A stretch of DNA of 64,000 nt, from the NCBI RefSeq assembly GCF_023015905.1, contig NZ_JALKBD010000005.1, positions 124,001 through 188,000 of the forward strand, in the 5' to 3' direction. The position numbers and the translations under genes were made by a program. Positions 1 through 64,000 of the stretch are shown here, piece after piece. The notes under the pieces were generated by a model. The model was not told the DNA's origin. It made no database searches and worked only from the letters and a program-made list of their open reading frames with translations. The first letter of the stretch is position 1, and each line of letters begins with the position of its first letter. This DNA comes from Arenibacter sp. F20364. Lineage in GTDB: Bacteria > Bacteroidota > Bacteroidia > Flavobacteriales > Flavobacteriaceae.

Positions 1-1836
1 GATTTAGTTGGAGACACCACCAAACAGGGGAACAATCGCAAATTGGACATCCTTTTAAATATAGAAAATTTAAAAACAAGGACAGATAGCGCCCTTACCA
101 CTTCGGAATACAAGGTGCACACCTTTAAGAAAATCAATATTTTCACCAACTACACATTCGATAACGGATTGGACAGCGTAAAGAAGGTAGATTATAAAGA
201 TTTCACGATCTATTACCAAGGCAAATTACGCTACAAGCCAAAAATGCTGACGGATGCCGTTTTCCTAAAAAAAGACAGTATCTACCGAGAAATCAACCGT
301 ATAAGAACCTATAGACAAATTACCAACCTTAATACTTTCAAATATCCGAATATTGAATTTGTAGCGGATAGTGCAGCTTCAAAACTAACGGCCAATATCT
401 ACCTATCTCCCCGACCTAAATATTCCTTGGGTACCGATTTTGATGTAACCCACTCCAATATTCAATTTTTGGGGATTGGATTTAGTCCTTCCCTAACGGC
501 CAGAAATTTGTTCAAAGGGGCAGAAAACCTAAGTATATCTGGAAGAATAAGTGTAGGGGCATCCAGTGATCCGGATATAGCGGACAATCGTTTTTTCAAT
601 ATTTTGGAAACAGGGGCGGATATCAATCTTAATTTACCCCGAATCTGGTTCCCATTTGTAAAAACATCTAGAATTATTCCGAACTACATGCTGCCCCAAA
701 CCAAGTTATCCATAGGAACAAGTTTTCAACAGAATATTGGTCTGGATAAACAAACATTTAATAATGTTTTTGGTTACAATTGGTCACCAACAGATTTTAA
801 AAAGAATACACTGGAGCTACTAAATGTTCAATTTGTTCGCAATGTAAACCCCAACAGATTTTTTACTGTCTACCAGAACACCTATGAAAACCTGGATGAA
901 ATCGCCGACAATTATGAGACTGAACCGGCCTTGGCCGATTTTTATGAAACTGATGATGACAGTACTGATCGGCAATTAATTATCCCAGAAGGCACTACAG
1001 GGTTCACAAACGCAATACTCAACGGAGACGTTTCTTCGAGCACCGCAGATTATGACGACGTAAGTAGTATTGAAGAACGGAGAATAAGACTAACTGAAAA
1101 CAATTTAATATTTGCCAGCAATTACACCTTTAATAAAAACAATAAAAGTGGTATTACCGATAATGATTTTTATCAGTTTAGGTTCAAATTGGAAAGTGCG
1201 GGAAATCTCTTGTCCGGAATTTCCAATATAATTCCTTTTTATAAAAGCGAAGACGACAAGCTCTTGGTTTTCAACGTGCCCTTTTCCCAATATATAAAAA
1301 CAGAATTCGACTATATTAAACATTGGAGCACTTCAAGGACCAATGTTCTAGCCTTTAGGAGTTTCTTTGGAATTGCGATACCCTATGGAAATTCGGACAA
1401 CATCCCCTTCGTAAGAAGTTATTTCGCCGGTGGATCCAACGACAACCGTGCCTGGCTGCCCTATTCCCTTGGACCAGGCAGAACAGAGGATGTGAACGAC
1501 TTTAACGAAGCAAATTTAAAAATTGCCTTCAATCTCGAATATCGATTTCCAATAGTAGGGGATATTAAAGGAGCTCTTTTTGCCGATGCCGGGAATATAT
1601 GGAATGTTCTGGACAACGTTACCGATGAGAATGCCACCTTTGAAAATTTTGGTTCCCTAGCTGATATCGCATTGGGAACTGGCCTTGGAATCCGTTACGA
1701 TTTTTCGTATTTTATATTCAGGTTGGATATGGGGCTTAAAACCTATAATCCGGCTGAAGAATCTTCAAAAAGATGGTTTAGGGACTACAATCTGTCCAAC
1801 GCAGTATTCAACATAGGTATAAATTATCCTTTTTAA
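1..1836 (+). CDS. BamA/TamA-type outer-membrane beta-barrel protein (5' end outside window)
   Basis: The frame is open from base 1, so this is the C-terminal 611 residues of a larger protein; the TTG at 43 is only an internal codon. A short POTRA-like stretch (to about residue 120 of the visible part) leads into a long region rich in alternating hydrophobic residues, typical of the Omp85/BamA barrel. It contains GGSNDNRAW and GPGR motifs near the C-terminal third, as in surface-antigen D15 proteins, and it ends in Phe (NIGINYPF), the usual C-terminal signature for barrel insertion. The family inserts or translocates proteins at the outer membrane. Whether this is BamA itself or a TamA-like paralogue cannot be decided without the N-terminal part. 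It lies 59 bases upstream of fbaA. Confidence 0.85.
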   Translation, partial: DLVGDTTKQGNNRKLDILLNIENLKTRTDSALTTSEYKVHTFKKINIFTNYTFDNGLDSVKKVDYKDFTIYYQGKLRYKPKMLTDAVFLKKDSIYREINRIRTYRQITNLNTFKYPNIEFVADSAASKLTANIYLSPRPKYSLGTDFDVTHSNIQFLGIGFSPSLTARNLFKGAENLSISGRISVGASSDPDIADNRFFNILETGADINLNLPRIWFPFVKTSRIIPNYMLPQTKLSIGTSFQQNIGLDKQTFNNVFGYNWSPTDFKKNTLELLNVQFVRNVNPNRFFTVYQNTYENLDEIADNYETEPALADFYETDDDSTDRQLIIPEGTTGFTNAILNGDVSSSTADYDDVSSIEERRIRLTENNLIFASNYTFNKNNKSGITDNDFYQFRFKLESAGNLLSGISNIIPFYKSEDDKLLVFNVPFSQYIKTEFDYIKHWSTSRTNVLAFRSFFGIAIPYGNSDNIPFVRSYFAGGSNDNRAWLPYSLGPGRTEDVNDFNEANLKIAFNLEYRFPIVGDIKGALFADAGNIWNVLDNVTDENATFENFGSLADIALGTGLGIRYDFSYFIFRLDMGLKTYNPAEESSKRWFRDYNLSNAVFNIGINYPF

Positions 1837-1851
1837 AGCTGATTATTTTAT

Positions 1852-1859
1852 TACTTTTG
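1852..1859 (+). promoter_or_regulatory. Candidate -7 element for fbaA
   Basis: TACTTTTG matches the Bacteroidota -7 consensus TAnnTTTG and lies 36 bases before the fbaA start. No good TTG -33 element is seen at the usual 17-23 base distance, so the call rests on the -7 box and its position only. Confidence 0.45.
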
Positions 1860-1895
1860 TCCCATCTTTTTAATTAACTACACTAAAATAAGATT

Positions 1896-2963
1896 ATGGC
1901 ACACAATATTAAACCAGGAGTTGCAACCGGAGATGAGGTACAGGAAATTTTTAATTATGCTAAGGAAAAAGGATTTGCCCTACCTGCTGTTAATGTTATA
2001 GGATCGAACACTATTAACGGAGTTTTGGAAACTGCTGCCAGTTTAAATGCTCCCGTAATTATACAGTTCTCCAACGGGGGAGCACAATTCAATGCCGGTA
2101 AAGGATTATCCAATGACGGCCAACAAGCGGCCATTATGGGCGCCGTTGCAGGAGCCAAACATATTCATCAATTGGCCGCGGCCTATGGTGCCACAGTAAT
2201 ATTACACACAGACCACTGTGCAAAAAAATTGTTGCCCTGGATAGACGGTTTGTTGGATGCAAGTGAAAAACATTTTGCTGAAACTGGAAAATCCCTTTTC
2301 AGTTCGCACATGATAGATCTATCGGAAGAACCTATCGAAGAGAATATTGAAATATGCAAAAAATATCTTGCCAGAATGAGCAAGATGGGCATGACCTTGG
2401 AAATAGAATTGGGCATCACTGGAGGTGAAGAGGATGGTGTGGACAACACGGATGTGGACGATTCCAAGTTATACACCCAGCCTGAAGAAGTTGCCTACGC
2501 CTATGAAGAGCTGTCCAAAGTAAGCCCTAAATTTACCATAGCGGCCGCCTTTGGAAATGTACACGGTGTATACAAGCCAGGAAATGTGAAATTGACTCCA
2601 AAAATCCTTAAAAATTCCCAGGAATTTGTTACTGAGAAATATGGTGTGGAACACAACCATATCGATTTCGTTTTCCATGGTGGATCGGGATCTACTGTAG
2701 AAGAGATACGCGAAGCCATAGGTTACGGCGTTATTAAAATGAATATTGATACCGATTTACAGTATGCCTTCTTGGAAGGGATCAGGGACTATATTCAAGG
2801 TAAAAAGGATTATTTACAATCCCAGATCGGTAATCCAAGTGGTGCCGACGAGCCTAACAAAAAACATTACGACCCACGTGTTTGGTTAAGAGAAGGAGAA
2901 AAAACGTTTGTTACACGTCTAAAAAAGGCCTTTGAAGACCTTAACAACGTGAATACCCTATAA
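1896..2963 (+). CDS. fbaA: Class II fructose-bisphosphate aldolase
   Basis: Cytosolic zinc-dependent enzyme of glycolysis and gluconeogenesis that splits or forms fructose 1,6-bisphosphate. The 355-residue length is right for the class IIA (FbaA) type. Visible signatures are HTDHC (about residues 105-109, catalytic Asp plus a metal His), HGVYKPGNV (about 225, metal His) and FHGGSGS (about 260, metal His and phosphate loop). The ATG at 1896 gives the usual N-terminus. It is followed after 29 bases by accD in the same direction, so the two may be co-transcribed. Nothing looks unusual. Confidence 0.97.
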   Translation: MAHNIKPGVATGDEVQEIFNYAKEKGFALPAVNVIGSNTINGVLETAASLNAPVIIQFSNGGAQFNAGKGLSNDGQQAAIMGAVAGAKHIHQLAAAYGATVILHTDHCAKKLLPWIDGLLDASEKHFAETGKSLFSSHMIDLSEEPIEENIEICKKYLARMSKMGMTLEIELGITGGEEDGVDNTDVDDSKLYTQPEEVAYAYEELSKVSPKFTIAAAFGNVHGVYKPGNVKLTPKILKNSQEFVTEKYGVEHNHIDFVFHGGSGSTVEEIREAIGYGVIKMNIDTDLQYAFLEGIRDYIQGKKDYLQSQIGNPSGADEPNKKHYDPRVWLREGEKTFVTRLKKAFEDLNNVNTL

Positions 2964-2992
2964 TCCCCCAACCCTAAAAGAAAAGAAAGCTT

Positions 2993-3853
2993 ATGTCGTC
3001 TTGGTTTAAAAGAAAGGAAAAAGGAATACAGACTGCCACGGACCAAAAAAAGGATACCCCGAGGGGTCTTTGGTATAAATCACCTACCGGAAAAATTGTT
3101 GAATCCGATGAGTTGGCAAAGAATTTTTATGTTAGCCCAGAGGATGATTATCATGTAAGAATAGGTAGTAAGGAGTATTTCGAAATTCTTTTCGACAATA
3201 ACAAGTTTACCGAGTTGGATGCCAAACTGACTTCAAAGGATCCTTTAAAATTTGAGGACACCAAAAAGTACGTGGAACGTTTAAAGGCGGCCGAAGCTAA
3301 AACAGGACTTAAGGATGCCGTTAGGACCGGAATAGGCAAATCGCTGGGCAAGGAAGTGGTTATTTGCTGCATGGACTTCAGCTTTATCGGTGGTTCTATG
3401 GGTAGTGTGGTCGGAGAAAAAATAGCGAGAGGCATTGATCATTCCATCAAAAAGAAAATACCCTTTGTCATGATTTCCAAATCTGGGGGCGCACGTATGA
3501 TGGAAGCCGCATTGTCCCTTATGCAGTTGGCCAAAACATCGGCTAAATTGGCACAGTTGGCGGATGCAGGTATTCCTTATATTTCCCTGTGTACGGATCC
3601 GACCACTGGAGGAACAACAGCCTCCTATGCTATGCTTGGGGATATAAATATTTCCGAACCAGGTGCCTTGATCGGTTTTGCAGGTCCACGTGTGGTAAAA
3701 GAAGCTACAGGTAAAGAATTGCCAGAAGGATTTCAGACAGCAGAATTCTTACAGGAGCATGGATTTTTGGATTTTATTGTCCATCGCAGGGACCTCAAGA
3801 AGAAAATTAATCTTTATATAGATCTAATAGAAAACAATCCTGTTAGAGTATAA
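2993..3853 (+). CDS. accD: Acetyl-CoA carboxylase carboxyltransferase subunit beta, without the zinc finger
   Basis: Beta subunit of the carboxyltransferase that makes malonyl-CoA for fatty-acid synthesis in the cytosol, with AccA as partner. The crotonase-fold core is well conserved: GGSMGSVVG (about residue 130), SGGARMMEA (about 157), DPTTGG (about 195) and GFAGPRV (about 222). Compared with E. coli AccD, all four N-terminal zinc cysteines are replaced: the first CxxC region reads KSPTGK and the second reads VSPEDD. Flanking residues (GLWYK, YHVRIGS) still align, so this is substitution, not truncation. E. coli AccD uses the zinc domain to contact mRNA and CoA. From memory the substitution is usual in Flavobacteriia; that part is not shown here. 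A strong terminator follows. Confidence 0.96.
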
Positions 3854-3859
3854 AAATTA

Positions 3860-3890
3860 AAGGCCCTGAAATTATATCAGGGCCTTTTTA
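3860..3890 (+). terminator. Rho-independent terminator after accD
   Basis: Perfect 10-bp stem (AAGGCCCTGA / TCAGGGCCTT) with a 7-base loop, followed by a short T run. It starts 6 bases after the accD stop and ends 21 bases before the converging lipoprotein gene, so it may work in both directions. Confidence 0.9.
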
Positions 3891-3911
3891 TTTACTCCAT
3901 ATTTACTCCCC

Positions 3912-4772
3912 TTACCTATTGAACCGTCTAAGTAAAATTTCCTCGGTCTCCCCATTGGGATAGGTCAACATTCCTTTGGCATCGCAAGTGCCGTCCCCAA
4001 AATCGAGGCTCACTGTGGTCTCATTTTTAGAAATCTCCAAGACCCCGCTAACAATAAACCGGCAGGACAATTCCCTGCGCAGGGAGCTTATAGTTTCTCT
4101 GGAATAAACATCACCCGCTTTATTGGTATAGGTACCTTTACCGGAAATAAGAAAAACATTATCGGCCCAAAATCCGGAACCATAACCCTCTACCCATTCC
4201 CGGGTCCTATTTCCCGTAAAACTAGCTTCACTGCCATCTGGCCATAGACCAGTGTAACTCGCTACTGCATTGGATTGCGGATTGCCATTTTCATTGGAAC
4301 GTTTTCGCTCCAAGGTGGCGCCCCCTTCTACGGCTACCTCATTGAAGGTAAAATTTTCTAGGGAAAGATCAATTGTCTTACTGGCCATCTCCATATCCTT
4401 GGCATAACTTAAATGGATAATTCCGCTGAGTAGATTACCATTGGGCAGCTCACAGCCCTCTCCAAAATCTATGGTGGTTTCTTTATTATCATTAGTGACC
4501 ACCGTAGTTATGGTAACGCAATCCGGTAGGTAATTGGAAAGAAAGAATGATTTTGAAGTTGCCCTGATCTCTTCAGTAGCATAGACATCTTCACCAATAT
4601 TGGCAATTTCCTCCGAAATTAAATCCGCTTCATCACTGGCTACCAGTTGGGCCACTTCAATAGAGGTATCCTCTTCCAAAACTGGGGAATCTTCATTGTT
4701 ACAGGAACCCATTACCAATAAGACCATTAGCAACCATCCTGTTAAGTTCGATTTTTTGAGACTTTTTTTCAT
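3912..4772 (-). CDS. Secreted lipoprotein of unknown function
   Basis: 286 residues beginning MKKSLKKSN, then a hydrophobic stretch and the lipobox VMGSC (Cys24), followed by an Asn- and acid-rich linker. This indicates export and lipidation by the Lgt/Lsp pathway. The mature part has two similar motifs, DFGEGC (about residue 110) and DFGDGTC (about 255), suggesting an internal duplication of a small beta-rich domain; the paired cysteines may be disulfide-bonded. No family is recognised. The gene converges with accD and diverges from rpsO, and nothing in the context indicates a role. Confidence 0.8.
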   Translation of the reverse strand: MKKSLKKSNLTGWLLMVLLVMGSCNNEDSPVLEEDTSIEVAQLVASDEADLISEEIANIGEDVYATEEIRATSKSFFLSNYLPDCVTITTVVTNDNKETTIDFGEGCELPNGNLLSGIIHLSYAKDMEMASKTIDLSLENFTFNEVAVEGGATLERKRSNENGNPQSNAVASYTGLWPDGSEASFTGNRTREWVEGYGSGFWADNVFLISGKGTYTNKAGDVYSRETISSLRRELSCRFIVSGVLEISKNETTVSLDFGDGTCDAKGMLTYPNGETEEILLRRFNR

Positions 4773-4933
4773 AAGTTTTGATTTAAATGTTTACAATAAG
4801 AAAAATTTCAATTCTATCGCTGGCCAGCACTAGGATCCGTTACTACCCAATTGGCAATAACATTTCTTTAACGTTTTATAATATGACGATGATTAATTCA
4901 AAAAGTTTAATCTACCTGCCAAAAAATAGTACG

Positions 4934-4968
4934 TTTGCCTATGGTTTCTAAAAAAAAGTCTATCTTTG
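4934..4968 (+). promoter_or_regulatory. Promoter of rpsO
   Basis: TTTG (4934-4937) and TATCTTTG (4961-4968) are 23 bases apart, matching the flavobacterial promoter pattern. The rpsO start is 53 bases downstream. Confidence 0.75.
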
Positions 4969-5021
4969 CGGCCTGATTGAAAATCAATCATGTACATAAA
5001 AATCATTAAAATAATATTGGA

Positions 5022-5291
5022 ATGTATTTAACTAAAGAAGTAAAGGCCGAGATTTTTAAGAAACACGGCGGGGAAGAAAAAAACACAGGTTCTGCGGAAG
5101 GGCAGATTGCCTTGTTTACCCACAGAATCAATCACTTGACCGAGCATTTGAAAAAGAATCGTAAGGATTTCAACACGGAGCGCTCATTGGTGAAGTTGGT
5201 AGGTAAGAGAAGATCTCTTCTAGATTATTTAATTAAGAAGGATATCCTTAGATATCGTGAAATAATTAAAGAATTAGGAATTAGAAAATAA
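5022..5291 (+). CDS. rpsO: 30S ribosomal protein S15
   Basis: 89 residues, the exact usual length. It contains the conserved TGSAEGQIA segment (residues 22-30), the LTEHLK...RKDF region and the LVGKRRSLLDYL motif. S15 binds the central domain of 16S rRNA early in assembly of the small subunit. As in many bacteria it is followed by pnp, but here a strong terminator and a separate leader lie between them, so the two are probably transcribed largely independently. Confidence 0.98.
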   Translation: MYLTKEVKAEIFKKHGGEEKNTGSAEGQIALFTHRINHLTEHLKKNRKDFNTERSLVKLVGKRRSLLDYLIKKDILRYREIIKELGIRK

Positions 5292-5297
5292 TTTACC

Positions 5298-5326
5298 AAA
5301 AGGGGAAAGTTTTACTTTCCCCTTTT
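5298..5326 (+). terminator. Rho-independent terminator after rpsO
   Basis: A 13-bp perfect stem (AAAAGGGGAAAGT / ACTTTCCCCTTTT) with a 3-base loop runs into a T run. It begins 7 bases after the rpsO stop. Confidence 0.92.
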
Positions 5327-5483
5327 TTACAATATCAGCATAATTGTTTCGATTTTGCTGTAAAGTCCTGGAGGTTTACCTTAGGGCACAAACAAAAAGC
5401 TTGCACATAGTTTTTCATTGGTCAACAACACACAACTACAACACAACAACAAGTCTATAACAGACGAAAGACCATTGTTTAAC

Positions 5484-5505
5484 AAACCTGTAATGAGACA
5501 GGTTT
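5484..5505 (+). promoter_or_regulatory. Hairpin in the pnp leader, just before the start codon
   Basis: Perfect 8-bp stem AAACCTGT / ACAGGTTT with a 6-base loop, ending 12 bases before the pnp ATG. In E. coli the rpsO-pnp leader forms a hairpin that RNase III cuts and PNPase then uses for autoregulation. A similar role here is inference from position only. Confidence 0.5.
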
Positions 5506-5517
5506 TAATTCGTATTT

Positions 5518-7737
5518 ATGATACCAAAAGTATTTAAAGAGGTCATTGACCTTGGGGACGGTAGGGAAATTTCTATCGAAACCGGAAAATTGGCAAAACA
5601 GGCCCATGGTTCTGTGGTTGTCCAGTCTGGAAAATGTATGTTGTTATGTACAGTAGTTTCCAATTACAAACAAAGTGATGTGGATTTCCTTCCACTTACC
5701 GTAGATTACCGCGAGAAATTTGCCGCTTCCGGACGTTACCCAGGAGGTTTCTTCAAAAGAGAGGCAAGACCAAGTGACGGTGAAGTATTGACTATGAGAT
5801 TGGTGGATCGCGTTTTACGTCCACTTTTCCCTAAGGATTACCATGCAGAAACCCAAGTGATGATCCAATTAATGTCCCATGACGAGGATGTAATGCCCGA
5901 TGCTATGGCGGGATTGGCCGCTTCCGCAGCCATCCAACTTTCAGATTTTCCATTTGAATGTGCTATTTCAGAGGTGCGTGTTGGTCGCGTAGATGGTAAA
6001 TTCATTATTAACCCGACCAGGGCCCAATTATTGGTTTCCGATATCGACATGGTCATTGGAGCTTCAGCAGATTCTGTTATGATGGTTGAAGGGGAAATGA
6101 AGGAAATCTCGGAAGAGGAAATGGTAGAGGCCATTAAATTTGCCCACGAAGCCATTAAAGTACAATGTGCTGCCCAAATTAAGTTGGCAGAAGCCTTTGG
6201 CAAAAAAGAAGTTCGTGAATACGAGCCGGAAAGGGAAGATGAGGATTTGGCCAAAAAGGTTCACGATTTGGCTTATGACAAAGTATACGCCATAGCAAAG
6301 GCCGGTTCTGCAAAACACGAGAGAAGTGCTGCATTCGACGCTATAAAAGAAGAGATAAAAGCTACTTATTCCGAAGAGGAATTGGCAGATTTTGGGGATT
6401 TGATTTCCAAATATTACTACAAGGCGGAAAAGGCTGCAGTAAGGGACCTTACCTTAAATGACGGACTTCGTTTGGACGGTAGAAAAACCGATGAAATAAG
6501 ACCAATCTGGTGTGAAGTGGATTATTTACCTTCAACTCACGGTTCCGCAATTTTTACTCGTGGAGAAACCCAGGCTTTGGCTACGGTTACTTTGGGAACT
6601 TCAAGGGAAGCCAACCAAATAGACATGCCATCGTTTGAAGGAGAGGAAACTTTCTATTTACATTATAACTTCCCTCCATTCTCAACTGGAGAAGCCAGAC
6701 CTATTAGAGGTACTTCCCGTAGAGAGGTTGGACATGGTAACTTGGCCCAACGTGCCTTAAAAGGAATGGTCCCTGAGGATTGTCCTTACACAGTACGTGT
6801 GGTATCCGAGGTATTGGAATCCAACGGTTCGTCTTCTATGGCAACAGTCTGTGCCGGAACTATGGCATTGATGGACGCTGGGGTACAATTAAAGAAACCG
6901 GTATCCGGTATTGCCATGGGATTGATTTCCGATAGTGAATCAGGGAAATACGCTGTATTGTCCGATATCCTTGGAGATGAAGACCACCTTGGGGATATGG
7001 ACTTTAAAGTAACAGGTACTGCAGACGGAATTACTGCTTGCCAAATGGATATTAAAGTAAAAGGATTATCCTATGAAATTTTGGTCAATGCATTAAAGCA
7101 GGCCGGAGCTGGACGTTTGCACATCCTGAGCAAATTGGTAGATACAATTGCCGCACCTAACGAAGATGTTAAACCTCATGCACCTAAAATGGTCACCAGA
7201 GTTATTCCTGGCGAATTCATTGGAGCATTGATTGGACCTGGAGGAAAAGTAATCCAAGAATTACAAAAAGCTTCCAAAACAACCATCGTTATTAATGAAG
7301 ATCCAATTACTGAAGAAGGTATTGTGGAAATTCTGGGTACCTCACAAGAAGGTATTGATATGGTTCTAGCCAAAATAGATTCATTATTGTTTAAACCTGT
7401 AGTGGGCAGTGCATACGAAGTGAAGGTGATCAAAATGTTGGATTTTGGCGCCGTAGTGGAATATACTGAAGCACCTGGCAATGAGGTATTGCTACACGTA
7501 TCCGAATTGGCCTGGGAAAGAACAGAAAATGTTTCCGATGTAGTAAATATGGGAGATGTTTTTGATGTTAAATACTTTGGTGTAGACCCAAGAACAAGAA
7601 AAGAAAAAGTATCGCGTAAGGCATTATTGCCAAAACCTGAAGGTTTTAAAGAAAGACCTCCACGAGAAGATCGCGGTAGAAATGACAGAGGTAACGATCG
7701 AAATAGAGATAGGGATCGTAAACCAAGAAGGGACTAG
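5518..7737 (+). CDS. pnp: Polyribonucleotide nucleotidyltransferase (PNPase)
   Basis: 3'-5' phosphorolytic exoribonuclease of mRNA decay; acts as a trimer in the cytosol. Domains in order: first RNase PH-like domain (about 5-145), helical linker (about 215-300), second catalytic RNase PH domain (about 310-540), KH domain (about 553-612) with the IGPGGK loop, and S1 domain (about 620-690). A short tail of alternating Arg, Asp and Asn follows, probably disordered and RNA-binding. The 739-residue length is normal for Bacteroidota. Chosen start: ATG at 5518, giving [16 protein letters not shown]. Followed by a clear terminator. Confidence 0.98.
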
Positions 7738-7761
7738 TTTTTAAAAAACAGTCACTGACTT

Positions 7762-7805
7762 AAAGCCACGTATTTCCTTTTATATGGGAGAACGTGGCTT
7801 TTTTT
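7762..7805 (+). terminator. Rho-independent terminator after pnp
   Basis: Perfect 10-bp stem AAAGCCACGT / ACGTGGCTTT with a 20-base loop, running into TTTTT. Confidence 0.88.
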
Positions 7806-7923
7806 ATGCATTTTAACCAAAAAAGCAAAATAAAACGGACCAATTGTAACATTTCGAACTTTTCAACGTATAACTTAATGCAGCTTATGCTTAATGCACA
7901 TAATTTAGATAGAAAAAATTTCG

Positions 7924-8787
7924 ATGAGACAGCTTAAAATTACAAAACAGGTTACCAATAGAGAAACTGCTTCTTTGGATAAATACTTACAGGAAATTGG
8001 TAAGGTTGATTTAATTACAGCAGATGAAGAAGTAGAATTGGCACAACGGATCAAGGCAGGTGACCAACGTGCACTTGAGAAATTGACCAAGGCCAATTTA
8101 CGATTTGTGGTTTCCGTGGCAAAGCAATATCAAAATCAAGGTTTAACCCTTCCAGATTTGATCAACGAAGGTAACCTAGGATTGATCAAAGCTGCACAAC
8201 GATTTGATGAAACTCGTGGTTTCAAATTCATATCCTATGCGGTTTGGTGGATTCGTCAGTCCATCTTACAAGCTTTGGCCGAACAATCACGTATTGTGAG
8301 ATTACCTTTGAACAAGATTGGGTCTATCAATAAAATAAACAAGACCTTTGCTTTCTTGGAGCAAGCCCATGAAAGACAACCATCTGCGGAAGAAATTGCC
8401 AAGGAATTGGACATGACCGTAGAGGATGTAAAACAATCTCTTAAGAATTCCGGCCGGCACGTATCCATGGATGCTCCCCTGATCGACGGTGAAGATTCCA
8501 ACCTATACGATGTATTGCGTAGTGGAGAATCTCCAAATCCGGACAAGGAATTATTGCACGAATCGCTTAGAACAGAAATAGAACGAGCTTTGGAAACCTT
8601 AACCCCAAGGGAAGCGGATGTAATCCGTTTGTATTTTGGATTGGCAGGACAGCATTCCATGACCCTCGAAGAAATTGGGGAAACTTTTGACCTTACCAGG
8701 GAAAGGGTTCGTCAAATAAAGGAGAAAGCTATTAGAAGGTTAAAGCACACTTCAAGAAGCAAAATCCTAAAAACATATCTTGGTTAA
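7924..8787 (+). CDS. rpoD: Primary RNA polymerase sigma factor (RpoD/SigA type)
   Basis: 287 residues, the short form usual in Bacteroidota: it lacks region 1.1 and the large non-conserved insert of E. coli sigma-70. Region 1.2 ([14 protein letters not shown]), region 2 ([39 protein letters not shown]), region 3 and region 4.2 ([23 protein letters not shown]) are all present. It directs RNA polymerase to the TTG/TAnnTTTG promoters seen throughout the window. Monocistronic between terminators. Confidence 0.97.
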
Positions 8788-8904
8788 TCCAAACAATTAA
8801 AATTTTTGTGCAATCACATATCCCCTAGGAAAGCTAGTGCAAAAATTGTAAATTGTATACAGTAACAACAGTTATCATGACTGTTCGTTTTTTGATTGAT
8901 GAAT

Positions 8905-8934
8905 AAACTCCGGCTGATTACCGGAGTTTTTTTT
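8905..8934 (+). terminator. Rho-independent terminator after rpoD
   Basis: Perfect 9-bp stem AAACTCCGG / CCGGAGTTT, 7-base loop and an 8-T run. A weaker hairpin (AACAGT / ACTGTT followed by T's) lies just before it at 8867-8892. The terminator falls inside the long 5' reading-frame extension of the next gene, which shows that extension is not coding. Confidence 0.92.
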
Positions 8935-8997
8935 GATAAAACATTCATCATCCCCATACCTCATTGGATTTACTATGGGCTTTCCCTAAAACACCCC

Positions 8998-9005
8998 TAT
9001 CTTTG
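8998..9005 (+). promoter_or_regulatory. -7 element of the radical SAM gene
   Basis: TATCTTTG matches TAnnTTTG, 22 bases before the ATG at 9028. A matching -33 TTG at standard spacing is not clear. Confidence 0.55.
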
Positions 9006-9027
9006 TATCCATATCCATAATATTGCC

Positions 9028-11229
9028 ATGGCCAAGGACCTTATTTTAATTACCCCTCCATTTACCCAGTTGAATACTCCATATCCGGCCACGGCTTATC
9101 TAAAGGGTTTTTTAAACACCAAAGGTATTAGTTCTTTTCAAATGGATCTGGGTATTGAGGTAATACTGAAACTCTTTTCCAAGGTCGGACTTCGGAATAT
9201 TTTTGACCTTGCCCAAGAAAATAACTCCATAATCTCCGACAACTGCCATAGAATATATGCTCTTAAAGAGCACTATTTAAATACCATAGAACATGTTATT
9301 TCCTTTTTACAGGGCCATAATGCCACCTTCGCAAGGCAGATATGCACTCCCAACTTTTTGCCACAGGCAGCGAGATTTGAACAATTAGACGGTCTGGAAT
9401 GGGCCTTTGGTAGTATGGGACATCAAGATAAGGCAAAACACTTGGCCACGCTATATCTGGAAGACCTGTCAGATTTTATTGTGGAATGTATTGATGAAAA
9501 TTTTGGTTTTAGTCGTTACGCAGAGCGATTGGGCAGAAGCGCCAATTCCTTTAATGAACTATACCGGTATTTACAAGGGGACAGTACATATATCGACGAA
9601 TTGACCTTGGACATTTTGGCCGAGAGACTCAGTACGGTTAAGCCCAAGTTGGTATGTTTTTCGGTGCCTTTTCCGGGCAATTTATACAGTGCGTTTAGGT
9701 GTGCACAATTTATAAAACAGAACTATCCAAAAACTAAAATAGCCATGGGCGGGGGATTTCCAAACACGGAATTGCGATCGCTTTCCGATATACGGGTTTT
9801 CGATTTCTTCGATTATATCAGCCTAGACGATGGCGAACTTCCCTTAGAGCTATTAAGCATACATTGCCTAAATCCCAAATCGGATGATAACAACGCCCTA
9901 CTAAAAAGAATATTTTTAACAAAGGATGGTGCTGTATATTACAATAATCTATCCACAAGATCAGATTATAAACAAAGCGAGGTAGGTACTCCGGATTATT
10001 CGGACTTGTTACTGGAAAAGTACATCTCCGTCATAGAAATTGCAAATCCGATGCACAGTTTGTGGAGCGATGGCCGTTGGAACAAACTTACCATGGCACA
10101 CGGTTGCTATTGGGGCAAATGTACCTTTTGCGATATCTCCTTGGACTATATAAAAATCTACGAACCCATTGCGGCCAAACTATTGGTCGACCGTATGGAA
10201 GAGCTTATTGCGCAAACCGGCGAAACAGGATTTCATTTTGTGGATGAAGCCGCACCCCCGGCCTTAATGAGGGCCTTGGCACTGGAAATCATAAAACGAA
10301 ATCTAACCGTAAGCTGGTGGACCAATATTAGGTTCGAAAAGAGCTTTGGCCAGGATCTCTGCAAATTACTAAAGGCGTCGGGCTGTATAGCCGTTTCCGG
10401 AGGCTTGGAGGTGGCTTCGGACCGATTGTTGGCGTTGATCCAAAAAGGGGTTACCGTGGAGCAGGTAGCCAGGGTCAACCGTAATTTTACGGAAGCCGGT
10501 ATTATGGTCCATTGTTATCTTATGTACGGCTACCCTACCCAGACGGTCCAAGAAACGGTAGATAGTTTGGAAATGGTGCGACAAATGTTTCAATTGGGGA
10601 TATTACAATCTGGATTCTGGCATCAATTTGCCCTTACCGCCCATAGCCCAGTAGGTCTCAATCCCGAAAAATATCACATTATACCGGACTATCAGCATAT
10701 AACTTTTGCCAATAATGACATCCAGTTCACGGATACCACGGGAATTGATCACGAGCAGTTTAGTTATGGTTTAAAAAAATCCCTCTTTAACTTTATGCAC
10801 GGCATTTGTTTTGACCATCCTCTGCAGGAATGGTTCGATTTTAAAATCCCGAAAACCACCATTGCACCAAACCATATAGAAAATGCGCTTGCCGAAGAGC
10901 CTGTTCTAAACACTAAACCCAATGCCAAAATAGTGTGGTTGGGAAACACGCCCCTCGTGGAGACCATTACAAAATCCAAAAAAGGACATAGCTGGAAACT
11001 GCTTAAAATGACTTTTCATGACAAGTCAAGCTACATAAGCATTACTGTAGATTACCAACATGGGGAATGGCTAAGGGACGCCTTGGCCAATATGTTGGTC
11101 GCAAATGGAAAAATAGCTACCTATGGCCAGCTTAAAACCGACTTTGAATTGCAGTTTGAAAATTTTGAGCTGTTCTGGTATTCCAAACCTATACAGACTT
11201 TAAGAAATTACGGTTTACTGACCTTGTAA
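9028..11229 (+). CDS. B12-binding-domain radical SAM protein
   Basis: 733 residues from the ATG at 9028 (MAKDLILITPPFTQLNTPYP). Upstream in-frame codons reach back to 8896 but cross the rpoD terminator and the promoter, so they are rejected. The N-terminal half resembles the cobalamin-binding Rossmann domain of B12 radical SAM enzymes (KLVCFSVPFPG about residue 210, GGGFPN about 245). The radical SAM part has Cys360, Cys365 and Cys368 in HGCYWGKCTFCD, that is CX4CX2C rather than the classical CX3CX2C. A SAM-binding GGLE and a YGYPTQT segment follow. The C-terminal 150 residues have no recognised domain. The substrate is unknown; no biosynthetic partners lie next to it. Confidence 0.85.
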   Translation: MAKDLILITPPFTQLNTPYPATAYLKGFLNTKGISSFQMDLGIEVILKLFSKVGLRNIFDLAQENNSIISDNCHRIYALKEHYLNTIEHVISFLQGHNATFARQICTPNFLPQAARFEQLDGLEWAFGSMGHQDKAKHLATLYLEDLSDFIVECIDENFGFSRYAERLGRSANSFNELYRYLQGDSTYIDELTLDILAERLSTVKPKLVCFSVPFPGNLYSAFRCAQFIKQNYPKTKIAMGGGFPNTELRSLSDIRVFDFFDYISLDDGELPLELLSIHCLNPKSDDNNALLKRIFLTKDGAVYYNNLSTRSDYKQSEVGTPDYSDLLLEKYISVIEIANPMHSLWSDGRWNKLTMAHGCYWGKCTFCDISLDYIKIYEPIAAKLLVDRMEELIAQTGETGFHFVDEAAPPALMRALALEIIKRNLTVSWWTNIRFEKSFGQDLCKLLKASGCIAVSGGLEVASDRLLALIQKGVTVEQVARVNRNFTEAGIMVHCYLMYGYPTQTVQETVDSLEMVRQMFQLGILQSGFWHQFALTAHSPVGLNPEKYHIIPDYQHITFANNDIQFTDTTGIDHEQFSYGLKKSLFNFMHGICFDHPLQEWFDFKIPKTTIAPNHIENALAEEPVLNTKPNAKIVWLGNTPLVETITKSKKGHSWKLLKMTFHDKSSYISITVDYQHGEWLRDALANMLVANGKIATYGQLKTDFELQFENFELFWYSKPIQTLRNYGLLTL

Positions 11230-11522
11230 ACCCGAAAATTCCCTTTCACAATTACGTTAACGATATCACAATTAACAGACTGCCCTTAGATCTAATCAGT
11301 AACTTTAGTTGTCCCATCAAATTTAAGCGACTGATAATGAATTTATTATAAATTCAAGATAATTACTTATCAAACCTTTTTTACAAGCCATTACCTCCCC
11401 TCAAGATAAGTTTCAAGTACTGCATTTATTGGAATTATTTAGAACCAAGAGGAGTCCAGCAACCCCTTAAAAAAACGGGGCGTAACCGAAAAGCCACACG
11501 AGTAGGAAATAAATTCTATACT
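11230..11522 (+). promoter_or_regulatory. Non-coding leader with possible structured RNA
   Basis: 293 bases without a gene. TAACTTTA at 11299-11306 resembles a -7 box, which would give a leader of about 210 bases. Two foldable parts stand out: ACTTATC and GATAAGT (about 11366-11412) as a 7-bp inverted repeat around a pyrimidine-rich loop, and AACCCC / CGGGG (about 11460-11481) followed by a GGC/GCC pair in the stretch up to 11495. The segment GAGGAGTCCAGCAACCCC recalls riboswitch-type sequence but I could not assign it to a known class. No downstream poly-T terminator hairpin is obvious. Confidence 0.35.
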
Positions 11523-11816
11523 ATGAAAAAAGTTATGGTTCAATTCGATTTCCGTGGCATGACCACAAAACAGTTTGACCAATGTTGGGATGAAATAAGA
11601 AAAGCTGGTCAGACCAGCCCCAAAGGATTGCTACACCACCATGCTGCCCCAACGCCTAATGGAATGTTGATTTTTGATATCTGGGAATCAGCAGAACGTT
11701 TTGAAGCCTTTGGAAAAACACTTATGCCCATTTTGGAGAAATTAAAAATCCCAAAAACAAAGCCTAGCATTTTTCCATTGCATTATGAATACAATGGCAA
11801 TTTGGTAGTTCATTAA
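11523..11816 (+). CDS. Small conserved protein, possible dimeric alpha/beta-barrel (ABM-like) fold
   Basis: 97 residues without signal peptide. It has an LHHHAAPTPNGMLIFDIWES segment (about residues 37-56), and the pattern 'G..IFD.WES.E.FE.F....L.P.L' is what antibiotic-biosynthesis-monooxygenase-like (ferredoxin-fold) proteins show. This is a resemblance only. It starts MKKVMVQFDFRG, is preceded by a long untranslated leader and followed by a strong terminator, so it is transcribed alone. No substrate can be proposed. Confidence 0.65.
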   Translation: MKKVMVQFDFRGMTTKQFDQCWDEIRKAGQTSPKGLLHHHAAPTPNGMLIFDIWESAERFEAFGKTLMPILEKLKIPKTKPSIFPLHYEYNGNLVVH

Positions 11817-11875
11817 GAAAAAAGTTCATGAACCACTTCATTAAAAAACATTAAAAGTGAAACGGTTTACAGCAA

Positions 11876-11909
11876 AAGAAGCATTGAAAAATCAATGCTT
11901 CTTCTTTTT
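11876..11909 (+). terminator. Rho-independent terminator, probably bidirectional
   Basis: Perfect 12-bp stem AAGAAGCATTGA / TCAATGCTTCTT with an AAAA loop and T run. It lies between two converging genes. Confidence 0.9.
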
Positions 11910-11938
11910 AAAACTCCACAAAAAATAATAGTTCTTCC

Positions 11939-12925
11939 CTAAGCAGTAGCGGCTTCCCCCTTAATGACAGATTCCAATTTTCTTTTATTTTTGGACAACC
12001 AGGTGTCAAAGGACATTAATTGTGGATTTAATTCTTTTGTCAATTTTACGTCCCGTGATTTGCAAAAATTATCTTCGAACTCCTTATTAAACTGGAACAT
12101 ATTCCCAAGGTCATCGGCTCCGGGAAAACCAAGTTTCCTGTAGTCATCGGCAGCAATATCGTTGAATCCGATTTCCACTCCCATCACTTTAGTAATAGCT
12201 TCGGCCATTTGTTTTCCAGTAAGCTTCTCACTAGCAATCCCCACTGTCTTATTTTGATATTTTTTTCCTGCTTTAAAGATCCCTAAGACAGATTTACCTA
12301 TATCCTCTGCGGCAATTCCCGGAAGCTTGGCATTGCCAATAGGCATTGTAATTCTCAATTTTCCGTCCATTCCCCTTGTGGGGCCAAGCCCAAAATAAAT
12401 AAAATTGTCCCAATAGAACGATGTTAACAGCAAAGTATAAGGAACTCCACTTTTTTCAAAGTAGGCATTGGAAGCGCCCTTGGCATCAAAATGCGGAACT
12501 TTGTACTTCTCCATCAGGGTCGGCATCCGCTTATCATCTAAAGGAATCCATTTACGGGTATCCTCAAGCGTTGACCATATTACGTGTTCCAACCCCGCTT
12601 CCTTGGCCGCCAAAGCCATATTTATTGCATGCTCCATCTCTTTTTCCGGTGAAAAATGTTCCCAAAAAAATGTTACGCAATAAGCTCCGTAAGCACCGTT
12701 AAATGCCTTGACAATACTATCCTTATCGTCTACATTGGCCTGTACCACCTCGGCACCCAATTGCTTTAACTCCTTGGCTTTTGGGGAATTTGCGTCTCGG
12801 GTAATGGCCCTAACCGCAAATTCCTTTTTTACTTCATTTAGGATTGAGCGGACCAATCCTCCTCCTTGGGCCCCAGTGGCCCCTACTACAGCTATAACTT
12901 TTCTATTTTCCATAATAAATAACAT
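11939..12925 (-). CDS. NmrA-like NAD(P)-binding protein
   Basis: 328 residues, Rossmann fold with the glycine motif VVGATGAQGGG (about residues 12-22) and the layout of the NmrA/HSCARG family of atypical short-chain dehydrogenases, which often act as redox sensors or quinone reductases. The YxxxK catalytic pair of classical SDRs is not obvious, as usual in this family. The start could be ATG at 12925 or ATG at 12913 (MENRKVIAVVGATG); the latter gives the more typical N-terminus. It stands alone and has a substrate that cannot be inferred. Confidence 0.8.
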   Translation of the reverse strand: MLFIMENRKVIAVVGATGAQGGGLVRSILNEVKKEFAVRAITRDANSPKAKELKQLGAEVVQANVDDKDSIVKAFNGAYGAYCVTFFWEHFSPEKEMEHAINMALAAKEAGLEHVIWSTLEDTRKWIPLDDKRMPTLMEKYKVPHFDAKGASNAYFEKSGVPYTLLLTSFYWDNFIYFGLGPTRGMDGKLRITMPIGNAKLPGIAAEDIGKSVLGIFKAGKKYQNKTVGIASEKLTGKQMAEAITKVMGVEIGFNDIAADDYRKLGFPGADDLGNMFQFNKEFEDNFCKSRDVKLTKELNPQLMSFDTWLSKNKRKLESVIKGEAATA

Positions 12926-13435
12926 TTTAGATTAATCGATCCTATTGAAGTATATCTAGAAGCGAATTACAATTTCCGCGTCCTGGATTATCCGAAAAAT
13001 AATTCCCATGGACTTTTGAATTTGTCATCAATCACAGTATTACAATTCTTTCCGTATCAATACTTTGATAATTCTAATCGCCAACAATAAAAATATACTA
13101 ACCAGGGGGAGATTTCTGTCATTCCAAAACAACCAATTTGACAAATGGGATTTTCGGAAGACCATTTTAAAATACGATCCAATGCTCAAGTTGGGCAATG
13201 GATAAAACTAAAGCAGCCCTAATTTAATGAATATTGGAATTATATTTAAAATCGGGGCGTTAAGATTAAGCCAATTTTGAACTGTTTTATAAGACAAATT
13301 CTTAAAAATCAACTTTCCTATATAACTGATTTATTGAATTTTACAAGAGATAACCCGTTATGAACACTACACCTCTGGTTACGCCCGAATTTACCGTACC
13401 TTTGTAAAAATTTCCGGCAAAAAAATGGTATCCAT
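12926..13435. other. 510-base intergenic region with the helicase promoter
   Basis: No open frame or repeat is supported here. TACCTTTG at 13397-13404 fits the -7 element of the DEAD-box helicase gene (start 13436). A promoter for the NmrA-like gene must lie near 12930-13000 on the other strand, but no box stands out. Confidence 0.5.
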
Positions 13436-14671
13436 ATGAATTTTAAAGAATTAAAGCTAAATAAACATCTTTTAAGAGCAGTCGCAGAAAAAAATTATGA
13501 CGACCCAACTGCCATTCAGGAAATTGCCATCCCCTTGGTTTTACAGAAAAACGACATTATAGCTTCTGCCGAAACAGGAACAGGAAAAACGGCCGCTTTT
13601 GCACTCCCCATATTGCAACTCTTATTTGATAAGCAGGAAACTACGGAAAAAGGCAGAAAAATTAAAGCATTGATTATAAGTCCAACCCGTGAATTGGCAT
13701 CGCAAATTCATGAGAGTTTTACGGATTATGGCAAGTACACCCATTTAACATCAGCAGTTATCTATGGTGGCACCAAGATAGAACCTCAAATAGCCATGTT
13801 AAGAAAAGGGGTGGATATCTTGGTGGCAACTCCTGGAAGGTTATTGGATCTGCACAAACAGGATATGGTCAATTTGGACTATGTGGAAACATTGGTGCTG
13901 GACGAGGCCGATCTAATGTTGGATATGGGATTTATAGATGACGTTAAAAAAATTGAGCGTCTATGCCCCAATGAAAAACAGACACTCCTTTTTTCTGCCA
14001 CTATGCCTTTTAAAGTAGTGCAATTGGCCGATACCATTTTAAAAGACCCCAAGAAAGTAGCCGTAACCCCGACATCTTCGGCTGCGGCCACAGTTCATCA
14101 GTTATTGTATTACACGCCAAAGCCAAATAAAATAGAACTCTGCCTCTACCTACTTAGGAATACCATTAAAGGTAATATCCTGATATTTAGACGTACAAAA
14201 TACGGGGTGGATAAACTGGAAAAAACCCTCCGCAACAACAATTTCAAGGTAGATAGCCTGCACGGCGACAAGTCGCAGGACGAACGCCAAGCAGCATTGG
14301 GGAAATTTAAGCAAGGAGTAACGAACATTCTTGTAGCTACCGATGTTGCCGCACGTGGGTTGGATATAGACGACTTGGATGTGGTTATCAACTTTGACCT
14401 GCCCAATGTACCGGAAACCTATGTACACCGTATAGGAAGGACTGGAAGAGCCGGAAATACGGGTACTTCCTACGCCTTTTGTTCGGCGGATGAAAAAGGC
14501 TATGTAACCACTATTCAAAAACTGATGCAAAAACACATAGAAGTTGTTGAAGACCATCCCTATCCCTTAGACCCCAAGGCCAAGCCCCAGGTACATAAAA
14601 GAAAGGGCAGTAAACATAAAAAAGGCAGAAAATCCGCAGCCTCCAAAAAGAAAAAGAAACGGTGGTATTGA
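13436..14671 (+). CDS. DEAD-box ATP-dependent RNA helicase, RhlE-like
   Basis: 411 residues with every helicase motif in order: Q motif (DDPTAIQEIAIP), I AETGTGKT (about residue 44), Ia PTRELA, II DEAD, III SAT, IV LIFRRTK, V ATDVAARGLDI and VI HRIGRTGRAG. The basic tail rich in Lys and Arg (about residues 380-411) is typical of RhlE-type enzymes that unwind rRNA or mRNA in cold or ribosome assembly. It has its own promoter; rpe follows after about 100 bases with its own promoter. Which of several flavobacterial paralogues this is cannot be told. Confidence 0.93.
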   Translation: MNFKELKLNKHLLRAVAEKNYDDPTAIQEIAIPLVLQKNDIIASAETGTGKTAAFALPILQLLFDKQETTEKGRKIKALIISPTRELASQIHESFTDYGKYTHLTSAVIYGGTKIEPQIAMLRKGVDILVATPGRLLDLHKQDMVNLDYVETLVLDEADLMLDMGFIDDVKKIERLCPNEKQTLLFSATMPFKVVQLADTILKDPKKVAVTPTSSAAATVHQLLYYTPKPNKIELCLYLLRNTIKGNILIFRRTKYGVDKLEKTLRNNNFKVDSLHGDKSQDERQAALGKFKQGVTNILVATDVAARGLDIDDLDVVINFDLPNVPETYVHRIGRTGRAGNTGTSYAFCSADEKGYVTTIQKLMQKHIEVVEDHPYPLDPKAKPQVHKRKGSKHKKGRKSAASKKKKKRWY

Positions 14672-14720
14672 TCAGAATCGTTTAGAGTTCAACAATATTC
14701 AATACGTTATGAGGCATGCC

Positions 14721-14748
14721 TTGTAAAAATATCAATTCACTACCTTTG
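14721..14748 (+). promoter_or_regulatory. Promoter of rpe-ypdA
   Basis: TTG (14721-14723), 17 bases, TACCTTTG (14741-14748): an exact match to the flavobacterial promoter pattern. The rpe ATG is 25 bases downstream. Confidence 0.8.
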
Positions 14749-14772
14749 TACAAATATTATTAGCAACAAGCA

Positions 14773-15432
14773 ATGGACAAAAAGATTATTGCCCCTTCCC
14801 TCTTGGCAGCCGATTTCGCCAATTTACAGCGTGATATTGAAATGGTAAACCACAGTGAGGCCGATTGGCATCACATTGACATTATGGATGGCGTTTTTGT
14901 ACCAAACATTTCCTTCGGCATGCCAGTGCTTAAAGCCATTGCAGCCCATGCCACCAAAACCTTGGACGTGCATCTAATGATCGTAGATCCGGACCGCTAT
15001 ATAAAGACCTTTGCCGAACTGGGAGCCCATAATTTAACCGTTCATTACGAGGCGTGTCCACATTTGCATCGCACCTTGCAGGCCATAAAAGCGGAAGGAA
15101 TGGCAGCAGGTGTTGCGCTTAACCCGCATACGAACATTAATTTGTTGGAGGATACCATAAATGATATTGATCTTGTTTGTGTCATGAGTGTCAATCCAGG
15201 ATTTGGGGGACAATCCTTTATTGAAAACACCTATGAAAAAATAAAGAGGTTAAAAGAACTTATAAACAGAAAAAGTGCCCATACCCTAATTGAGATCGAT
15301 GGGGGAGTTACCTCTGAAAACGCCAGGCAACTAATAGATGCAGGGGCGGATATTTTGGTGGCAGGTAGTTTTATATTTAAGAGTGATAATCCGACCAAGA
15401 CCATAAAAGAACTCAAAAAAATAGTAGGATAA
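14773..15432 (+). CDS. rpe: Ribulose-phosphate 3-epimerase
   Basis: Interconverts ribulose 5-phosphate and xylulose 5-phosphate in the pentose phosphate pathway. The 219-residue TIM barrel has family signatures: IAPSLLAADFANL (residues 5-17), HIDIMDGVFVPN (about 36, catalytic Asp and metal His), VHLMI, MSVNPGFGGQSF (about 138-149) and EIDGGV (about 175, second catalytic Asp). It overlaps the next gene by one base (TAATG), so the two are translationally coupled. Confidence 0.97.
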   Translation: MDKKIIAPSLLAADFANLQRDIEMVNHSEADWHHIDIMDGVFVPNISFGMPVLKAIAAHATKTLDVHLMIVDPDRYIKTFAELGAHNLTVHYEACPHLHRTLQAIKAEGMAAGVALNPHTNINLLEDTINDIDLVCVMSVNPGFGGQSFIENTYEKIKRLKELINRKSAHTLIEIDGGVTSENARQLIDAGADILVAGSFIFKSDNPTKTIKELKKIVG

Positions 15433-16424
15433 TGAAGATTTGGGATGTAGTAATTGTGGGCGGAGGCCCTATAGGTATTGCCTGTGGCTTGGAAGCCAAA
15501 AAAAAGGGGTTGTCCTATATTATTCTTGAAAAGGGATGTATTGTTAATTCACTCTATAACTATCCGTTGAACATGCAGTTTTTTTCCTCTTCCGAAAAAC
15601 TGGAAATTGACGAAATTCCTTTCATTAGCATAGAGGCGAAACCTAAAAGAAATGAGGCGCTGGAATATTATAGACGAATAGTTACATCCAATCATTTGAA
15701 TATTTCCCTTTTTGAAAAAGTAAACTCCATTAAAAAAATTGATGGGCATTTCAATATAGTATCCGAAAAGAATACCTATACCTCCACCAATGTAATCATT
15801 GCCACAGGATTCTACGATATTCCGAACAGAATGAACGTACCCGGAGAAGATCTAAAAAAGGTATCCCATTATTACAAGGACCCCCATTTTTATTCCAGTC
15901 AGAAAGTAGCCGTCGTTGGGGCCAGCAATTCTGCTATAGACGCCGCCTTGGAATGTTATAGAAAAGGGGCCGATGTATCCTTGATCATCAGAGGGCCGGA
16001 AGTTGGCCAACGTGTAAAATATTGGGTAAGACCAGATATTATCAATAGAATTGAGGAAGGCAGCATAAAAGTCTTTTACAATAGTACGGTTAAAGAAATT
16101 AAGGAAGATGAAATTATTCTTAATTCACCCTCTGGAACCACAAGCTTAAAGAATGATTATGTTCTTGCCCTGACCGGGTACATGCCCAATTTTGAATTCT
16201 TGGAAAAAATAGGAATCCAATTGTCCGAAGATGGGAAAAAGCTTCCACAATACGACCAGGAAACCATGGAAACCAATGTAGAAAATCTATATTTGGCGGG
16301 AGTAATCTGCGGGGGCATGGAGACCCATAAATGGTTTATTGAGAACTCCAGGATACATGCCCATATGATTATGGACGATATTGTAAAGAAAAACAAATCC
16401 GTCAATTCCTATCAGGACAAGTAA
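15432..16424 (+). CDS. ypdA: YpdA-family FAD/NAD(P) disulfide reductase
   Basis: 330 residues resembling thioredoxin reductase but without its CxxC. The FAD motif is VIVGGGPIGIACG (residues 7-19), the NAD(P)H motif is VAVVGASNSAID (about 158-169) and LAGVICGG near the end closes the FAD site. YpdA (Bdr) reduces bacillithiol disulfide in Firmicutes and is common in Bacteroidota, some of which also make bacillithiol. Thus a thiol-redox role is likely. Physiological coupling with rpe (source of NADPH through the pentose phosphate pathway) is a reasonable inference from the TAATG overlap. Confidence 0.85.
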   Translation: MKIWDVVIVGGGPIGIACGLEAKKKGLSYIILEKGCIVNSLYNYPLNMQFFSSSEKLEIDEIPFISIEAKPKRNEALEYYRRIVTSNHLNISLFEKVNSIKKIDGHFNIVSEKNTYTSTNVIIATGFYDIPNRMNVPGEDLKKVSHYYKDPHFYSSQKVAVVGASNSAIDAALECYRKGADVSLIIRGPEVGQRVKYWVRPDIINRIEEGSIKVFYNSTVKEIKEDEIILNSPSGTTSLKNDYVLALTGYMPNFEFLEKIGIQLSEDGKKLPQYDQETMETNVENLYLAGVICGGMETHKWFIENSRIHAHMIMDDIVKKNKSVNSYQDK

Positions 16425-16500
16425 GTTCAATTAACGCATGGTTTTTCATGCTCCCGATCACTACAGGCGAAGAACCTCAAAGCTCTGCTAGAATTCAGAG

Positions 16501-17532
16501 TTAATGGCTAATATTCCTAGAGGAATCACGTTCAATTAAGGACGACTTTAAAATTGTTGTTTTGGCCATGGCGGCATTGGAATTGGGTGCCCTGCTTATT
16601 TCATCCAACAATAACTTTGTGGCTATTTGCCCAATTTGAAAACCCGGCTGATCAATGGTGGTCAAGGAGGGATCTATTATCCCGGAAACAGGCTCGTTAC
16701 TAAACCCTACAATGGCTATATCATCCGGTACTTTTACATCTTCATTCTTAAAATATTTCATAGCACCTATGGCCGCAATATCATTGGCAGAAAACAACCC
16801 ATCTAACTTGTAGGGCAAGGAAAGTAAGGTTTTTGCTCCTTCTACCCCATCATTTTCCATGAGGCCGGAACGTATTAGTAGTTCCGGTCTATATGGAATT
16901 TTGTGTTTTTCCAAGGCCTTTCTATACCCAGCGGTCCTATTTCTGTAAATGGCCAATTCTTGGGGCCCGGAAAAATGCCCTATATTTTTGCATCCGTTTA
17001 GAATTAAATGCTCGGTAGCATCGAACCCACCTTGAAAGTCATCGATCAGCACACTGCTGACACCCTCAATCTCACAATGCCTGTCAAAAAATAGAAATGG
17101 GGTACCATTGTTCTTCATGTTCAACAAATGGTCGAATTCATCCGTTTCCATGGAAACAGACAACAACACCCCGTCCACCCTATTGGCCAAAAGGGTCTCC
17201 ACAAGTTTGCGTTCCCGTTTCAACTGTTCCAAGGACTGACATATCATAACATTATATCCCGAATCATAGGCGGTTTCCTCTATACCCGAAATTACGGAGG
17301 AAAAGAAGTGACGGGATATTCTTGGCACAATTACCCCAATGGTATTGGTTACGCTTTTACGAAGATTTGAAGCCAGTAGATTGCGTTGATATCCCAATTC
17401 ATTTGCCTTGGCCATTATCCTGTCCTTGGTCTTCTGGCTCACCCTTGGGCTATTGTTCAACGCCCGCGAAACAGTAGAGGCATCTATCTTCAAAGTCTTG
17501 GCAATATCGTGTATAGTTGTTTTATTTTCCAC
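16501..17532 (-). CDS. LacI-family transcriptional regulator of the kdu operon
   Basis: 343 residues from the GTG at 17532 (reads MENKTTIHDIAKTLKI). A longer frame starts with TTG at 17559, but that codon is part of the TATCTTTG promoter box, so it is rejected. The N-terminal HTH is complete (TIHDIAKTLKIDASTVSRAL) with the hinge region RKSVTNTIGVIVPRIS, followed by a periplasmic-binding-like ligand domain (VDGVLLS, FFDRH, GFSNEP). Divergent from kduI, it most likely represses that operon and itself through the palindrome at 17574-17593 and is released by a uronate-derived sugar. The ligand is inferred from the neighbours. Confidence 0.9.
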   Translation of the reverse strand: MENKTTIHDIAKTLKIDASTVSRALNNSPRVSQKTKDRIMAKANELGYQRNLLASNLRKSVTNTIGVIVPRISRHFFSSVISGIEETAYDSGYNVMICQSLEQLKRERKLVETLLANRVDGVLLSVSMETDEFDHLLNMKNNGTPFLFFDRHCEIEGVSSVLIDDFQGGFDATEHLILNGCKNIGHFSGPQELAIYRNRTAGYRKALEKHKIPYRPELLIRSGLMENDGVEGAKTLLSLPYKLDGLFSANDIAAIGAMKYFKNEDVKVPDDIAIVGFSNEPVSGIIDPSLTTIDQPGFQIGQIATKLLLDEISRAPNSNAAMAKTTILKSSLIERDSSRNISH

Positions 17533-17556
17533 AAATAATGGGTAACTTGACTTTAC

Positions 17557-17564
17557 CAAAGATA
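17557..17564 (-). promoter_or_regulatory. -7 element of the LacI-type regulator gene
   Basis: Minus-strand TATCTTTG, 24 bases before the GTG start at 17532. A TTG on the same strand lies 14 bases upstream inside the palindrome, slightly closer than the usual 17. Confidence 0.55.
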
Positions 17565-17573
17565 CATATTCAT

Positions 17574-17593
17574 AAATACAATCGATTGTATTT
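17574..17593. promoter_or_regulatory. LacI-type operator between regulator and kduI
   Basis: AAATACAATCGATTGTATTT is a perfect 20-base palindrome with a central CG, the hallmark of LacI/GalR-family operators. It overlaps the TTG of the kduI promoter and sits just upstream of the regulator's -7 box, so one bound dimer could repress both directions. Confidence 0.8.
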
Positions 17594-17615
17594 CGGTAGA
17601 TTTTTAATATATTTA
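17586..17615 (+). promoter_or_regulatory. Promoter of the kduI-kduD operon
   Basis: TTG (17586-17588), 19 bases, TATATTTA (17608-17615). The -33 part lies inside the palindromic operator. The kduI start is 57 bases downstream. Confidence 0.6.
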
Positions 17616-17672
17616 CATTTTAACTACAACATCGCCCAGATATAGTAAACTAATAATTAGATATTTAAAATC

Positions 17673-18515
17673 ATGAAAAACAATTACGAAGTGAGATATG
17701 CCTGCTCTCCCAAGGAGACCAAAGCGTTGACCACAGAAGAACTGAGAAAAGAGTTCCTAATCCAAAATTTACTGGAAGCGGACACCATCAATTTGGTGTA
17801 CACCCATTTTGACAGATATATCGTTGGAGGGGCCGTACCCGTTAAAACCCCATTACAACTAGCCACTATAGACCCATTAAAATCGGATTATTTTTTGGAG
17901 CGAAGGGAGATCGGCATCATCAATGTCGGAGGAGCTGGTTCTGTAACCGTTAATGGTCAGAAATATGATCTGGACTATAAAGAGGCCCTGTATATTGGTA
18001 AGGAGAACAAGGAGGTTAGCTTCAGCAGTGAAAGTGCCGATAAGCCTGCCAAATTTTATTTGAATTCCACCCCTGCCCACAAGGTATTCCCTACAAAAAA
18101 AATAAGCAGGGCGGATGCAGAGATCGTGGAAATGGGATCTATGGAAACAGCCAATGCCAGAACCATCAGAAAATTGATCGTAAACAGTCTGGTAGAGACC
18201 TGTCAGGTTCAGATGGGAATGACCGAATTAAAACCGGGCAGTGTTTGGAATACTATGCCAGCACATGTACACGACAGAAGAATGGAAGTCTATTTCTATT
18301 TTGAGGTTCCCGAAGAGCAGGCTGTATGCCATTTTATGGGTCAACCTCAAGAAACCAGGCATATCTGGATGGCCAACAATGAAGCGGTAATTTCGCCTCC
18401 ATGGTCCATACACTCCGGATCCGGAACCAGCAATTACACCTTTATATGGGGAATGGCAGGTGAAAACCTGGATTATGGCGATATGGACCACTGCAAAATA
18501 AAAGACTTAAAATAA
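17673..18515 (+). CDS. kduI: 5-dehydro-4-deoxy-D-glucuronate isomerase
   Basis: Cytosolic zinc enzyme that converts 5-keto-4-deoxyuronate, the spontaneous product of unsaturated uronates, to 2,5-diketo-3-deoxygluconate. The 280-residue length is right. The cupin metal site is intact: His pair in PAHVHDRRMEVYFYF (about residues 196-205, with Glu) and a further His in IHSGSGTSNYTFIWGMAGEN (about 248). It starts an operon with kduD and the DUF4861 protein, regulated by the divergent LacI-type gene. Its presence points to use of pectin, alginate-like or glycosaminoglycan-like polysaccharides. Confidence 0.96.
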   Translation: MKNNYEVRYACSPKETKALTTEELRKEFLIQNLLEADTINLVYTHFDRYIVGGAVPVKTPLQLATIDPLKSDYFLERREIGIINVGGAGSVTVNGQKYDLDYKEALYIGKENKEVSFSSESADKPAKFYLNSTPAHKVFPTKKISRADAEIVEMGSMETANARTIRKLIVNSLVETCQVQMGMTELKPGSVWNTMPAHVHDRRMEVYFYFEVPEEQAVCHFMGQPQETRHIWMANNEAVISPPWSIHSGSGTSNYTFIWGMAGENLDYGDMDHCKIKDLK

Positions 18516-18533
18516 TTCTAATAAAACACAAAA

Positions 18534-19328
18534 ATGTCATTGAACCTATTTGATTTAACAGGAAAAACAGCCCTGATTACGGGGGCTACACACGGTCTTG
18601 GAAAAGCCATGGCTATTGGCCTGGGCAATGCTGGTGCCACCTTGGTCATTAATGGGGCTTCCTCCCAGGAAAAATTGGACAATGCCGTTGCCGAATACAA
18701 GGCTTTGGGGTTAAACGCCCATGGCTACCTCTTTGATGTAACCAATGAAGCCAAGGTCATGGAAAATATATCCAAAATTGAAAAAGAGGTAGGGCATATA
18801 GATATTTTGGTAAACAATGCCGGGATCATCAAAAGAATTCCCTTGGAGGAAATGGAGGTCGCCGATTTTGAAGCAGTAGTAAAAGTTGATTTGGTGAGTC
18901 CGTTTATAGTATCCAAACATGTAGTTAAGAGCATGATGTCCAGAAAGGAAGGCAAGATCATCAACATTTGTTCCATGATGAGCGAATTGGGCAGAAACAC
19001 CGTAGGCGCCTATGCAGCTGCTAAAGGAGGATTAAAAATGCTTACCCGCAACATGGCTACCGAATGGGCCAAACACAATATTCAGGTCAATGGTATTGGA
19101 CCAGGTTATTTCGCCACTGCACAGACCGCCCCTATAAGGATAGATGGGCACCCCTTCAATGATTTTATAGTGGGCAGAACCCCTGCAGGTAAATGGGGAG
19201 ATCCGGATGACCTACAAGGAGCGGCCATATTTCTGAGTTCCAAGGCCAGCAATTTCGTAAACGGACAAATAGTTTATGTGGATGGAGGCATATTGGCCAC
19301 CATTGGAAAACCAGCCAATGAAAATTAA
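18534..19328 (+). CDS. kduD: 2-dehydro-3-deoxy-D-gluconate 5-dehydrogenase (SDR)
   Basis: Reduces 2,5-diketo-3-deoxygluconate to 2-keto-3-deoxygluconate with NAD(P)H, the step after KduI. 264-residue classical short-chain dehydrogenase: TGATHGLG cofactor motif (about 18-25), NNAG (about 92), catalytic Ser and YxxxK in YAAAKGG (about 160) and the C-terminal VDGG. The gap to kduI is 18 bases. The kinase and aldolase that would follow (KdgK, KdgA) are not in the window. Confidence 0.94.
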   Translation: MSLNLFDLTGKTALITGATHGLGKAMAIGLGNAGATLVINGASSQEKLDNAVAEYKALGLNAHGYLFDVTNEAKVMENISKIEKEVGHIDILVNNAGIIKRIPLEEMEVADFEAVVKVDLVSPFIVSKHVVKSMMSRKEGKIINICSMMSELGRNTVGAYAAAKGGLKMLTRNMATEWAKHNIQVNGIGPGYFATAQTAPIRIDGHPFNDFIVGRTPAGKWGDPDDLQGAAIFLSSKASNFVNGQIVYVDGGILATIGKPANEN

Positions 19329-20517
19329 AAAAGCGGTTATGAAATCACTTTATAAATCAGTTCTATTTTTTATAATGGCCATGCTGTCCGTTTCCTGTTC
19401 CGAAAAGGAAACACCCACCATTATTACGGTAAAAAATGTTCTGGACCAAGAGAGGACAACGGAGACCGTAGAGCTCACCAAGGATATGTTGAAGGTGGAA
19501 GATCTATCCTCTGTTGGCATTAAGAACAAGGAAACCAATACCCTTGAAGTTGTCCAAACGGTAGATAATGATGGCGATGGCACTATGGATATGATCCTTT
19601 TTCAACCCAAAATAGCGGCGAAGGGGGAAAGTAAGTTTGAAGTAGTTACAGTAGAACCGGGAGAAAACCCCTCAGCCGAGGTCTTGTGCTACTCCAGGTT
19701 TGTTCCAGAACGTACAGATGATTACACCTGGGAAAACAATAAAGTGGCCTTTAGGGTCTATGGCCCAACCGCACAAAAAATGATAGAGGACAAAGTTCCT
19801 GGCGGCACCTTGTCCAGCGGTGTCGATGCTTGGTTGAAGCGGGTAGACTACCCCATAATTGACAAATGGTATAAAGAGGAATTAAGCGGAGTCAGTAGTT
19901 ACCACAAGGATACAGGCGAAGGCCTGGACGATTTTCACGTAGGCGCCAGTCGTGGTGTTGGAGGTATTGCTGCCAAAGTGGACACTACCTACTACTATTC
20001 CAAAAACTATACGAAATGGCGCACCATTACCACCGGCCCCATAAGGACCAGCTTTTATTTGGAATACGCAGCCTGGGACGCTAATGGACAAACCATCAAA
20101 GAATCCAGAGTTATAAGCTTGGACCTAGGGCAGAATTTATCCAAATTCAATATCACCTTGGAGGGTGTAGATGATATTTACGCCGGACTCACCCTGCACG
20201 AAAAAGACGGCGAAGTTAGCGGGAATACCGAAAAGGGATGGGTAAGCTACTGGCAGCCCCATGGGGATTCCGAATTGGGCACGGCTATCCTTGCTCCTAC
20301 CAATACTTTTATCGGTTTTGAAAAGTACGATGTTGAAACAAAGGACTTGAGCAATGCCTATGCCCATTTAAAAGTTAAAGACAAGGAAGTAACCTACTAC
20401 GCCGGCTTTGGATGGAAAAAAAGTGGGCAATTTAATAACAAACAGGAATGGGAGCAGTATTTAAATGCCTTTTCCGAACAGATCCAAAATCCCTTGGAAG
20501 TTACCATAACTCCATAG
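19318..20517 (+). CDS. DUF4861 family lipoprotein
   Basis: 399 residues from the ATG at 19318, overlapping the end of kduD by 11 bases; the ATG at 19339 is an equally possible start. Either way a signal peptide ends in the lipobox MLSVSC, so this is a secreted lipoprotein. The body matches the DUF4861 pattern (GLDDFHVGASRGVGG about residues 204-218; AGFGWKKSGQF near the end). DUF4861 proteins recur in polysaccharide-utilisation loci that handle uronic-acid-containing glycans. No activity is assigned here; operon position argues for a role at the cell surface or periplasm before the KduI/KduD steps. Confidence 0.85.
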   Translation: MKIKKAVMKSLYKSVLFFIMAMLSVSCSEKETPTIITVKNVLDQERTTETVELTKDMLKVEDLSSVGIKNKETNTLEVVQTVDNDGDGTMDMILFQPKIAAKGESKFEVVTVEPGENPSAEVLCYSRFVPERTDDYTWENNKVAFRVYGPTAQKMIEDKVPGGTLSSGVDAWLKRVDYPIIDKWYKEELSGVSSYHKDTGEGLDDFHVGASRGVGGIAAKVDTTYYYSKNYTKWRTITTGPIRTSFYLEYAAWDANGQTIKESRVISLDLGQNLSKFNITLEGVDDIYAGLTLHEKDGEVSGNTEKGWVSYWQPHGDSELGTAILAPTNTFIGFEKYDVETKDLSNAYAHLKVKDKEVTYYAGFGWKKSGQFNNKQEWEQYLNAFSEQIQNPLEVTITP

Positions 20518-20544
20518 GGATTGCCATTTGACATATATTCTATT

Positions 20545-20595
20545 GGGCAATACCCTTATGTGCATAGCAATGCCTTGGAGTATTGCCCTTTTTTT
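20545..20595 (+). terminator. Terminator of the kdu operon
   Basis: GGGCAATAC / GTATTGCCC, a 9-bp stem around a 26-base loop that itself holds a GCAT / ATGC hairpin, followed by a T-rich run. Confidence 0.8.
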
Positions 20596-21400
20596 AGTCC
20601 AAATTTTAACTTCAATTTGTGTTTTCCATCAGAAATAACCCTGGTTTTTTGGGTAAATTTACAAAGTCAATTCCTTTAGGGTAAGCGCATTAGACATCGG
20701 AAGGAAACTACCAACCTACTTAGTTTTGGAATTTGAAAAATTATGCAAATAATGGATAATTCTTAAATGATATGTTTTTGCAAAAAATTGGGATTAATAT
20801 AATTTTTTATGCTTTTTAATTTCATGTTTATTTATTGTAATGAATCGATTAAAACTTAATTTGAAATTATTCTTTCATTTTCTTTGCTTGTCCAAAAAAA
20901 ACGAAACAATAGAAAAGACCCTTCTTCACTAGGTGGTCCATAAAATCTCGGGATTTAATGGACCGATGCCATGGCCTAAATTATTTCCAAGGCTTCAATA
21001 ATTCTTTACGGCCATGCCATCTCCACGACGGAAGAAGAACGAACAAACCATAGACTTTGAGGACAATGCTCAAAGGTATTTAATAACAGAAAATGATTTA
21101 TCCTCACATGACGGTTGACGGAACAAAGGACCGGCCTATTTTCAATTTCATCTTAAATCAAGTGGTTTCTACATTGGTTTATGGAAGCCGTCCAAAGAGC
21201 ATTTCACCTAAGTGAAAGCGGCCTGGGCGGTGCGGCCGTGGAAAGTACGTAGATTTAAAGAAATTTAAAATCAGCCTAGCGTTTTTTGGTTCGTTTTTTG
21301 GGTGATGCAAAAAATGAACAGAACATGAATTCTAGAATAGTCTAATCTTTTTTTCTAGTTTACACCTAACTTTCGAGATTGATTCGACACCACTAATAAC
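20596..21400. other. Long non-coding region with hairpins
   Basis: No convincing coding frame on either strand over about 800 bases. Visible structure: AATCGATT at 20843-20850, similar to the centre of the operator at 17574; a 13-bp hairpin with one mismatch (GGTCCAT...ATGGACC) and a TCGG loop at 20935-20964; an imperfect inverted repeat GATGCCATGGCC / GGCCATGCCATC at about 20965-21022; TTTCAC-CTAA-GTGAAA at about 21205-21220; and a GC-rich GCGGCC / GGCCG patch near 21220-21240. It reads like decayed or mobile-element-derived DNA. Confidence 0.5.
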
Positions 21401-21450
21401 ATTTCGACGCCCCCTTGAACGGAAAGGGCAAACAAGCGTCGGAGTATTCT
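21401..21450 (+). repeat. Hairpin repeat, copy 1
   Basis: 50-base element aligned without gaps to 23161-23210 with 10 differences. CGACGC (21405-21410) pairs with GCGTCG (21436-21441), enclosing a second stem GCCC / GGGC around a TGAA-containing loop. It ends 49 bases before the pyruvate-kinase-like gene. Confidence 0.8.
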
Positions 21451-21499
21451 AATTAACTTAGTAAGTAAAGGCTTAGTAATTATTTATAAAAGACGCGAT

Positions 21500-23044
21500 A
21501 TGGACCCACAAAAACTGGAAAGGGAACTCGAAAATATATATGAAACACTTTTAAAACATGAGTCCACCGCGGATAGCATAGCCGCTTCGGTTCATCCACA
21601 ATATAGGTCAAGTGCCAAGAACCTATATCGCTATTTACTGCTCCGCAGTGTGGACATACGCAAATTACAGAGCGACCTATCCGAATTGGGGATATCCTCT
21701 TTGGGCACAGGGGCCGGATACGTTTATGAAAATATCTCCAACGCCCTTAAATTGGTTAAATTACTGAACGGAAAAACTTGGAAAAGGGATACCGACCTCG
21801 AAGCCCTTGGGTATACAGGAAGTAAGCATTTATTGATGGATCATGCCAATGACCTCTTTGCCTCCGATCGTGGGGAAAGGGACACCGAAATAATGGTCAC
21901 TATGCCCGATGAAGCTGCAACCGACAAAAAACTACTTAAAAAATTGCATTCTGCAGGTATGGGCACTGCCCGTTTAAACCTAAGTCATGGGAGTGAAGCG
22001 CTTTGGAAAAAAATCCTAAGTAAAATAAAAGCCGTTTCCAAAGATAGTGCACTCCCTATCCATATTTATATGGACCTACCGGGGCCAAAAATTAGAATCA
22101 GCAATATATATCTTAAATCGGATACTGGAAAAAAACTGGAAACCGTACCCTTCGTAAAAATAGGTAAGGGAGATAAATTGCTATTGATAAAGGTCAGCTC
22201 CCCGCTTATTTCAGGAAAAAATAAAAAGAAAAGCACTCCTTCGGAAAAAATCCTGGTAGAAGTTTCCCTACCGCAGATTATTGATGATCTCAAAAAAGGA
22301 CAGGCCGTGTTTTTTGATGATGGTACCATAGAGGCCAAAGTAGTTAGCCTCCATGAGGAAACCGCATCACTGGTGGTAAGAAAATCCCATAAGAAAAAAT
22401 TGAGGCCAGGAAAAGGCATCAATTTACCGTCTACCCATCTCAACCTGCCCTCCCTAACTCCGGAAGATGTACAACTCCTGCCCTTCATAAGTGCCCATGC
22501 AGACCTTATGGGCTATTCCTTTGTACGAAATGCCAACGATGTGGCCATCCTCTATGAGGAATTGGACAAATTGGGGGATATGGATTCCGGGGTTGTTTTT
22601 AAGATAGAGAACAGGGCTGCGTTCGAGAATTTACCCTCCATACTCTTCAGTGCCATGAAAAGACCAAAAATAGGCGTTATGATCGCTAGGGGCGATTTGG
22701 CAGTGGAGATTGGTTTTGAACGTATTTCCGAAGTACAGAACCAAATACTATGGTTGTGCGAGGCCGCACAGATACCCGTCATCTGGGCTACCCAGGTGTT
22801 GGATACCATGGCCAAAAAGGGCATGGCTACCAGAGCGGAAATTTCGGATGCCACCATTAGTGCCCAGGCGGAATGTGTAATGCTCAACAAGGGGCCTTTT
22901 ATAGTGGAAGCCACCAAAACCCTAAAGAATGTACTGGAAAGAATGGAAGCCCATTCCCAAAAATCCAAAAACACACTAAGGGCGCTAAAAGTAGCCAAAA
23001 CGGGACTTAAGAATATCCATAAAGATTATTCGGTGAAGCATTAA
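21500..23044 (+). CDS. Pyruvate-kinase-like protein with N-terminal extension and no C-terminal domain
   Basis: 514 residues. The first 125 or so are not part of pyruvate kinase and are not recognised. From about residue 130 comes the kinase barrel: RLNLSHG (158-164), DLPGPKIR, B-domain with FFDDGTIEAKVV, GINLPSTHLNLPSLT, VFKIEN with the catalytic Lys (368), IARGDLAVE (about 394), ATQVLDTM and TRAEISD. It stops after AECVMLNKGPF plus about 40 residues, so the allosteric C-terminal domain (about 120-130 residues) is missing. Active-site residues look intact, so a phosphotransfer activity on pyruvate or a related enol is possible. A housekeeping pyruvate kinase is expected elsewhere. Flanked by two copies of a hairpin repeat. 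Confidence 0.8.
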   Translation: MDPQKLERELENIYETLLKHESTADSIAASVHPQYRSSAKNLYRYLLLRSVDIRKLQSDLSELGISSLGTGAGYVYENISNALKLVKLLNGKTWKRDTDLEALGYTGSKHLLMDHANDLFASDRGERDTEIMVTMPDEAATDKKLLKKLHSAGMGTARLNLSHGSEALWKKILSKIKAVSKDSALPIHIYMDLPGPKIRISNIYLKSDTGKKLETVPFVKIGKGDKLLLIKVSSPLISGKNKKKSTPSEKILVEVSLPQIIDDLKKGQAVFFDDGTIEAKVVSLHEETASLVVRKSHKKKLRPGKGINLPSTHLNLPSLTPEDVQLLPFISAHADLMGYSFVRNANDVAILYEELDKLGDMDSGVVFKIENRAAFENLPSILFSAMKRPKIGVMIARGDLAVEIGFERISEVQNQILWLCEAAQIPVIWATQVLDTMAKKGMATRAEISDATISAQAECVMLNKGPFIVEATKTLKNVLERMEAHSQKSKNTLRALKVAKTGLKNIHKDYSVKH

Positions 23045-23160
23045 AGCACACAAATTTCCAACTCCCGAACGGAAACTTATGAAGGAAAAGATTTATTAAC
23101 TTAGACAAGTAAACTAACTCGGGGCAAGCCCGCGAAACATTGAAAGAACCCTGATTTTAG

Positions 23161-23210
23161 ATTTCGACGCCCGCCTGAATGGTACGGGCTGGCAAGCGTC
23201 GGAGCATTTT
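23161..23210 (+). repeat. Hairpin repeat, copy 2
   Basis: Same length and direction as 21401-21450. The outer stem CGACGC / GCGTCG is unchanged, while the inner stem is GCCCG / CGGGC, a pair change relative to copy 1. A smaller hairpin CGGG / CCCG lies just upstream at 23120-23132. The acetyltransferase start is 83 bases downstream. Confidence 0.8.
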
Positions 23211-23293
23211 AATCTCGATTATCGAGTAAAAAGAGAATATGGGTATTGGATCATAAATCCGTACGTTAGCATTAATTTAAAAGAAAGACTGAA

Positions 23294-23770
23294 TTGAAAA
23301 TTATAGAATCACATAAAAAAGAATACACCATTTCAACTGACAAGAATAAATTGGATATTTCCAGTATTCACAAATTCCTTTCAAACGAAGCGGACTGGAG
23401 CTACGGAATTCCATTAAATACCCTAAAAGTATCTATTGAAAATTCTTTGAATTTTGGGCTTTATTATAAACACCAGCAAGTAGGATATGCCAGAATAATT
23501 TCCGACTATTCAACTATTGCTTATTTAGGCGATGTTTTTGTTTTAAAAGAATTTAGAGGGAAAGGTTTAAGTAAATGGCTCATAAATGAAATAATGCAAC
23601 ATCCTAATCTTCAAGGGTTGAGACGATGGATATTATTAACAGATACAGCCGAATGGCTTTATAAAAAATTTGGATTTACAAAATTGCCCAATCCTGAATT
23701 TTATATGGAGAAGCACAATCCAAATGTTTACAATGGTATAGGCAAAACTAATGCCAATAACACCGTATAG
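23294..23770 (+). CDS. GNAT-family N-acetyltransferase
   Basis: 158 residues from a TTG start (MKIIESHKKEYTISTDKNKL). GNAT core: FGLYYKHQQVGYARI, DVFVLKEFRGKGLSKWLI with the acetyl-CoA loop RGKGLS (about residues 96-101), and WLYKKFGF. The substrate is unknown; this subfamily is widespread in Bacteroidota and often found as a single mobile-looking gene. AT-rich base use differs from the housekeeping neighbours. It is flanked by CGTTAGCATTAATTT (23264-23278) before and a TAACACCGTATAGGG motif (from 23758) overlapping its stop, which recall cassette borders. Confidence 0.85.
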   Translation: MKIIESHKKEYTISTDKNKLDISSIHKFLSNEADWSYGIPLNTLKVSIENSLNFGLYYKHQQVGYARIISDYSTIAYLGDVFVLKEFRGKGLSKWLINEIMQHPNLQGLRRWILLTDTAEWLYKKFGFTKLPNPEFYMEKHNPNVYNGIGKTNANNTV

Positions 23771-24212
23771 GGTCAATTGCTTGTGCTAGCCTACCAGAGA
23801 AAATCTCCCTGCTGGTGCGAGCCTACCTAACCGTTAGACAGGCCTGCCTTAGTCAGACGGGCGTTACGCTCGTGCCAAAAGAGCTATTTCCTAAAAATTC
23901 AGTGCTGCCATTTAAATTTACCAGACACTCGGAGCTTCGGTATCATCAACAACACAACCATTGATCCATTCGTTTTTTTACACCTAGCCTGCCTCAATTT
24001 TGTAAACACTCTACTAGGGTTTCCCCTAGGTTTTACTAATCATCCATATCAGAACAGCCCAAAAAGGACGCTTGTGGCGGCATAGGGTTTCTTCCCTATT
24101 GAATTGAAAAATTGGAACAAAAGATTTATTATATTAGTGCGAAAATGGGAAGATAGCAACTTATAACAATATCCGTTTTTTACCTAATAATTTAAAAATC
24201 AAAAACAACAGA
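23771..24212. other. Non-coding region downstream of the acetyltransferase
   Basis: 440 bases without a coding frame. Contents: direct repeat GTGCnAGCCTACC at 23783-23795 and 23815-23827; ACCTAAC-C-GTTAGAC at 23825-23839, where CTAAC and GTTAG form an inverted repeat; a GC-rich GGGCGTTACGCTC hairpin at about 23858-23872; and CTAGGG-TTTC-CCCTAG followed by TTTT at 24014-24034, a possible weak terminator. The first 120 bases differ in composition from the AT-rich remainder. Confidence 0.5.
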
Positions 24213-25079
24213 GTGGTTAACGCATACGAATACTTTAAAAATCATCCAAAATTCAATAAGCTTGTTGGAAATGATTTTTTGTTCGTAGAATACAAATGTC
24301 CTCTCAATATTGAAGAATATCAATTGTGGGTGGAAAATCATTTAATCACCTATGTCATAAGCGGCAAAAAAGATTGGATTACCTCAAAAAAAACACATAA
24401 ACTTACTGCGGGAGACACGCTGTTTATAAGAAAAGGAGTTTATACGACCAGGCAATATTTAGACAGTGATTATTGTGTAATGCTATTCTTCATCAATGAC
24501 AAATTCATCAAAAGATTTATTACAGAGAATCCATCTTTTAAAAGAGAATCAAATTCCTTGAGGGAGTATAATCAAATTTTCGACATTACTACAAATGATG
24601 CGTTTAAAACAATAATAGAAAGTATATTCCATTATTTAGGACAAGGAGAAGACATTCCAAAGGAACTAGTGGAAATTAAATTTAAGGAACTACTTTTTAA
24701 TATAGTGCTGGATTCAAATAATAAAGAACTGCTTTTATTCTTTAATTCAATAACACAGAACACAAAAACCGATATTGAAAATATAATGATCGAAAATTTT
24801 CAGTATGATTTAAAAATAGCTGATTTTGCCAAACTTTGTGGCAAAAGCTTATCCTCCTTTAAACGTGAGTTTAAAGAGTGTTTTAACACTACACCTAGTA
24901 GGTGGCTAATCAATAAAAGATTGGAGCACTCCAAAATGCTGCTAGTAGGCACCAATCTTACCGTAAGTGAAATTGGTTATGAATGCGGGTTTAAAAACAA
25001 TTCGCATTTTATTCAAGCTTTCAAAAAGAAAGTCAAGCTAACTCCCAATAAATTTAAAGCCCTTAAAAAGGAATTATAA
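24213..25079 (+). CDS. AraC-family transcriptional regulator
   Basis: 288 residues from GTG at 24213. N-terminal cupin-like sensing domain (AGDTLFIRKGVY, about residues 68-79) and C-terminal double HTH (about 190-285): DLKIADFAKLCGKSLSSFKREF and VSEIGYECGFKNNSHFIQAFKKKVKLTPNKFK. It resembles the ExsA-like group of flavobacterial regulators. It lies about 100 bases upstream of the OsmC gene and is probably its regulator; the inducer is unknown. AT-rich composition suggests acquisition. Confidence 0.9.
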   Translation: MVNAYEYFKNHPKFNKLVGNDFLFVEYKCPLNIEEYQLWVENHLITYVISGKKDWITSKKTHKLTAGDTLFIRKGVYTTRQYLDSDYCVMLFFINDKFIKRFITENPSFKRESNSLREYNQIFDITTNDAFKTIIESIFHYLGQGEDIPKELVEIKFKELLFNIVLDSNNKELLLFFNSITQNTKTDIENIMIENFQYDLKIADFAKLCGKSLSSFKREFKECFNTTPSRWLINKRLEHSKMLLVGTNLTVSEIGYECGFKNNSHFIQAFKKKVKLTPNKFKALKKEL

Positions 25080-25182
25080 TTTTATTCCTTGGACTTTTTA
25101 GAACATTATTTGAGCTTTTAAGAAATCTCGACTAAAACTTAAAATCAGTCCTTTGTATACGTTAATTACAAAAATTAATTGT

Positions 25183-25761
25183 ATGCAAAGTCAGCCATTT
25201 CCATCCAGCAATCTTCAATCAAAGAAAAAAAAATCTGTCGTACATCAAAGACATTTAACTCTTCACGAAGAATATCAAAAAAATCCGATATCTGCTTGGA
25301 TAACAGATTCCGCAGAGGTTATTGGAATAAACTTACAGGATCCATTCAGAACAACGGTTTCCATCAATGACAAAATGAAAGTTCCATTCAAAATTGGAGT
25401 TCATAAAGCTGTTGGTGGTGATCACGATTTTCCTAATCCTGGCGATATGCTCTGCGCCTCCTTGGCTTCTTGTTTTGAGAGCACCCTTAGAATGATTTCC
25501 AACAAGCTGGGAATAGAACTCCTTGAAACAACAATAAAAGCAACTGCCCAAGTAGATGTCAGGGGAACATTAATGATAGAGAGATCTGTTCCAGTCGGGT
25601 TTCAATCTATGCATATAGATGCATTGATTGTCGCAAAAAACACAAATGAAAAGCTACTAAATACCCTGATAAAAGGAGCAAAAAGGAGTTGTATCGTTTA
25701 TCAAACAATAAAAAAAGGAATTCCAATTACTTTAAATACGAACGTCAATATTAATAACTAA
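25183..25761 (+). CDS. OsmC-family peroxidase-like protein
   Basis: 192 residues from the ATG at 25183 (MQSQPFPSSN). An upstream TTG at 25153 lies inside a CTTTG promoter-like box and is rejected. OsmC/Ohr proteins reduce organic peroxides with two cysteines; here they are in LASCFESTLRM (about residue 100) and KRSCIVYQTI (about 170). The first 40 residues are a Lys-rich extension not needed for the fold. Neighbouring AraC gene suggests induced expression under oxidative or electrophile stress (inference). Confidence 0.85.
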   Translation: MQSQPFPSSNLQSKKKKSVVHQRHLTLHEEYQKNPISAWITDSAEVIGINLQDPFRTTVSINDKMKVPFKIGVHKAVGGDHDFPNPGDMLCASLASCFESTLRMISNKLGIELLETTIKATAQVDVRGTLMIERSVPVGFQSMHIDALIVAKNTNEKLLNTLIKGAKRSCIVYQTIKKGIPITLNTNVNINN

Positions 25762-25772
25762 AAACATACGTT

Positions 25773-27104
25773 ATGAAAACAAAACTCTTTTTTTTAGCAA
25801 TACTGCTAGGGTTATTTTTTGCCTGCAGTAAAGACGAACCAACGTCTATCAAAGAACCCGTAAAACAACAGAAGCCCATACCAGAAACAGTAAAAAGTAG
25901 CGAGAAACAGATTACAGACTTTCGTTTTACGGGTATCGACAACAATGGGGTTAAGGTTGATATTCCAGGGGAAATTGACGAGCAAGCCAAGGCCATTGCC
26001 ACAAAAATGCCCAGTGGTACCGAAATAACCGCTTTGGAGCCCGTATTGGAGATCCCCGATGCGGCGGTTTACGAACCCTTGGGCCCGCAAGACTTTAGCA
26101 CCCCCATCAACTATACCGTTACCGCCGAGGATGGTACCAGCCGCACCTACCTAACAACTGTAGAGGTAGCTCTGAGCCAAAAAGAGATTTTACTGCGTAT
26201 TACCGCTGCCAACCCTAATAGTACCTTGGATTGGAAAGAAATAGATGACCTCAACGATTGGGAAGAGGTGACCCTGGATGAAAATGGCTTAATAGTTGAA
26301 ATAAATTTATTTAAAAAAAACATTGCGATTGTACCCCCTGAGATCGGCCAATTGAGTTATTTGGGAACTTTGCTTCTGAATCATAATGACCTACATAGCC
26401 TGCCCCCTGAAATTGGACAATTAAGTAATTTGCAATTTCTAGATCTGAATTTGAACGAATTAAGTAGCCTGCCCAAAGAAATCGGGCATTTAAGCAGTTT
26501 GGAAACCTTGACTTTCTCCAGCAATAGCCTCAACAGCCTGCCCCCAGAATTCGGACAACTGAGTAGTTTACGATTTCTGAATTTGACTAATAATAAACTC
26601 GACAACCTGCCTCCCGAAATCGGGCAATTGAGCAGTTTAGAAATCTTGGGCTTACAAGACAATTATTTGTCAAGTCTACCCCCTGAAATCGGCCAATTGA
26701 GTAATCTGGAAGGTCTGTTTCTGGATTTTAACGACCTCAGCAGCCTGCCTTCAGAGATCGGGCAATTGAGCAGTCTACGAACCCTGTCTTTGACCAAAAA
26801 CAACATCAGCAGTCTGCCCTCCGAGATGCGGCAACTGGTTAATTTGAAAGAGTTATACTTGAATGATAATAATTTGAGTCAGTTCAACCATGTGCCCTAC
26901 ATAGCTTCCGGGGACAATACCCCATCCGTCGGTTGTTCTACGGAGGCAACGAATCTAGAGCATTTAGGCTTATTAGGGAACCCTGCCTTGGAAGCCTTGA
27001 AGCAATGTATCTGTGACCTAGATACGGATATGGGAGGTACGGTAGATATTGATGTGGTACCCAATTTAGTTCGTTGTGAAGGGGATGTCGTTAGCGGTAA
27101 GTAA
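25773..27104 (+). CDS. Leucine-rich-repeat lipoprotein
   Basis: 443 residues. Signal peptide with lipobox LFFAC (Cys18), then a low-complexity linker, a DUF5018-like beta domain (about 45-135; ends YTVTAEDGTSRTYLTTVEV) and about seven leucine-rich repeats of 23 residues (about 190-360) with the consensus LPPEIGQLSSLxxLxLxxNxL. The C-terminal cap contains three cysteines. The repeats are also visible as near-identical DNA segments, so copy number may vary by recombination. This is a surface-exposed binding protein; its ligand is unknown. It begins 11 bases after the OsmC gene, but a functional link is not evident. Confidence 0.85.
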   Translation: MKTKLFFLAILLGLFFACSKDEPTSIKEPVKQQKPIPETVKSSEKQITDFRFTGIDNNGVKVDIPGEIDEQAKAIATKMPSGTEITALEPVLEIPDAAVYEPLGPQDFSTPINYTVTAEDGTSRTYLTTVEVALSQKEILLRITAANPNSTLDWKEIDDLNDWEEVTLDENGLIVEINLFKKNIAIVPPEIGQLSYLGTLLLNHNDLHSLPPEIGQLSNLQFLDLNLNELSSLPKEIGHLSSLETLTFSSNSLNSLPPEFGQLSSLRFLNLTNNKLDNLPPEIGQLSSLEILGLQDNYLSSLPPEIGQLSNLEGLFLDFNDLSSLPSEIGQLSSLRTLSLTKNNISSLPSEMRQLVNLKELYLNDNNLSQFNHVPYIASGDNTPSVGCSTEATNLEHLGLLGNPALEALKQCICDLDTDMGGTVDIDVVPNLVRCEGDVVSGK

Positions 27105-27123
27105 TATAAATACTGCAATAAAA

Positions 27124-27640
27124 ATGGTGTTGAAAACAAGACTCTTAATATTAGGTCTGCTGTTCGGACTTATCTTTTGCTTGCCGTAAAGATGAAACGG
27201 GCTCTAATACAAACTATTCCTTTGCCTATAAAAGAACGAAAATCGCAATCAATGACCGAAATGAATTTATAGATGACTTTTAACTTTGAACAATAGAAAA
27301 TACTCACTCGATTAAGGAATAGAACTAATTTCTGAACCAAATATGACCTTGGCATACCTAGCCAAAAGTAATTACCTTTAGTTAGCAAATTACCACGGGG
27401 TAACTAAACAGCCTTCCGTTAGGTTTAATGCTTATTATGAAAACTTTAGTTCAGGAAATTGTAACCAATAACTACCTTTTAGTAGTAATAATGCAGTTCC
27501 CCTCCCGATAATTTCCCAAGGGTTTCCACAGAATAATACTGTGTATTTTGCTACCCTGCATTGTATAAAACCAAAGATATCGTTTTACTGAAAAATGTTT
27601 GGAAAGATAGAAATATTGGAGTTGCTTATAGAAACCTTTT
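27124..27640 (+). pseudogene. Decayed lipoprotein gene
   Basis: Begins like a shortened copy of the previous gene's leader: MVLKTRLLILGLLFGLIF, then a stop. If one T is removed from the TTTT run at about 27174-27177 the frame continues as an ACRKDET lipobox and linker to a stop near 27284. Further downstream, pieces of one frame (VTKQPSVRFNAYYENF, GFPQNNTVYFATLHC) are interrupted by stops. No family is recognised. This looks like a recently broken exported protein gene; a sequencing error could explain one lesion but not all of them. Confidence 0.65.
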
Positions 27641-27706
27641 TGGATTTAAAAGGGTACGCAAAATTGCGAGTGAAGGTATCTGACAACGTGAAGTTCTCTT
27701 TCAACA

Positions 27707-29503
27707 TCATATCACCCTCTTAAAAAGTAACAATCGCATATCCATAACTTCCTCCCCCGGTATTTTTAGCGCTTTGAGCACTAGTTTGCCCCTACCCTTT
27801 TTCAAGCTAATTTTCCCTAGATCCATAGGTATAAAGTCCTTGGTATAGGATTCAATTCTGGGGCCACGATCCCGTTCTGCCCCAACTAGTGGTGGGTCAT
27901 GTGCTGTGGTTATGGTTGCCTTTAAGGAACTTTCCCCTAAGCGCAATTCAAATTCAGACCCTAAGTCCTGTTCTTTAACAGTATAATAAAGTTCTACTTC
28001 AAATTCCCCATCGGCCAATACCTCCACATCCCAGCTTATGCTATCCTCTGTACTTTTCCAGTTGGTAAAAAAGGTATCGTTGGGATGCCTGTTACTCCGG
28101 TCTATATTACCATGTGCTACCCCGTCCCTAGCAGGAATCTGGGTATACACAAAATCAGGATGGCCCAAAGTAAAAGGCCGATCCTCTGTCTCTTTGGATT
28201 TTGGCATTACTTCTTGTAACCAATCGCTTTTTAATAGTTTCAAAGAATCTGTGAGTTGTGGCAGTTTCCCAGAAAGGTCTGTAGTCTGTCCCCCATCCAT
28301 CTTCATATCATAGAGTCTGTCCTTACTGTCCAAGCGATAATTTTGCGTTCGGATACTTGTACTCCCGTTCCAATGGTTATATACTACCCTAGCATCCCAG
28401 GACGGGCTATTGTCCATCAATAGCGGCTTTAAGCTTTTACCGTCCAAAGGCTTCAAGGTATTCACCTCAATTTGGGCCAAATCAGATAAAGTGGGCAATA
28501 TATCTATAGAACTTGCTATTTCTGAAATATGCTTGCCTTGAGGTAGTTTGTTCTTCCATTGCATGACCAAGGGGGATCGTACCCCGCCCTCATCGGTAGA
28601 TCCCTTTCTGCCACGCATTCCGGCATTCCATCGCCATCCGTTAGGTCCGTTGTCCGACAAGTATATTACAATAGTATTTTCCACCAATTGCAGGTCCCTT
28701 AGTTTGTCTAACACCCTACCCACATTGTCATCTATATTTTCCACCATGGCCAGGGCCGCCCTGGTAAAGTTCTCGTTCTCCTCTTCCTCCCCATGATATT
28801 TCATGCTTAGCGCCTTATCCTTGAACCTATTCCAATACTCATCCGGCACCTGCATGGGGCTATGGGGCGTGTTATATGGCAGGTACAAGAAAAAGGGTCT
28901 TTCCTTGTTCCTGTCCATAAAATCCAAGCCTTTGTTGGTAAGATCGTCTATGATAAAGCCGTCTCCCTTTACAATTTCCCCGTTGTGCTCCAACATGGGA
29001 CTGAAATAATTGCCCCAATGTCCGGAACAGAAGCCATAAAAATCATCAAATCCCCTGGCATTGGGATGATAAGGAGCTTGCATGCCGTTATGCCATTTTC
29101 CGTAAGCAGCAGTGGTATATCCAGCCTGTTTAAAAACTTCTGCAAGGGTGGTTTCATCCAAATTTAGACGTTCACCACCTGAAGAAGTGGAATAGACCCC
29201 TACCCTCGGAAAATAACGGCCGGTCAAAAGTTCGGCCCTAGTGGGAGAACATACCGGGCTTACGTAAAAATGATCAAAAGTGACCCCATTTTTGGCTATG
29301 GCATCTATATTCGGGGTTGCCAGATTGGTATTGCCGGAAATCCCCAAATCTCCCCAACCTTGGTCGTCGGCCAAGATGAGTACGATGTTGGGTTTTTCGT
29401 TGCGCGGGGCATTGGAAGTGGATTCAGGTTTCGTCTTTTCTTTGCAAGAAAGTGATAATCCCAATATGGCCAGGACCATACACTTTAATAAAAGGTTCCC
29501 CAT
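27707..29503 (-). CDS. Secreted sulfatase (formylglycine type) lipoprotein
   Basis: 598 residues. Lipobox LSLSC (Cys20). Sulfatase core: metal Asp pair in ILADDQGWGDLG (about 43-54), and the catalytic signature C85-S-P-T-R89, where Cys is matured to formylglycine by an anaerobic or FGE-type modifying enzyme not present in the window. AYGKWHNG and YLSDNGPNG supply further active-site residues. The C-terminal 150 residues form an added beta-rich domain. S1-family sulfatases remove sulfate from marine algal or animal glycans; the substrate is not predictable from sequence alone. A 19-base inverted repeat lies upstream. Confidence 0.93.
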   Translation of the reverse strand: MGNLLLKCMVLAILGLSLSCKEKTKPESTSNAPRNEKPNIVLILADDQGWGDLGISGNTNLATPNIDAIAKNGVTFDHFYVSPVCSPTRAELLTGRYFPRVGVYSTSSGGERLNLDETTLAEVFKQAGYTTAAYGKWHNGMQAPYHPNARGFDDFYGFCSGHWGNYFSPMLEHNGEIVKGDGFIIDDLTNKGLDFMDRNKERPFFLYLPYNTPHSPMQVPDEYWNRFKDKALSMKYHGEEEENENFTRAALAMVENIDDNVGRVLDKLRDLQLVENTIVIYLSDNGPNGWRWNAGMRGRKGSTDEGGVRSPLVMQWKNKLPQGKHISEIASSIDILPTLSDLAQIEVNTLKPLDGKSLKPLLMDNSPSWDARVVYNHWNGSTSIRTQNYRLDSKDRLYDMKMDGGQTTDLSGKLPQLTDSLKLLKSDWLQEVMPKSKETEDRPFTLGHPDFVYTQIPARDGVAHGNIDRSNRHPNDTFFTNWKSTEDSISWDVEVLADGEFEVELYYTVKEQDLGSEFELRLGESSLKATITTAHDPPLVGAERDRGPRIESYTKDFIPMDLGKISLKKGRGKLVLKALKIPGEEVMDMRLLLFKRVI

Positions 29504-29521
29504 ATGACTGTTATTTTGGAA

Positions 29522-29550
29522 GCATAAGATAAGTAATCTAGTTGATTACT
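29522..29550 (-). promoter_or_regulatory. Promoter region of the sulfatase gene with inverted repeat
   Basis: AGTAATC-TAGTT-GATTACT (29532-29550) is a perfect 7-bp inverted repeat with a 5-base spacer. On the minus strand a TATCTTAT box (29522-29529), a weak match to the -7 consensus, lies next to it. The repeat could be an operator for a dimeric regulator; which one is unknown. Confidence 0.4.
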
Positions 29551-29630
29551 GAGTAAATTCCCCTAAACCTGTATTTGAAATATTTTCCGAGTATTTCATT
29601 TTGATCTAGCTATAAAAACCAGACTAGAAA

Positions 29631-29719
29631 GGGATTGGCTACGCCCTTCCCTCAAAGCTCCGCTTTGAAAACCACAAAAAGTCGCGCTTCGCCGAACTCC
29701 AAAAAAGAAGCGAGCTTCA
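29631..29719. repeat. 89-bp direct repeat, copy 1
   Basis: Matches 29758-29846 with two differences. It contains a CAAAGC-TCC-GCTTTG hairpin and ends with the first arm of the tRNA terminator. The two copies are offset by 127 bases. Confidence 0.9.
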
Positions 29720-29757
29720 ACCATTTCCCAAAACTTCCCAGAACATACCGGAACTCG

Positions 29758-29846
29758 GGGATTGGCTGCGCCCTTCCCTCAAAGCTCCGCTTTGAAAACC
29801 ACAAAAAGTCGTGCTTCGCCGAACTCCAAAAAAGAAGCGAGCTTCA
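29758..29846. repeat. 89-bp direct repeat, copy 2
   Basis: Second copy of 29631-29719, ending in AAGCGAGCTTCA. Here that sequence is followed by its complement, forming the tRNA terminator; copy 1 lacks the complement. The duplication therefore seems to have started in the trailer of the tRNA gene. Confidence 0.9.
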
Positions 29847-29862
29847 TTTTTGAAGCTCGCTT
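29826..29862 (-). terminator. Terminator of tRNA-Arg
   Basis: On the minus strand AAGCGAGCTTCA / TGAAGCTCGCTT, a perfect 12-bp stem with a 4-base loop, runs into six T's. A second small hairpin (AACCAC-AAAAAA-GTGGTT) lies between it and the tRNA. Confidence 0.85.
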
Positions 29863-29890
29863 GCACAACCACTTTTTTGTGGTTTATCCG

Positions 29891-29964
29891 TGACCCCGGA
29901 GGGATTCAAACCCCCAACCCTCAGAGCCGAAATCTGATGCGCTATTCAGTTGCGCCACGGGGCC
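29891..29964 (-). tRNA. tRNA-Arg (anticodon UCG)
   Basis: 74 bases folding into a full cloverleaf. The acceptor stem GGCCCCG pairs with CGGGGTC with one G-U, the discriminator is A, the anticodon stem is CAGA / TCTG with loop TTTCGGC, so the anticodon is TCG (29928-29930), reading CGA. The T arm is GTTTGAATCCC. CCA is not encoded. Its first 23 bases overlap the end of the GIY-YIG gene on the same strand, and a second copy of positions 1-34 lies about 280 bases upstream (see 30208-30306). Confidence 0.95.
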
Positions 29965-30199
29965 TTATATTTAATTTTCTCCAACGTCTACCTGCAGCCG
30001 ATTTTAGATACTTTTCTCGTTCTCTAGCTGCCAACCTGTTTTCGTAATCCTCCGTCAGGATTACTTCCCAAGGTACATAAGCCTTGGTCGATTTTGTCTT
30101 TCCTGAATTATGCTGCTTGATTCGAACTTCTATATTATCCGTAATCCCAACATAATATCTTTCAAAACTACTACTATATATTACATAGACCTTATACAT
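29942..30199 (-). CDS. GIY-YIG nuclease domain protein overlapping tRNA-Arg
   Basis: 85 residues, nearly all one GIY-YIG domain: VYVIY and YYVGIT (residues 4-20) form the motif, Arg26 is in EVRIKQHNSG and the metal-binding Glu is in REREKYLKS. It resembles the small stand-alone UPF0213-type proteins common in Bacteroidota. The last seven codons (RPRGATE) and stop are read from the 5' end of the tRNA-Arg gene. Upstream of its start is a broken copy of the same tRNA 5' half. The domain cuts DNA in homing endonucleases and UvrC; here it could drive mobility of the unit, which is inference. Activity is not proven. Confidence 0.85.
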   Translation of the reverse strand: MYKVYVIYSSSFERYYVGITDNIEVRIKQHNSGKTKSTKAYVPWEVILTEDYENRLAAREREKYLKSAAGRRWRKLNIRPRGATE

Positions 30200-30207
30200 T
30201 CTCTATA

Positions 30208-30306
30208 AAATCTGATGCGCCCCGCCCGAACGTGCCAACGATTATTCAATTACAACTTCCCTACCACGTTCGGGCACGGGCGGGTATTCAGTTGCGCCAC
30301 GGGGCC
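30208..30306 (-). pseudogene. Partial tRNA-Arg: 5' half interrupted by a 64-bp insert
   Basis: On the minus strand bases 30306-30285 equal positions 1-22 of the intact tRNA-Arg, and 30220-30208 equal the next positions through T34. The intervening 64 bases (30221-30284) are absent from the intact gene. Similarity begins exactly at the mature 5' end and stops after the first anticodon base. No 3' half is present, so no functional tRNA can be made from this copy. Confidence 0.85.
30221..30284. repeat. 64-bp palindromic GC-rich insertion
   Basis: Ends CCCGCCCG and CGGGCGGG are complementary, and CCCGAACGTG (30225-30234) pairs with CACGTTCGGG (about 30265-30274). The middle is AT-rich (TTATTCAATTACAA). 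This is the form of a small REP- or MITE-like element that has inserted into the tRNA half. Confidence 0.75.
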
Positions 30307-30382
30307 ATTATTTAGTTATCAGTGGGCAGTAACGGTAGGCAGTTTTATAAACAAATACACTATGAACTGCAACTGACTACAT

Positions 30383-30832
30383 TTACATTAAATTCTTTTT
30401 TACAATAGTAGATATAGTCTTCCCATCTGCCTGTCCGGCCAATTTCTGGGAAACGATCCCCATTACCTTTCCCATATCCTTCATCCCTGAAGCTCCAATG
30501 GCATCTATGGTCTGCACCACTACTTTTTCTATCTCTTCCTCGGTCAATTGCTCTGGAAGGAATTTTTCGATGATCACTGCTTGTGCCAGTTCTGGTTCAG
30601 CCAGATCCTCGCGTCCCTGCTCCTTATAGATAGCCGCACTATCCTTGCGCTGCTTTACCAATTTTTGAACTAGCTTAATTTCATCTTCTTCCGACAGTTC
30701 CGCTCCTGGACCTGTTTCGGTCTGCGCCAACAATAAGGCTGATTTTATAGCTCGTAACGACTCCAATGCCACCGTATCCTTGGCCTTCATTGCAGCCTTC
30801 ATATCTTCCATTACCCTCTGCTGTAAACCCAT
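30383..30832 (-). CDS. GatB/YqeY domain protein
   Basis: 149 residues, all helical: MGLQQRVMEDMKAAMKAKD at the start, KQRKDSAAIYKEQGREDLAEPE in the middle and the GxxDxGKVMG-like motif (GMKDMGKVMG, about 117-126) near the end. The domain is shared with the tRNA-binding tail of GatB, suggesting a tRNA-linked role, but stand-alone YqeY proteins have no assigned function. It follows ftsZ, as commonly in this family, but a terminator separates them. Confidence 0.9.
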   Translation of the reverse strand: MGLQQRVMEDMKAAMKAKDTVALESLRAIKSALLLAQTETGPGAELSEEDEIKLVQKLVKQRKDSAAIYKEQGREDLAEPELAQAVIIEKFLPEQLTEEEIEKVVVQTIDAIGASGMKDMGKVMGIVSQKLAGQADGKTISTIVKKNLM

Positions 30833-30854
30833 ATCTTTTTTTTAGCCCTGCGAA

Positions 30855-30891
30855 GATAAAAATAAACCCGAAAATAAAAGCTATTTTCGGG
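30855..30891 (-). terminator. Terminator after ftsZ (end of the dcw cluster)
   Basis: On the minus strand CCCGAAAATA / TATTTTCGGG, a perfect 10-bp stem with a 5-base loop, is followed by TTTATTTTTATC. It separates ftsZ from yqeY. Confidence 0.85.
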
Positions 30892-30926
30892 TCTAAACTT
30901 TAGGATTTATAGTTCTGCGAACAGTA

Positions 30927-32855
30927 CTAGTCTACATTGTCATGTAAATAAGAGTTATTGGACCGTAATTGAATATCGTCATTACTATCCTCACTTAAGC
31001 TTGTTCTGGAAACTTTGTTTTCCTTAGGGTTTTCATTTAAGTTTATCCCTTGTCTCTTATAAGCCGGTTGCTTGGATATTTCATCCAAATTGCTAAGGCT
31101 ATTTTGGAATTTATAATTAAAGTCCTTTAACTTTCTCCGACGTTCGTCTGCGCGTTCCTTTAACAGTATTTCAATTGGGGTGTTAATAGGATCCTCGTCT
31201 TCAACATTAACCCTGTTCTGATTTGAATCCTGTTTTGCAATGGTACGCTTTTCAAATATCAGCTCGTCTTCAACAATACGGGGCTCAAACTCTTCAGCCT
31301 TGGATTTAGCTCCGGTAAGCTTCTTTTCCAACTCCATATAATCGTCCAAGCTATAACGTTTCTCTCCATTCTTATTGTACTCAATGACAGGGATAACCTC
31401 TACATGATCCTTCACTTCAAAATCCTTTACCTCTTCATCCAGATCAAAGGTGATAATATGTTGTGCTTCCTCTTCCTCCTCAACAGGTTTTTTGGCCAAA
31501 GGCATATCAAAACTAAATTCGAACTGATCTTCCTCAATATCCTTGTTGGATACTACCCGGGGATCTACCACCTCTATATCCTTAATCTCATCGGAAGCAT
31601 TTATTATAATAAAATCGTCCTGCACATTTTCCGCAACTACTTCCTCATAGAATACATTAAAATTTCTAATAAAATTAGTGGTAGGTATTAAATCCATTTT
31701 TGATTCCTCCTGCACCACGTTGCGTTTAACCGGAGTTGCCTTAATTTCCTCTTCTTCTTCGACCAACTGGTGAACAACATTCTTTGGAGTCAGATTGTGC
31801 TCCGCGCGTTGCTCATCTTCTAACGTATGAATGATCTTTTTTGACTCCGTATTTACAATATCATCCTGTTGATCTATATTAAAACCCGTGGCAATAACCG
31901 TAACTGCGATCGCCTCGCCCAGTCCCTCATCTTCACCGACCCCCATAATGATGTTGGCTCCAAAACCAGCCTCATTTTGAATATGGTCATTTATTTCACC
32001 TATTTCGTCTATCGTAATTTCCTGAGCACCGGAAACGATAAGCAGCAATACATTCTTTGCACCAGTAATTTTATTGTCGTTCAGCAAGGGGGAATCCAAA
32101 GCCTTCATTATAGCCTCATGCGCCCTGGAAGAACCCGAAGATATGGCCGATCCCATTATCGCCGTACCACTACTGCTCAAAACAGTCTTGGCGTCACGTA
32201 AATCTATGTTTTGAGTATAGTGATGTGTAATAACCTCTGCAATACCACGAGCGGCAGTGGCCAATACTTCATCTGCTTTTGAAAAACCAGCTTTGAATCC
32301 CAAATTACCATATACTTCCCTTAATTTATTATTATTGATAACAATCAAGGAATCTACATTGGCACGTAATTTTTCTATTCCCAACTGAGCCTGTTGGCAA
32401 CGCATTTTACCTTCAAATTGAAAAGGCATGGTAACGATCCCCACTGTAAGAACATCCATTTCCTTAGCCATTTTTGCAATGACAGGGGCAGCACCAGTAC
32501 CTGTTCCCCCGCCCATACCGGCAGTAATAAAGATCATCTTTGTGGTAGTGTCAAGCATTTGCTTGATCTCTTCCATACTTTCAATAGCCGCCTGTTCCCC
32601 TACTTCAGGATTGGCACCAGCGCCCAATCCTTCCGTCAACGAAACTCCCAATTGTATCTTATTGGGCACGGGACTATTTTGAAGGGCTTGCGAATCGGTA
32701 TTGCAAATCACAAAATCCACTCCGTTAATACCGGCCTGGAACATGTGATTAATAGCGTTGCTACCGCCACCGCCAACACCTATGACTTTAATTACATTAC
32801 TTTGATTTTTGGGCAAATCAAAGGATATACTTTCAAATTCAGTGTTCTTGCTCAT
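30927..32855 (-). CDS. ftsZ: Cell division protein FtsZ with long C-terminal tail
   Basis: Tubulin-like GTPase that forms the division ring. The GTPase core (about 1-330) has the GGGGSNAI loop (about 27-34) and the tubulin signature MGGGTGTGAAP (about 113-123); T7 loop residues are in GEINDHIQNEAG. The remaining 310 residues are acidic, Lys/Glu-rich and probably disordered; E. coli FtsZ is only 383 residues long. A conserved peptide (PAYKRQGINLNE, about 610) near the end may be the partner-binding peptide instead of the usual one. Long tails are typical of Flavobacteriia. It is the last gene of the dcw cluster. Confidence 0.97.
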   Translation of the reverse strand: MSKNTEFESISFDLPKNQSNVIKVIGVGGGGSNAINHMFQAGINGVDFVICNTDSQALQNSPVPNKIQLGVSLTEGLGAGANPEVGEQAAIESMEEIKQMLDTTTKMIFITAGMGGGTGTGAAPVIAKMAKEMDVLTVGIVTMPFQFEGKMRCQQAQLGIEKLRANVDSLIVINNNKLREVYGNLGFKAGFSKADEVLATAARGIAEVITHHYTQNIDLRDAKTVLSSSGTAIMGSAISSGSSRAHEAIMKALDSPLLNDNKITGAKNVLLLIVSGAQEITIDEIGEINDHIQNEAGFGANIIMGVGEDEGLGEAIAVTVIATGFNIDQQDDIVNTESKKIIHTLEDEQRAEHNLTPKNVVHQLVEEEEEIKATPVKRNVVQEESKMDLIPTTNFIRNFNVFYEEVVAENVQDDFIIINASDEIKDIEVVDPRVVSNKDIEEDQFEFSFDMPLAKKPVEEEEEAQHIITFDLDEEVKDFEVKDHVEVIPVIEYNKNGEKRYSLDDYMELEKKLTGAKSKAEEFEPRIVEDELIFEKRTIAKQDSNQNRVNVEDEDPINTPIEILLKERADERRRKLKDFNYKFQNSLSNLDEISKQPAYKRQGINLNENPKENKVSRTSLSEDSNDDIQLRSNNSYLHDNVD

Positions 32856-32899
32856 ATTTTTTATTTTACTGGTTTACTATACTGTTCTTATTTTCTAAT

Positions 32900-34228
32900 C
32901 TATTCCGCATTATCCAAGAAATCCTTCAATTTCTCGGACCATTTGTCAAAAATAGATTTACGCTCCTTTTTTAGGGCCGTTTTGGTCTGGGTGTTATCCT
33001 CCCCTGTAAAAACATCATGGTCCACATCCTTGTTTATAGTTTCCCGACCGGCCTCCCTCACTTTGGCCTTGTTCTGCACTGCATTCATCAACAGCCCCAC
33101 TGCAGTGGCATACAACGGACTGGCTATTTCCTCATCGGAATCGCCTGCCAAATGTTCATTGGGGTAGCCGATCCTAGTATCCATTCCGGTGATGTATTCT
33201 ACCAATTGCTTAAGATGTTTTAACTGGCTTCCTCCACCTGTCAACACTATTCCTGCAATCAATTTTTTCTTTTGCTCGTCGTGCCCATAATTTTTGATCT
33301 CCACATATACCTGCTCCACGATTTCCACTACTCTGGCATGTATGATCTTCGAAAGATTTTTCAAGGTAATTTCCTTCGGCTCACGCCCTCTCAATCCAGG
33401 GATGGAAACAATTTCATTATCCTTGTTTTCTCCGGGCCAAGCCGAACCAAACTTGATCTTTAAAAGCTCTGCCTGCTTCTCAATAATGGAACAACCTTCC
33501 TTAATATCCTCTGTGATTACATTACCTCCAAAGGGAATCACGGCCGTATGACGGATAATCCCATCCTTGAAAATGGCCAAATCTGTAGTACCACCACCTA
33601 TATCGATCAATGCTACACCTGCCTCTTTCTCCTCCTGACTTAAAACCGCATTAGCCGAAGCCAATGGTTCCAAGGTTATATTTCCAAGATCAAGACCTGC
33701 ACTCTTTATACATCTTCCCACATTACGGATCGATGAAACCTGTCCCACAACTACGTGGAAATTGGCCTCAAGCCTTCCCCCATACATCCCCATTGGCTGC
33801 TTTATCTCCGCCTGTCCGTCTATCTTGAATTCCTGTGGCAGGACATGTATGATCTCCTCACCGGGCAGCATAACCAATTTATAAACTTGATTACAAAGCT
33901 TTTCCACATCATCTTCATTGATCACTTCTTCGGATTTCGCCCTCGTTATATAATCGCTATGTTGCAAGCTTCTAATATGCTGTCCTGCGATACCAACTAC
34001 CACCGAGCTGATCTTTAAACCGGAATTGGCCTCGGCCAGTTCCACGGCTTGTTGGATAGACTTGATGGTTTGTGTAATATTATTGACCACACCTCGATGC
34101 ACTCCCAAACTTTTAGATCTACCTATACCCAAGATTTCAATCTTGCCATATTCATTTTCCTTACCAATAATGGCCACAATTTTGGTGGTTCCAATATCCA
34201 ACCCAACTGAATAATTACCTTGTTCCAT
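32900..34228 (-). CDS. ftsA: Cell division protein FtsA
   Basis: Actin-like ATPase that anchors FtsZ to the membrane. 442 residues: phosphate-1 motif VGLDIGTTKIVAIIG (about 8-22), the 1C domain insertion, phosphate-2 ALIDIGGGTTDLAIF (about 202-216) and GIVLTGGGSQL (about 327). The C-terminus FDKWSEKLKDFLDNAE is an amphipathic helix suited to membrane attachment. Three bases separate it from ftsQ. Confidence 0.97.
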   Translation of the reverse strand: MEQGNYSVGLDIGTTKIVAIIGKENEYGKIEILGIGRSKSLGVHRGVVNNITQTIKSIQQAVELAEANSGLKISSVVVGIAGQHIRSLQHSDYITRAKSEEVINEDDVEKLCNQVYKLVMLPGEEIIHVLPQEFKIDGQAEIKQPMGMYGGRLEANFHVVVGQVSSIRNVGRCIKSAGLDLGNITLEPLASANAVLSQEEKEAGVALIDIGGGTTDLAIFKDGIIRHTAVIPFGGNVITEDIKEGCSIIEKQAELLKIKFGSAWPGENKDNEIVSIPGLRGREPKEITLKNLSKIIHARVVEIVEQVYVEIKNYGHDEQKKKLIAGIVLTGGGSQLKHLKQLVEYITGMDTRIGYPNEHLAGDSDEEIASPLYATAVGLLMNAVQNKAKVREAGRETINKDVDHDVFTGEDNTQTKTALKKERKSIFDKWSEKLKDFLDNAE

Positions 34229-34231
34229 ATC

Positions 34232-34951
34232 TTAAATTTTGGTACACACTACTTGGTTATTAAATTCTAAACTCACCCTGTTATAATCGTTCAACGTATT
34301 GTCCTTGTTCGCTTTCGTATAAAAAGCTTTAAAATTGCCGAACTTCTTCTCCAATTCTTCTACATTGCCTAAATCCACTATAAAATTCTCCATCCTAAAT
34401 TTCAACTGATACTTATCCTCCTCCGTAATATGAACGCCGATAATATTCTTTCTCAAGAACTCATCAGAATTTATATAAGTCAAAATATCGTATACTCCCT
34501 TAGTACTTTTATCGGTTACAATTCCTGTAATTATTGGTACCCGCGCAGAATGGAATTTGGAAAATGGCATAGGTTTCCCATCTTCATCAATATAAAACTT
34601 TGCAACTCCCTCAACTCTTCCGATTGGTTTACGCTGTATGACTTTAGCCACGAGATCCCCGTTTACCGTTAGGTAAACTTGGGCATTTTTAACCATTTCA
34701 TTAGCTTCGATAGCTTTTTCTATAGTATTCAAAACTATATCTTCTTTCGGCAGGTTTCTAAGGTCACCAGAATTTTGTATTAACAATTTATTAACCGTCT
34801 CTTGGGTCATGTAAAGATTTTGATCGCCGACAAACTTAATTTCAATATTATCTATCTTTTTATGCTTGTTCCTAGCACTGGAAAATGCATAAAGACCCGT
34901 AACTACAAGCAGTAAGGCCCCAAGTTTTATGAAATTCCAATTAATTTTCAT
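34232..34951 (-). CDS. ftsQ: Cell division protein FtsQ/DivIB
   Basis: 239 residues: short cytosolic N-terminus, one membrane segment (about 8-24, LGALLLVVTGLYAFSS) and a periplasmic part with a POTRA-like region (DNIEIKFVGDQNLYMTQETVNKLL). FtsQ links FtsA/FtsZ-associated proteins with the wall-synthesis subcomplex FtsL-FtsB-FtsW-FtsI. Sequence conservation is low, as usual; the call rests largely on topology and on its place between murC and ftsA. Confidence 0.88.
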   Translation of the reverse strand: MKINWNFIKLGALLLVVTGLYAFSSARNKHKKIDNIEIKFVGDQNLYMTQETVNKLLIQNSGDLRNLPKEDIVLNTIEKAIEANEMVKNAQVYLTVNGDLVAKVIQRKPIGRVEGVAKFYIDEDGKPMPFSKFHSARVPIITGIVTDKSTKGVYDILTYINSDEFLRKNIIGVHITEEDKYQLKFRMENFIVDLGNVEELEKKFGNFKAFYTKANKDNTLNDYNRVSLEFNNQVVCTKI

Positions 34952-34962
34952 TTCTTTTAATT

Positions 34963-36324
34963 TTATAGTTTTTTATGGACAATATTTAGTTCCTTTTTAA
35001 TTTTTGGTACTTCCAATCCAATATCTCCCGCTCCAAAAGTTATTAAAACTTCGGGGCTAAAGGCATTTATTTCTGAAATCAACTCTGACTTTTCTATTAA
35101 TTTTTTCCATGGGCTTGTAATTTTATCCAACAACCATTGAGAGGTAACCCCTTCAATGGGCTTTTCCCTAGCCGGATATATATCCAACAACAACAAACTG
35201 GGAAAATTGGACAAACTTCTAGCGAATTCATCGACAAAATCCCTCGTTCTGGAAAATAAATGTGGCTGAAAAACCGCCATTATTTTTTTACCGGGATGCA
35301 TTTCCGATACTGCTTGGAATGCCGCATCAATCTCTGTAGGATGATGCGCGTAATCATCGATAAACACAAAACTGGAATTCTTGATCTGATAGGAAAATCG
35401 TCTCTGAACTCCTTTGAACGAGGCCAAGGCATCTGCCAAGCCGTTTGGCGATGAACCTGCCTGAATGGCCATGGCATAAGCCACCAAACCGTTCAGCAAA
35501 TTATGCCTACCTGGCTTATTGAACCTAACGGATTTGAGATTGGCTTCGGGAGAATCCAAATCAAAAATATAGGACCCGTGATCTATTTTAATATTCCTAA
35601 TACAATAATCGGAACCGTCCTCAATCCCATAGGTTATCCCCTCCAAAGGCAAACCATTGCGCACATACAACTTACCATTCGGCTTTATGCGATTTGCAAA
35701 ATCCTTAAACGACTTTTGAAGCTCCTCACTATTCCCATAGATATCCAAATGATCCGCGTCCATGGAAGTAATGCAGGCCACATCAGGTGACAAACGAAGA
35801 AAGGAGCGGTCAAATTCATCCGCCTCTACCACAGAATATTCCGAACCTTCCAATAAAAAATTACTGTTGAAATCTTCCGAAATCCCTCCTAAAAATGCCG
35901 TAATGGGAGTACCAGTCTCCTTCAATAAATGAGCCAGAATACACGAAGTGGTCGTCTTGCCATGGGTGCCGGCAACCGCGAAACAAAAAGTATCCTTTGT
36001 GATCAACCCCAATACTTCAGAGCGCTTTCTCACCTGAAAACCATGATCCATGAAATAATTATACTCCCCATGGTCATTAGGTACCGCCGGAGTATATACC
36101 ACTAGGGTATTGTTAGGATCCAAGTACGTCTTAGATACCAATTCCAAATCATCCTTATAGTGCACTTCTACACCCAAATCCACCATATCCTTTGTAAGCG
36201 GTGTTTCGGTCTTATCATAGCCCGCAACATTCTTACCTATAAATTTAAAATATCTCGCAAGGGCAGACATACCAATACCTCCTATACCTATAAAGTAGAC
36301 GTTATGTATATCTTTTATGCCCAT
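34963..36324 (-). CDS. murC: UDP-N-acetylmuramate-L-alanine ligase
   Basis: Adds the first amino acid (L-Ala) to UDP-MurNAc in the cytosol. 453 residues with the N-terminal Rossmann motif FIGIGGIGMSALARYF (about 11-26), the ATP loop AVAGTHGKTTTSC (about 116-128), and VEADEFDRSF plus FIDDYAHHPTEI (about 325). The order murG-murC-ftsQ is standard. Confidence 0.97.
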   Translation of the reverse strand: MGIKDIHNVYFIGIGGIGMSALARYFKFIGKNVAGYDKTETPLTKDMVDLGVEVHYKDDLELVSKTYLDPNNTLVVYTPAVPNDHGEYNYFMDHGFQVRKRSEVLGLITKDTFCFAVAGTHGKTTTSCILAHLLKETGTPITAFLGGISEDFNSNFLLEGSEYSVVEADEFDRSFLRLSPDVACITSMDADHLDIYGNSEELQKSFKDFANRIKPNGKLYVRNGLPLEGITYGIEDGSDYCIRNIKIDHGSYIFDLDSPEANLKSVRFNKPGRHNLLNGLVAYAMAIQAGSSPNGLADALASFKGVQRRFSYQIKNSSFVFIDDYAHHPTEIDAAFQAVSEMHPGKKIMAVFQPHLFSRTRDFVDEFARSLSNFPSLLLLDIYPAREKPIEGVTSQWLLDKITSPWKKLIEKSELISEINAFSPEVLITFGAGDIGLEVPKIKKELNIVHKKL

Positions 36325-36328
36325 TTTC

Positions 36329-37423
36329 TTATTGTTGCACTAATAATTTTTCTATTTCATTTACAATTTCCCTCGTTGCATTGGGCATGGCCAATTTCTT
36401 GATATTGGCTCCCAACTTTTCGCTTGCGCTTTTTGTTGATAGCAAATCGGAAAACACAGTTTCAAACTTATCATCCAAATCCACTTCTTTGATCATGACG
36501 GCTGCATCCTTTTCCACAAGAGCCATGGCATTTTTTGTCTGATGGTCCTCCGCTACATTGGGAGAGGGTATAAAAATCACGGGTTTGCCAACTATGCACA
36601 ATTCCGATACAGATCCTGCTCCCGCCCTGGAAATAATAATATCGGCGGCCATATAGGCCAAGTCCATTCTATTTAAAAATGCCACCACTTTTACATCCCC
36701 ACTTTCATATTTCTTGTACTCCTCATAATAAAGCTTGCCGCTTTGCCAAACGATTTGAATTCCTTGGGCCTTAAAAAAAGGCAAACTCTGTTCAATCAGT
36801 TTATTTACCCGTCTTGCCCCCAGGCTACCCCCTAAAACCAAGAGTGTGGTTTTACTTGGTTGCAACCCAAAGAAACTCAAGGCATCCCCTTTATCGCTTC
36901 TCAATGAAACCAAATCCCCACGTACCGGGTTACCCGTCTTTACAAGCTTATCCTGTGGAAAAAATTTCTCCATTCCATCGTAGGCCACACATATTTTGGC
37001 CACTTTGCCAGCCAATAATTTATTGGTAATTCCAGCATAGGAATTCTGCTCCTGCAACACACAAGGAATCCCCTTTCCAGAGGCCACTTTTAATAGGGGA
37101 CCACTGGCAAAACCGCCAGTACCCACAACCGCATGTGGTTTAAACTTCCTTACTATGTTTGCCGCTTTCATCAAACTACTTATTACTTTAAAAGGAAACA
37201 TTAAGTTTTTCAAGGTAAGCTTCCTTTGTAATCCACTTATCCACAAACCTTCTATGTTGTACCCTGCTTGGGGCACCTTTTCCATTTCCATCCTGTCTTT
37301 TGCCCCCACGAACAAAAACTCAGCATCGGGATACCTCACCTTCAACTCATTTGCAATGGCAATAGCTGGATAAATATGTCCGCCAGTGCCTCCCCCTGAT
37401 AATATAAATCTATAACTGCCCAC
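36329..37423 (-). CDS. murG: Undecaprenyl-PP-MurNAc-pentapeptide GlcNAc transferase
   Basis: Peripheral inner-membrane GT28 glycosyltransferase that converts lipid I to lipid II. 364 residues with the N-terminal glycine loop [13 protein letters not shown] (about 8-20), [23 protein letters not shown] and the donor site [11 protein letters not shown] (about 268). Its start overlaps the end of ftsW by 14 bases. Confidence 0.97.
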
Positions 37424-38603
37424 TTAAAATCTCTAAAGGATTAGTCTCATCCAGTTCCTCCTGCTCCAATTGGGTATGCTTATTACTGGCACTAAGAATG
37501 ATACCAATGGCCAAACAAGTCATCCAACTAGAGGTTCCCCCACTACTGATCAAAGGCAAGGTCTGCCCTGTAACAGGAAACAATTCCACTGCTACCGCCA
37601 TATTGATAAATGCCTGAAACACTATAGGCAACCCCACTCCCAAAACCAAAAGCTTTCCAAAAACGGTTCCATTACTATTCGCCACTACAACGATCCTAAA
37701 AAGCAGCAGTAAATAAAAGAACATCAGCACAAAGCCTCCCAACAGTCCATATTCCTCCACAATAATGGCGTAAATAAAATCTGAGGAACTTTGTGGCAAA
37801 AAGTTCTTCATTACACTTTTACCAGCTCCATTACCCACTATCCCTCCGGTTGCAATCGCAATTTTTGCCTTTTCTATTTGATAATCGGCCTCTGTATCCT
37901 CTGGATTGGAAAAGCTTTCAATCCTGCTCATCCAAGTATCCACTCTATTAGGAAATAGATCCGGAACAGCCTTGGCCGTTAATATAAACATCGTAAGCCC
38001 CAATATTCCGGCCCCAACAATCCCAAGCAAATATTTAAAGGGATATCCTCCAATAAAACAAAGCAACAATACCATTGAAAACAGAATTCCCGCAGTGGAA
38101 AAATTCGCAGGCAGAATTAATATTATCACCAAAAAGACCGGCAACCATAAAGGCACAATACTCTCCTTAAAGGTTATTGTCCTATCCTTTATTTTTGTTA
38201 GATATCTAGCCACATAGATCATTAGCACTACCGCCGCCAAGTTGGACGTCTGAAAAGTAAAACCTACAATAGGTATACGGATCCATCTACTGGCATTGGC
38301 CCCATCTATGACCTGCCCTTGGGCAAGCGTATAGAGCAACAAAAGCAATACCACCGGCATTGCAATCAAGGACAGTCCTTTAAAGAAATGGGTCGGAATA
38401 CGGTGTACCCCGTAAATAATGCCAAACCCCATAAGCAAAAGAATTGCATGCTTCACAAGATAGCCAATGGTAGTTCCATTGCCTACCACGTACACTAGAT
38501 TACTACTGGCACTATAAACAGGTAAAAACGAAAACAAGGCCAAAAGGGCAACCACTGCCCAAATAGCTTTATCTCCATTAATTTTGTTTAAAAATCCTAA
38601 CAC
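37410..38603 (-). CDS. ftsW: Lipid II polymerase FtsW
   Basis: SEDS-family integral membrane glycosyltransferase that polymerises septal peptidoglycan with FtsI. 397 residues with about ten membrane segments, the conserved NASRWIRI segment (about 105) and [24 protein letters not shown] (about 340) written here as the [14 protein letters not shown] motif near the end. It could be RodA, but location within the dcw cluster supports FtsW. Confidence 0.93.
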
Positions 38604-38606
38604 CGT

Positions 38607-39941
38607 TTATAATTTTTTTATTGCTTCCTTAAACTGATTTCCCCTATCTTCATAATTCTTGAACAAGTCAAAACTGGCACATGCAGGCGACAGCAATACA
38701 GTATCTCCCCGTTCGGCTATCTTATAGGCCACCTTAACAGCCTCATTCATAGCAAAGGTTTCCACAATTAGGTCTACTACATTGCCAAAAGCGTCCTTTA
38801 TTTTGGAATTATCCGTTCCCAAACATATAATGGCCTTTACTTTCTCACGCACCAAAGGCATCAGCTCCTTGTAATCATTCCCTTTATCCACTCCCCCTAC
38901 AATCCACACCGTTGGTGTTTTCATGCTATCCAGGGCGTAATAGGTCGCATTCACATTGGTAGCCTTAGAATCGTTGATATACTGTACATGATGTATTTTA
39001 AGTACTTTTTCCAATCTATGCTCCGCTCCCTGAAAATTTTCTATACTTCTGCGTATAGTCTCCTTTCTAATGCTAATTAGTTTAGCCGCCGTAGTGGCCG
39101 CCATGGTATTCTTTAAATTGTGTTTTCCTTCCAAAGCCAAAGCATCTGTACTCATCTCAATAGTGTTATTATGTGTCTTAATAATTATTTTATCATTCTC
39201 TAAATATGCCCCTTCATCCAATTTTTTATTGATTGAAAAAGGCAATAATCTTGATTGGACCGGGTTTTTTCCCAACCACTCGACTATCACATCATCATCC
39301 GCATCATATATTAAATAATCCTCCTTAGTCTGGTTTTTTGCAATTCTAAATTTTGACGCTATATAGTTTTCAAATTTGTATTCATATCTATCCAAATGAT
39401 CTGGAGTAATATTGGTAAGGATGGCAATATGTGGCCTAAAATCCACTATCCCGTCCAATTGAAAACTACTTATCTCCAACACATAGTAATCAAAGTTCTT
39501 TTCCGCAACCATTTTAGCGTAACTATCACCAATATTCCCGGCCATTCCCACATTCAACCCATCTTCTTTTAATATGTGGTTCGTAAGCATAGTGGTGGTA
39601 GTCTTTCCATTGCTGCCGGTAATTCCTATAATCGTTGCCTTGGTAAACCGTGAAGCAAACTCGATCTCGGACACAATAGGAACCCCTGCCTCCTTAAGCT
39701 TTAACACCAAAGGAACCGTATCAGGGATACCAGGACTTTTCATGACCAAATCTGCATTCAAAATCTTCTCCTCCGTATGTTGCTCTTCTTCCCAATCAAT
39801 CTCAAAATGTTCAAGAACCTTTCTATATTCCTCTTTAACAATCCCCTTATCGGAGACAAAAACTTCAAAACCTTCCTTTTTACCTAAAATAGCGGTTCCA
39901 ACGCCACTCTCTCCACCTCCCAACACAACCAAACGCCTCAT
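38607..39941 (-). CDS. murD: UDP-N-acetylmuramoyl-L-alanine-D-glutamate ligase
   Basis: Adds D-Glu, the second peptide residue. 444 residues: N-terminal UDP-binding VVLGGGESGVG (about 4-14), ATP loop GITGSNGKTTTTML (about 110-123), NITPDHLDRY and YINDSKATN (about 318). Lies between ftsW and mraY with a 1-base gap to the latter. Confidence 0.97.
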   Translation of the reverse strand: MRRLVVLGGGESGVGTAILGKKEGFEVFVSDKGIVKEEYRKVLEHFEIDWEEEQHTEEKILNADLVMKSPGIPDTVPLVLKLKEAGVPIVSEIEFASRFTKATIIGITGSNGKTTTTMLTNHILKEDGLNVGMAGNIGDSYAKMVAEKNFDYYVLEISSFQLDGIVDFRPHIAILTNITPDHLDRYEYKFENYIASKFRIAKNQTKEDYLIYDADDDVIVEWLGKNPVQSRLLPFSINKKLDEGAYLENDKIIIKTHNNTIEMSTDALALEGKHNLKNTMAATTAAKLISIRKETIRRSIENFQGAEHRLEKVLKIHHVQYINDSKATNVNATYYALDSMKTPTVWIVGGVDKGNDYKELMPLVREKVKAIICLGTDNSKIKDAFGNVVDLIVETFAMNEAVKVAYKIAERGDTVLLSPACASFDLFKNYEDRGNQFKEAIKKL

Positions 39942-39942
39942 T

Positions 39943-41166
39943 CTAACGCACCTTTAAGGTTACAATGGTAATCACTGCCAACAGAATTCCTACAACCCAA
40001 AATCTAGTTACAATCTTACTTTCGTGATATCCCCTTTTCTGATAATGGTGGTGCAACGGTGCCATTAGAAAAATCCTTTTGCCCTCACCAAATCTCTTTT
40101 TGGTGTATTTGAAATAACCCACCTGCAGCATCACGGAAATAGACTCTGCAAAGAAAATTCCACATAGAACAGGGATCAACAATTCTTTTCGAATAATGAT
40201 GGCAATTACAGCAATGATCCCTCCAATGGTCAGACTACCGGTATCCCCCATAAATACTGTTGCAGGATAGGCATTATACCATAAAAATCCGACCAGCGCC
40301 CCTACAAATGCCGCAATAAACACCACCAATTCACCTACTCTGGGAATAAACATGATGTCCAAATAATCCGAGAAAATTATGTTACCGGAAACTAGGGTGA
40401 AAATGCCAAGTGTAAATACGATTATTGCCGAAGTCCCTGCCGCCAATCCGTCTATACCATCCGTTAAATTTGCGCCGTTGGATACTGCGGTCACAATAAT
40501 TATGATAATGGGAATGAACACCAACCACGCATATTCCTCCATCCCATCTCCCATCCAGGTAATGAAGCGAGCGTAATCCAACTCGTTATTTTTTATAAAT
40601 GGCAAGGTGGTCATGGTAGACTTAATTTCCTTACCAGGTACTTGCTGCACCGTATAATCCTGGGTAATCTCCGTTCTGGAATGTTCCTTCATGGTCACCT
40701 CTGGGTGAAAATATAAGGTGGCACCCACCATAAGCCCCAAAACCACCTGGCCCATTACCTTGAACCTACCCTTTAACCCCTGTTTGTCCTTTTTGAAAAT
40801 TTTTATATAATCATCCACAAAACCTATAATCCCCATCCAGATGGTAGTAACGATCAAAAGGATCACATAAATATTATCCAAGAAACGCGCAAATAACAAA
40901 ACGGGAATCAAGGTGGACATAATAATAATCAATCCGCCCATAGTCGGGGTACCTGCTTTTTGTTTTTGGCCTTCAAGGCCAAGATCCCTAACAGTTTCCC
41001 CAATTTGCTTATTTCGCAAAAAATTAATGATCCTTTTCCCATAGACCGTGGCCAATAATAGGGAAAGCATTACCGCCATTGCCGCCCTAAACGTTATAAA
41101 TTGGAAAAGCCCCGCCCCTGGCAGTTGATAGTGTTTTTCCAAATATTCGAACAAATAGTATAGCAT
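39943..41166 (-). CDS. mraY: Phospho-N-acetylmuramoyl-pentapeptide transferase
   Basis: Integral membrane enzyme that transfers phospho-MurNAc-pentapeptide to undecaprenyl phosphate, making lipid I. 407 residues with about ten membrane segments. Catalytic motifs: GFVDDYIK (about 115), [13 protein letters not shown] (about 235) and HHHYQKRG (about 374). An insert of about 50 residues (about 160-210, [17 protein letters not shown]) between membrane segments makes it longer than the 360-residue E. coli enzyme and is common in Bacteroidota. Confidence 0.97.
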
Positions 41167-41217
41167 TCCTAGGTTTATTGTTTTTTGATATTCACTTTAA
41201 TATGGACAACTTATGTT

Positions 41218-42681
41218 CTATTTATTTAAGTCGGCCAACAACTCCTTCACCATTTTATAATCATCAAAATCTTCCCTTACACCATTGGTTTCCTGATAGG
41301 TCTCGTGACCTTTACCAGCTACCAAAATAATATCATGTGCAACGGCCAATTGGCATGCCGTCTTAATAGCCTGCTTGCGGTTGACGATCGATAATGTTTT
41401 ATTTGCATTTTGCGCTTCCACACCAGCTTCCATCTCCTCTATAATAACTGTGGGCGACTCCGATCTAGGGTTGTCCGAAGTGAAAATCACTTTGTTACTT
41501 AATGCTGTTGCGATATGACCCATAACCGGACGCTTAGACTTATCTCTGTCACCACCACACCCCACGACGGTGATGACATTTTCATTTCCAGTCCTCAATG
41601 TATTGATAGTATCAAGTACATTTTTCAAGGCATCCGGTGTATGGGCATAATCAACAATAGCAGTTATTTTTTCTTTTGATATATAATGCTGAAACCTTCC
41701 ATCTACATTTTCCAATTCGCTGATGAGACGAAGAATTTCAAGTTTTTCCAATCCTAATAAATCCGCAGTAGCATAAATAGCCAACATATTGTAGGCATTA
41801 AAATCCCCGATCAATTTGGACCAAACCTCGTTGTCATCGATCTTCAACAATTGACCATTAAACTGATTTTCCAGTATTTGAGCCCTATAGTTGGCATAGG
41901 ATTTAAGGGCATAGGTATACTTTCTTGCCCCAGTATTCTGCAACATTACCAATCCGTTTTTATCGTCTACATTGGTAAGCGCGAAGGCCTTTTTGGATAA
42001 CTGATCGAACAAGATCTTCTTAGTATCCCTATACTCTGCAAAAGTTTTGTGATAATCCAAATGGTCATGTGACAGATTGGTAAAAATAGCACCTTCAAAT
42101 ACCAATCCTTCCGTTCTTTTTTGATGTATACCATGGGAACTGACCTCCATAAAGCAATACTCAACACCGGCATCGTTCATTAATCGCAAGTGCTTATTGA
42201 TCGCTAAAGCATCCGGAGTGGTATGGGTAGTAGGATATTCCTTACTATCCACCATTATCTTTATGGTGGATATAAGTCCCACCTTGAAACCAGCTTTTTT
42301 AAACAATTGATAAAGCAAACTACTTACCGTGGTCTTTCCGTTAGTCCCAGTAACCCCTACCAATCTTAAGTTTTTGGAGGGATTATCGTAAAAATTGGAC
42401 GCCATAATAGCCAAAGCCTTATTGCCATTATCCACCTCCACATAGGTGATACCGTTATCCAACTGCTTGGGCAGTTCTTCGCAGACTACAGCTTTTGCTC
42501 CTGAAGCAATGGCCTTATCAACAAACTGATGCCCATCTGCAAGAAGACCTTTAATAGCCACAAAAACATCGTCCATTCCAACTTTTCTGGAATCGAAACA
42601 TATTTGGTTGACCATTACGGAAGTAGATCCACTTACAGCAGTAAGACCAACACCATACAATATGTCCTTTAGCGTCTTCAT
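41218..42681 (-). CDS. murE: UDP-MurNAc-tripeptide synthetase, meso-DAP adding
   Basis: Adds the third residue of the stem peptide. 487 residues: GVTGTNGKTTVSSLLY (about 110-125), SSHGIHQKR and DYAHTPDALKNVL (about 343). The DNPRSE motif (about 412) indicates meso-diaminopimelate rather than Lys as substrate. It overlaps ftsI by 4 bases (ATGA). The next step enzyme MurF is not in the cluster. Confidence 0.97.
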   Translation of the reverse strand: MKTLKDILYGVGLTAVSGSTSVMVNQICFDSRKVGMDDVFVAIKGLLADGHQFVDKAIASGAKAVVCEELPKQLDNGITYVEVDNGNKALAIMASNFYDNPSKNLRLVGVTGTNGKTTVSSLLYQLFKKAGFKVGLISTIKIMVDSKEYPTTHTTPDALAINKHLRLMNDAGVEYCFMEVSSHGIHQKRTEGLVFEGAIFTNLSHDHLDYHKTFAEYRDTKKILFDQLSKKAFALTNVDDKNGLVMLQNTGARKYTYALKSYANYRAQILENQFNGQLLKIDDNEVWSKLIGDFNAYNMLAIYATADLLGLEKLEILRLISELENVDGRFQHYISKEKITAIVDYAHTPDALKNVLDTINTLRTGNENVITVVGCGGDRDKSKRPVMGHIATALSNKVIFTSDNPRSESPTVIIEEMEAGVEAQNANKTLSIVNRKQAIKTACQLAVAHDIILVAGKGHETYQETNGVREDFDDYKMVKELLADLNK

Positions 42682-44684
42682 GATAGCACCAATACGATTT
42701 TGTTTACTTTTTTTAGATCTGTTCCTTTAGCAATTGATTGCTTCTTAACCTTTCCATTCCCTTTAACCTCTACTTCAATCCCTAAATTTTCTAGGATCGA
42801 TACCGCATCCATGCCGCTCATACCCTCAACATTGGGCACTTCATTGTATTTTTTATTGGAAGCCGCAAAGTATCTCTGAAAATCCTCATCCAATTTTTTA
42901 GTCTCTGCATCATTAACATCCACTTCATCGACCAGGGGAGAACTAGCATATATTTTTTGGGCAACCGATTTAAAAACAGGCCCTGATACATCGGCACCAT
43001 AGTACCCTACGCTTTTGTCCGGTTCATGAATAACCACGATACAGGAATATTTGGGGTCGTCCGCAGGAAAGTAACCAGCAAAAGTGGAAATGTATTTCAT
43101 CACCTCTGGATCTTTTGAAACATAGTTCTTTTGAGTGGTTCCGGTTTTTCCCGCCATCGAAAAATTGGGAGAATAAAGCCCATGTCCGGTACCGTGCTTT
43201 TTCTCTACAACATCTTTCAACAGCTGCTGTACCTTACGCACTGTTTCCTTGGAACAGATAGACGGATTAATGACCTCCTTATCAAATTTCAAAATAGTCT
43301 TATCCCACTCCTTTACCGCTTTTATCAGCCTAGGCTTCAACATCTCCCCGTTATTGGCAATAGCATTGTAAAAAGTAAGGGTTTGCAGAGGAGTAAGAGC
43401 TACCTCATATCCATGGGACATCCAGGCTAAGGAAACCCCTGACCAACCTTTGTCCCCTGGATAACGGATTACAGGAGTGCCCTCCCCATTTATCGGCATT
43501 CCCAATTCCCTATGAAGGTTCATGTTCATTAAGCGGTTCACAAATTTTTCAGGATTGTCCTTGTAATTGTTATTGATGATTTTGGCAAAAGCCGTATTGG
43601 AGGACACCTCAAATGCCTTGGCAGCGGATATTTTGCCATATCCACCATACTTGGAGTCCCTAACCGTTCTGTTGTAGACCTTGAACGTACCTTTTTCCGT
43701 ATCAATAACCGTGTTGGTATCTATTACCTTGTCCTCCAAGGCTACCACCATAGACATCAGCTTAAAAGTTGATCCTGGCTCATGGGACTCCCCAATGGCA
43801 TAATTTAGTCGCTCATAATATTTACCCTCGCTAGTCCTTCCCAAATTGGATATGGCCTTGACCTCTCCGGTCTTGGTTTCCATTACAATTACACAACCGT
43901 GTTCCGCATTATATTTCTCCAATTGCCCCAATAAAGCATGATGCGCAATGTCCTGTATGTTGATATCGATAGTGGAAACCACATCATAGCCATCCTTGGG
44001 CTCCACAATATTATCCCAGCCAATAGGCTTCCATTGTCCTTTGGCTATTTTCTGTTTCAACCTCTTACCTTCTACACCCCTTAAATATTGTCCGAACGCC
44101 CCTTCCAATCCAACCCTGGTGCGGTATCCTTCTTCATCTACCCTTTCATAGCCCACACTCCGCTCCGCAATCTTGCCCAAGGGGTGCTCACGAACAATTT
44201 TTTGCTCTATAATCAAACCTCCCTTATACGGACCCTTATTAAAAAGCGGAAACTGTTTTACGGCGATATAATCCGAGTAATCCAAATTTCTTGCTATCAA
44301 AGCATATCGATTCTTATTTGCCTTCGCCTTTCTCAAGATTTGCTGATAATGGGATGTGGTCTTGCCAAACAATTTTGCCAGGGCATCGGACAAAGGCTTT
44401 ACGTTTTCCTCAAAATCCTTTTTTCCAACCGTTTCAGCATCAAATCGTATGGCATACCTCGAAACCGAGGTTGCCAGCAAACTACCGTCATCCGAATATA
44501 GGTTGCCTCTCTTGGGGGCAATAGTGAACATTTTCTCCGTGCGATCCATGGCTAGTTTCCGATACTTCTCGCCTTCCACCATCTGTATGCTCACCAATTT
44601 TACCAAAACGGCAATTGCGAACAGAAATAAAAATCCCGCCACAATATATAATCTGGTCAATATGTTTTTTTCCGTTACAGGCAC
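42678..44684 (-). CDS. ftsI: Septal transpeptidase FtsI (PBP3) with PASTA domain
   Basis: Cross-links septal peptidoglycan in the periplasm. 668 residues: N-terminal membrane anchor (about 11-30), dimerisation domain, then the transpeptidase domain with the catalytic SxxK in EPGSTFKL (about 320), SSN in VSSNTAF and KTG in AGKTGTTQ (about 531). The last 60 residues form a single PASTA domain (NVEGMSGMDAVSILENLGI), which E. coli FtsI lacks. It is preceded by ftsL with a 1-base overlap. Confidence 0.97.
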   Translation of the reverse strand: MPVTEKNILTRLYIVAGFLFLFAIAVLVKLVSIQMVEGEKYRKLAMDRTEKMFTIAPKRGNLYSDDGSLLATSVSRYAIRFDAETVGKKDFEENVKPLSDALAKLFGKTTSHYQQILRKAKANKNRYALIARNLDYSDYIAVKQFPLFNKGPYKGGLIIEQKIVREHPLGKIAERSVGYERVDEEGYRTRVGLEGAFGQYLRGVEGKRLKQKIAKGQWKPIGWDNIVEPKDGYDVVSTIDINIQDIAHHALLGQLEKYNAEHGCVIVMETKTGEVKAISNLGRTSEGKYYERLNYAIGESHEPGSTFKLMSMVVALEDKVIDTNTVIDTEKGTFKVYNRTVRDSKYGGYGKISAAKAFEVSSNTAFAKIINNNYKDNPEKFVNRLMNMNLHRELGMPINGEGTPVIRYPGDKGWSGVSLAWMSHGYEVALTPLQTLTFYNAIANNGEMLKPRLIKAVKEWDKTILKFDKEVINPSICSKETVRKVQQLLKDVVEKKHGTGHGLYSPNFSMAGKTGTTQKNYVSKDPEVMKYISTFAGYFPADDPKYSCIVVIHEPDKSVGYYGADVSGPVFKSVAQKIYASSPLVDEVDVNDAETKKLDEDFQRYFAASNKKYNEVPNVEGMSGMDAVSILENLGIEVEVKGNGKVKKQSIAKGTDLKKVNKIVLVLS

Positions 44685-45007
44685 TATTCTTCGGTTTCGG
44701 TTTTTACTTTTATTTTTTTTGGGGGAGTTTCGGACGGAAACAAACCATCCTGCTCCAGAATTCTCAAAACAGTGGATTCCAACTTTAACTCCTGCATATC
44801 GGAGCGCACGTCTACAAACTCACTTCTCAATTCCTTAACCTGCTCATCAAGGGCGGCAATTCTATGCACTTTTCCATCTGCACTATGGGAACTGGCGATC
44901 ATTACAGTTGCCAAAAAAGAAACATAAATGATAAACATCCAGTTTTTGGGAGCACCTCCGCTCACCAAAAACTTTCCTTTTAATATGTCCAATATCCCTT
45001 TTCTCAT
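44684..45007 (-). CDS. ftsL: FtsL-like division protein
   Basis: 107 residues with one membrane segment (about residues 22-40, NWMFIIYVSFLATVMIASS) and a periplasmic heptad-rich stretch (about 50-90) for coiled-coil pairing. It has the FtsL topology and position between rsmH and ftsI. Sequence similarity across phyla is minimal, so the name rests on context. Confidence 0.8.
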   Translation of the reverse strand: MRKGILDILKGKFLVSGGAPKNWMFIIYVSFLATVMIASSHSADGKVHRIAALDEQVKELRSEFVDVRSDMQELKLESTVLRILEQDGLFPSETPPKKIKVKTETEE

Positions 45008-45101
45008 TCCTTAAAATTGACCTACTTATACCTTATTATATTATGCTCTTGCACCACTATGGACGCTACTAAGGACAATCCAATATTTGCGTATTTTAAT
45101 C

Positions 45102-46007
45102 TTAAACCCGCTCCGCTATCCTGAGCTTGGCACTTCTTGCCCTATTGTTCAACTTTATTTCCTCCTTGGAAGGGACCACCAAACCTCCAACCTTTTTCAT
45201 AGGAACTTCTATGTTCCCGTAAAAATCCTTTTCCGGCTCCCCTTCAAATTGGCCAGCCCTAATAAACCTTTTGACCAGTCTATCTTCCAAGGAATGATAA
45301 CTTATAACACTAAGCCTACCTCCATCATTCAACAATTCCGGCACCTGCAACAAAAACTCCTTTATCACTTGTATTTCTTGGTTCACTTCTATCCTTATCG
45401 CCTGGTAGATCTGAGCCAAAATCTTATGCTCCCTATGTTTTGGAAGATACTGAGCCAAAACCTCCTTCAACTGATCGGTTGTTTTTATTGGTGCGTTTTC
45501 CCGCTGCTCTACAATGGTTTTTGCCATGGCATTCGCGTTCCTCAGGTCACCATATTGAAAAAGCACCCTCCTCAACTCATCATAGTCGTACACATTTACC
45601 ACATCAAAGGCTGAAATCTGATTCTTTTTGCTCATTCTCATATCCAGATCCGCATCAAAACGGGTAGAAAACCCCCTCTCGGCCTGATCGAATTGATGGG
45701 ATGAAACTCCAAAATCGGCCAAAATCCCGTCCACCTTCCTTATGCCATAGAACTTCAAAAATTGTTTTATATACCTAAAGTTTTCATTTATCAACTGAAA
45801 TCGCCCATCATCAATAGCATTGGGCAAAGCATCCTCGTCCTGATCAAACGCCAACAGCCTTCCATTCTCTCCCAGCCTTTTCAATATCTCCCTTGAATGT
45901 CCTCCGCCACCAAATGTTACGTCCACATAAACCCCATCGGGTTTTATATTGAGCCCCTCAACAGACTCTGTCAGCAATACCGGATTATGATAAGTCATCG
46001 TCGTCAT
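45102..46007 (-). CDS. rsmH: 16S rRNA (cytosine-1402-N4)-methyltransferase
   Basis: Also known as MraW. 301 residues: HNPVLLTESVEGL near the start, SAM-binding VDVTFGGGGHSREIL (about 28-42), GILADFGVSSHQFD (about 105) and SYHSLEDRLVKRF (about 232). The N-terminus reads MTTMTYHNPVLL; start may be at the first or second Met. It overlaps mraZ by 23 bases from the first Met. Confidence 0.96.
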   Translation of the reverse strand: MTTMTYHNPVLLTESVEGLNIKPDGVYVDVTFGGGGHSREILKRLGENGRLLAFDQDEDALPNAIDDGRFQLINENFRYIKQFLKFYGIRKVDGILADFGVSSHQFDQAERGFSTRFDADLDMRMSKKNQISAFDVVNVYDYDELRRVLFQYGDLRNANAMAKTIVEQRENAPIKTTDQLKEVLAQYLPKHREHKILAQIYQAIRIEVNQEIQVIKEFLLQVPELLNDGGRLSVISYHSLEDRLVKRFIRAGQFEGEPEKDFYGNIEVPMKKVGGLVVPSKEEIKLNNRARSAKLRIAERV

Positions 46008-46449
46008 CTCCCATTACTTCCTCGGCCAAACTTGCAAAGTCCTCGGCCGTTTCCTCCAAAACCTTTTCATAGCTGTCCTTATCCCAAATTTCAACAATGT
46101 TAATTGCCGAACTCAACACCACCTCTTTAGTAATCCCTGCCACATCCACCAAATTTTTTGGAATCAACAACCTACCGGTAGCATCTATTTCCACCACCTT
46201 TACTCCTGCAGAAAATCTTCTTATGAAATCGTTGTTCTTTTTCTTGAATCGGTTCTTTTTGTTCATTTTCTGCATCAACAGATTCCACTCCGCCATAGGA
46301 TACAGTTCCAAACAGGGTTGAAAAACAGAACGTTTAACCACAAAACCTTCATTTATTACGGGAGACATTTGATTTTTAAGCGCCACAGGAAGCATTACCC
46401 TTCCCTTAGAATCGGCCTTACAATCATATGTTCCAATGAAATTAATCAC
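45985..46449 (-). CDS. mraZ: Transcriptional regulator MraZ
   Basis: 154 residues with two SpoVT/AbrB-like repeats: GTYDCKADSKGRVMLPVALK (about 6-25) and VVEIDATGRLLIPKNLVDVAG (about 90, shortened here). MraZ is the autoregulatory repressor of the dcw cluster in E. coli and Mycoplasma and binds three short direct repeats. Repeats of that form lie immediately upstream (46498-46526), supporting the same role here. It is the first gene of the cluster. Confidence 0.95.
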   Translation of the reverse strand: MINFIGTYDCKADSKGRVMLPVALKNQMSPVINEGFVVKRSVFQPCLELYPMAEWNLLMQKMNKKNRFKKKNNDFIRRFSAGVKVVEIDATGRLLIPKNLVDVAGITKEVVLSSAINIVEIWDKDSYEKVLEETAEDFASLAEEVMGDDDDDLS

Positions 46450-46479
46450 TTAAAGTAGCTGGTTTTTAATTTAATAACT

Positions 46480-46487
46480 CAAATATA
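46480..46487 (-). promoter_or_regulatory. -7 element of the dcw promoter
   Basis: Minus-strand TATATTTG, 31 bases before the mraZ start. TTG trinucleotides on the same strand lie 15 and 25 bases upstream, both inside the repeat array, so the -33 element overlaps the presumed operator. Confidence 0.6.
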
Positions 46488-46497
46488 TAGAAATTAT

Positions 46498-46526
46498 TAC
46501 CACAATTTACCACAAAATACCACTTT
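46498..46526 (-). promoter_or_regulatory. MraZ operator: three TGGTA repeats
   Basis: On the minus strand AAAG is followed by TGGTA-N5-TGGTA-N5-TGGTA, with an exact 10-base period (46522-46518, 46512-46508, 46502-46498). E. coli MraZ binds three TGGGN repeats with 5-base spacers and Mycoplasma MraZ binds AAAGTG repeats, so this array combines both features. It overlaps the promoter. Confidence 0.8.
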
Positions 46527-46660
46527 GTTAATAAATTGACTACTTTATCGACAAACGACACCACAATTATCCCCTAAAAACTCCACAGAGCCCATGCCTC
46601 AAAAATTCTTATAACAAAAATTTATCATTAAATATCACCGTTCCAAAAACTTGTCTATAC

Positions 46661-46688
46661 TTGCATAATAATGAAATGCCTATATTTG
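46661..46688 (+). promoter_or_regulatory. Promoter of the alpha/beta hydrolase gene
   Basis: TTG (46661-46663), 17 bases, TATATTTG (46681-46688), an exact match to the flavobacterial pattern, 26 bases before the ATG. Confidence 0.8.
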
Positions 46689-46714
46689 CCAACTAAGATC
46701 AGAAGCTATCCTTA

Positions 46715-47479
46715 ATGGAAAAAAAGATAATTAAAGAGGGAAAATACCGATATATTGAAATGGGTGAAGGAACACCTATTATAATATTGCACGGTCTCAT
46801 GGGTGGGTTGAGCAATTTCCATGGGGTAATGAATCATTTTCCCCCAAAGGGCTATAAAGTATTGGTTCCCGAGCTTCCTATTTACGACATGCCCTTGCTA
46901 AAGACCAATGTAAAGAATTTTGCCAATTTTCTGGAACGTTTTATAGAGCACAAAGGGCTAAAAGATGTAATCCTTTTGGGCAATTCATTGGGCGGACACA
47001 TTGGGCTGCTACATACAAAATTATACCCTAAAATGGTTAAGGCTCTGGTAATCACCGGCAGCTCTGGACTCTACGAAAGTGCCATGGGGGATGGTTATCC
47101 CAAGCGTGGTGATTACGAGTTTATTAAGAAAAAGGCGCAGGACGTATTCTATGATCCGGAAGTAGCCACCAAGGAAATTGTGGATGAAGTTTTTGCAACG
47201 GTTAATGACCGCATTAAATTGGTAAAAACATTGGCCATCGCAAAAAGTGCCATTAGACACAACATGTCCAAAGATCTGCCACATATGTTGACACCCACCT
47301 GCATTATATGGGGAAAGAACGATAGTGTTACGCCCCCCAATGTAGCAGAGGAATTCCATTCACTTCTACCAGATTCCGATTTATTCTGGATAGACAAGTG
47401 CGGGCATGCCCCAATGATGGAGCACCCTTTGGAATTCAACACCGTACTTGACGCTTGGCTGGAAAAAAGAAAATTTTAA
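46715..47479 (+). CDS. Alpha/beta-fold hydrolase
   Basis: 254 residues. Oxyanion-hole HGLMGG (about 25-30), nucleophile elbow GNSLGGHIG (about 88-96, catalytic Ser), acid in GKNDSVTPP (about 207) and catalytic His in DKCGHAPMMEHP (about 229). The substrate cannot be inferred. It lies 36 bases upstream of engB and may be co-transcribed with it, an arrangement I recall as common in Flavobacteriaceae. Confidence 0.9.
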   Translation: MEKKIIKEGKYRYIEMGEGTPIIILHGLMGGLSNFHGVMNHFPPKGYKVLVPELPIYDMPLLKTNVKNFANFLERFIEHKGLKDVILLGNSLGGHIGLLHTKLYPKMVKALVITGSSGLYESAMGDGYPKRGDYEFIKKKAQDVFYDPEVATKEIVDEVFATVNDRIKLVKTLAIAKSAIRHNMSKDLPHMLTPTCIIWGKNDSVTPPNVAEEFHSLLPDSDLFWIDKCGHAPMMEHPLEFNTVLDAWLEKRKF

Positions 47480-47515
47480 GCGACAGTTAAGACCCATAAC
47501 CCTAAAAGCGAACAA

Positions 47516-48130
47516 ATGAAAATTAAGTCGGCCGACTTTGTTATGAGCAATTCCAACGTCGCAAATTGCCCCAAGGACCATTTGCCCGAATATGCCTTTA
47601 TAGGTCGCTCCAATGTAGGCAAGTCTTCCTTGATCAATATGCTTACCCAAAGAAAAAGTTTGGCCAAAACATCTGGCAGACCAGGCAAGACACAACTAAT
47701 AAATCACTTTAAAATAAACGAAAATTGGTTTTTGGTGGATTTACCCGGCTATGGCTATGCCCGCGTATCCAAAAAAGACAAAAAAACCTTTCAAAAATAT
47801 ATTACCGACTACTTTATTGAGCGTCGGCAATTGGTATGTGCATTTGTTCTGATAGATATTAGACATGAACCCCAAAAAGTGGATATGGAATTCTTGGAAT
47901 GGATGGGAGAAAACCAGATTCCATTTTGCATGATTTTCACCAAAGCGGATAAACTTAAACCAAAAGCCATAGAAAACCATGTCAATGCCTATATCAAGGA
48001 ATTATTGGAAGGAGTTTGGGAAGAGGCTCCCAATTATTTTGTCACCTCCTCTACCAACGGTATGGGCCAAGAAGAATTACTAAGCTTTATTGATGAATTA
48101 AACACCAATTTCTTCAAGGCATTAACCTAA
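47516..48130 (+). CDS. engB: Ribosome biogenesis GTP-binding protein EngB (YihA/YsxC)
   Basis: GTPase needed for assembly of the large ribosomal subunit. 204 residues: G1 GRSNVGKSS (about 30-38), G3 DLPGYGYA (about 76-83), G4 TKADK (about 143) and G5 TSS (about 177). The length is normal. Confidence 0.96.
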   Translation: MKIKSADFVMSNSNVANCPKDHLPEYAFIGRSNVGKSSLINMLTQRKSLAKTSGRPGKTQLINHFKINENWFLVDLPGYGYARVSKKDKKTFQKYITDYFIERRQLVCAFVLIDIRHEPQKVDMEFLEWMGENQIPFCMIFTKADKLKPKAIENHVNAYIKELLEGVWEEAPNYFVTSSTNGMGQEELLSFIDELNTNFFKALT

Positions 48131-48159
48131 AGTAACATTTTGTTTACCACAAATTTGAT

Positions 48160-48537
48160 CTAGGATAACCTTGCCTGAACGGCCAAAATTAGATCTTCTT
48201 GACTTTTCATGTCATTTATTTCTTCCCTAAGTAGAAACTCCTGAAGTTGACCTTTCTTTAAAATGAAGACCTTTGGAAGGGATTGCTTATTTTCCCGTTC
48301 GCTGGGATACCGTATTTCAAACTCGTCTTTGTGAAGAAACTCCATTTCCAAACCAGCATTCTGCCTAAATACCTTCCATTTTTTATTTTCAGAAAAAACA
48401 CCAAAGGTTATTGCACACAGATTGCAATCGTAAGTACTAGGGCTCAATGTTTTATGAACGCTATCTAACAGAGCGTTGCCCATACCAGAATTGGCATTAT
48501 ACACAAAAACAAGTTTTTCGGCCTTAATGTTCCCCAT
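48160..48537 (-). CDS. Conserved flavobacterial protein of unknown function
   Basis: 125 residues, no signal peptide. KLVFVYNANSG at the start resembles the first strand of a thioredoxin-like fold, and STYDCNLCAITFG (about 33-45) carries a CxxC in a position that would fit a redox or metal site. No known family. It lies downstream of gldC on the same strand but 100 bases away. I recall similar proteins in other Flavobacteriaceae, sometimes mislabelled 'GTPase'; no GTP-binding motif is visible here. Confidence 0.6.
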   Translation of the reverse strand: MGNIKAEKLVFVYNANSGMGNALLDSVHKTLSPSTYDCNLCAITFGVFSENKKWKVFRQNAGLEMEFLHKDEFEIRYPSERENKQSLPKVFILKKGQLQEFLLREEINDMKSQEDLILAVQARLS

Positions 48538-48640
48538 TATAAAAATTACGAATTAACGTTACCGATTTAGTCGGCAAACACAAAAAAACTTAACGGAACA
48601 ACAGGAGGGAACCCAAGGACAGAAAAAAGTTTATAAAAAG

Positions 48641-48976
48641 CTATTTTTTTAACTCCAGTTTTTCCGCAAAATAATCGCAAAAATCCTTCATAGTAGCCGT
48701 CATTTTTTCATCTTGGGTAGCCTTCATAAAAGTATCGGACAAGGAAACTAGGGTTTGATGAAAAAATACTTTCATTTCATCTACCGGCATATCTTTTGTC
48801 CATAGATCAATCTTCAAGGATTCTTGATTCTTACTGTCCCATACGGACAATAACATTGCCTTGGCCTTTTCATTATCAATACCCCCATCTTGTGCGGACC
48901 AGGACAGCTCTTCAGGAACCCTATTTTCGTCCAATCCAACCCTTAACGTAATTTCAGATGTATGTAGTTTTGCCAT
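48641..48976 (-). CDS. gldC: Gliding motility protein GldC
   Basis: 111 residues, soluble, no signal peptide. The sequence (TSEITLRVGLDENRVPEELSW, shortened) matches GldC of Flavobacterium johnsoniae in length and pattern. There gldC improves but is not essential for gliding, while gldB is essential. It follows gldB by 26 bases, the same order as in F. johnsoniae. Confidence 0.88.
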   Translation of the reverse strand: MAKLHTSEITLRVGLDENRVPEELSWSAQDGGIDNEKAKAMLLSVWDSKNQESLKIDLWTKDMPVDEMKVFFHQTLVSLSDTFMKATQDEKMTATMKDFCDYFAEKLELKK

Positions 48977-49002
48977 TACTTTGTTTTTAATTTATTCAAA
49001 TT

Positions 49003-49968
49003 TTACAGCTTTCTTGGTTTATACCCTGACCTTTTGAAAAGTTCTTCTTCGGGCATGGTCAACATTTCCTGTAAAGTAATCGTGTTATTATCCATGAAGG
49101 CCTTGACTATTTGCCAACCTATATATCGCCCTATTTTACCAGGCGACTCGTTGTCCAATTCCAATTCAAACTTGGAGAAGGGAGCTGGATCCAAAAATCT
49201 TGGCCCCAATTTACTATTGGTACTATACAATAATTCGCGTTCAATAAAATAACGCCAAACCTGTTCTTCGTTGGCTTCAGCCCACTCCAATTCATCCGGG
49301 GCGTAGCCTATAGTTACAGCTTCGCTTTTTTGAGGCATAAGCCTTTCCATTAAATACAGCTCCTTGCCATAATAAACAAGTTGCGATAAAAAAGTGCGAT
49401 CACGTGGCGGCGCCACAACGGCTTTAGCAAATGCACTGGCCACATCGCGGGTCAAATATTGTTTATCCAAGTCGTTTGCGATATACTTGGAAATACCTTG
49501 ATAGAATTTATGGGAGTGCCCTAAATAGTTATCAAGACCAACTAGTAGCAAGCTATCCGTTAGAATTATTCTATTATTGTAGTCCACTTCAGAGGTCACC
49601 GTAACCACCTTTGGTAATCTGTAATTAGGAAAGTAATACTTTATATACTTAAACAACCACTCAAAATCTTCTTTTTCACTCTCAAAACCGGGGAAAGTTT
49701 TTCCTACCTCCTGCATAATTTCCATTTGTAGGGTATCCTGTAATTTGGCAAGCCAAATACTATCCGGATAATTGGCGGGAAAAAGATAGGGATACTTTTT
49801 TTTCAATACAGGAATATCCAAAGGTTTTGCTTCCGCAAATTCCCTATCAAACCTGTAAACCTTTAAATCTACTTTTATTTTACCGACCTCATCGGCCAAT
49901 TTATCGCTGCGATCACAACTGCAAAAAATAATAATTGGGATAAAAACAAGGAATATGGCCTTTCGCAT
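49003..49968 (-). CDS. gldB: Gliding motility lipoprotein GldB
   Basis: 321 residues. Lipoprotein signal with lipobox IFCSC (Cys18). The body matches GldB: KVYRFDREF (about 37), YPDSIWLAKLQDT, NYLGHSHKFY (about 148) and LGPRFLDPAPFSKFELELD. GldB is required for gliding in Flavobacterium and linked to type IX secretion-dependent motility. It forms a pair with gldC. Confidence 0.9.
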   Translation of the reverse strand: MRKAIFLVFIPIIIFCSCDRSDKLADEVGKIKVDLKVYRFDREFAEAKPLDIPVLKKKYPYLFPANYPDSIWLAKLQDTLQMEIMQEVGKTFPGFESEKEDFEWLFKYIKYYFPNYRLPKVVTVTSEVDYNNRIILTDSLLLVGLDNYLGHSHKFYQGISKYIANDLDKQYLTRDVASAFAKAVVAPPRDRTFLSQLVYYGKELYLMERLMPQKSEAVTIGYAPDELEWAEANEEQVWRYFIERELLYSTNSKLGPRFLDPAPFSKFELELDNESPGKIGRYIGWQIVKAFMDNNTITLQEMLTMPEEELFKRSGYKPRKL

Positions 49969-50061
49969 TCTAAAGTAATTCGGTTAATGTTTTAAATTTT
50001 AAATTCTAGGCTTTATTTTTACCGTGCAAAGTTAAGTTTTTAAACCTTATAAATTGTTCAT

Positions 50062-50850
50062 ATGCAGACCGAAAAAGTTATAGACCACATTGTAACATGG
50101 TTACAGGAATATGCCAACAAAGCCAATATAAAGGGATTTGTTATCGGAATTTCCGGAGGTATAGACTCCGCGGTCACCTCCACCTTATGCGCAAGAACCG
50201 GACTACAACTTTTATGCTTGGAAATGCCCATTCACCAAGCCGAAAGCCAAGTTACCCGAGCTTCGGACCATATAAAATGGCTAATGGACAACTACAACAA
50301 TGTTAACCGACTGAAGGTTGACCTTACTCCCACTTTCGATAGTTTGGTAGATGCACTGCCCAGTGTTGAAAATGAAGAGGAGAGATTTATGTCCTTGGCC
50401 AATACAAGAGCTAGGTTAAGAATGACCACTTTATATTACTTTGCGGCATTGAACAAACTGCTTGTGGCCGGTACTGGAAATAAGGTAGAAGATTTCGGCG
50501 TAGGGTTCTATACAAAATATGGGGATGGAGGTGTAGACTTAAGTCCGATTGCCGATCTTCTCAAAACCGAAGTATACGAAATTGCAAAAACACTGGGCAT
50601 CAACGAAGATATCATTAAGGCCGCACCTACTGATGGGCTTTGGGGCGATGACAGAACGGACGAAGACCAAATAGGGGCTTCATATCCAGAATTGGAATGG
50701 GCTATGCAAATGGAGGAAGAAGGAAAAACGGATACGGATTTTTCTGATAGACAAAAAGAGGTTTTTCAGATATACAAAAGATTTAACCGCGCCAACAAAC
50801 ACAAAATGCTTCCAATTCCTGTTTGCGAAATACCAAATTCGCTAAAATGA
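50062..50850 (+). CDS. nadE: Ammonia-dependent NAD+ synthetase
   Basis: Last step of NAD synthesis: amidates deamido-NAD. 262 residues, the short form without a glutaminase domain, so it uses ammonia. PP-loop GISGGIDSAV (about 28-37), GTGNKVEDFGVGFYTKYGDGG (about 136, shortened) and TDGLW (about 193). Divergent from gldB. Confidence 0.95.
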   Translation: MQTEKVIDHIVTWLQEYANKANIKGFVIGISGGIDSAVTSTLCARTGLQLLCLEMPIHQAESQVTRASDHIKWLMDNYNNVNRLKVDLTPTFDSLVDALPSVENEEERFMSLANTRARLRMTTLYYFAALNKLLVAGTGNKVEDFGVGFYTKYGDGGVDLSPIADLLKTEVYEIAKTLGINEDIIKAAPTDGLWGDDRTDEDQIGASYPELEWAMQMEEEGKTDTDFSDRQKEVFQIYKRFNRANKHKMLPIPVCEIPNSLK

Positions 50851-51019
50851 ACATCTCACCTAAGAACCAAGTGATTAAATCGAAAAAACATGCGAAAATT
50901 TTCGGTTTTCAATAAAAAAATGAAGCTTTGCTTATCGAATTAGATATTTTAACCCTACATTGCATGTCAGTATTTTTAGACATGATTATTGATGTTGAAA
51001 TCTAGAAAAATAACCAAAA

Positions 51020-51649
51020 ATGATCAAAATTTTAATTGCTGATAATCATCCTATTGTTCGGATGGGCGTTAAACAAGTCTTGGAACATGTTTCAGATATC
51101 GAAGTTATCGCCGATGCATCTACAACCACAGAATTGTTCAATAAGCTGGAAATTTTTACCCCAGATGTTATTCTTCTGGAAATGGACATTCCCGAAATTA
51201 ATGGTATCGCAACCCTTAGAAAAATTAAAAAACAATATCCCAACATACGGGTTTTGATTTATAGCGGTCAATCTGAGGATGTTTATGCTTTAAGTACCAT
51301 ACGGGCAGGAGCTTTTGGTTACTTGTCCAAAACATCGGACATAGATTACATTATAAGTGCTATACGAAAAGTTAGCGAAGGCAATATGTTTATTACCAAC
51401 GAATTGGCCCAACGCCTTGCTTTTGATGAAGGCACACAAAAACCAAGAAGGTTCTTTAGAAAACTTTCCACAAGGGAAGTTGAAGTCCTTAAATTATTGG
51501 CCAGTGGAAAACGTAATAAGGAGGTTGCCCAAGGCCTTGATCTAAACGAAAAAACCGTCAGCACCTACAAAGCACGCTTAATGCGTAAACTAAATGTTGA
51601 CAACTTAGTGGATTTACTACAGCAAGCCAAAGCTTTGGAACTGTACTAG
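51020..51649 (+). CDS. Orphan NarL/LuxR-type response regulator with Glu at the phospho-site
   Basis: 209 residues. Receiver domain (1-120) followed by a LuxR-type HTH (about 143-205: LSTREVEVLKLLASGKRNKEVAQ). In the receiver the phospho-acceptor Asp is replaced: the motif reads VILLE54MDIP instead of LLDxxMP, and the acidic pair is D8-N9. The later Lys (YLSK, about 105) is kept. Glu can mimic phospho-Asp, so the protein may be constitutively active or independent of phosphorylation. No kinase gene lies nearby. Targets are unknown. Confidence 0.9.
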   Translation: MIKILIADNHPIVRMGVKQVLEHVSDIEVIADASTTTELFNKLEIFTPDVILLEMDIPEINGIATLRKIKKQYPNIRVLIYSGQSEDVYALSTIRAGAFGYLSKTSDIDYIISAIRKVSEGNMFITNELAQRLAFDEGTQKPRRFFRKLSTREVEVLKLLASGKRNKEVAQGLDLNEKTVSTYKARLMRKLNVDNLVDLLQQAKALELY

Positions 51650-51675
51650 TTAGAAAACAACCAATCAATAATAGA

Positions 51676-51717
51676 AAAGACTGATTTCCTATCAAAAAAG
51701 GATTTCAGTCTTTTTGT
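51676..51717. terminator. Terminator between response regulator and dnaG
   Basis: AAAGACTGA / TCAGTCTTT with additional pairs inside, followed by TTTTTG on the plus strand. It lies between two converging genes and may serve both. Confidence 0.8.
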
Positions 51718-51735
51718 TTTAATCATTCAGAAATC

Positions 51736-53715
51736 TTAGGAAAGAACCCTGTTCAGTTTTTTGTTTAACAACACATTGAGCTGTATATAGTTCATTATCT
51801 CTTCCATAGTTTCCATATTCCCTTCCTGATTATTTAAGGTGTTCTCCTGAAGGGACCCTATCCTCTTTTTTATCAAATAGCACCTCAGCGTTAAAATAGT
51901 TTCGCTGACCAACTGGGAAATCCCTATTTTTTTATCTTTCGGGTAAATATCCTTGCGCTCCCATTGATGGAGAACGTACTTTTCCTCCTCCATTAAAATA
52001 GAAGAAATTTCCGATGCCAGTTCTTGGTCCAAATTTGCGATAAAGGTGGTAATGGAAAAAATTTCCTTCTCGTTAAGGTCTTCCATTAATTTATAGTAGA
52101 TATTTCTGAACTGCTCATTGGCCAGTTCAATTTCATCATCCTGGAGGTCTAGATATATCTTTTCATATACTTTGGCATCCAAGGATTCGGGCTCCAATTC
52201 CAAATCACCTTTCTCATTTTCCTTTAAGACCAAGTCTTCGAATTGTTGGTCCAAATCCCCATATAGCAGCAACATCTCTATAATCTTTCGCTCCAGTTCA
52301 TATTGCACATCCACCTTTTGACGCAATGGTTCGTTCTTGACCACATCAAAGGCCTGCTGCTCCTGTTTTATCTTTTTATTGGCATCCGATACGTCCTTTT
52401 TTCCTATCTGTGCCAGGGTATTGAACAAAACCGCCTCGGAAATATTCATGATCTGGGCGCACTCCTGTATATAAATTTCCTTCTGTATCCTATCTGGAAT
52501 TTTAGAGATACTGTTCACTATATCCCTAACCGTATCCGCCCTTTTAATAGGATCGTTTGCAGCTTCCTCCACCAATAAAGAAGCTTTGAACTGAATAAAG
52601 TCCTTGGAATTTTCCTGTAGATAGAGCACTACATCCTCGTAATCATTGTTTTTGGAAAAACTATCGGGGTCTTCCCCTTCCGGAAAGGTACAAACCTTAA
52701 CGTTCATCCCTTGTTCCAGAATAAGGTCTATCCCCCTTAGGGAAGCCCGTAATCCGGCCGCATCCCCATCAAATAAAACCGTTATGTTCTTGGTAAGCCT
52801 ATTTATCAATCTTATTTGATCTGATGTCAATGCCGTACCACTGGAAGAGACCACATTGTGTATACCCCGTTGATACATCTGAATAACATCCGTATATCCT
52901 TCCACCAAATAACAATTGTCCTCTTTGGCAATGGCCTGTTTAGCAAAGTATATACCATACAGCACCTTACTTTTATGATAAATATCGCTCTCTGGAGAAT
53001 TTAGGTATTTGGCCGCTTTTTTATCATTCGTCAATATTCTCCCTCCAAAACCGAGCACCCGGCCACTCATACTGTGTATTGGAAACATTACCCGGCCCTT
53101 AAAACGGTCAAAGGTCTTTTTGTTATCCTTGTCAGTGGCGTCATCTTTGACAATGGTAAGGCCTGTTTTTTCCAGATAACTCAATTGGTATCCCTTATTG
53201 AGAGCTGCTTTGGTAAATCCATCCCACTGATCCAAACAATAGCCCAGATCAAACTTCTTAATGGTATCATCCGTAAATCCACGTTCTTTGAAATAGCTTA
53301 AGCCTATGGCCTTGCCCTGTTCCCTTTCCCACAAAATCTCCGAAAAATATTTTTGCGCATATTCAGAAACCAGATACATACTCTCCCGTTCATTGGTCTG
53401 CTGCTTTTGCTCGTTGCTTAGCTCTGTTTCCTCGATTTCAATATTGTATTTCCTGGCCAAATATTTAATGGCCTCCGGATAGGAAAAATGTTCGTGCTCC
53501 ATTAGAAAGGCTACCACATTCCCTCCTTTCCCACTACTAAAATCCTTCCATATCTGTTTTACCGGGGAGACCATGAAACTGGGACTGCGCTCATCGGTAA
53601 AGGGACTAAGTCCCTTAAAGTTGGAACCCGATTTCTTCAGTTGTACAAAATCCCCGATTACCTCCTCCAAACGGGCCGACTCATATACTTTATCTATGGT
53701 GGATTTCGAAATCAA
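51736..53715 (-). CDS. dnaG: DNA primase, without zinc ligands
   Basis: Makes RNA primers at the replication fork. 659 residues from a TTG start (MISKSTIDKVYESAR), the normal N-terminus for the group; a TATCTTTA box lies 22 bases upstream on the same strand. The TOPRIM catalytic core is intact (LVEGYTDVIQM about 267-277; LFDGDAAGLRA about 312). The N-terminal CHC2 zinc domain is present in outline, but aligned with E. coli DnaG all four ligands are changed: Cys40 to Ser, His43 to Thr (GLSPFTDE), Cys61 to Asp and Cys64 to Ser (WKDFSSGKGGN). The helicase-binding C-terminal region is divergent. Confidence 0.95.
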   Translation of the reverse strand: MISKSTIDKVYESARLEEVIGDFVQLKKSGSNFKGLSPFTDERSPSFMVSPVKQIWKDFSSGKGGNVVAFLMEHEHFSYPEAIKYLARKYNIEIEETELSNEQKQQTNERESMYLVSEYAQKYFSEILWEREQGKAIGLSYFKERGFTDDTIKKFDLGYCLDQWDGFTKAALNKGYQLSYLEKTGLTIVKDDATDKDNKKTFDRFKGRVMFPIHSMSGRVLGFGGRILTNDKKAAKYLNSPESDIYHKSKVLYGIYFAKQAIAKEDNCYLVEGYTDVIQMYQRGIHNVVSSSGTALTSDQIRLINRLTKNITVLFDGDAAGLRASLRGIDLILEQGMNVKVCTFPEGEDPDSFSKNNDYEDVVLYLQENSKDFIQFKASLLVEEAANDPIKRADTVRDIVNSISKIPDRIQKEIYIQECAQIMNISEAVLFNTLAQIGKKDVSDANKKIKQEQQAFDVVKNEPLRQKVDVQYELERKIIEMLLLYGDLDQQFEDLVLKENEKGDLELEPESLDAKVYEKIYLDLQDDEIELANEQFRNIYYKLMEDLNEKEIFSITTFIANLDQELASEISSILMEEEKYVLHQWERKDIYPKDKKIGISQLVSETILTLRCYLIKKRIGSLQENTLNNQEGNMETMEEIMNYIQLNVLLNKKLNRVLS

Positions 53716-53840
53716 TCTTTACATTTTTTAGAAGGCTAAAGATAGCACTTTAAGGCCTATTGAAAAAAGTAAAAGGCAAGCATGTAAGATAAATATTGGT
53801 TAAATTGCCATATTATTCTAAGAGTATAAACAACAAGGAA

Positions 53841-54107
53841 ATGATTTTATTTCTCGGAACCAAACCTGGAAAAACAACTTCAATATTGCTTCAAAATGTG
53901 GTATGCCCCTATTGCGAAAACAAGGGCACCCTGACTGCGATAACAAGTACAACCTATTTCCACTTGTTCTGGATTTCCCTTTTTAGAGTGGCAAACCATA
54001 CCGTAATTAGCGGTTCCCATTGCAAAAGGACTTATTATGAGGATGAATTTACTGAAGAAATGCAGCACAGCTTGGAAGTTGGATCAAGCATAGAACAAAA
54101 AAACTAA
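53841..54107 (+). CDS. Small zinc-ribbon protein
   Basis: 88 residues from ATG at 53841 (MILFLGTKPGKT); the frame is open to 53796 but the ATG gives the form seen in related proteins. CPYC (about 22-25) and a single later Cys in SGSHCKRTYY (about 60) suggest a zinc ribbon, where the second pair is SxxC rather than CxxC. It may be a metal site with other ligands or be losing it. Function unknown. It is isolated between dnaG and a converging outer-membrane gene. Confidence 0.65.
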   Translation: MILFLGTKPGKTTSILLQNVVCPYCENKGTLTAITSTTYFHLFWISLFRVANHTVISGSHCKRTYYEDEFTEEMQHSLEVGSSIEQKN

Positions 54108-54118
54108 TCTCACTTACC

Positions 54119-55192
54119 TTATTTTAGATCGAAACGAAGTCCTAAAGAGATATTATGCTGGTCAACAATGGCATTGTTAAAAATAGGGTTCAAATCGTAC
54201 TTCACATATAACAAAGCCTCTCCAACACCAGTATAGGCACTTAAGCCGTACACAAAATCATTGGTGTTATAACCTCTTTTAAATTTATCCTTTACGCTGT
54301 CCCCATCCCTGTCATATTTCAGTTTTTGGCGACTACCAATATTAAATCCGACATAACCTCCCAAACCTAGCCTAAATTGTTTGTGAACGGAATATCGCAT
54401 CATCTTGTCGGTCTTCTTTAGACGTGAGGGACCAAATTCCAAATGTACGGGAAAGACCAAATTATCCATCCTGAATTTAGACTTGTCCAAATCATAATCA
54501 AATTCTTCCAACATAGTTTGGTCGCCATTGGAAACAAAGTATCTATTATCCTTTGGTTTTAGACCATTGAACTGAAAGGAAATTCCGTAATTGATCCTTA
54601 CAAAATTAGTGTTTTCAAATACCCTGGTCTGCCATGCGTAACCCAATTCAAAAAATCGACTTCCACCTACTTTGTATGGAGTATCTTGTAAAGACTCCCC
54701 ATCTATTAATGAATTGTTCAACCCAAAAGCAATTATGAGGTTGGAAGAGGTCCGCCGATCATATTTCATTTTGTATTGATTTCCCGAATTAACCAGAATT
54801 CCAAAGATTTTGTCGCCATCCTTATCCCCTGCTCCAAATCCTATTTCAATCCTCTCCAAATCCAGGTTCAAGTCCAATTCCCCATTTCGTTGCAACAAAT
54901 CAATATAATTTTCTATAATTACCAGCTTATTTTCTATATTCCTTGCCCGGTTTTCTGCAGCTTTTCTTTTAAGGATATCCGCTTCCTCCTTGGTCAGATC
55001 CCCGTCATCCATTCGTTTATTGATTTGCTCCACCTCGGATTTTAAAGCCTCCCTTTCCGTAGTTTCTATAGCCGTCTTTTTCTTTTCCAACTCTTCAATT
55101 CTATAATTCCTTATGTTCAAATCCTGTGCCTGTAAATTCTTTGTACATAATAAAACTACCAATACTGCTAGATACCACGCCAATATTCTCAT
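54119..55192 (-). CDS. Outer-membrane beta-barrel protein with coiled-coil N-terminus
   Basis: 357 residues from the ATG at 55192 (MRILAWYLAVLVVLLC), which gives a signal peptide ending near AQA; the frame extends further upstream without a signal sequence and is rejected. Residues about 25-110 are charged and helical (coiled coil), the rest is a beta-rich barrel (YKMKYDRRTSSN, FELGYAWQTRV, LGLGGYVGFNIGS) ending HNISLGLRFDLK. It resembles PorT/OmpA-type barrels. It is the third gene of the ECF sigma/anti-sigma-like unit and may be its output or a sensor. Function unknown. Confidence 0.75.
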   Translation of the reverse strand: MRILAWYLAVLVVLLCTKNLQAQDLNIRNYRIEELEKKKTAIETTEREALKSEVEQINKRMDDGDLTKEEADILKRKAAENRARNIENKLVIIENYIDLLQRNGELDLNLDLERIEIGFGAGDKDGDKIFGILVNSGNQYKMKYDRRTSSNLIIAFGLNNSLIDGESLQDTPYKVGGSRFFELGYAWQTRVFENTNFVRINYGISFQFNGLKPKDNRYFVSNGDQTMLEEFDYDLDKSKFRMDNLVFPVHLEFGPSRLKKTDKMMRYSVHKQFRLGLGGYVGFNIGSRQKLKYDRDGDSVKDKFKRGYNTNDFVYGLSAYTGVGEALLYVKYDLNPIFNNAIVDQHNISLGLRFDLK

Positions 55193-55279
55193 AATAAATT
55201 TTGATTTAGAAATCCCAGCCCCAGAGCTCCAAAAGGAGCAGGGCAATGGGAAATGATTAATGATTGATGAATTAATTTT

Positions 55280-56071
55280 TTAGTTATTTCTTGAAGCAAC
55301 TGCCGTCTTTACCTTAATGTACCCCTCCTTTAGGATATCAAATATTTGCTCACGGAAAGTTCGGTCCAATTCGCTTTCAACATCTGCCAGTAAAGCCATA
55401 GCATCCACAGAATGGTTATCCCTAAATATTCTTTTAGAAAACAATTCTTTCTGTGCTTGTTTTAAGAGTAAATCCACTTCAGCATCCGTTAGGGAGATAT
55501 TATTTTGCTCCAATAGATTCACCTGTGCAACTACCTCCTCAATTTTAGCATTGATAAGGGAATCGGGGCCTATCAATTCCTTTTCAACCAATTTTGGTTC
55601 AATGTATTCTCCACTGGCAATAACATTCCCAATTTCTTCCTCCTTTATAATTGCTGCCGAGCTTGTGTCCTCAATTAACTCCTTTGGTGTTTTATTGGTT
55701 TCTGTACCAACTATTTCGATTGCCTTACTGGTTGCGGCATCAACTTTATGCCCTTCAACACTATTTTCATTCGGAAGATTTTCCGGCATATGATTGACCC
55801 CTGAATCAGGGGCTGTTACGGTTTTAACATCCGGAGTATTCAATTCATCATTAACATTAAAGTAAATTAAGGACATTATCAATAATCCTATAATACTGGC
55901 AGCAACGCCAACCTGGAGGTTTCCTATTTTCACATTTCCCTTTTTGGGCTCCAATTGGTTCGATAACAAATCCCATGCCCTATCGGATGGAACAATTTCC
56001 CGTTTATCCAATTTCTCCTTAATATGTTCCTCAAATTTTAATGGTGCCATATCATTAATTGCTTTTTTCAT
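55280..56071 (-). CDS. Putative anti-sigma factor or membrane partner of the ECF sigma
   Basis: 263 residues: cytosolic part (1-50, MAPLKFEEHIKEKLDKREI) then one membrane segment (about 54-72, VGVAASIIGLLIMSLIYF) and a Thr/Glu-rich periplasmic part. The FEEHIKEKL...AWDLLSNQL pattern is typical of small Bacteroidota proteins encoded after ECF sigma factors, which often act as anti-sigma factors. A ZAS-type zinc site (HxxxCxxC) is absent. It lies 11 bases after the sigma gene. Confidence 0.7.
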   Translation of the reverse strand: MKKAINDMAPLKFEEHIKEKLDKREIVPSDRAWDLLSNQLEPKKGNVKIGNLQVGVAASIIGLLIMSLIYFNVNDELNTPDVKTVTAPDSGVNHMPENLPNENSVEGHKVDAATSKAIEIVGTETNKTPKELIEDTSSAAIIKEEEIGNVIASGEYIEPKLVEKELIGPDSLINAKIEEVVAQVNLLEQNNISLTDAEVDLLLKQAQKELFSKRIFRDNHSVDAMALLADVESELDRTFREQIFDILKEGYIKVKTAVASRNN

Positions 56072-56082
56072 TATATATATCC

Positions 56083-56655
56083 TTAATTGCCGCCCCCCTT
56101 ACTTTTTTTTCTCACCCCCAGTTCGCTTAGTTTCTGTTGTAACATCTTACGTGCCTTGAATAACTGGGATTTAGATGTACTTTCCGTTACTTCCAACATA
56201 TCAGCTACTTCCCTATGGCTATATCCTTCAATGGCATATAAAATAAATACCATTTTATATCCTTCAGGCAAGGCGTCGATCAACAATTGAATTTGCTCCA
56301 AATCCAAATCGGAGGTAATTGCAATTTGCTTTTCGGCACTCCTTTCATAAACTTCGTCGTCATAAACTATAGGCTGGCTCCCCCTGAGATAGGTGATGGA
56401 TTCCCTCACCATTATTCTCCTGATCCACCCCTCAAAACTCCCCTCCTGCCTAAAGGAATCCAAGTACTTAAATACCTTTACAAAGCCGCTGACCATAACA
56501 TCTTCGGCAAATTGAAGATCCTTGATATATTGTCTACAAACGCTCAGCATCATAGGGGAATACCTGTTATACAGCCATTTTTGCGCCTGTGTATCCCCAG
56601 ATTTGGCCTTCTTAAGCAGTAACTTTTCGTTATTGTAAAAGGAAATTATTTTCAA
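56083..56655 (-). CDS. ECF-type RNA polymerase sigma factor
   Basis: 190 residues with regions 2 (AEDVMVSGFVKVFKYLDSF, about 50-68; GSFEGWIRRIMVRE) and 4 (LPEGYKMVFILYAIEGYSHREVA, shortened) joined by a short linker. Directs transcription of a small regulon, probably including itself. Followed by a membrane partner and an outer-membrane protein in one transcription unit. The signal is unknown. Confidence 0.9.
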   Translation of the reverse strand: MKIISFYNNEKLLLKKAKSGDTQAQKWLYNRYSPMMLSVCRQYIKDLQFAEDVMVSGFVKVFKYLDSFRQEGSFEGWIRRIMVRESITYLRGSQPIVYDDEVYERSAEKQIAITSDLDLEQIQLLIDALPEGYKMVFILYAIEGYSHREVADMLEVTESTSKSQLFKARKMLQQKLSELGVRKKSKGGGN

Positions 56656-56769
56656 ACCCCAAAAATTTGTTTGTTATAAAGATAGACGACTATAATTACT
56701 AAATAGTTGCCTAAGAAAATGAAGAAACTAAAATAAAGATATAAATAATTGATTTACAGAGGTATAAGT

Positions 56770-57747
56770 TTATTTTTTTCGGTCCACCACGTAGTTTACC
56801 ATAAGTTCCAGCGAACTTTTATATTCCGAATTTGGGTAGGTATCCAATAAGGCCAATGCCTCTTCCTTATAGGCCAGCATCTTATTTACGGCATATTCGA
56901 GTCCACCATTATCTTTTACAAAGGCGATAACTTCCTTGACCCGCTTTTTATCCTTGTTGTGATTCTTAATGGAATTGATCAGCCATTTTTTTTCGGCCTT
57001 GGAACATTTATTGAGTACAAATATCAATGGCAAGGTCATTTTTTGTTCCTTAATATCGATCCCTGTAGGCTTGCCAATTCTTTCCTCCCCGTAATCGAAC
57101 AGATCATCCTTTATTTGAAATGCCATACCAATAAGCTCTCCAAATTTCCTAAATGTTTCTACATCCAGGGAATCGGGCTTAACGGAACAGGCTCCTAAAC
57201 TACAGCAAGCCGCTATTAATGTTGCCGTCTTCTGCCTAATAATGTCATAATACACCTCCTCCGTAATATCCAAACGCCGTGCTTTCTCAATTTGAAGCAA
57301 TTCTCCCTCACTCATCTCACGTACTGCCACAGAAATAATTCTGAGAAGATCAAAATCCCCGTTATCTATGGATAAAAGAAGCCCTTTTGAAAGTAGGTAG
57401 TCCCCCACTAAAACGGCTATTTTGTTTTTCCACAAAGCATTTACGGAGAAGAACCCGCGACGTTTATTGCTATCGTCCACCACATCGTCGTGGACTAGGG
57501 TGGCGGTATGTATCAATTCTATAACCGATGCCCCTCTATATGTCCTTTCGTTTACTTCCCCATTATTCAACAATTTGGCTGTGAGAAAAACGAACATAGG
57601 GCGCATCTGCTTCCCTTTTCTATTAACGATATAGTATGTAATCCTATTTAATAAGGCAACCTTGGAAGACATGGATTCATAAAACTTTTTTTCAAAAAGT
57701 TCCATTTCCTGATTAATCGGTTCCTTTATTTGGGATACAATTTTCAA
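56770..57747 (-). CDS. Polyprenyl diphosphate synthase
   Basis: 325 residues; trans-prenyltransferase that builds the long isoprenoid chain, probably for menaquinone. First Asp-rich motif VHDDVVDDSNKRRG (about 88-101) and second QIKDDLFDYG (about 213-222) are intact. Residues before the first motif are bulk-free enough for a long product, but chain length (octa- or heptaprenyl) is not certain. The next gene on the strand is rlmN. Confidence 0.9.
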   Translation of the reverse strand: MKIVSQIKEPINQEMELFEKKFYESMSSKVALLNRITYYIVNRKGKQMRPMFVFLTAKLLNNGEVNERTYRGASVIELIHTATLVHDDVVDDSNKRRGFFSVNALWKNKIAVLVGDYLLSKGLLLSIDNGDFDLLRIISVAVREMSEGELLQIEKARRLDITEEVYYDIIRQKTATLIAACCSLGACSVKPDSLDVETFRKFGELIGMAFQIKDDLFDYGEERIGKPTGIDIKEQKMTLPLIFVLNKCSKAEKKWLINSIKNHNKDKKRVKEVIAFVKDNGGLEYAVNKMLAYKEEALALLDTYPNSEYKSSLELMVNYVVDRKK

Positions 57748-57915
57748 GGGATAATATAAGCGGTTTCGGATTGCTAGTTCAGTTGCGTAAAATTAGGCAA
57801 AAAAACATAGTAATTAACAGCCAATAATGGTAATGTATCCCTAATTTATAGATTTCAGCGAATTTGTCATCGGAATTGATGCAAGGCATAGTTGCCTATA
57901 CGTAGCCATTTTTTT

Positions 57916-58962
57916 CTAAGATTTATTGGCCAATTGTCCACAAGCCGCATCAATATCCTTACCCCTGGATCGTCTTACGGTTACTGTAATGCCATTTCTT
58001 TCTAAGGTACTAACATACATTTCAATGGCGGTATTTTTGGCTTGTTGAAATTCCCCATCGTCTATTGGATTGTATTCTATGAGATTAACCTTGGAGGGGG
58101 CGAACCTGCAGAAATCTACCAGGGCATTAACATCTCTCTGGGTATCATTAATCCCCTCCCAAACCACATATTCATAGGTAATCCTACTTTTCGTCTTTTG
58201 GAACCAATATTCAAGTGCCTCACGCAGATCGGTCAAGGTAAAGGTAGCATTGAAAGGCATTATGGAAGTCCGTATTTCATCTATGGCAGAATGCAGGGAT
58301 ACCGCCAATTTAAATTTCACTTCCTCATCCGCCATTTTACGTATCATCTTAGGAACTCCAGAGGTAGATACTGTTATTCGTTTGGGAGACATTCCCAATC
58401 CTTCAGGTGAGGTTATCTTATCAATGGCCTTTAGCACATTGTTATAATTCATCAAAGGCTCTCCCATGCCCATAAAAACAATATTACTCAAAGGGCGATC
58501 AAAATATAGTCTACTCTCATTGTCAATGGCCACTACTTGATCATAAATCTCATCCGGATTTAGGTTTCTCATTCGCTTTAGTCGGGCAGTAGCACAAAAT
58601 TTGCAATCCAAACTGCAGCCCACCTGACTGGATACACAGGCCGTAGTTCTTGTCTTGGTAGGAATTAAAACAGACTCCACAATAAGATCGTCATGTAGCC
58701 GAACCGCATTTTTGATGGTTCCATCACTACTGCGTTGCATTTGATCTACCTTTATATGGTTGATCACAAAATTATCCTCCAGCATCTGCCTAGTTTCCTT
58801 AGAGATATTGGTCATATCTTCGAAGGTATGGGCGGATTTTTGCCACAACCATTCATAAACCTGGTTACCCCTAAAGGCCTTGTCTCCCTGAGCTTCAAAG
58901 AACGACCTAAGTTGTTCTTTGGTAAATGCCCTTATATCCCTTTTGTTTTTTGCAACTTCCAC
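57916..58962 (-). CDS. rlmN: 23S rRNA (adenine-2503-C2)-methyltransferase
   Basis: Radical SAM enzyme that methylates A2503 in 23S rRNA and A37 in some tRNAs. 348 residues: CX3CX2C cluster in SLDCKFCATA with preceding VGC (about 113-120), the resolving Cys (Cys341-like) in AACGQL near the C-terminus. Length and sequence are normal. Confidence 0.95.
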   Translation of the reverse strand: MEVAKNKRDIRAFTKEQLRSFFEAQGDKAFRGNQVYEWLWQKSAHTFEDMTNISKETRQMLEDNFVINHIKVDQMQRSSDGTIKNAVRLHDDLIVESVLIPTKTRTTACVSSQVGCSLDCKFCATARLKRMRNLNPDEIYDQVVAIDNESRLYFDRPLSNIVFMGMGEPLMNYNNVLKAIDKITSPEGLGMSPKRITVSTSGVPKMIRKMADEEVKFKLAVSLHSAIDEIRTSIMPFNATFTLTDLREALEYWFQKTKSRITYEYVVWEGINDTQRDVNALVDFCRFAPSKVNLIEYNPIDDGEFQQAKNTAIEMYVSTLERNGITVTVRRSRGKDIDAACGQLANKS

Positions 58963-58984
58963 TTCCTAAAGATAAATGATTCTA

Positions 58985-59030
58985 TAAAAAAATCCCGTCA
59001 ATCCACAATTATCTGCGATACTGACGGGAT
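58985..59030 (-). terminator. Terminator after queA
   Basis: On the minus strand ATCCCGTCA / TGACGGGAT, a 9-bp perfect stem with a 21-base loop, runs into seven T's. Confidence 0.85.
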
Positions 59031-59050
59031 CTTAGTATTAATTTGGATGC

Positions 59051-60100
59051 TTATATAATCAACATAGCATCACCGTAAGAATAAAATTTATATCCTTCTA
59101 AAATTGCTTCCTTATAGGCCTTCTTCATCAAATCGTGCCCCATAAAAGCCGAAACCATCATTAATAATGTAGATTTTGGCAAGTGAAAATTGGTCACCAT
59201 GGCATTGGCAATGCTAAAATCGTATGGAGGAAAAACAAACTTGTTCGTCCAACCGTCGAAGGTATTTAAGGTCTGCTGGGAAGAAACTGCACTTTCCAAA
59301 GCCCTCATGGCCGTAGTTCCTACCGCACACACCCTTCGCTTCTTAAGTTTAGCACTATTCACAATTTCTGTTGCCTTTTCATCTATGATCAATTCCTCGC
59401 TATCCATCTTGTGCTTGGAAAGATCTTCTACCTCCACCGGATTAAAAGTACCCAGACCTACATGCAGGGTCACTTCGGCAAAGTCTATTCCCTTTATTTC
59501 CAATCTTTTTAACAAATGCTTGGAAAAATGTAAACCGGCGGTGGGTGCTGCAACGGCACCTTCATGCTTTGCATAAATAGTTTGATATCTTTTTTCGTCT
59601 TCAGCCTCTACCTTTCTCTTAATATACTTAGGCAAAGGAGTTTCACCAAGTTCTTTTAATTTTCTTCTAAAATCGGTATAGGAGCCATCGTAAAGGAACC
59701 TCAACGTCCTTCCTCTAGAGGTAGTATTGTCTATTACCTCTGCTACTAAAGTCTCATCATCACCAAAATAAAGTTTGTTACCAATTCTTATTTTACGCGC
59801 TGGATCCACCAAAACATCCCAAAGACGTTGTTCCTCATTTAGCTCACGTAATAAAAAGACCTCGATTCTAGCTCCGGTTTTTTCTTTATTACCATACAAT
59901 CTTGCAGGAAAAACTTTGGTGTTGTTAAGCACCATAACATCGCCCTCGTCAAAATAGTCAATAAGATCCTTGAACATTTTATGCTCAATTTTACCTGTAT
60001 CCCTGTGAACGACCATTAATTTGGACTCATCCCTGTTCTCTGCAGGATACTCTGCCAATAATTCATTTGGAAGTTCAAAATTGAAGTGCGATAATTTCAT
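59051..60100 (-). CDS. queA: S-adenosylmethionine:tRNA ribosyltransferase-isomerase
   Basis: Makes epoxyqueuosine at tRNA position 34. 349 residues; [19 protein letters not shown] at the start, [12 protein letters not shown] (about 55-66), APTAGLHFS (about 190) and [10 protein letters not shown] (about 215) are family motifs. Followed by a terminator. Confidence 0.96.
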
Positions 60101-60195
60101 TTAGTATATTCCTTAAATTTAGATTAATGTTTTGCGGCTGCAAATATACGACGATGCAGGGGGCGATGTCAAGTAAATCGCCATTTAAATAAAAA

Positions 60196-61473
60196 TCAAA
60201 CGGTTTGCACCTTGAATTTTAGATTTTTCATATCCTCCCAAAAGTCGGGATAAGATTTGGATACTACTTCCGCATCGTTGACAAACAGTGATGTTTTTAA
60301 AGCCAATGGAGCAAAGGCCATGGCCATTCTGTGATCGTTATAGGTATCTATCGCGATTTCCTTTTTTATTTCCTTGGAAGGTTCCAGGGTCAAAGTTTTG
60401 TCGGTGACGGATATAGATGCGCCCAACTTGCTCAATTCTGTCTTTAAGGCTTCCAGCCTGTCGGTTTCCTTAATTTTAAGGGTGTGTAATCCCGTCATAT
60501 GACAACCTACCGCCAATCCGAAACAAGTTACGGCAATGGTCTGCGCTATATCCGGTGCGTTTGCCAGGTCCAAATTGAAAGTAGAATCTTTCGGGTTTGA
60601 CGTTTTTTTCAAAACAACCTCATGCCCCTTAAAGCTGGTTTCCACTCCAAAATCCCTATAAATATCCCTAAGCACGCTATCGCCCTGAAGGCTGTTCTCG
60701 TTATAGGCCGATAAAGAGATTTCGGTACCTATATCACAAAGTGCTACAATACTATAAAAATAGGAAGCAGAGCTCCAATCCGATTCCACAACTTGGACAG
60801 TAGTCCCAAGGGTAGTTTTTGGTGATACTTTTATTGTATTTCCTTGGAAAGAATTCGTTACCCCAATTTGGGAAAGCAGGCCCAAGGTCATTTTTATGTA
60901 TGGTACCGATGTAATTTTACCAACCAACTCCAACTCAATTCCATTTTCCAGACTCGGCCCTATTAGAAGCAAGGCTGAAATATATTGACTACTGATATCC
61001 GCTGGCAGACTAACCTTATACTTTGTCAATTTTTTACCCTTTATAGCAATGGGTGGATACCCCTCGTCCTTTAAATAGCTAATTTCCGCACCCAGAGCCC
61101 TCAGTGCCTCAACCAAGACTTTTATAGGCCTTTCGGTCATTCGTTTGGAACCTGTTAAAGTAACTTCTTTGTTTTCCTGTGATGCAAAATAAGCCGTTAA
61201 AAACCGCATGGCCGTACCTGCGTGGTGAATATCCACAACACCATTGCTGATCTGCAACCCTTTTTGCATTACTTCCGCATCATCGGAATTGGAAAGGTTA
61301 TCAATTTGTATATTGGGAAACAAGGCCTGTAATAACAATAACCTATTGGATTCACTTTTGGATCCAGTAATTTTTACTTCTGATTTAATTAGGGTTTGCG
61401 ATGGGGCAGATAAATGTAGCTTCAATTTATATGGATTTTTAGGACGTAATTGCTTTATTTTTTGTTTTTGCAC
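60196..61473 (-). CDS. aroA: 3-phosphoshikimate 1-carboxyvinyltransferase (EPSP synthase)
   Basis: Sixth step of the shikimate pathway. Family motifs: ITGSKSESNRLLLLQ (substrate Lys/Ser/Arg) and DTYNDHRMAMAFAPLAL (about 380-396). Start chosen as GTG at 61473 (425 residues): an upstream GTG at 61494 is part of a TATATTTG promoter box. A TTG at 61425, 14 residues before the substrate loop, is another option. A recognised glyphosate-sensitive type cannot be inferred. It is downstream of the MazG-like gene, 31 bases away. Confidence 0.93.
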   Translation of the reverse strand: MQKQKIKQLRPKNPYKLKLHLSAPSQTLIKSEVKITGSKSESNRLLLLQALFPNIQIDNLSNSDDAEVMQKGLQISNGVVDIHHAGTAMRFLTAYFASQENKEVTLTGSKRMTERPIKVLVEALRALGAEISYLKDEGYPPIAIKGKKLTKYKVSLPADISSQYISALLLIGPSLENGIELELVGKITSVPYIKMTLGLLSQIGVTNSFQGNTIKVSPKTTLGTTVQVVESDWSSASYFYSIVALCDIGTEISLSAYNENSLQGDSVLRDIYRDFGVETSFKGHEVVLKKTSNPKDSTFNLDLANAPDIAQTIAVTCFGLAVGCHMTGLHTLKIKETDRLEALKTELSKLGASISVTDKTLTLEPSKEIKKEIAIDTYNDHRMAMAFAPLALKTSLFVNDAEVVSKSYPDFWEDMKNLKFKVQTV

Positions 61474-61493
61474 GAATGCGCAAAAACAAGCCA

Positions 61494-61501
61494 CAAATAT
61501 A
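61494..61501 (-). promoter_or_regulatory. -7 element before aroA
   Basis: Minus-strand TATATTTG between the MazG-like gene and aroA, 20 bases before the GTG at 61473. No -33 TTG is obvious. Confidence 0.45.
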
Positions 61502-61504
61502 GCA

Positions 61505-61831
61505 CTATTTCAGCTTTTTATTGTTGTGGTGACGATCATGATCACGCTTTGCCTTAAAGTTTAATTTCTTGTCAAAAGACTCCTGCAAATTTATGCCCGT
61601 CTGGTTGGCCAAACAAAGCACTACGAAAAGCACATCTGCCAATTCTTCCCCAAGATCCTTATTCTTGTCCGACTCCTTTTCGCTTTGCTCGCCATAACGC
61701 CGGGCAATAATTCTGGCTACCTCTCCTACTTCCTCTGTAAGTTGGGCCATATTGGTAAGTTCGTTAAAATAGCGTACCCCATGGTTCTTGATCCATTCGT
61801 CTACGGCTTCTTGTGCGTTTTCTATGTTCAT
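61505..61831 (-). CDS. MazG-like nucleotide pyrophosphohydrolase
   Basis: 108 residues, all-alpha. MazG/iMazG signature: QLTEEVGEVARII (about 30-42; metal Glu residues) and DLGEELADVLFVVLCLA (about 59-75, Glu and Asp). Hydrolyses nucleoside triphosphates, probably for house-cleaning. C-terminal His/Lys-rich tail. It overlaps dtd by one base. Confidence 0.88.
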   Translation of the reverse strand: MNIENAQEAVDEWIKNHGVRYFNELTNMAQLTEEVGEVARIIARRYGEQSEKESDKNKDLGEELADVLFVVLCLANQTGINLQESFDKKLNFKAKRDHDRHHNNKKLK

Positions 61832-62283
61832 TATTCTCTATTTTTTGTATCTATCTGTATGGTAACCGGTCCATCGTTAAGTAGCGCCACTTTCATATCG
61901 GCTCCGAAAATACCAGTTACAACCTTTTTTCCAAGATCTTTTTCCAATTGTGCCACGAAACTTTCGTACAAGGGAATAGCTATTTCCGGCTTTGCCGCTT
62001 TAATATAACTGGGCCTATTTCCTTTTTTTGTTGAGGCGTGAAGCGTAAACTGACTGATTACCAGGGCCTCTCCTTCCTGCTGAAATAGGGACAAATTCAT
62101 AACGTCCTGAGCATCATTAAAAATCCTGAGGTTTACAATTTTATTGGAAAGCCACTTAATATCATCTTGGGTATCCGCATCCTCTATTCCTAAAAAAATA
62201 AGTAGTCCGTTCGAAATTTTTGAAATTACTCTCCCATCCACCGTTACGCTCGCGGTGGTTACCCTTTGAATTGTTGCACGCAT
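61831..62283 (-). CDS. dtd: D-aminoacyl-tRNA deacylase
   Basis: Removes D-amino acids wrongly attached to tRNA. 150 residues. Active-site motifs SQFTLHAST (about 77-85) and NDGPVTIQ (about 136-143; Gly-cisPro) are intact. Joined to rsgA and to the MazG-like gene by one-base overlaps at either end, so these three are translationally coupled. Confidence 0.96.
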   Translation of the reverse strand: MRATIQRVTTASVTVDGRVISKISNGLLIFLGIEDADTQDDIKWLSNKIVNLRIFNDAQDVMNLSLFQQEGEALVISQFTLHASTKKGNRPSYIKAAKPEIAIPLYESFVAQLEKDLGKKVVTGIFGADMKVALLNDGPVTIQIDTKNRE

Positions 62284-63233
62284 TATTTTTCTCCGTAAAT
62301 ATCCACTCTATAATTCTCTTGTTCCCCGCTCAACATTTGAACATAACTTTTGTACCTGCTCCAAGCTACTTCATCATTGTCCAAAGCCTTCTTTACTGCA
62401 CAATGCGGTTCATCCAAATGCAGGCAGTTATTAAACTTGCACTCACCTTTCAACTTAAAAAATTCAGGGAAATAATCCCCTATTTCCTCCTTCTCCATAT
62501 CCACTATCCCAAACCCTTTTATTCCCGGCGTATCAATAATCCTAGCCCCGAATTCCAGATCGAACATTTCAGCGAAAGTAGTAGTGTGCTGCCCCTGCAT
62601 ATGCTGTGAAGATATTTTTTTGGTCTTCAGGTCCAATTGAGGCTCTATGGCATTGACCAAAGTGGATTTTCCCACTCCGGAATGCCCAGAAAACATACTG
62701 GTTTTCCCGATCATTAATTCCTTTACCTTATCCACATTTTTTCCAGTTTTGGCTGAAATTCCAATACAGGTATATCCAATCTCCCTGTAAAGGTTTGCGA
62801 GATATTTTATCTCATCCAGTTCCTCTTCACTGTAAGTATCTATCTTATTAAAAAGTAAAATAGCAGGAATATGATAGGCTTCGGCAGTCACCAAAAACCG
62901 ATCTATAAAACTTGTAAATGTGGGCGGATTATTTAAGGTTACTATCAAGAAAACCTGATCCAAATTGGCCGCAATGATATGGGTTTGTTTGGATAGGTTA
63001 ACCGACTTTCTAATAATATAATTCTTCCTATCCTTAATTTCAGTAATTATACCTTGGGAATTTTCCTCAGTCCCATCCACCTCAAATACCACCACGTCAC
63101 CAACCGAGATAGGATTGGTACTTTTTATTCCCTTAAGCCGAAATTTTCCCTTTATCCGGCATTCATAGAAAGCCCCTTCCGCAGTTCTTACGGTATACCA
63201 ACTTCCAGTAGATTTATATACGGTTCCTTCCAT
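62283..63233 (-). CDS. rsgA: Ribosome small-subunit GTPase RsgA
   Basis: Late 30S assembly factor with circularly permuted GTPase. 316 residues from ATG at 63233 (MEGTVYKSTGSWY); an upstream in-frame ATG at 63269 adds 12 residues without homology. OB-fold (about 1-75), G4 NKID (about 120), G1 GHSGVGKST (about 173-181), G3 DTPG and C-terminal zinc motif CKFNNCLHLDEPHC (about 254-267), here fully kept, unlike AccD and DnaG in the same window. Confidence 0.96.
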   Translation of the reverse strand: MEGTVYKSTGSWYTVRTAEGAFYECRIKGKFRLKGIKSTNPISVGDVVVFEVDGTEENSQGIITEIKDRKNYIIRKSVNLSKQTHIIAANLDQVFLIVTLNNPPTFTSFIDRFLVTAEAYHIPAILLFNKIDTYSEEELDEIKYLANLYREIGYTCIGISAKTGKNVDKVKELMIGKTSMFSGHSGVGKSTLVNAIEPQLDLKTKKISSQHMQGQHTTTFAEMFDLEFGARIIDTPGIKGFGIVDMEKEEIGDYFPEFFKLKGECKFNNCLHLDEPHCAVKKALDNDEVAWSRYKSYVQMLSGEQENYRVDIYGEK

Positions 63234-63339
63234 TAAAGAGTTCTGACAGATTTTTTTACAAAGAAACAACTTTAGTTTTATACTAGCTTTTAAAACTAAT
63301 CGTTGTTAACCAAACATTAATTTAGAAAAAACACGAAAA

Positions 63340-63780
63340 ATGAAAAATATTATGCTTTTTGCCTGCTTAATGATTGCTGCCGTTACAGACGTGAATGCGC
63401 AACAATTTAAAGTAATCACCAGTGTTGAATCCATAGTTCCCAGTGGCTTGGGAAGATCTCGGATCATTAGCGCAACAGAGGATAGGGATCACAAAGAATT
63501 CACTAGCGAACAAACGGATGAGGATAATTCAAGAAATAAATCCAAACGAGGTGATATACGGGTAAAGAATTTTGAAGAAACCAAACTTTTAAATTTTTAC
63601 AATATTGGAGGTATCAGATTCCAAAATATTGCTGCCAATGACGCTTTGATATCATCCAAAATTAATGACATGGTGGCCGACGGATGGGAATTGGCCTTTG
63701 TTACGAGCGCCGTTGAAAGTGATAGCGGAAAAGATGATGGGCAGGGAATTTTTATTACCCGATACATATTTAAGAAGTAA
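63340..63780 (+). CDS. Small exported protein of unknown function
   Basis: 146 residues with a signal peptide (MKNIMLFACLMIAAVTDVNAQ) cleaved after AQ. The mature part has a charged Asp/Lys-rich segment (about 55-75) and a C-terminal half with MVADGWELAFVTSAVESD and ITRYIFKK, a pattern like DUF4177-type small domains. Secreted to the periplasm. No other clue from context. A terminator follows. Confidence 0.7.
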   Translation: MKNIMLFACLMIAAVTDVNAQQFKVITSVESIVPSGLGRSRIISATEDRDHKEFTSEQTDEDNSRNKSKRGDIRVKNFEETKLLNFYNIGGIRFQNIAANDALISSKINDMVADGWELAFVTSAVESDSGKDDGQGIFITRYIFKK

Positions 63781-63801
63781 ACTTTTCCAATAAGAAATAG
63801 T

Positions 63802-63829
63802 AAACCCGGTCCAACAAACCGGGTTTTAT
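63802..63829 (+). terminator. Terminator after the exported protein gene
   Basis: Perfect 9-bp stem AAACCCGGT / ACCGGGTTT with a 7-base loop and a short T run. Confidence 0.85.
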
Positions 63830-63898
63830 ATTTAAGATAATTTGTTTTCGTGACTCTATTATAATGCAAACCTGTTTCTTTGTACTATCTTAAAATTA

Positions 63899-64000
63899 CT
63901 AATCCATTATTTTTACCCTACCACCGGCAAACGTATTCTTATTTACCTCTTTCGGGTTCCCATAAACATACACATCCCCGCCAGCTTTAATATTAATATC
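63899..64000 (-). CDS. C-terminal end of a probable DUF2807 (head GIN domain) protein, cut by the window edge
   Basis: 33 codons plus stop are visible on the minus strand, ending GGDVYVYGNPKEV...GGRVKIMD. The repeated beta-turn pattern GDVYVYGNP is characteristic of the parallel beta-helix of DUF2807, an exported, putative auto-transporter-like domain common in Bacteroidota. Only the last 33 residues are visible, so the family call is tentative. Confidence 0.55.
   Translation of the reverse strand, partial: DINIKAGGDVYVYGNPKEVNKNTFAGGRVKIMD

Follow-up and report, generated by a model that had tools for sequence, protein, structure and literature searches.

A small GIY-YIG nuclease gene beside tRNA-Arg in Arenibacter: a probable copy of a large family of mobile elements at tRNA genes

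How does a small nuclease gene come to lie between a complete tRNA gene and a split, partial copy of that same gene? The question is raised by the window studied here, a stretch of 64,000 nt from Arenibacter sp. F20364 (GCF_023015905.1, contig NZ_JALKBD010000005.1, positions 124,001-188,000, forward strand). On its minus strand, yqeY is followed by tRNA bases 1-22, a hairpin, tRNA bases 23-35, 8 nt, a GIY-YIG ORF and an intact tRNA-Arg(UCG). The features of the locus are:

29890-29964, minus strand: intact tRNA-Arg(UCG), the target gene (ARAGORN; Rfam 58.2 bits)
29942-30199, minus strand: GIY-YIG nuclease gene of 85 codons (Pfam GIY-YIG, PF01541, 4.9e-15)
30200-30207, minus strand: spacer of 8 nt between the relic and the ATG
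30208-30220, minus strand: relic identical to tRNA-Arg bases 23-35; the duplicated half ends inside the anticodon
30221-30284, minus strand: GC-rich hairpin of 64 bp (palindrome P, CCCGCCCG...CGGGCGGG type), splitting the relic between tRNA bases 22 and 23
30285-30306, minus strand: relic identical to tRNA-Arg bases 1-22 (direct repeat 22/22, spacing 342)
30383-30832, minus strand: yqeY (Pfam YqeY), the conserved neighbour upstream of tRNA-Arg and our anchor for empty sites

We propose that this locus is probably one member of a large family of mobile elements, each about the size of a gene, which reside at tRNA genes and come with a long target duplication.

The window locus and its nuclease

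The initial annotation had described a split 5' half of tRNA-Arg, an 85-codon GIY-YIG gene and a complete tRNA on the minus strand, and ARAGORN, Rfam and Pfam bore this out. Two further statements were also correct: the window relic parts from the tRNA sequence beyond the first base of the anticodon (standard position 34), and without the insert the two copies lie 278 bases apart (342 - 64 = 278). The direct repeat scored 22, against a maximum of 12 over 40 shuffles, and the 64-nt insert is predicted to fold into a hairpin of -16.1 kcal/mol (z -3.6), an equal stability being found in 0 of 200 shuffles. The whole unit measures about 280 bp plus the hairpin. At its 3' end the ORF runs into the target: its final 6-7 codons, together with the TAG stop (29942-29944), fall within the tRNA gene, the first 23 bases of the intact tRNA coding for the ORF end and stop. 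This tRNA gene is the sole tRNA-Arg(UCG) among the 33 distinct tRNA genes inspected in the genome.

The nuclease gene stands alone, as had been claimed, with no Rfam intron family at the locus at E values up to 1; a Pfam scan of five neighbouring genes (YqeY, FtsZ, FtsA, a sulfatase and an LRR protein) revealed no integrase. Group I introns in tRNA anticodon loops carry a nuclease gene and have their target in or near the anticodon; such an intron with a homing endonuclease was rejected on the Rfam result, the tRNA being intact and splicing unneeded. Integrative elements that target tRNA genes carry an integrase and an attachment-site repeat and usually restore the 3' end of the gene, and the neighbours scanned and the small size of the unit do not match this description. 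Elsewhere in the window, an 89-bp direct repeat (29631-29719 and 29758-29846, 98% identical) lies just beyond the tRNA gene, downstream and away from the element. The only two other Rfam matches at gathering score are a DUF805 RNA (11444-11512) and an S15-Flavobacteria leader (4961-5024).

The PF01541 match and the conserved Tyr, Arg and Glu place the protein in the GIY-YIG superfamily. An alignment of 29 relatives contained eleven invariant columns, including Y5, Y16, G18, R26 and E62, and we take the invariant Tyr, Arg and Glu to be the catalytic residues, as in I-TevI and SLX1. The nearest sequence neighbours were 1zg2 (3.7e-12) and SLX1 6seh (5.7e-7). Foldseek, run with an AF2 model of the window protein (pLDDT 90, pTM 0.78), returned UPF0213 and Slx1 first and then I-TevI, with TM scores of 0.55-0.66 by query and all E values above 0.001. 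Judged by these closest solved relatives in sequence and predicted fold, the protein would be of the UPF0213/SLX1-like type. Over the first 78 codons of six Arenibacter copies, one of which (L006) carries an in-frame stop, dN/dS was 0.06-0.10 at dS 0.33-0.54, values indicating that the nuclease gene is under strong purifying selection. In-frame stops are present in copies such as L006, L027, L040, L045 and L056. This small GIY-YIG nuclease of ~75-85 codons is apparently active.

Relatives of the nuclease beside tRNA genes

The initial annotation had proposed a search for small GIY-YIG genes near tRNA genes. Protein similarity alone, applied to GTDB contigs with no regard to tRNA genes, yielded 73 loci, which together with two copies from the Arenibacter genome itself made 75. 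An adjacent, co-oriented tRNA gene was present in 70/75, with the nuclease gene preceding the tRNA in 60 loci (gene-first) and following it in 10 (tRNA-first). Two of the five exceptions lie at contig ends and have relics (L021, L063); one has a 3' relic and no adjacent intact tRNA (L059), another a tRNA-Met 3' relic before the gene (L064), and the last is unclear (L046). The 63 tree rows were labelled with 14 isotypes (Arg 28, Leu 12, Gln 5, Asn 4 and ten others with 1-2 each). By record title, the family occurs in Bacteroidota, several Patescibacteria lineages, Omnitrophota, Nitrospirota, Ignavibacteriota, Planctomycetota, Cloacimonadota and Lentisphaerota. An element limited to Arenibacter or to tRNA-Arg was rejected, relatives spanning many phyla and isotypes.

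In the class Bacteroidia, 195/295 genomes had a match at E up to 1e-8. When the 30 best-matching genomes were each represented by their best locus (L281-L310, our own included), a tRNA gene lay within ~300 bp in 28/30 and within 150 bp in 25/30, tandem copies being counted by the nearest copy. The two loci with no tRNA nearby, L289 and L309, bear what by eye are apparent relics of a tRNA T-arm (L289 was inspected through the refetched copy L316). As a control we have taken 30 loci of weaker UPF0213-like small GIY-YIG relatives, from 28 genomes picked for a weak best match; a tRNA lay within 330 bp in 4/30, one of them on the opposite strand. The Arenibacter genome holds four other GIY-YIG ORFs: for three of them the stretch retrieved contained no tRNA, and the fourth gene was not placed. 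It also holds a second family member, 38% identical, which adjoins tRNA-Pro (L002 and L083, at two tRNA-Pro(UGG) genes). In one tRNA-Pro relic the T-arm is replaced by a different hairpin, and the other tRNA-Pro(UGG) gene also has a relic.

At least 7741 protein clusters matched the family profile at E up to 1e-10 among the 7996 candidates scored, which were those sharing most words, and NCBIfam had no family matching the window protein. Used as a query, this protein matched 1 of 50,697 phage records and 2 of 72,556 plasmid records, all distantly; carriage by phages or plasmids was rejected on these near-empty results. A search of open-licence PMC papers, preprints aside, found no description of a tRNA-linked GIY-YIG family in bacteria.

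We have compared the tRNA isotypes with the nuclease tree, which is built on few columns and leaves 23/65 inner branches open. Isotype changed 21 times on the tree, against a mean of 32.6 and a minimum of 28 in 300 shuffles (57 rows, 7 near-copies dropped). An all-Leu clade of nine rows (support 100/98) joins Bacteroidota, Nitrospirota and Patescibacteria lineages. As far as the sequences allow such a tree, nuclease clades stay with one tRNA isotype from phylum to phylum.

In several loci (L157, L236, L311, L376) the tRNA is accompanied by regularly spaced tandem copies of the gene. The longest array inspected, in L311 (G227), has 10 GIY-YIG copies after tRNA-Met at a 457-bp period, and L312 (G284) has 8 copies.

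Relics, palindromes and empty sites

Each of the two arrangements goes with its own duplication. In gene-first loci it begins near the mature 5' end and stops near the anticodon, leaving a 5' relic before the gene and a full tRNA after it. In tRNA-first loci it starts within the tRNA and extends to the end of that tRNA, so that a full tRNA precedes the gene and a 3' relic follows; it continues through the terminator in L033, L066, L299, L323 and L320. The relic score exceeded all 200 shuffles in 53/67 testable loci (46/58 gene-first, 7/9 tRNA-first), flanks being too short in 3 further loci. The 14 misses were L009, L010, L011, L019, L020, L028, L032, L038, L044, L053, L065, L068, L071 and L073; in L009-L011 and L038 a palindrome splits the relic, and its removal lifts the score to 14. 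Gene-first genes mostly end at the first base of the tRNA, the stop codon lying inside the tRNA in 35/60 gene-first loci, 0-15 nt before it in 16/60 and farther away in 9/60, and in tRNA-first L033, L210, L308 and L323 at or near the D-loop of the relic. Both classes are found at one tRNA-Arg site (L210 and L171) and inside one nuclease clade of the tree. Restoration of the tRNA 5' end, as the initial annotation had it, holds for the window and the gene-first class; in the mirror class the tRNA stands upstream and the 3' part remains behind the gene. A breakpoint fixed at position 34 was not upheld, gene-first relics ending at about bases 27-43 once the palindrome is removed.

Where does the duplicated half come from? 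In gene-first loci whose relic starts at base 1 and scores 13 or more, the first 22 bases of the relic had the local tRNA as their closest match in 27/27 cases, ahead of every different tRNA in the set. Because of this local match, the half looks like a target duplication and not like a piece carried in by a donor, contrary to the earlier view of a unit that carries a tRNA half of its own. In a few loci some upstream sequence is duplicated too (L056, L057 and, by eye, L074), and L057 and L074 contain more than one half of a second tRNA.

Relics also occur without the gene. Upstream of a tRNA-Leu(UAG), L076 (G000:C135) has three stacked 5' relics and no GIY-YIG gene; two of them bear different palindromes, and the stack is a set of scars of repeated events. 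In L217 tRNA-Arg is preceded by three tandem units of ~58 bp with relics of tRNA bases 1-18 and no gene, perhaps a non-autonomous form. In the Arenibacter genome 7/33 tRNA genes were flagged for relics, those for Thr and Arg-ACG by a 3'-end copy only, which could be something other than a relic.

The 64-bp insert of the window, first described as an interruption of the tRNA half, belongs to a recurring kind of palindrome. A GC-rich palindrome could be excised cleanly, with a better tRNA match, in 31 loci. Its position was at tRNA bases 21-24 (the end of the D-loop) in 18/31, at base 9 in 5/31 and at bases 32-33 in 3/31, the rest lying elsewhere; the long window hairpin, of the same kind by eye and with imperfect arms, stands outside these 31. 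Palindrome type tracks the nuclease clade, with 4 changes on the tree against a shuffled mean of 12.4 and a minimum of 9 (300 shuffles; 35 rows with a named type, the type "other" being excluded), and this link is correlative. There are also relics with no palindrome, such as the third Leu relic. In L047 the same palindrome is found at the same anticodon site in relics flanking a gene and an intact tRNA-Leu(CAA) on both sides, as if the element had entered an already interrupted tRNA.

Beyond single loci, the two palindrome patterns searched in the Arenibacter genome were confined to tRNA relics (the first pattern misses the long hairpin of the window). One exact palindrome, CCTGCCTGCCGGCAGGCAGG, was searched in Bacteroidia and found in 32/295 genomes; a purely tRNA-bound palindrome was rejected, 26 of the 29 places inspected having no tRNA within 500 bp. 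The nuclease was present in 28/32 palindrome-bearing genomes versus 167/263 others, a modest link tallied by eye, with genomes outside the match list taken as negative. In IMG/VR, 33 stretches matched the palindrome, among them one with an adjacent tRNA (L130), one with a family gene (L137) and one that is tRNA-relic-like by eye (L109).

We have then read the same chromosomal site in related genomes, a comparison with empty sites that had likewise been suggested. In Flavobacteriaceae yqeY precedes tRNA-Arg across the family; the yqeY anchor was located in 117/120 genomes, one per genus, and 110 of these 117 loci were read and rescored. A same-strand tRNA lay just downstream of yqeY in 107/110 (absent in L223, L240 and L245). 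The nuclease gene or a fragment of it was present in 9/110, namely our own locus (L141), L157, L167, L171, L173, L180, L210, L218 and L236. Upstream relic scores in these nine were 19-22 in five, 10 in L167 and L218, 7 in L173, where a gene fragment stands with no relic, and 6 in L210, a tRNA-first locus whose relic is downstream. Another 3/110 had gene-less 5' scars scoring 13-18 (L181, L204, L217), and 95/110 had neither gene nor 5' relic, their upstream score being at most 9 in all 95, with flanks at empty sites often short, which lowers scores. In 4 of these 95 (L151, L160, L227, L233) a copy of the tRNA 3' end lies downstream (scores 14-17), and 91 yqeY loci were empty on both sides. These four, and the tRNA-Arg(ACG) of the Arenibacter genome (L104), have a copy of about bases 57-75 and no detected family gene; the copies may be scars of the mirror class or unrelated integrase attachment sites. 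In L158 a decayed relic suspected by eye proved to be at chance level (gapped score matched by 36/200 shuffles); this locus has an ORF between yqeY and tRNA-Arg that is TraR/DksA zinc-finger-like by eye.

Within one genus, 2/12 species were occupied, and the tRNA of an occupied site was letter-identical to that of 7/10 empty species. Most related sites have neither gene nor relic, and the insertion is thus, in the simplest interpretation, the derived state; the rebuilt tRNA is unaltered. This gave a direction to the initial proposal that the gene had entered the tRNA gene and left the old 5' half behind. The gene is thus present in some alleles and absent from others at one site, as expected of a homing gene, both among the yqeY-anchored loci and in this genus; no empty site within the same species was found. 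Self-protection by a resistant tRNA allele was not seen, the rebuilt tRNA being identical to those of empty sites.

Explanations and known systems

We are highly confident that the family is a mobile element targeted to tRNA genes, and we lean slightly towards cut-and-repair homing with target duplication as its way of moving. The unit would be little more than one gene of ~75-85 codons; on entering a tRNA gene it would duplicate part of that target. The nuclease would cut the DNA of the tRNA gene, and repair from an element-bearing copy would bring the gene in, i.e., homing. Only outcomes that keep one whole tRNA would survive, and two classes would therefore result. The relic would later collect palindromes at preferred places. 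As a guess, folded DNA may be the substrate, given the SLX1-like fold and the position of palindromes near arm boundaries.

A rival account is homing by ordinary homologous recombination, in which a "relic + gene" piece, linear or circular, uses its tRNA half as a homology arm and the repeat is no staggered-cut duplication. Regularly spaced tandem copies beside the tRNA agree with this account, and for phage SegB, recombination joining the 5' end of the tRNA to the 3' end of segB has been proposed as the route of amplification (PMC13096335). However, a carried arm is disfavoured because donor sequence would then be expected in the relic, and all 27 relics were local, even where related nucleases sit at another isotype (Ala in L014, beside the Arg clade); we regard this account as doubtful. 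It would be a further step down in probability to see the palindrome as the primary, REP-like mobile unit, which the nuclease moves, the gene and the spare tRNA being a surviving rescue arrangement. The agreement of palindrome type with nuclease clade, the preference for the end of the D-loop, the confinement of the two patterns to relics in the Arenibacter genome and the excess of nuclease-bearing genomes among palindrome-bearing ones all speak for this unlikely reading, but most of the Bacteroidia palindromes inspected are away from tRNA genes, some relics are palindrome-free and the genome search covered one exact palindrome.

A domesticated nuclease, adopted as a tRNA-linked host system (for instance for tRNA-gene copy control or tRNA-directed defence) and kept by co-transcription, would fit the strong purifying selection, the co-orientation with the tRNA and the stop codon so often placed within it. 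We consider it quite improbable, however, as the gene is patchy both at the yqeY site and within one genus, and the broken copies, arrays and gene-less scars resemble element turnover. Passive tandem duplication of a tRNA gene with a hitchhiking GIY-YIG gene and no mobility finds some ground in L057 and L074, with their larger part of a second tRNA and some upstream sequence; it is disfavoured and very improbable, given that adjacency in 70/75 loci over many phyla, isotype tracking and sites free of both gene and relic would be unexpected.

Beyond the mobile, tRNA-targeted element that we favour, a more specific version is put forward tentatively, as a possibility and not as our expectation. 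It would be an autonomous element class in which a bare SLX1-like GIY-YIG domain of ~80 residues recognises folded arms of tRNA genes in DNA, cuts at the cloverleaf base and loops and inserts its gene alone, with a long duplication of the target. It would often borrow a stop from the tRNA, and it would co-move a cognate palindrome into relic arms. If this were true, the elements would rank with the smallest self-mobile units, and tRNA loci in Bacteroidota, Patescibacteria and other phyla would be reshaped by them. On the favoured reading itself, thousands of genes labelled at most "GIY-YIG nuclease family protein" would gain a biology as selfish tRNA-site elements, and the half-tRNA relics and hairpins beside tRNA genes would be accounted for. 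The family also offers a small, testable system for asking how a nuclease could repeatedly attack an unchanged, needed gene without host death.

Short GC-rich palindromes with preferred insertion sites are known from the GC clusters of yeast mitochondria and from bacterial REP/RAYT. The likeness is in a palindrome type linked to one enzyme lineage, which is correlative here; in REP/RAYT, dispersed palindromes are mobilised by a cognate enzyme, and here dispersed copies are mostly away from tRNAs and palindrome type tracks the nuclease clade. SLX1 cleaves branched DNA with its partner SLX4. UPF0213 and SLX1 are the nearest neighbours of the window protein in sequence and structure, whereas the weaker UPF0213-like relatives in Bacteroidia are seldom near a tRNA. 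The pairing of SLX1 with SLX4 is also given in PMC7017083.

A stand-alone homing nuclease is a kind of element already known. SegB of phages T4/T6 is, in the sections of the reports used here, a free-standing GIY-YIG homing endonuclease beside tRNAs of many isotypes, with reported cutting within tRNA genes and tandem amplification of tRNA plus segB (PMC13096335, PMC2988022). The present family shares with it, as far as those sections go, the stand-alone GIY-YIG gene adjoining tRNA genes of many isotypes. Unlike SegB, which those sections survey in phages, it occurs in bacterial genomes and is almost missing from phage records; its protein is just a GIY-YIG domain of 75-85 aa, with UPF0213/SLX1 as the nearest neighbours, its insertions leave a local half-tRNA relic, often with a palindrome, and its cutting of tRNA genes is presumed.

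In fungal mitochondria (Allomyces macrogynus, Glomus), mobile ORFs at atp6, atp9, cox2 and nad3 combine an endonuclease ORF with a duplicated gene end, according to the part of the account drawn on (PMC3630166). The targets there are protein genes and the inserted end is thought to be donor-derived, whereas here it matches the local tRNA; no tRNA and no recurring palindrome figure in that part of the account (PMC3630166). The full combination of features seen here is thus absent from the SegB and fungal accounts, within the portions used. What the fungal ORFs and the present family have in common, in the portion used, is a target that stays whole while its old end becomes a relic (PMC3630166), and the elements proposed above would be a bacterial counterpart both to the intronless homing of phages and to these gene-end-swapping mobile ORFs.
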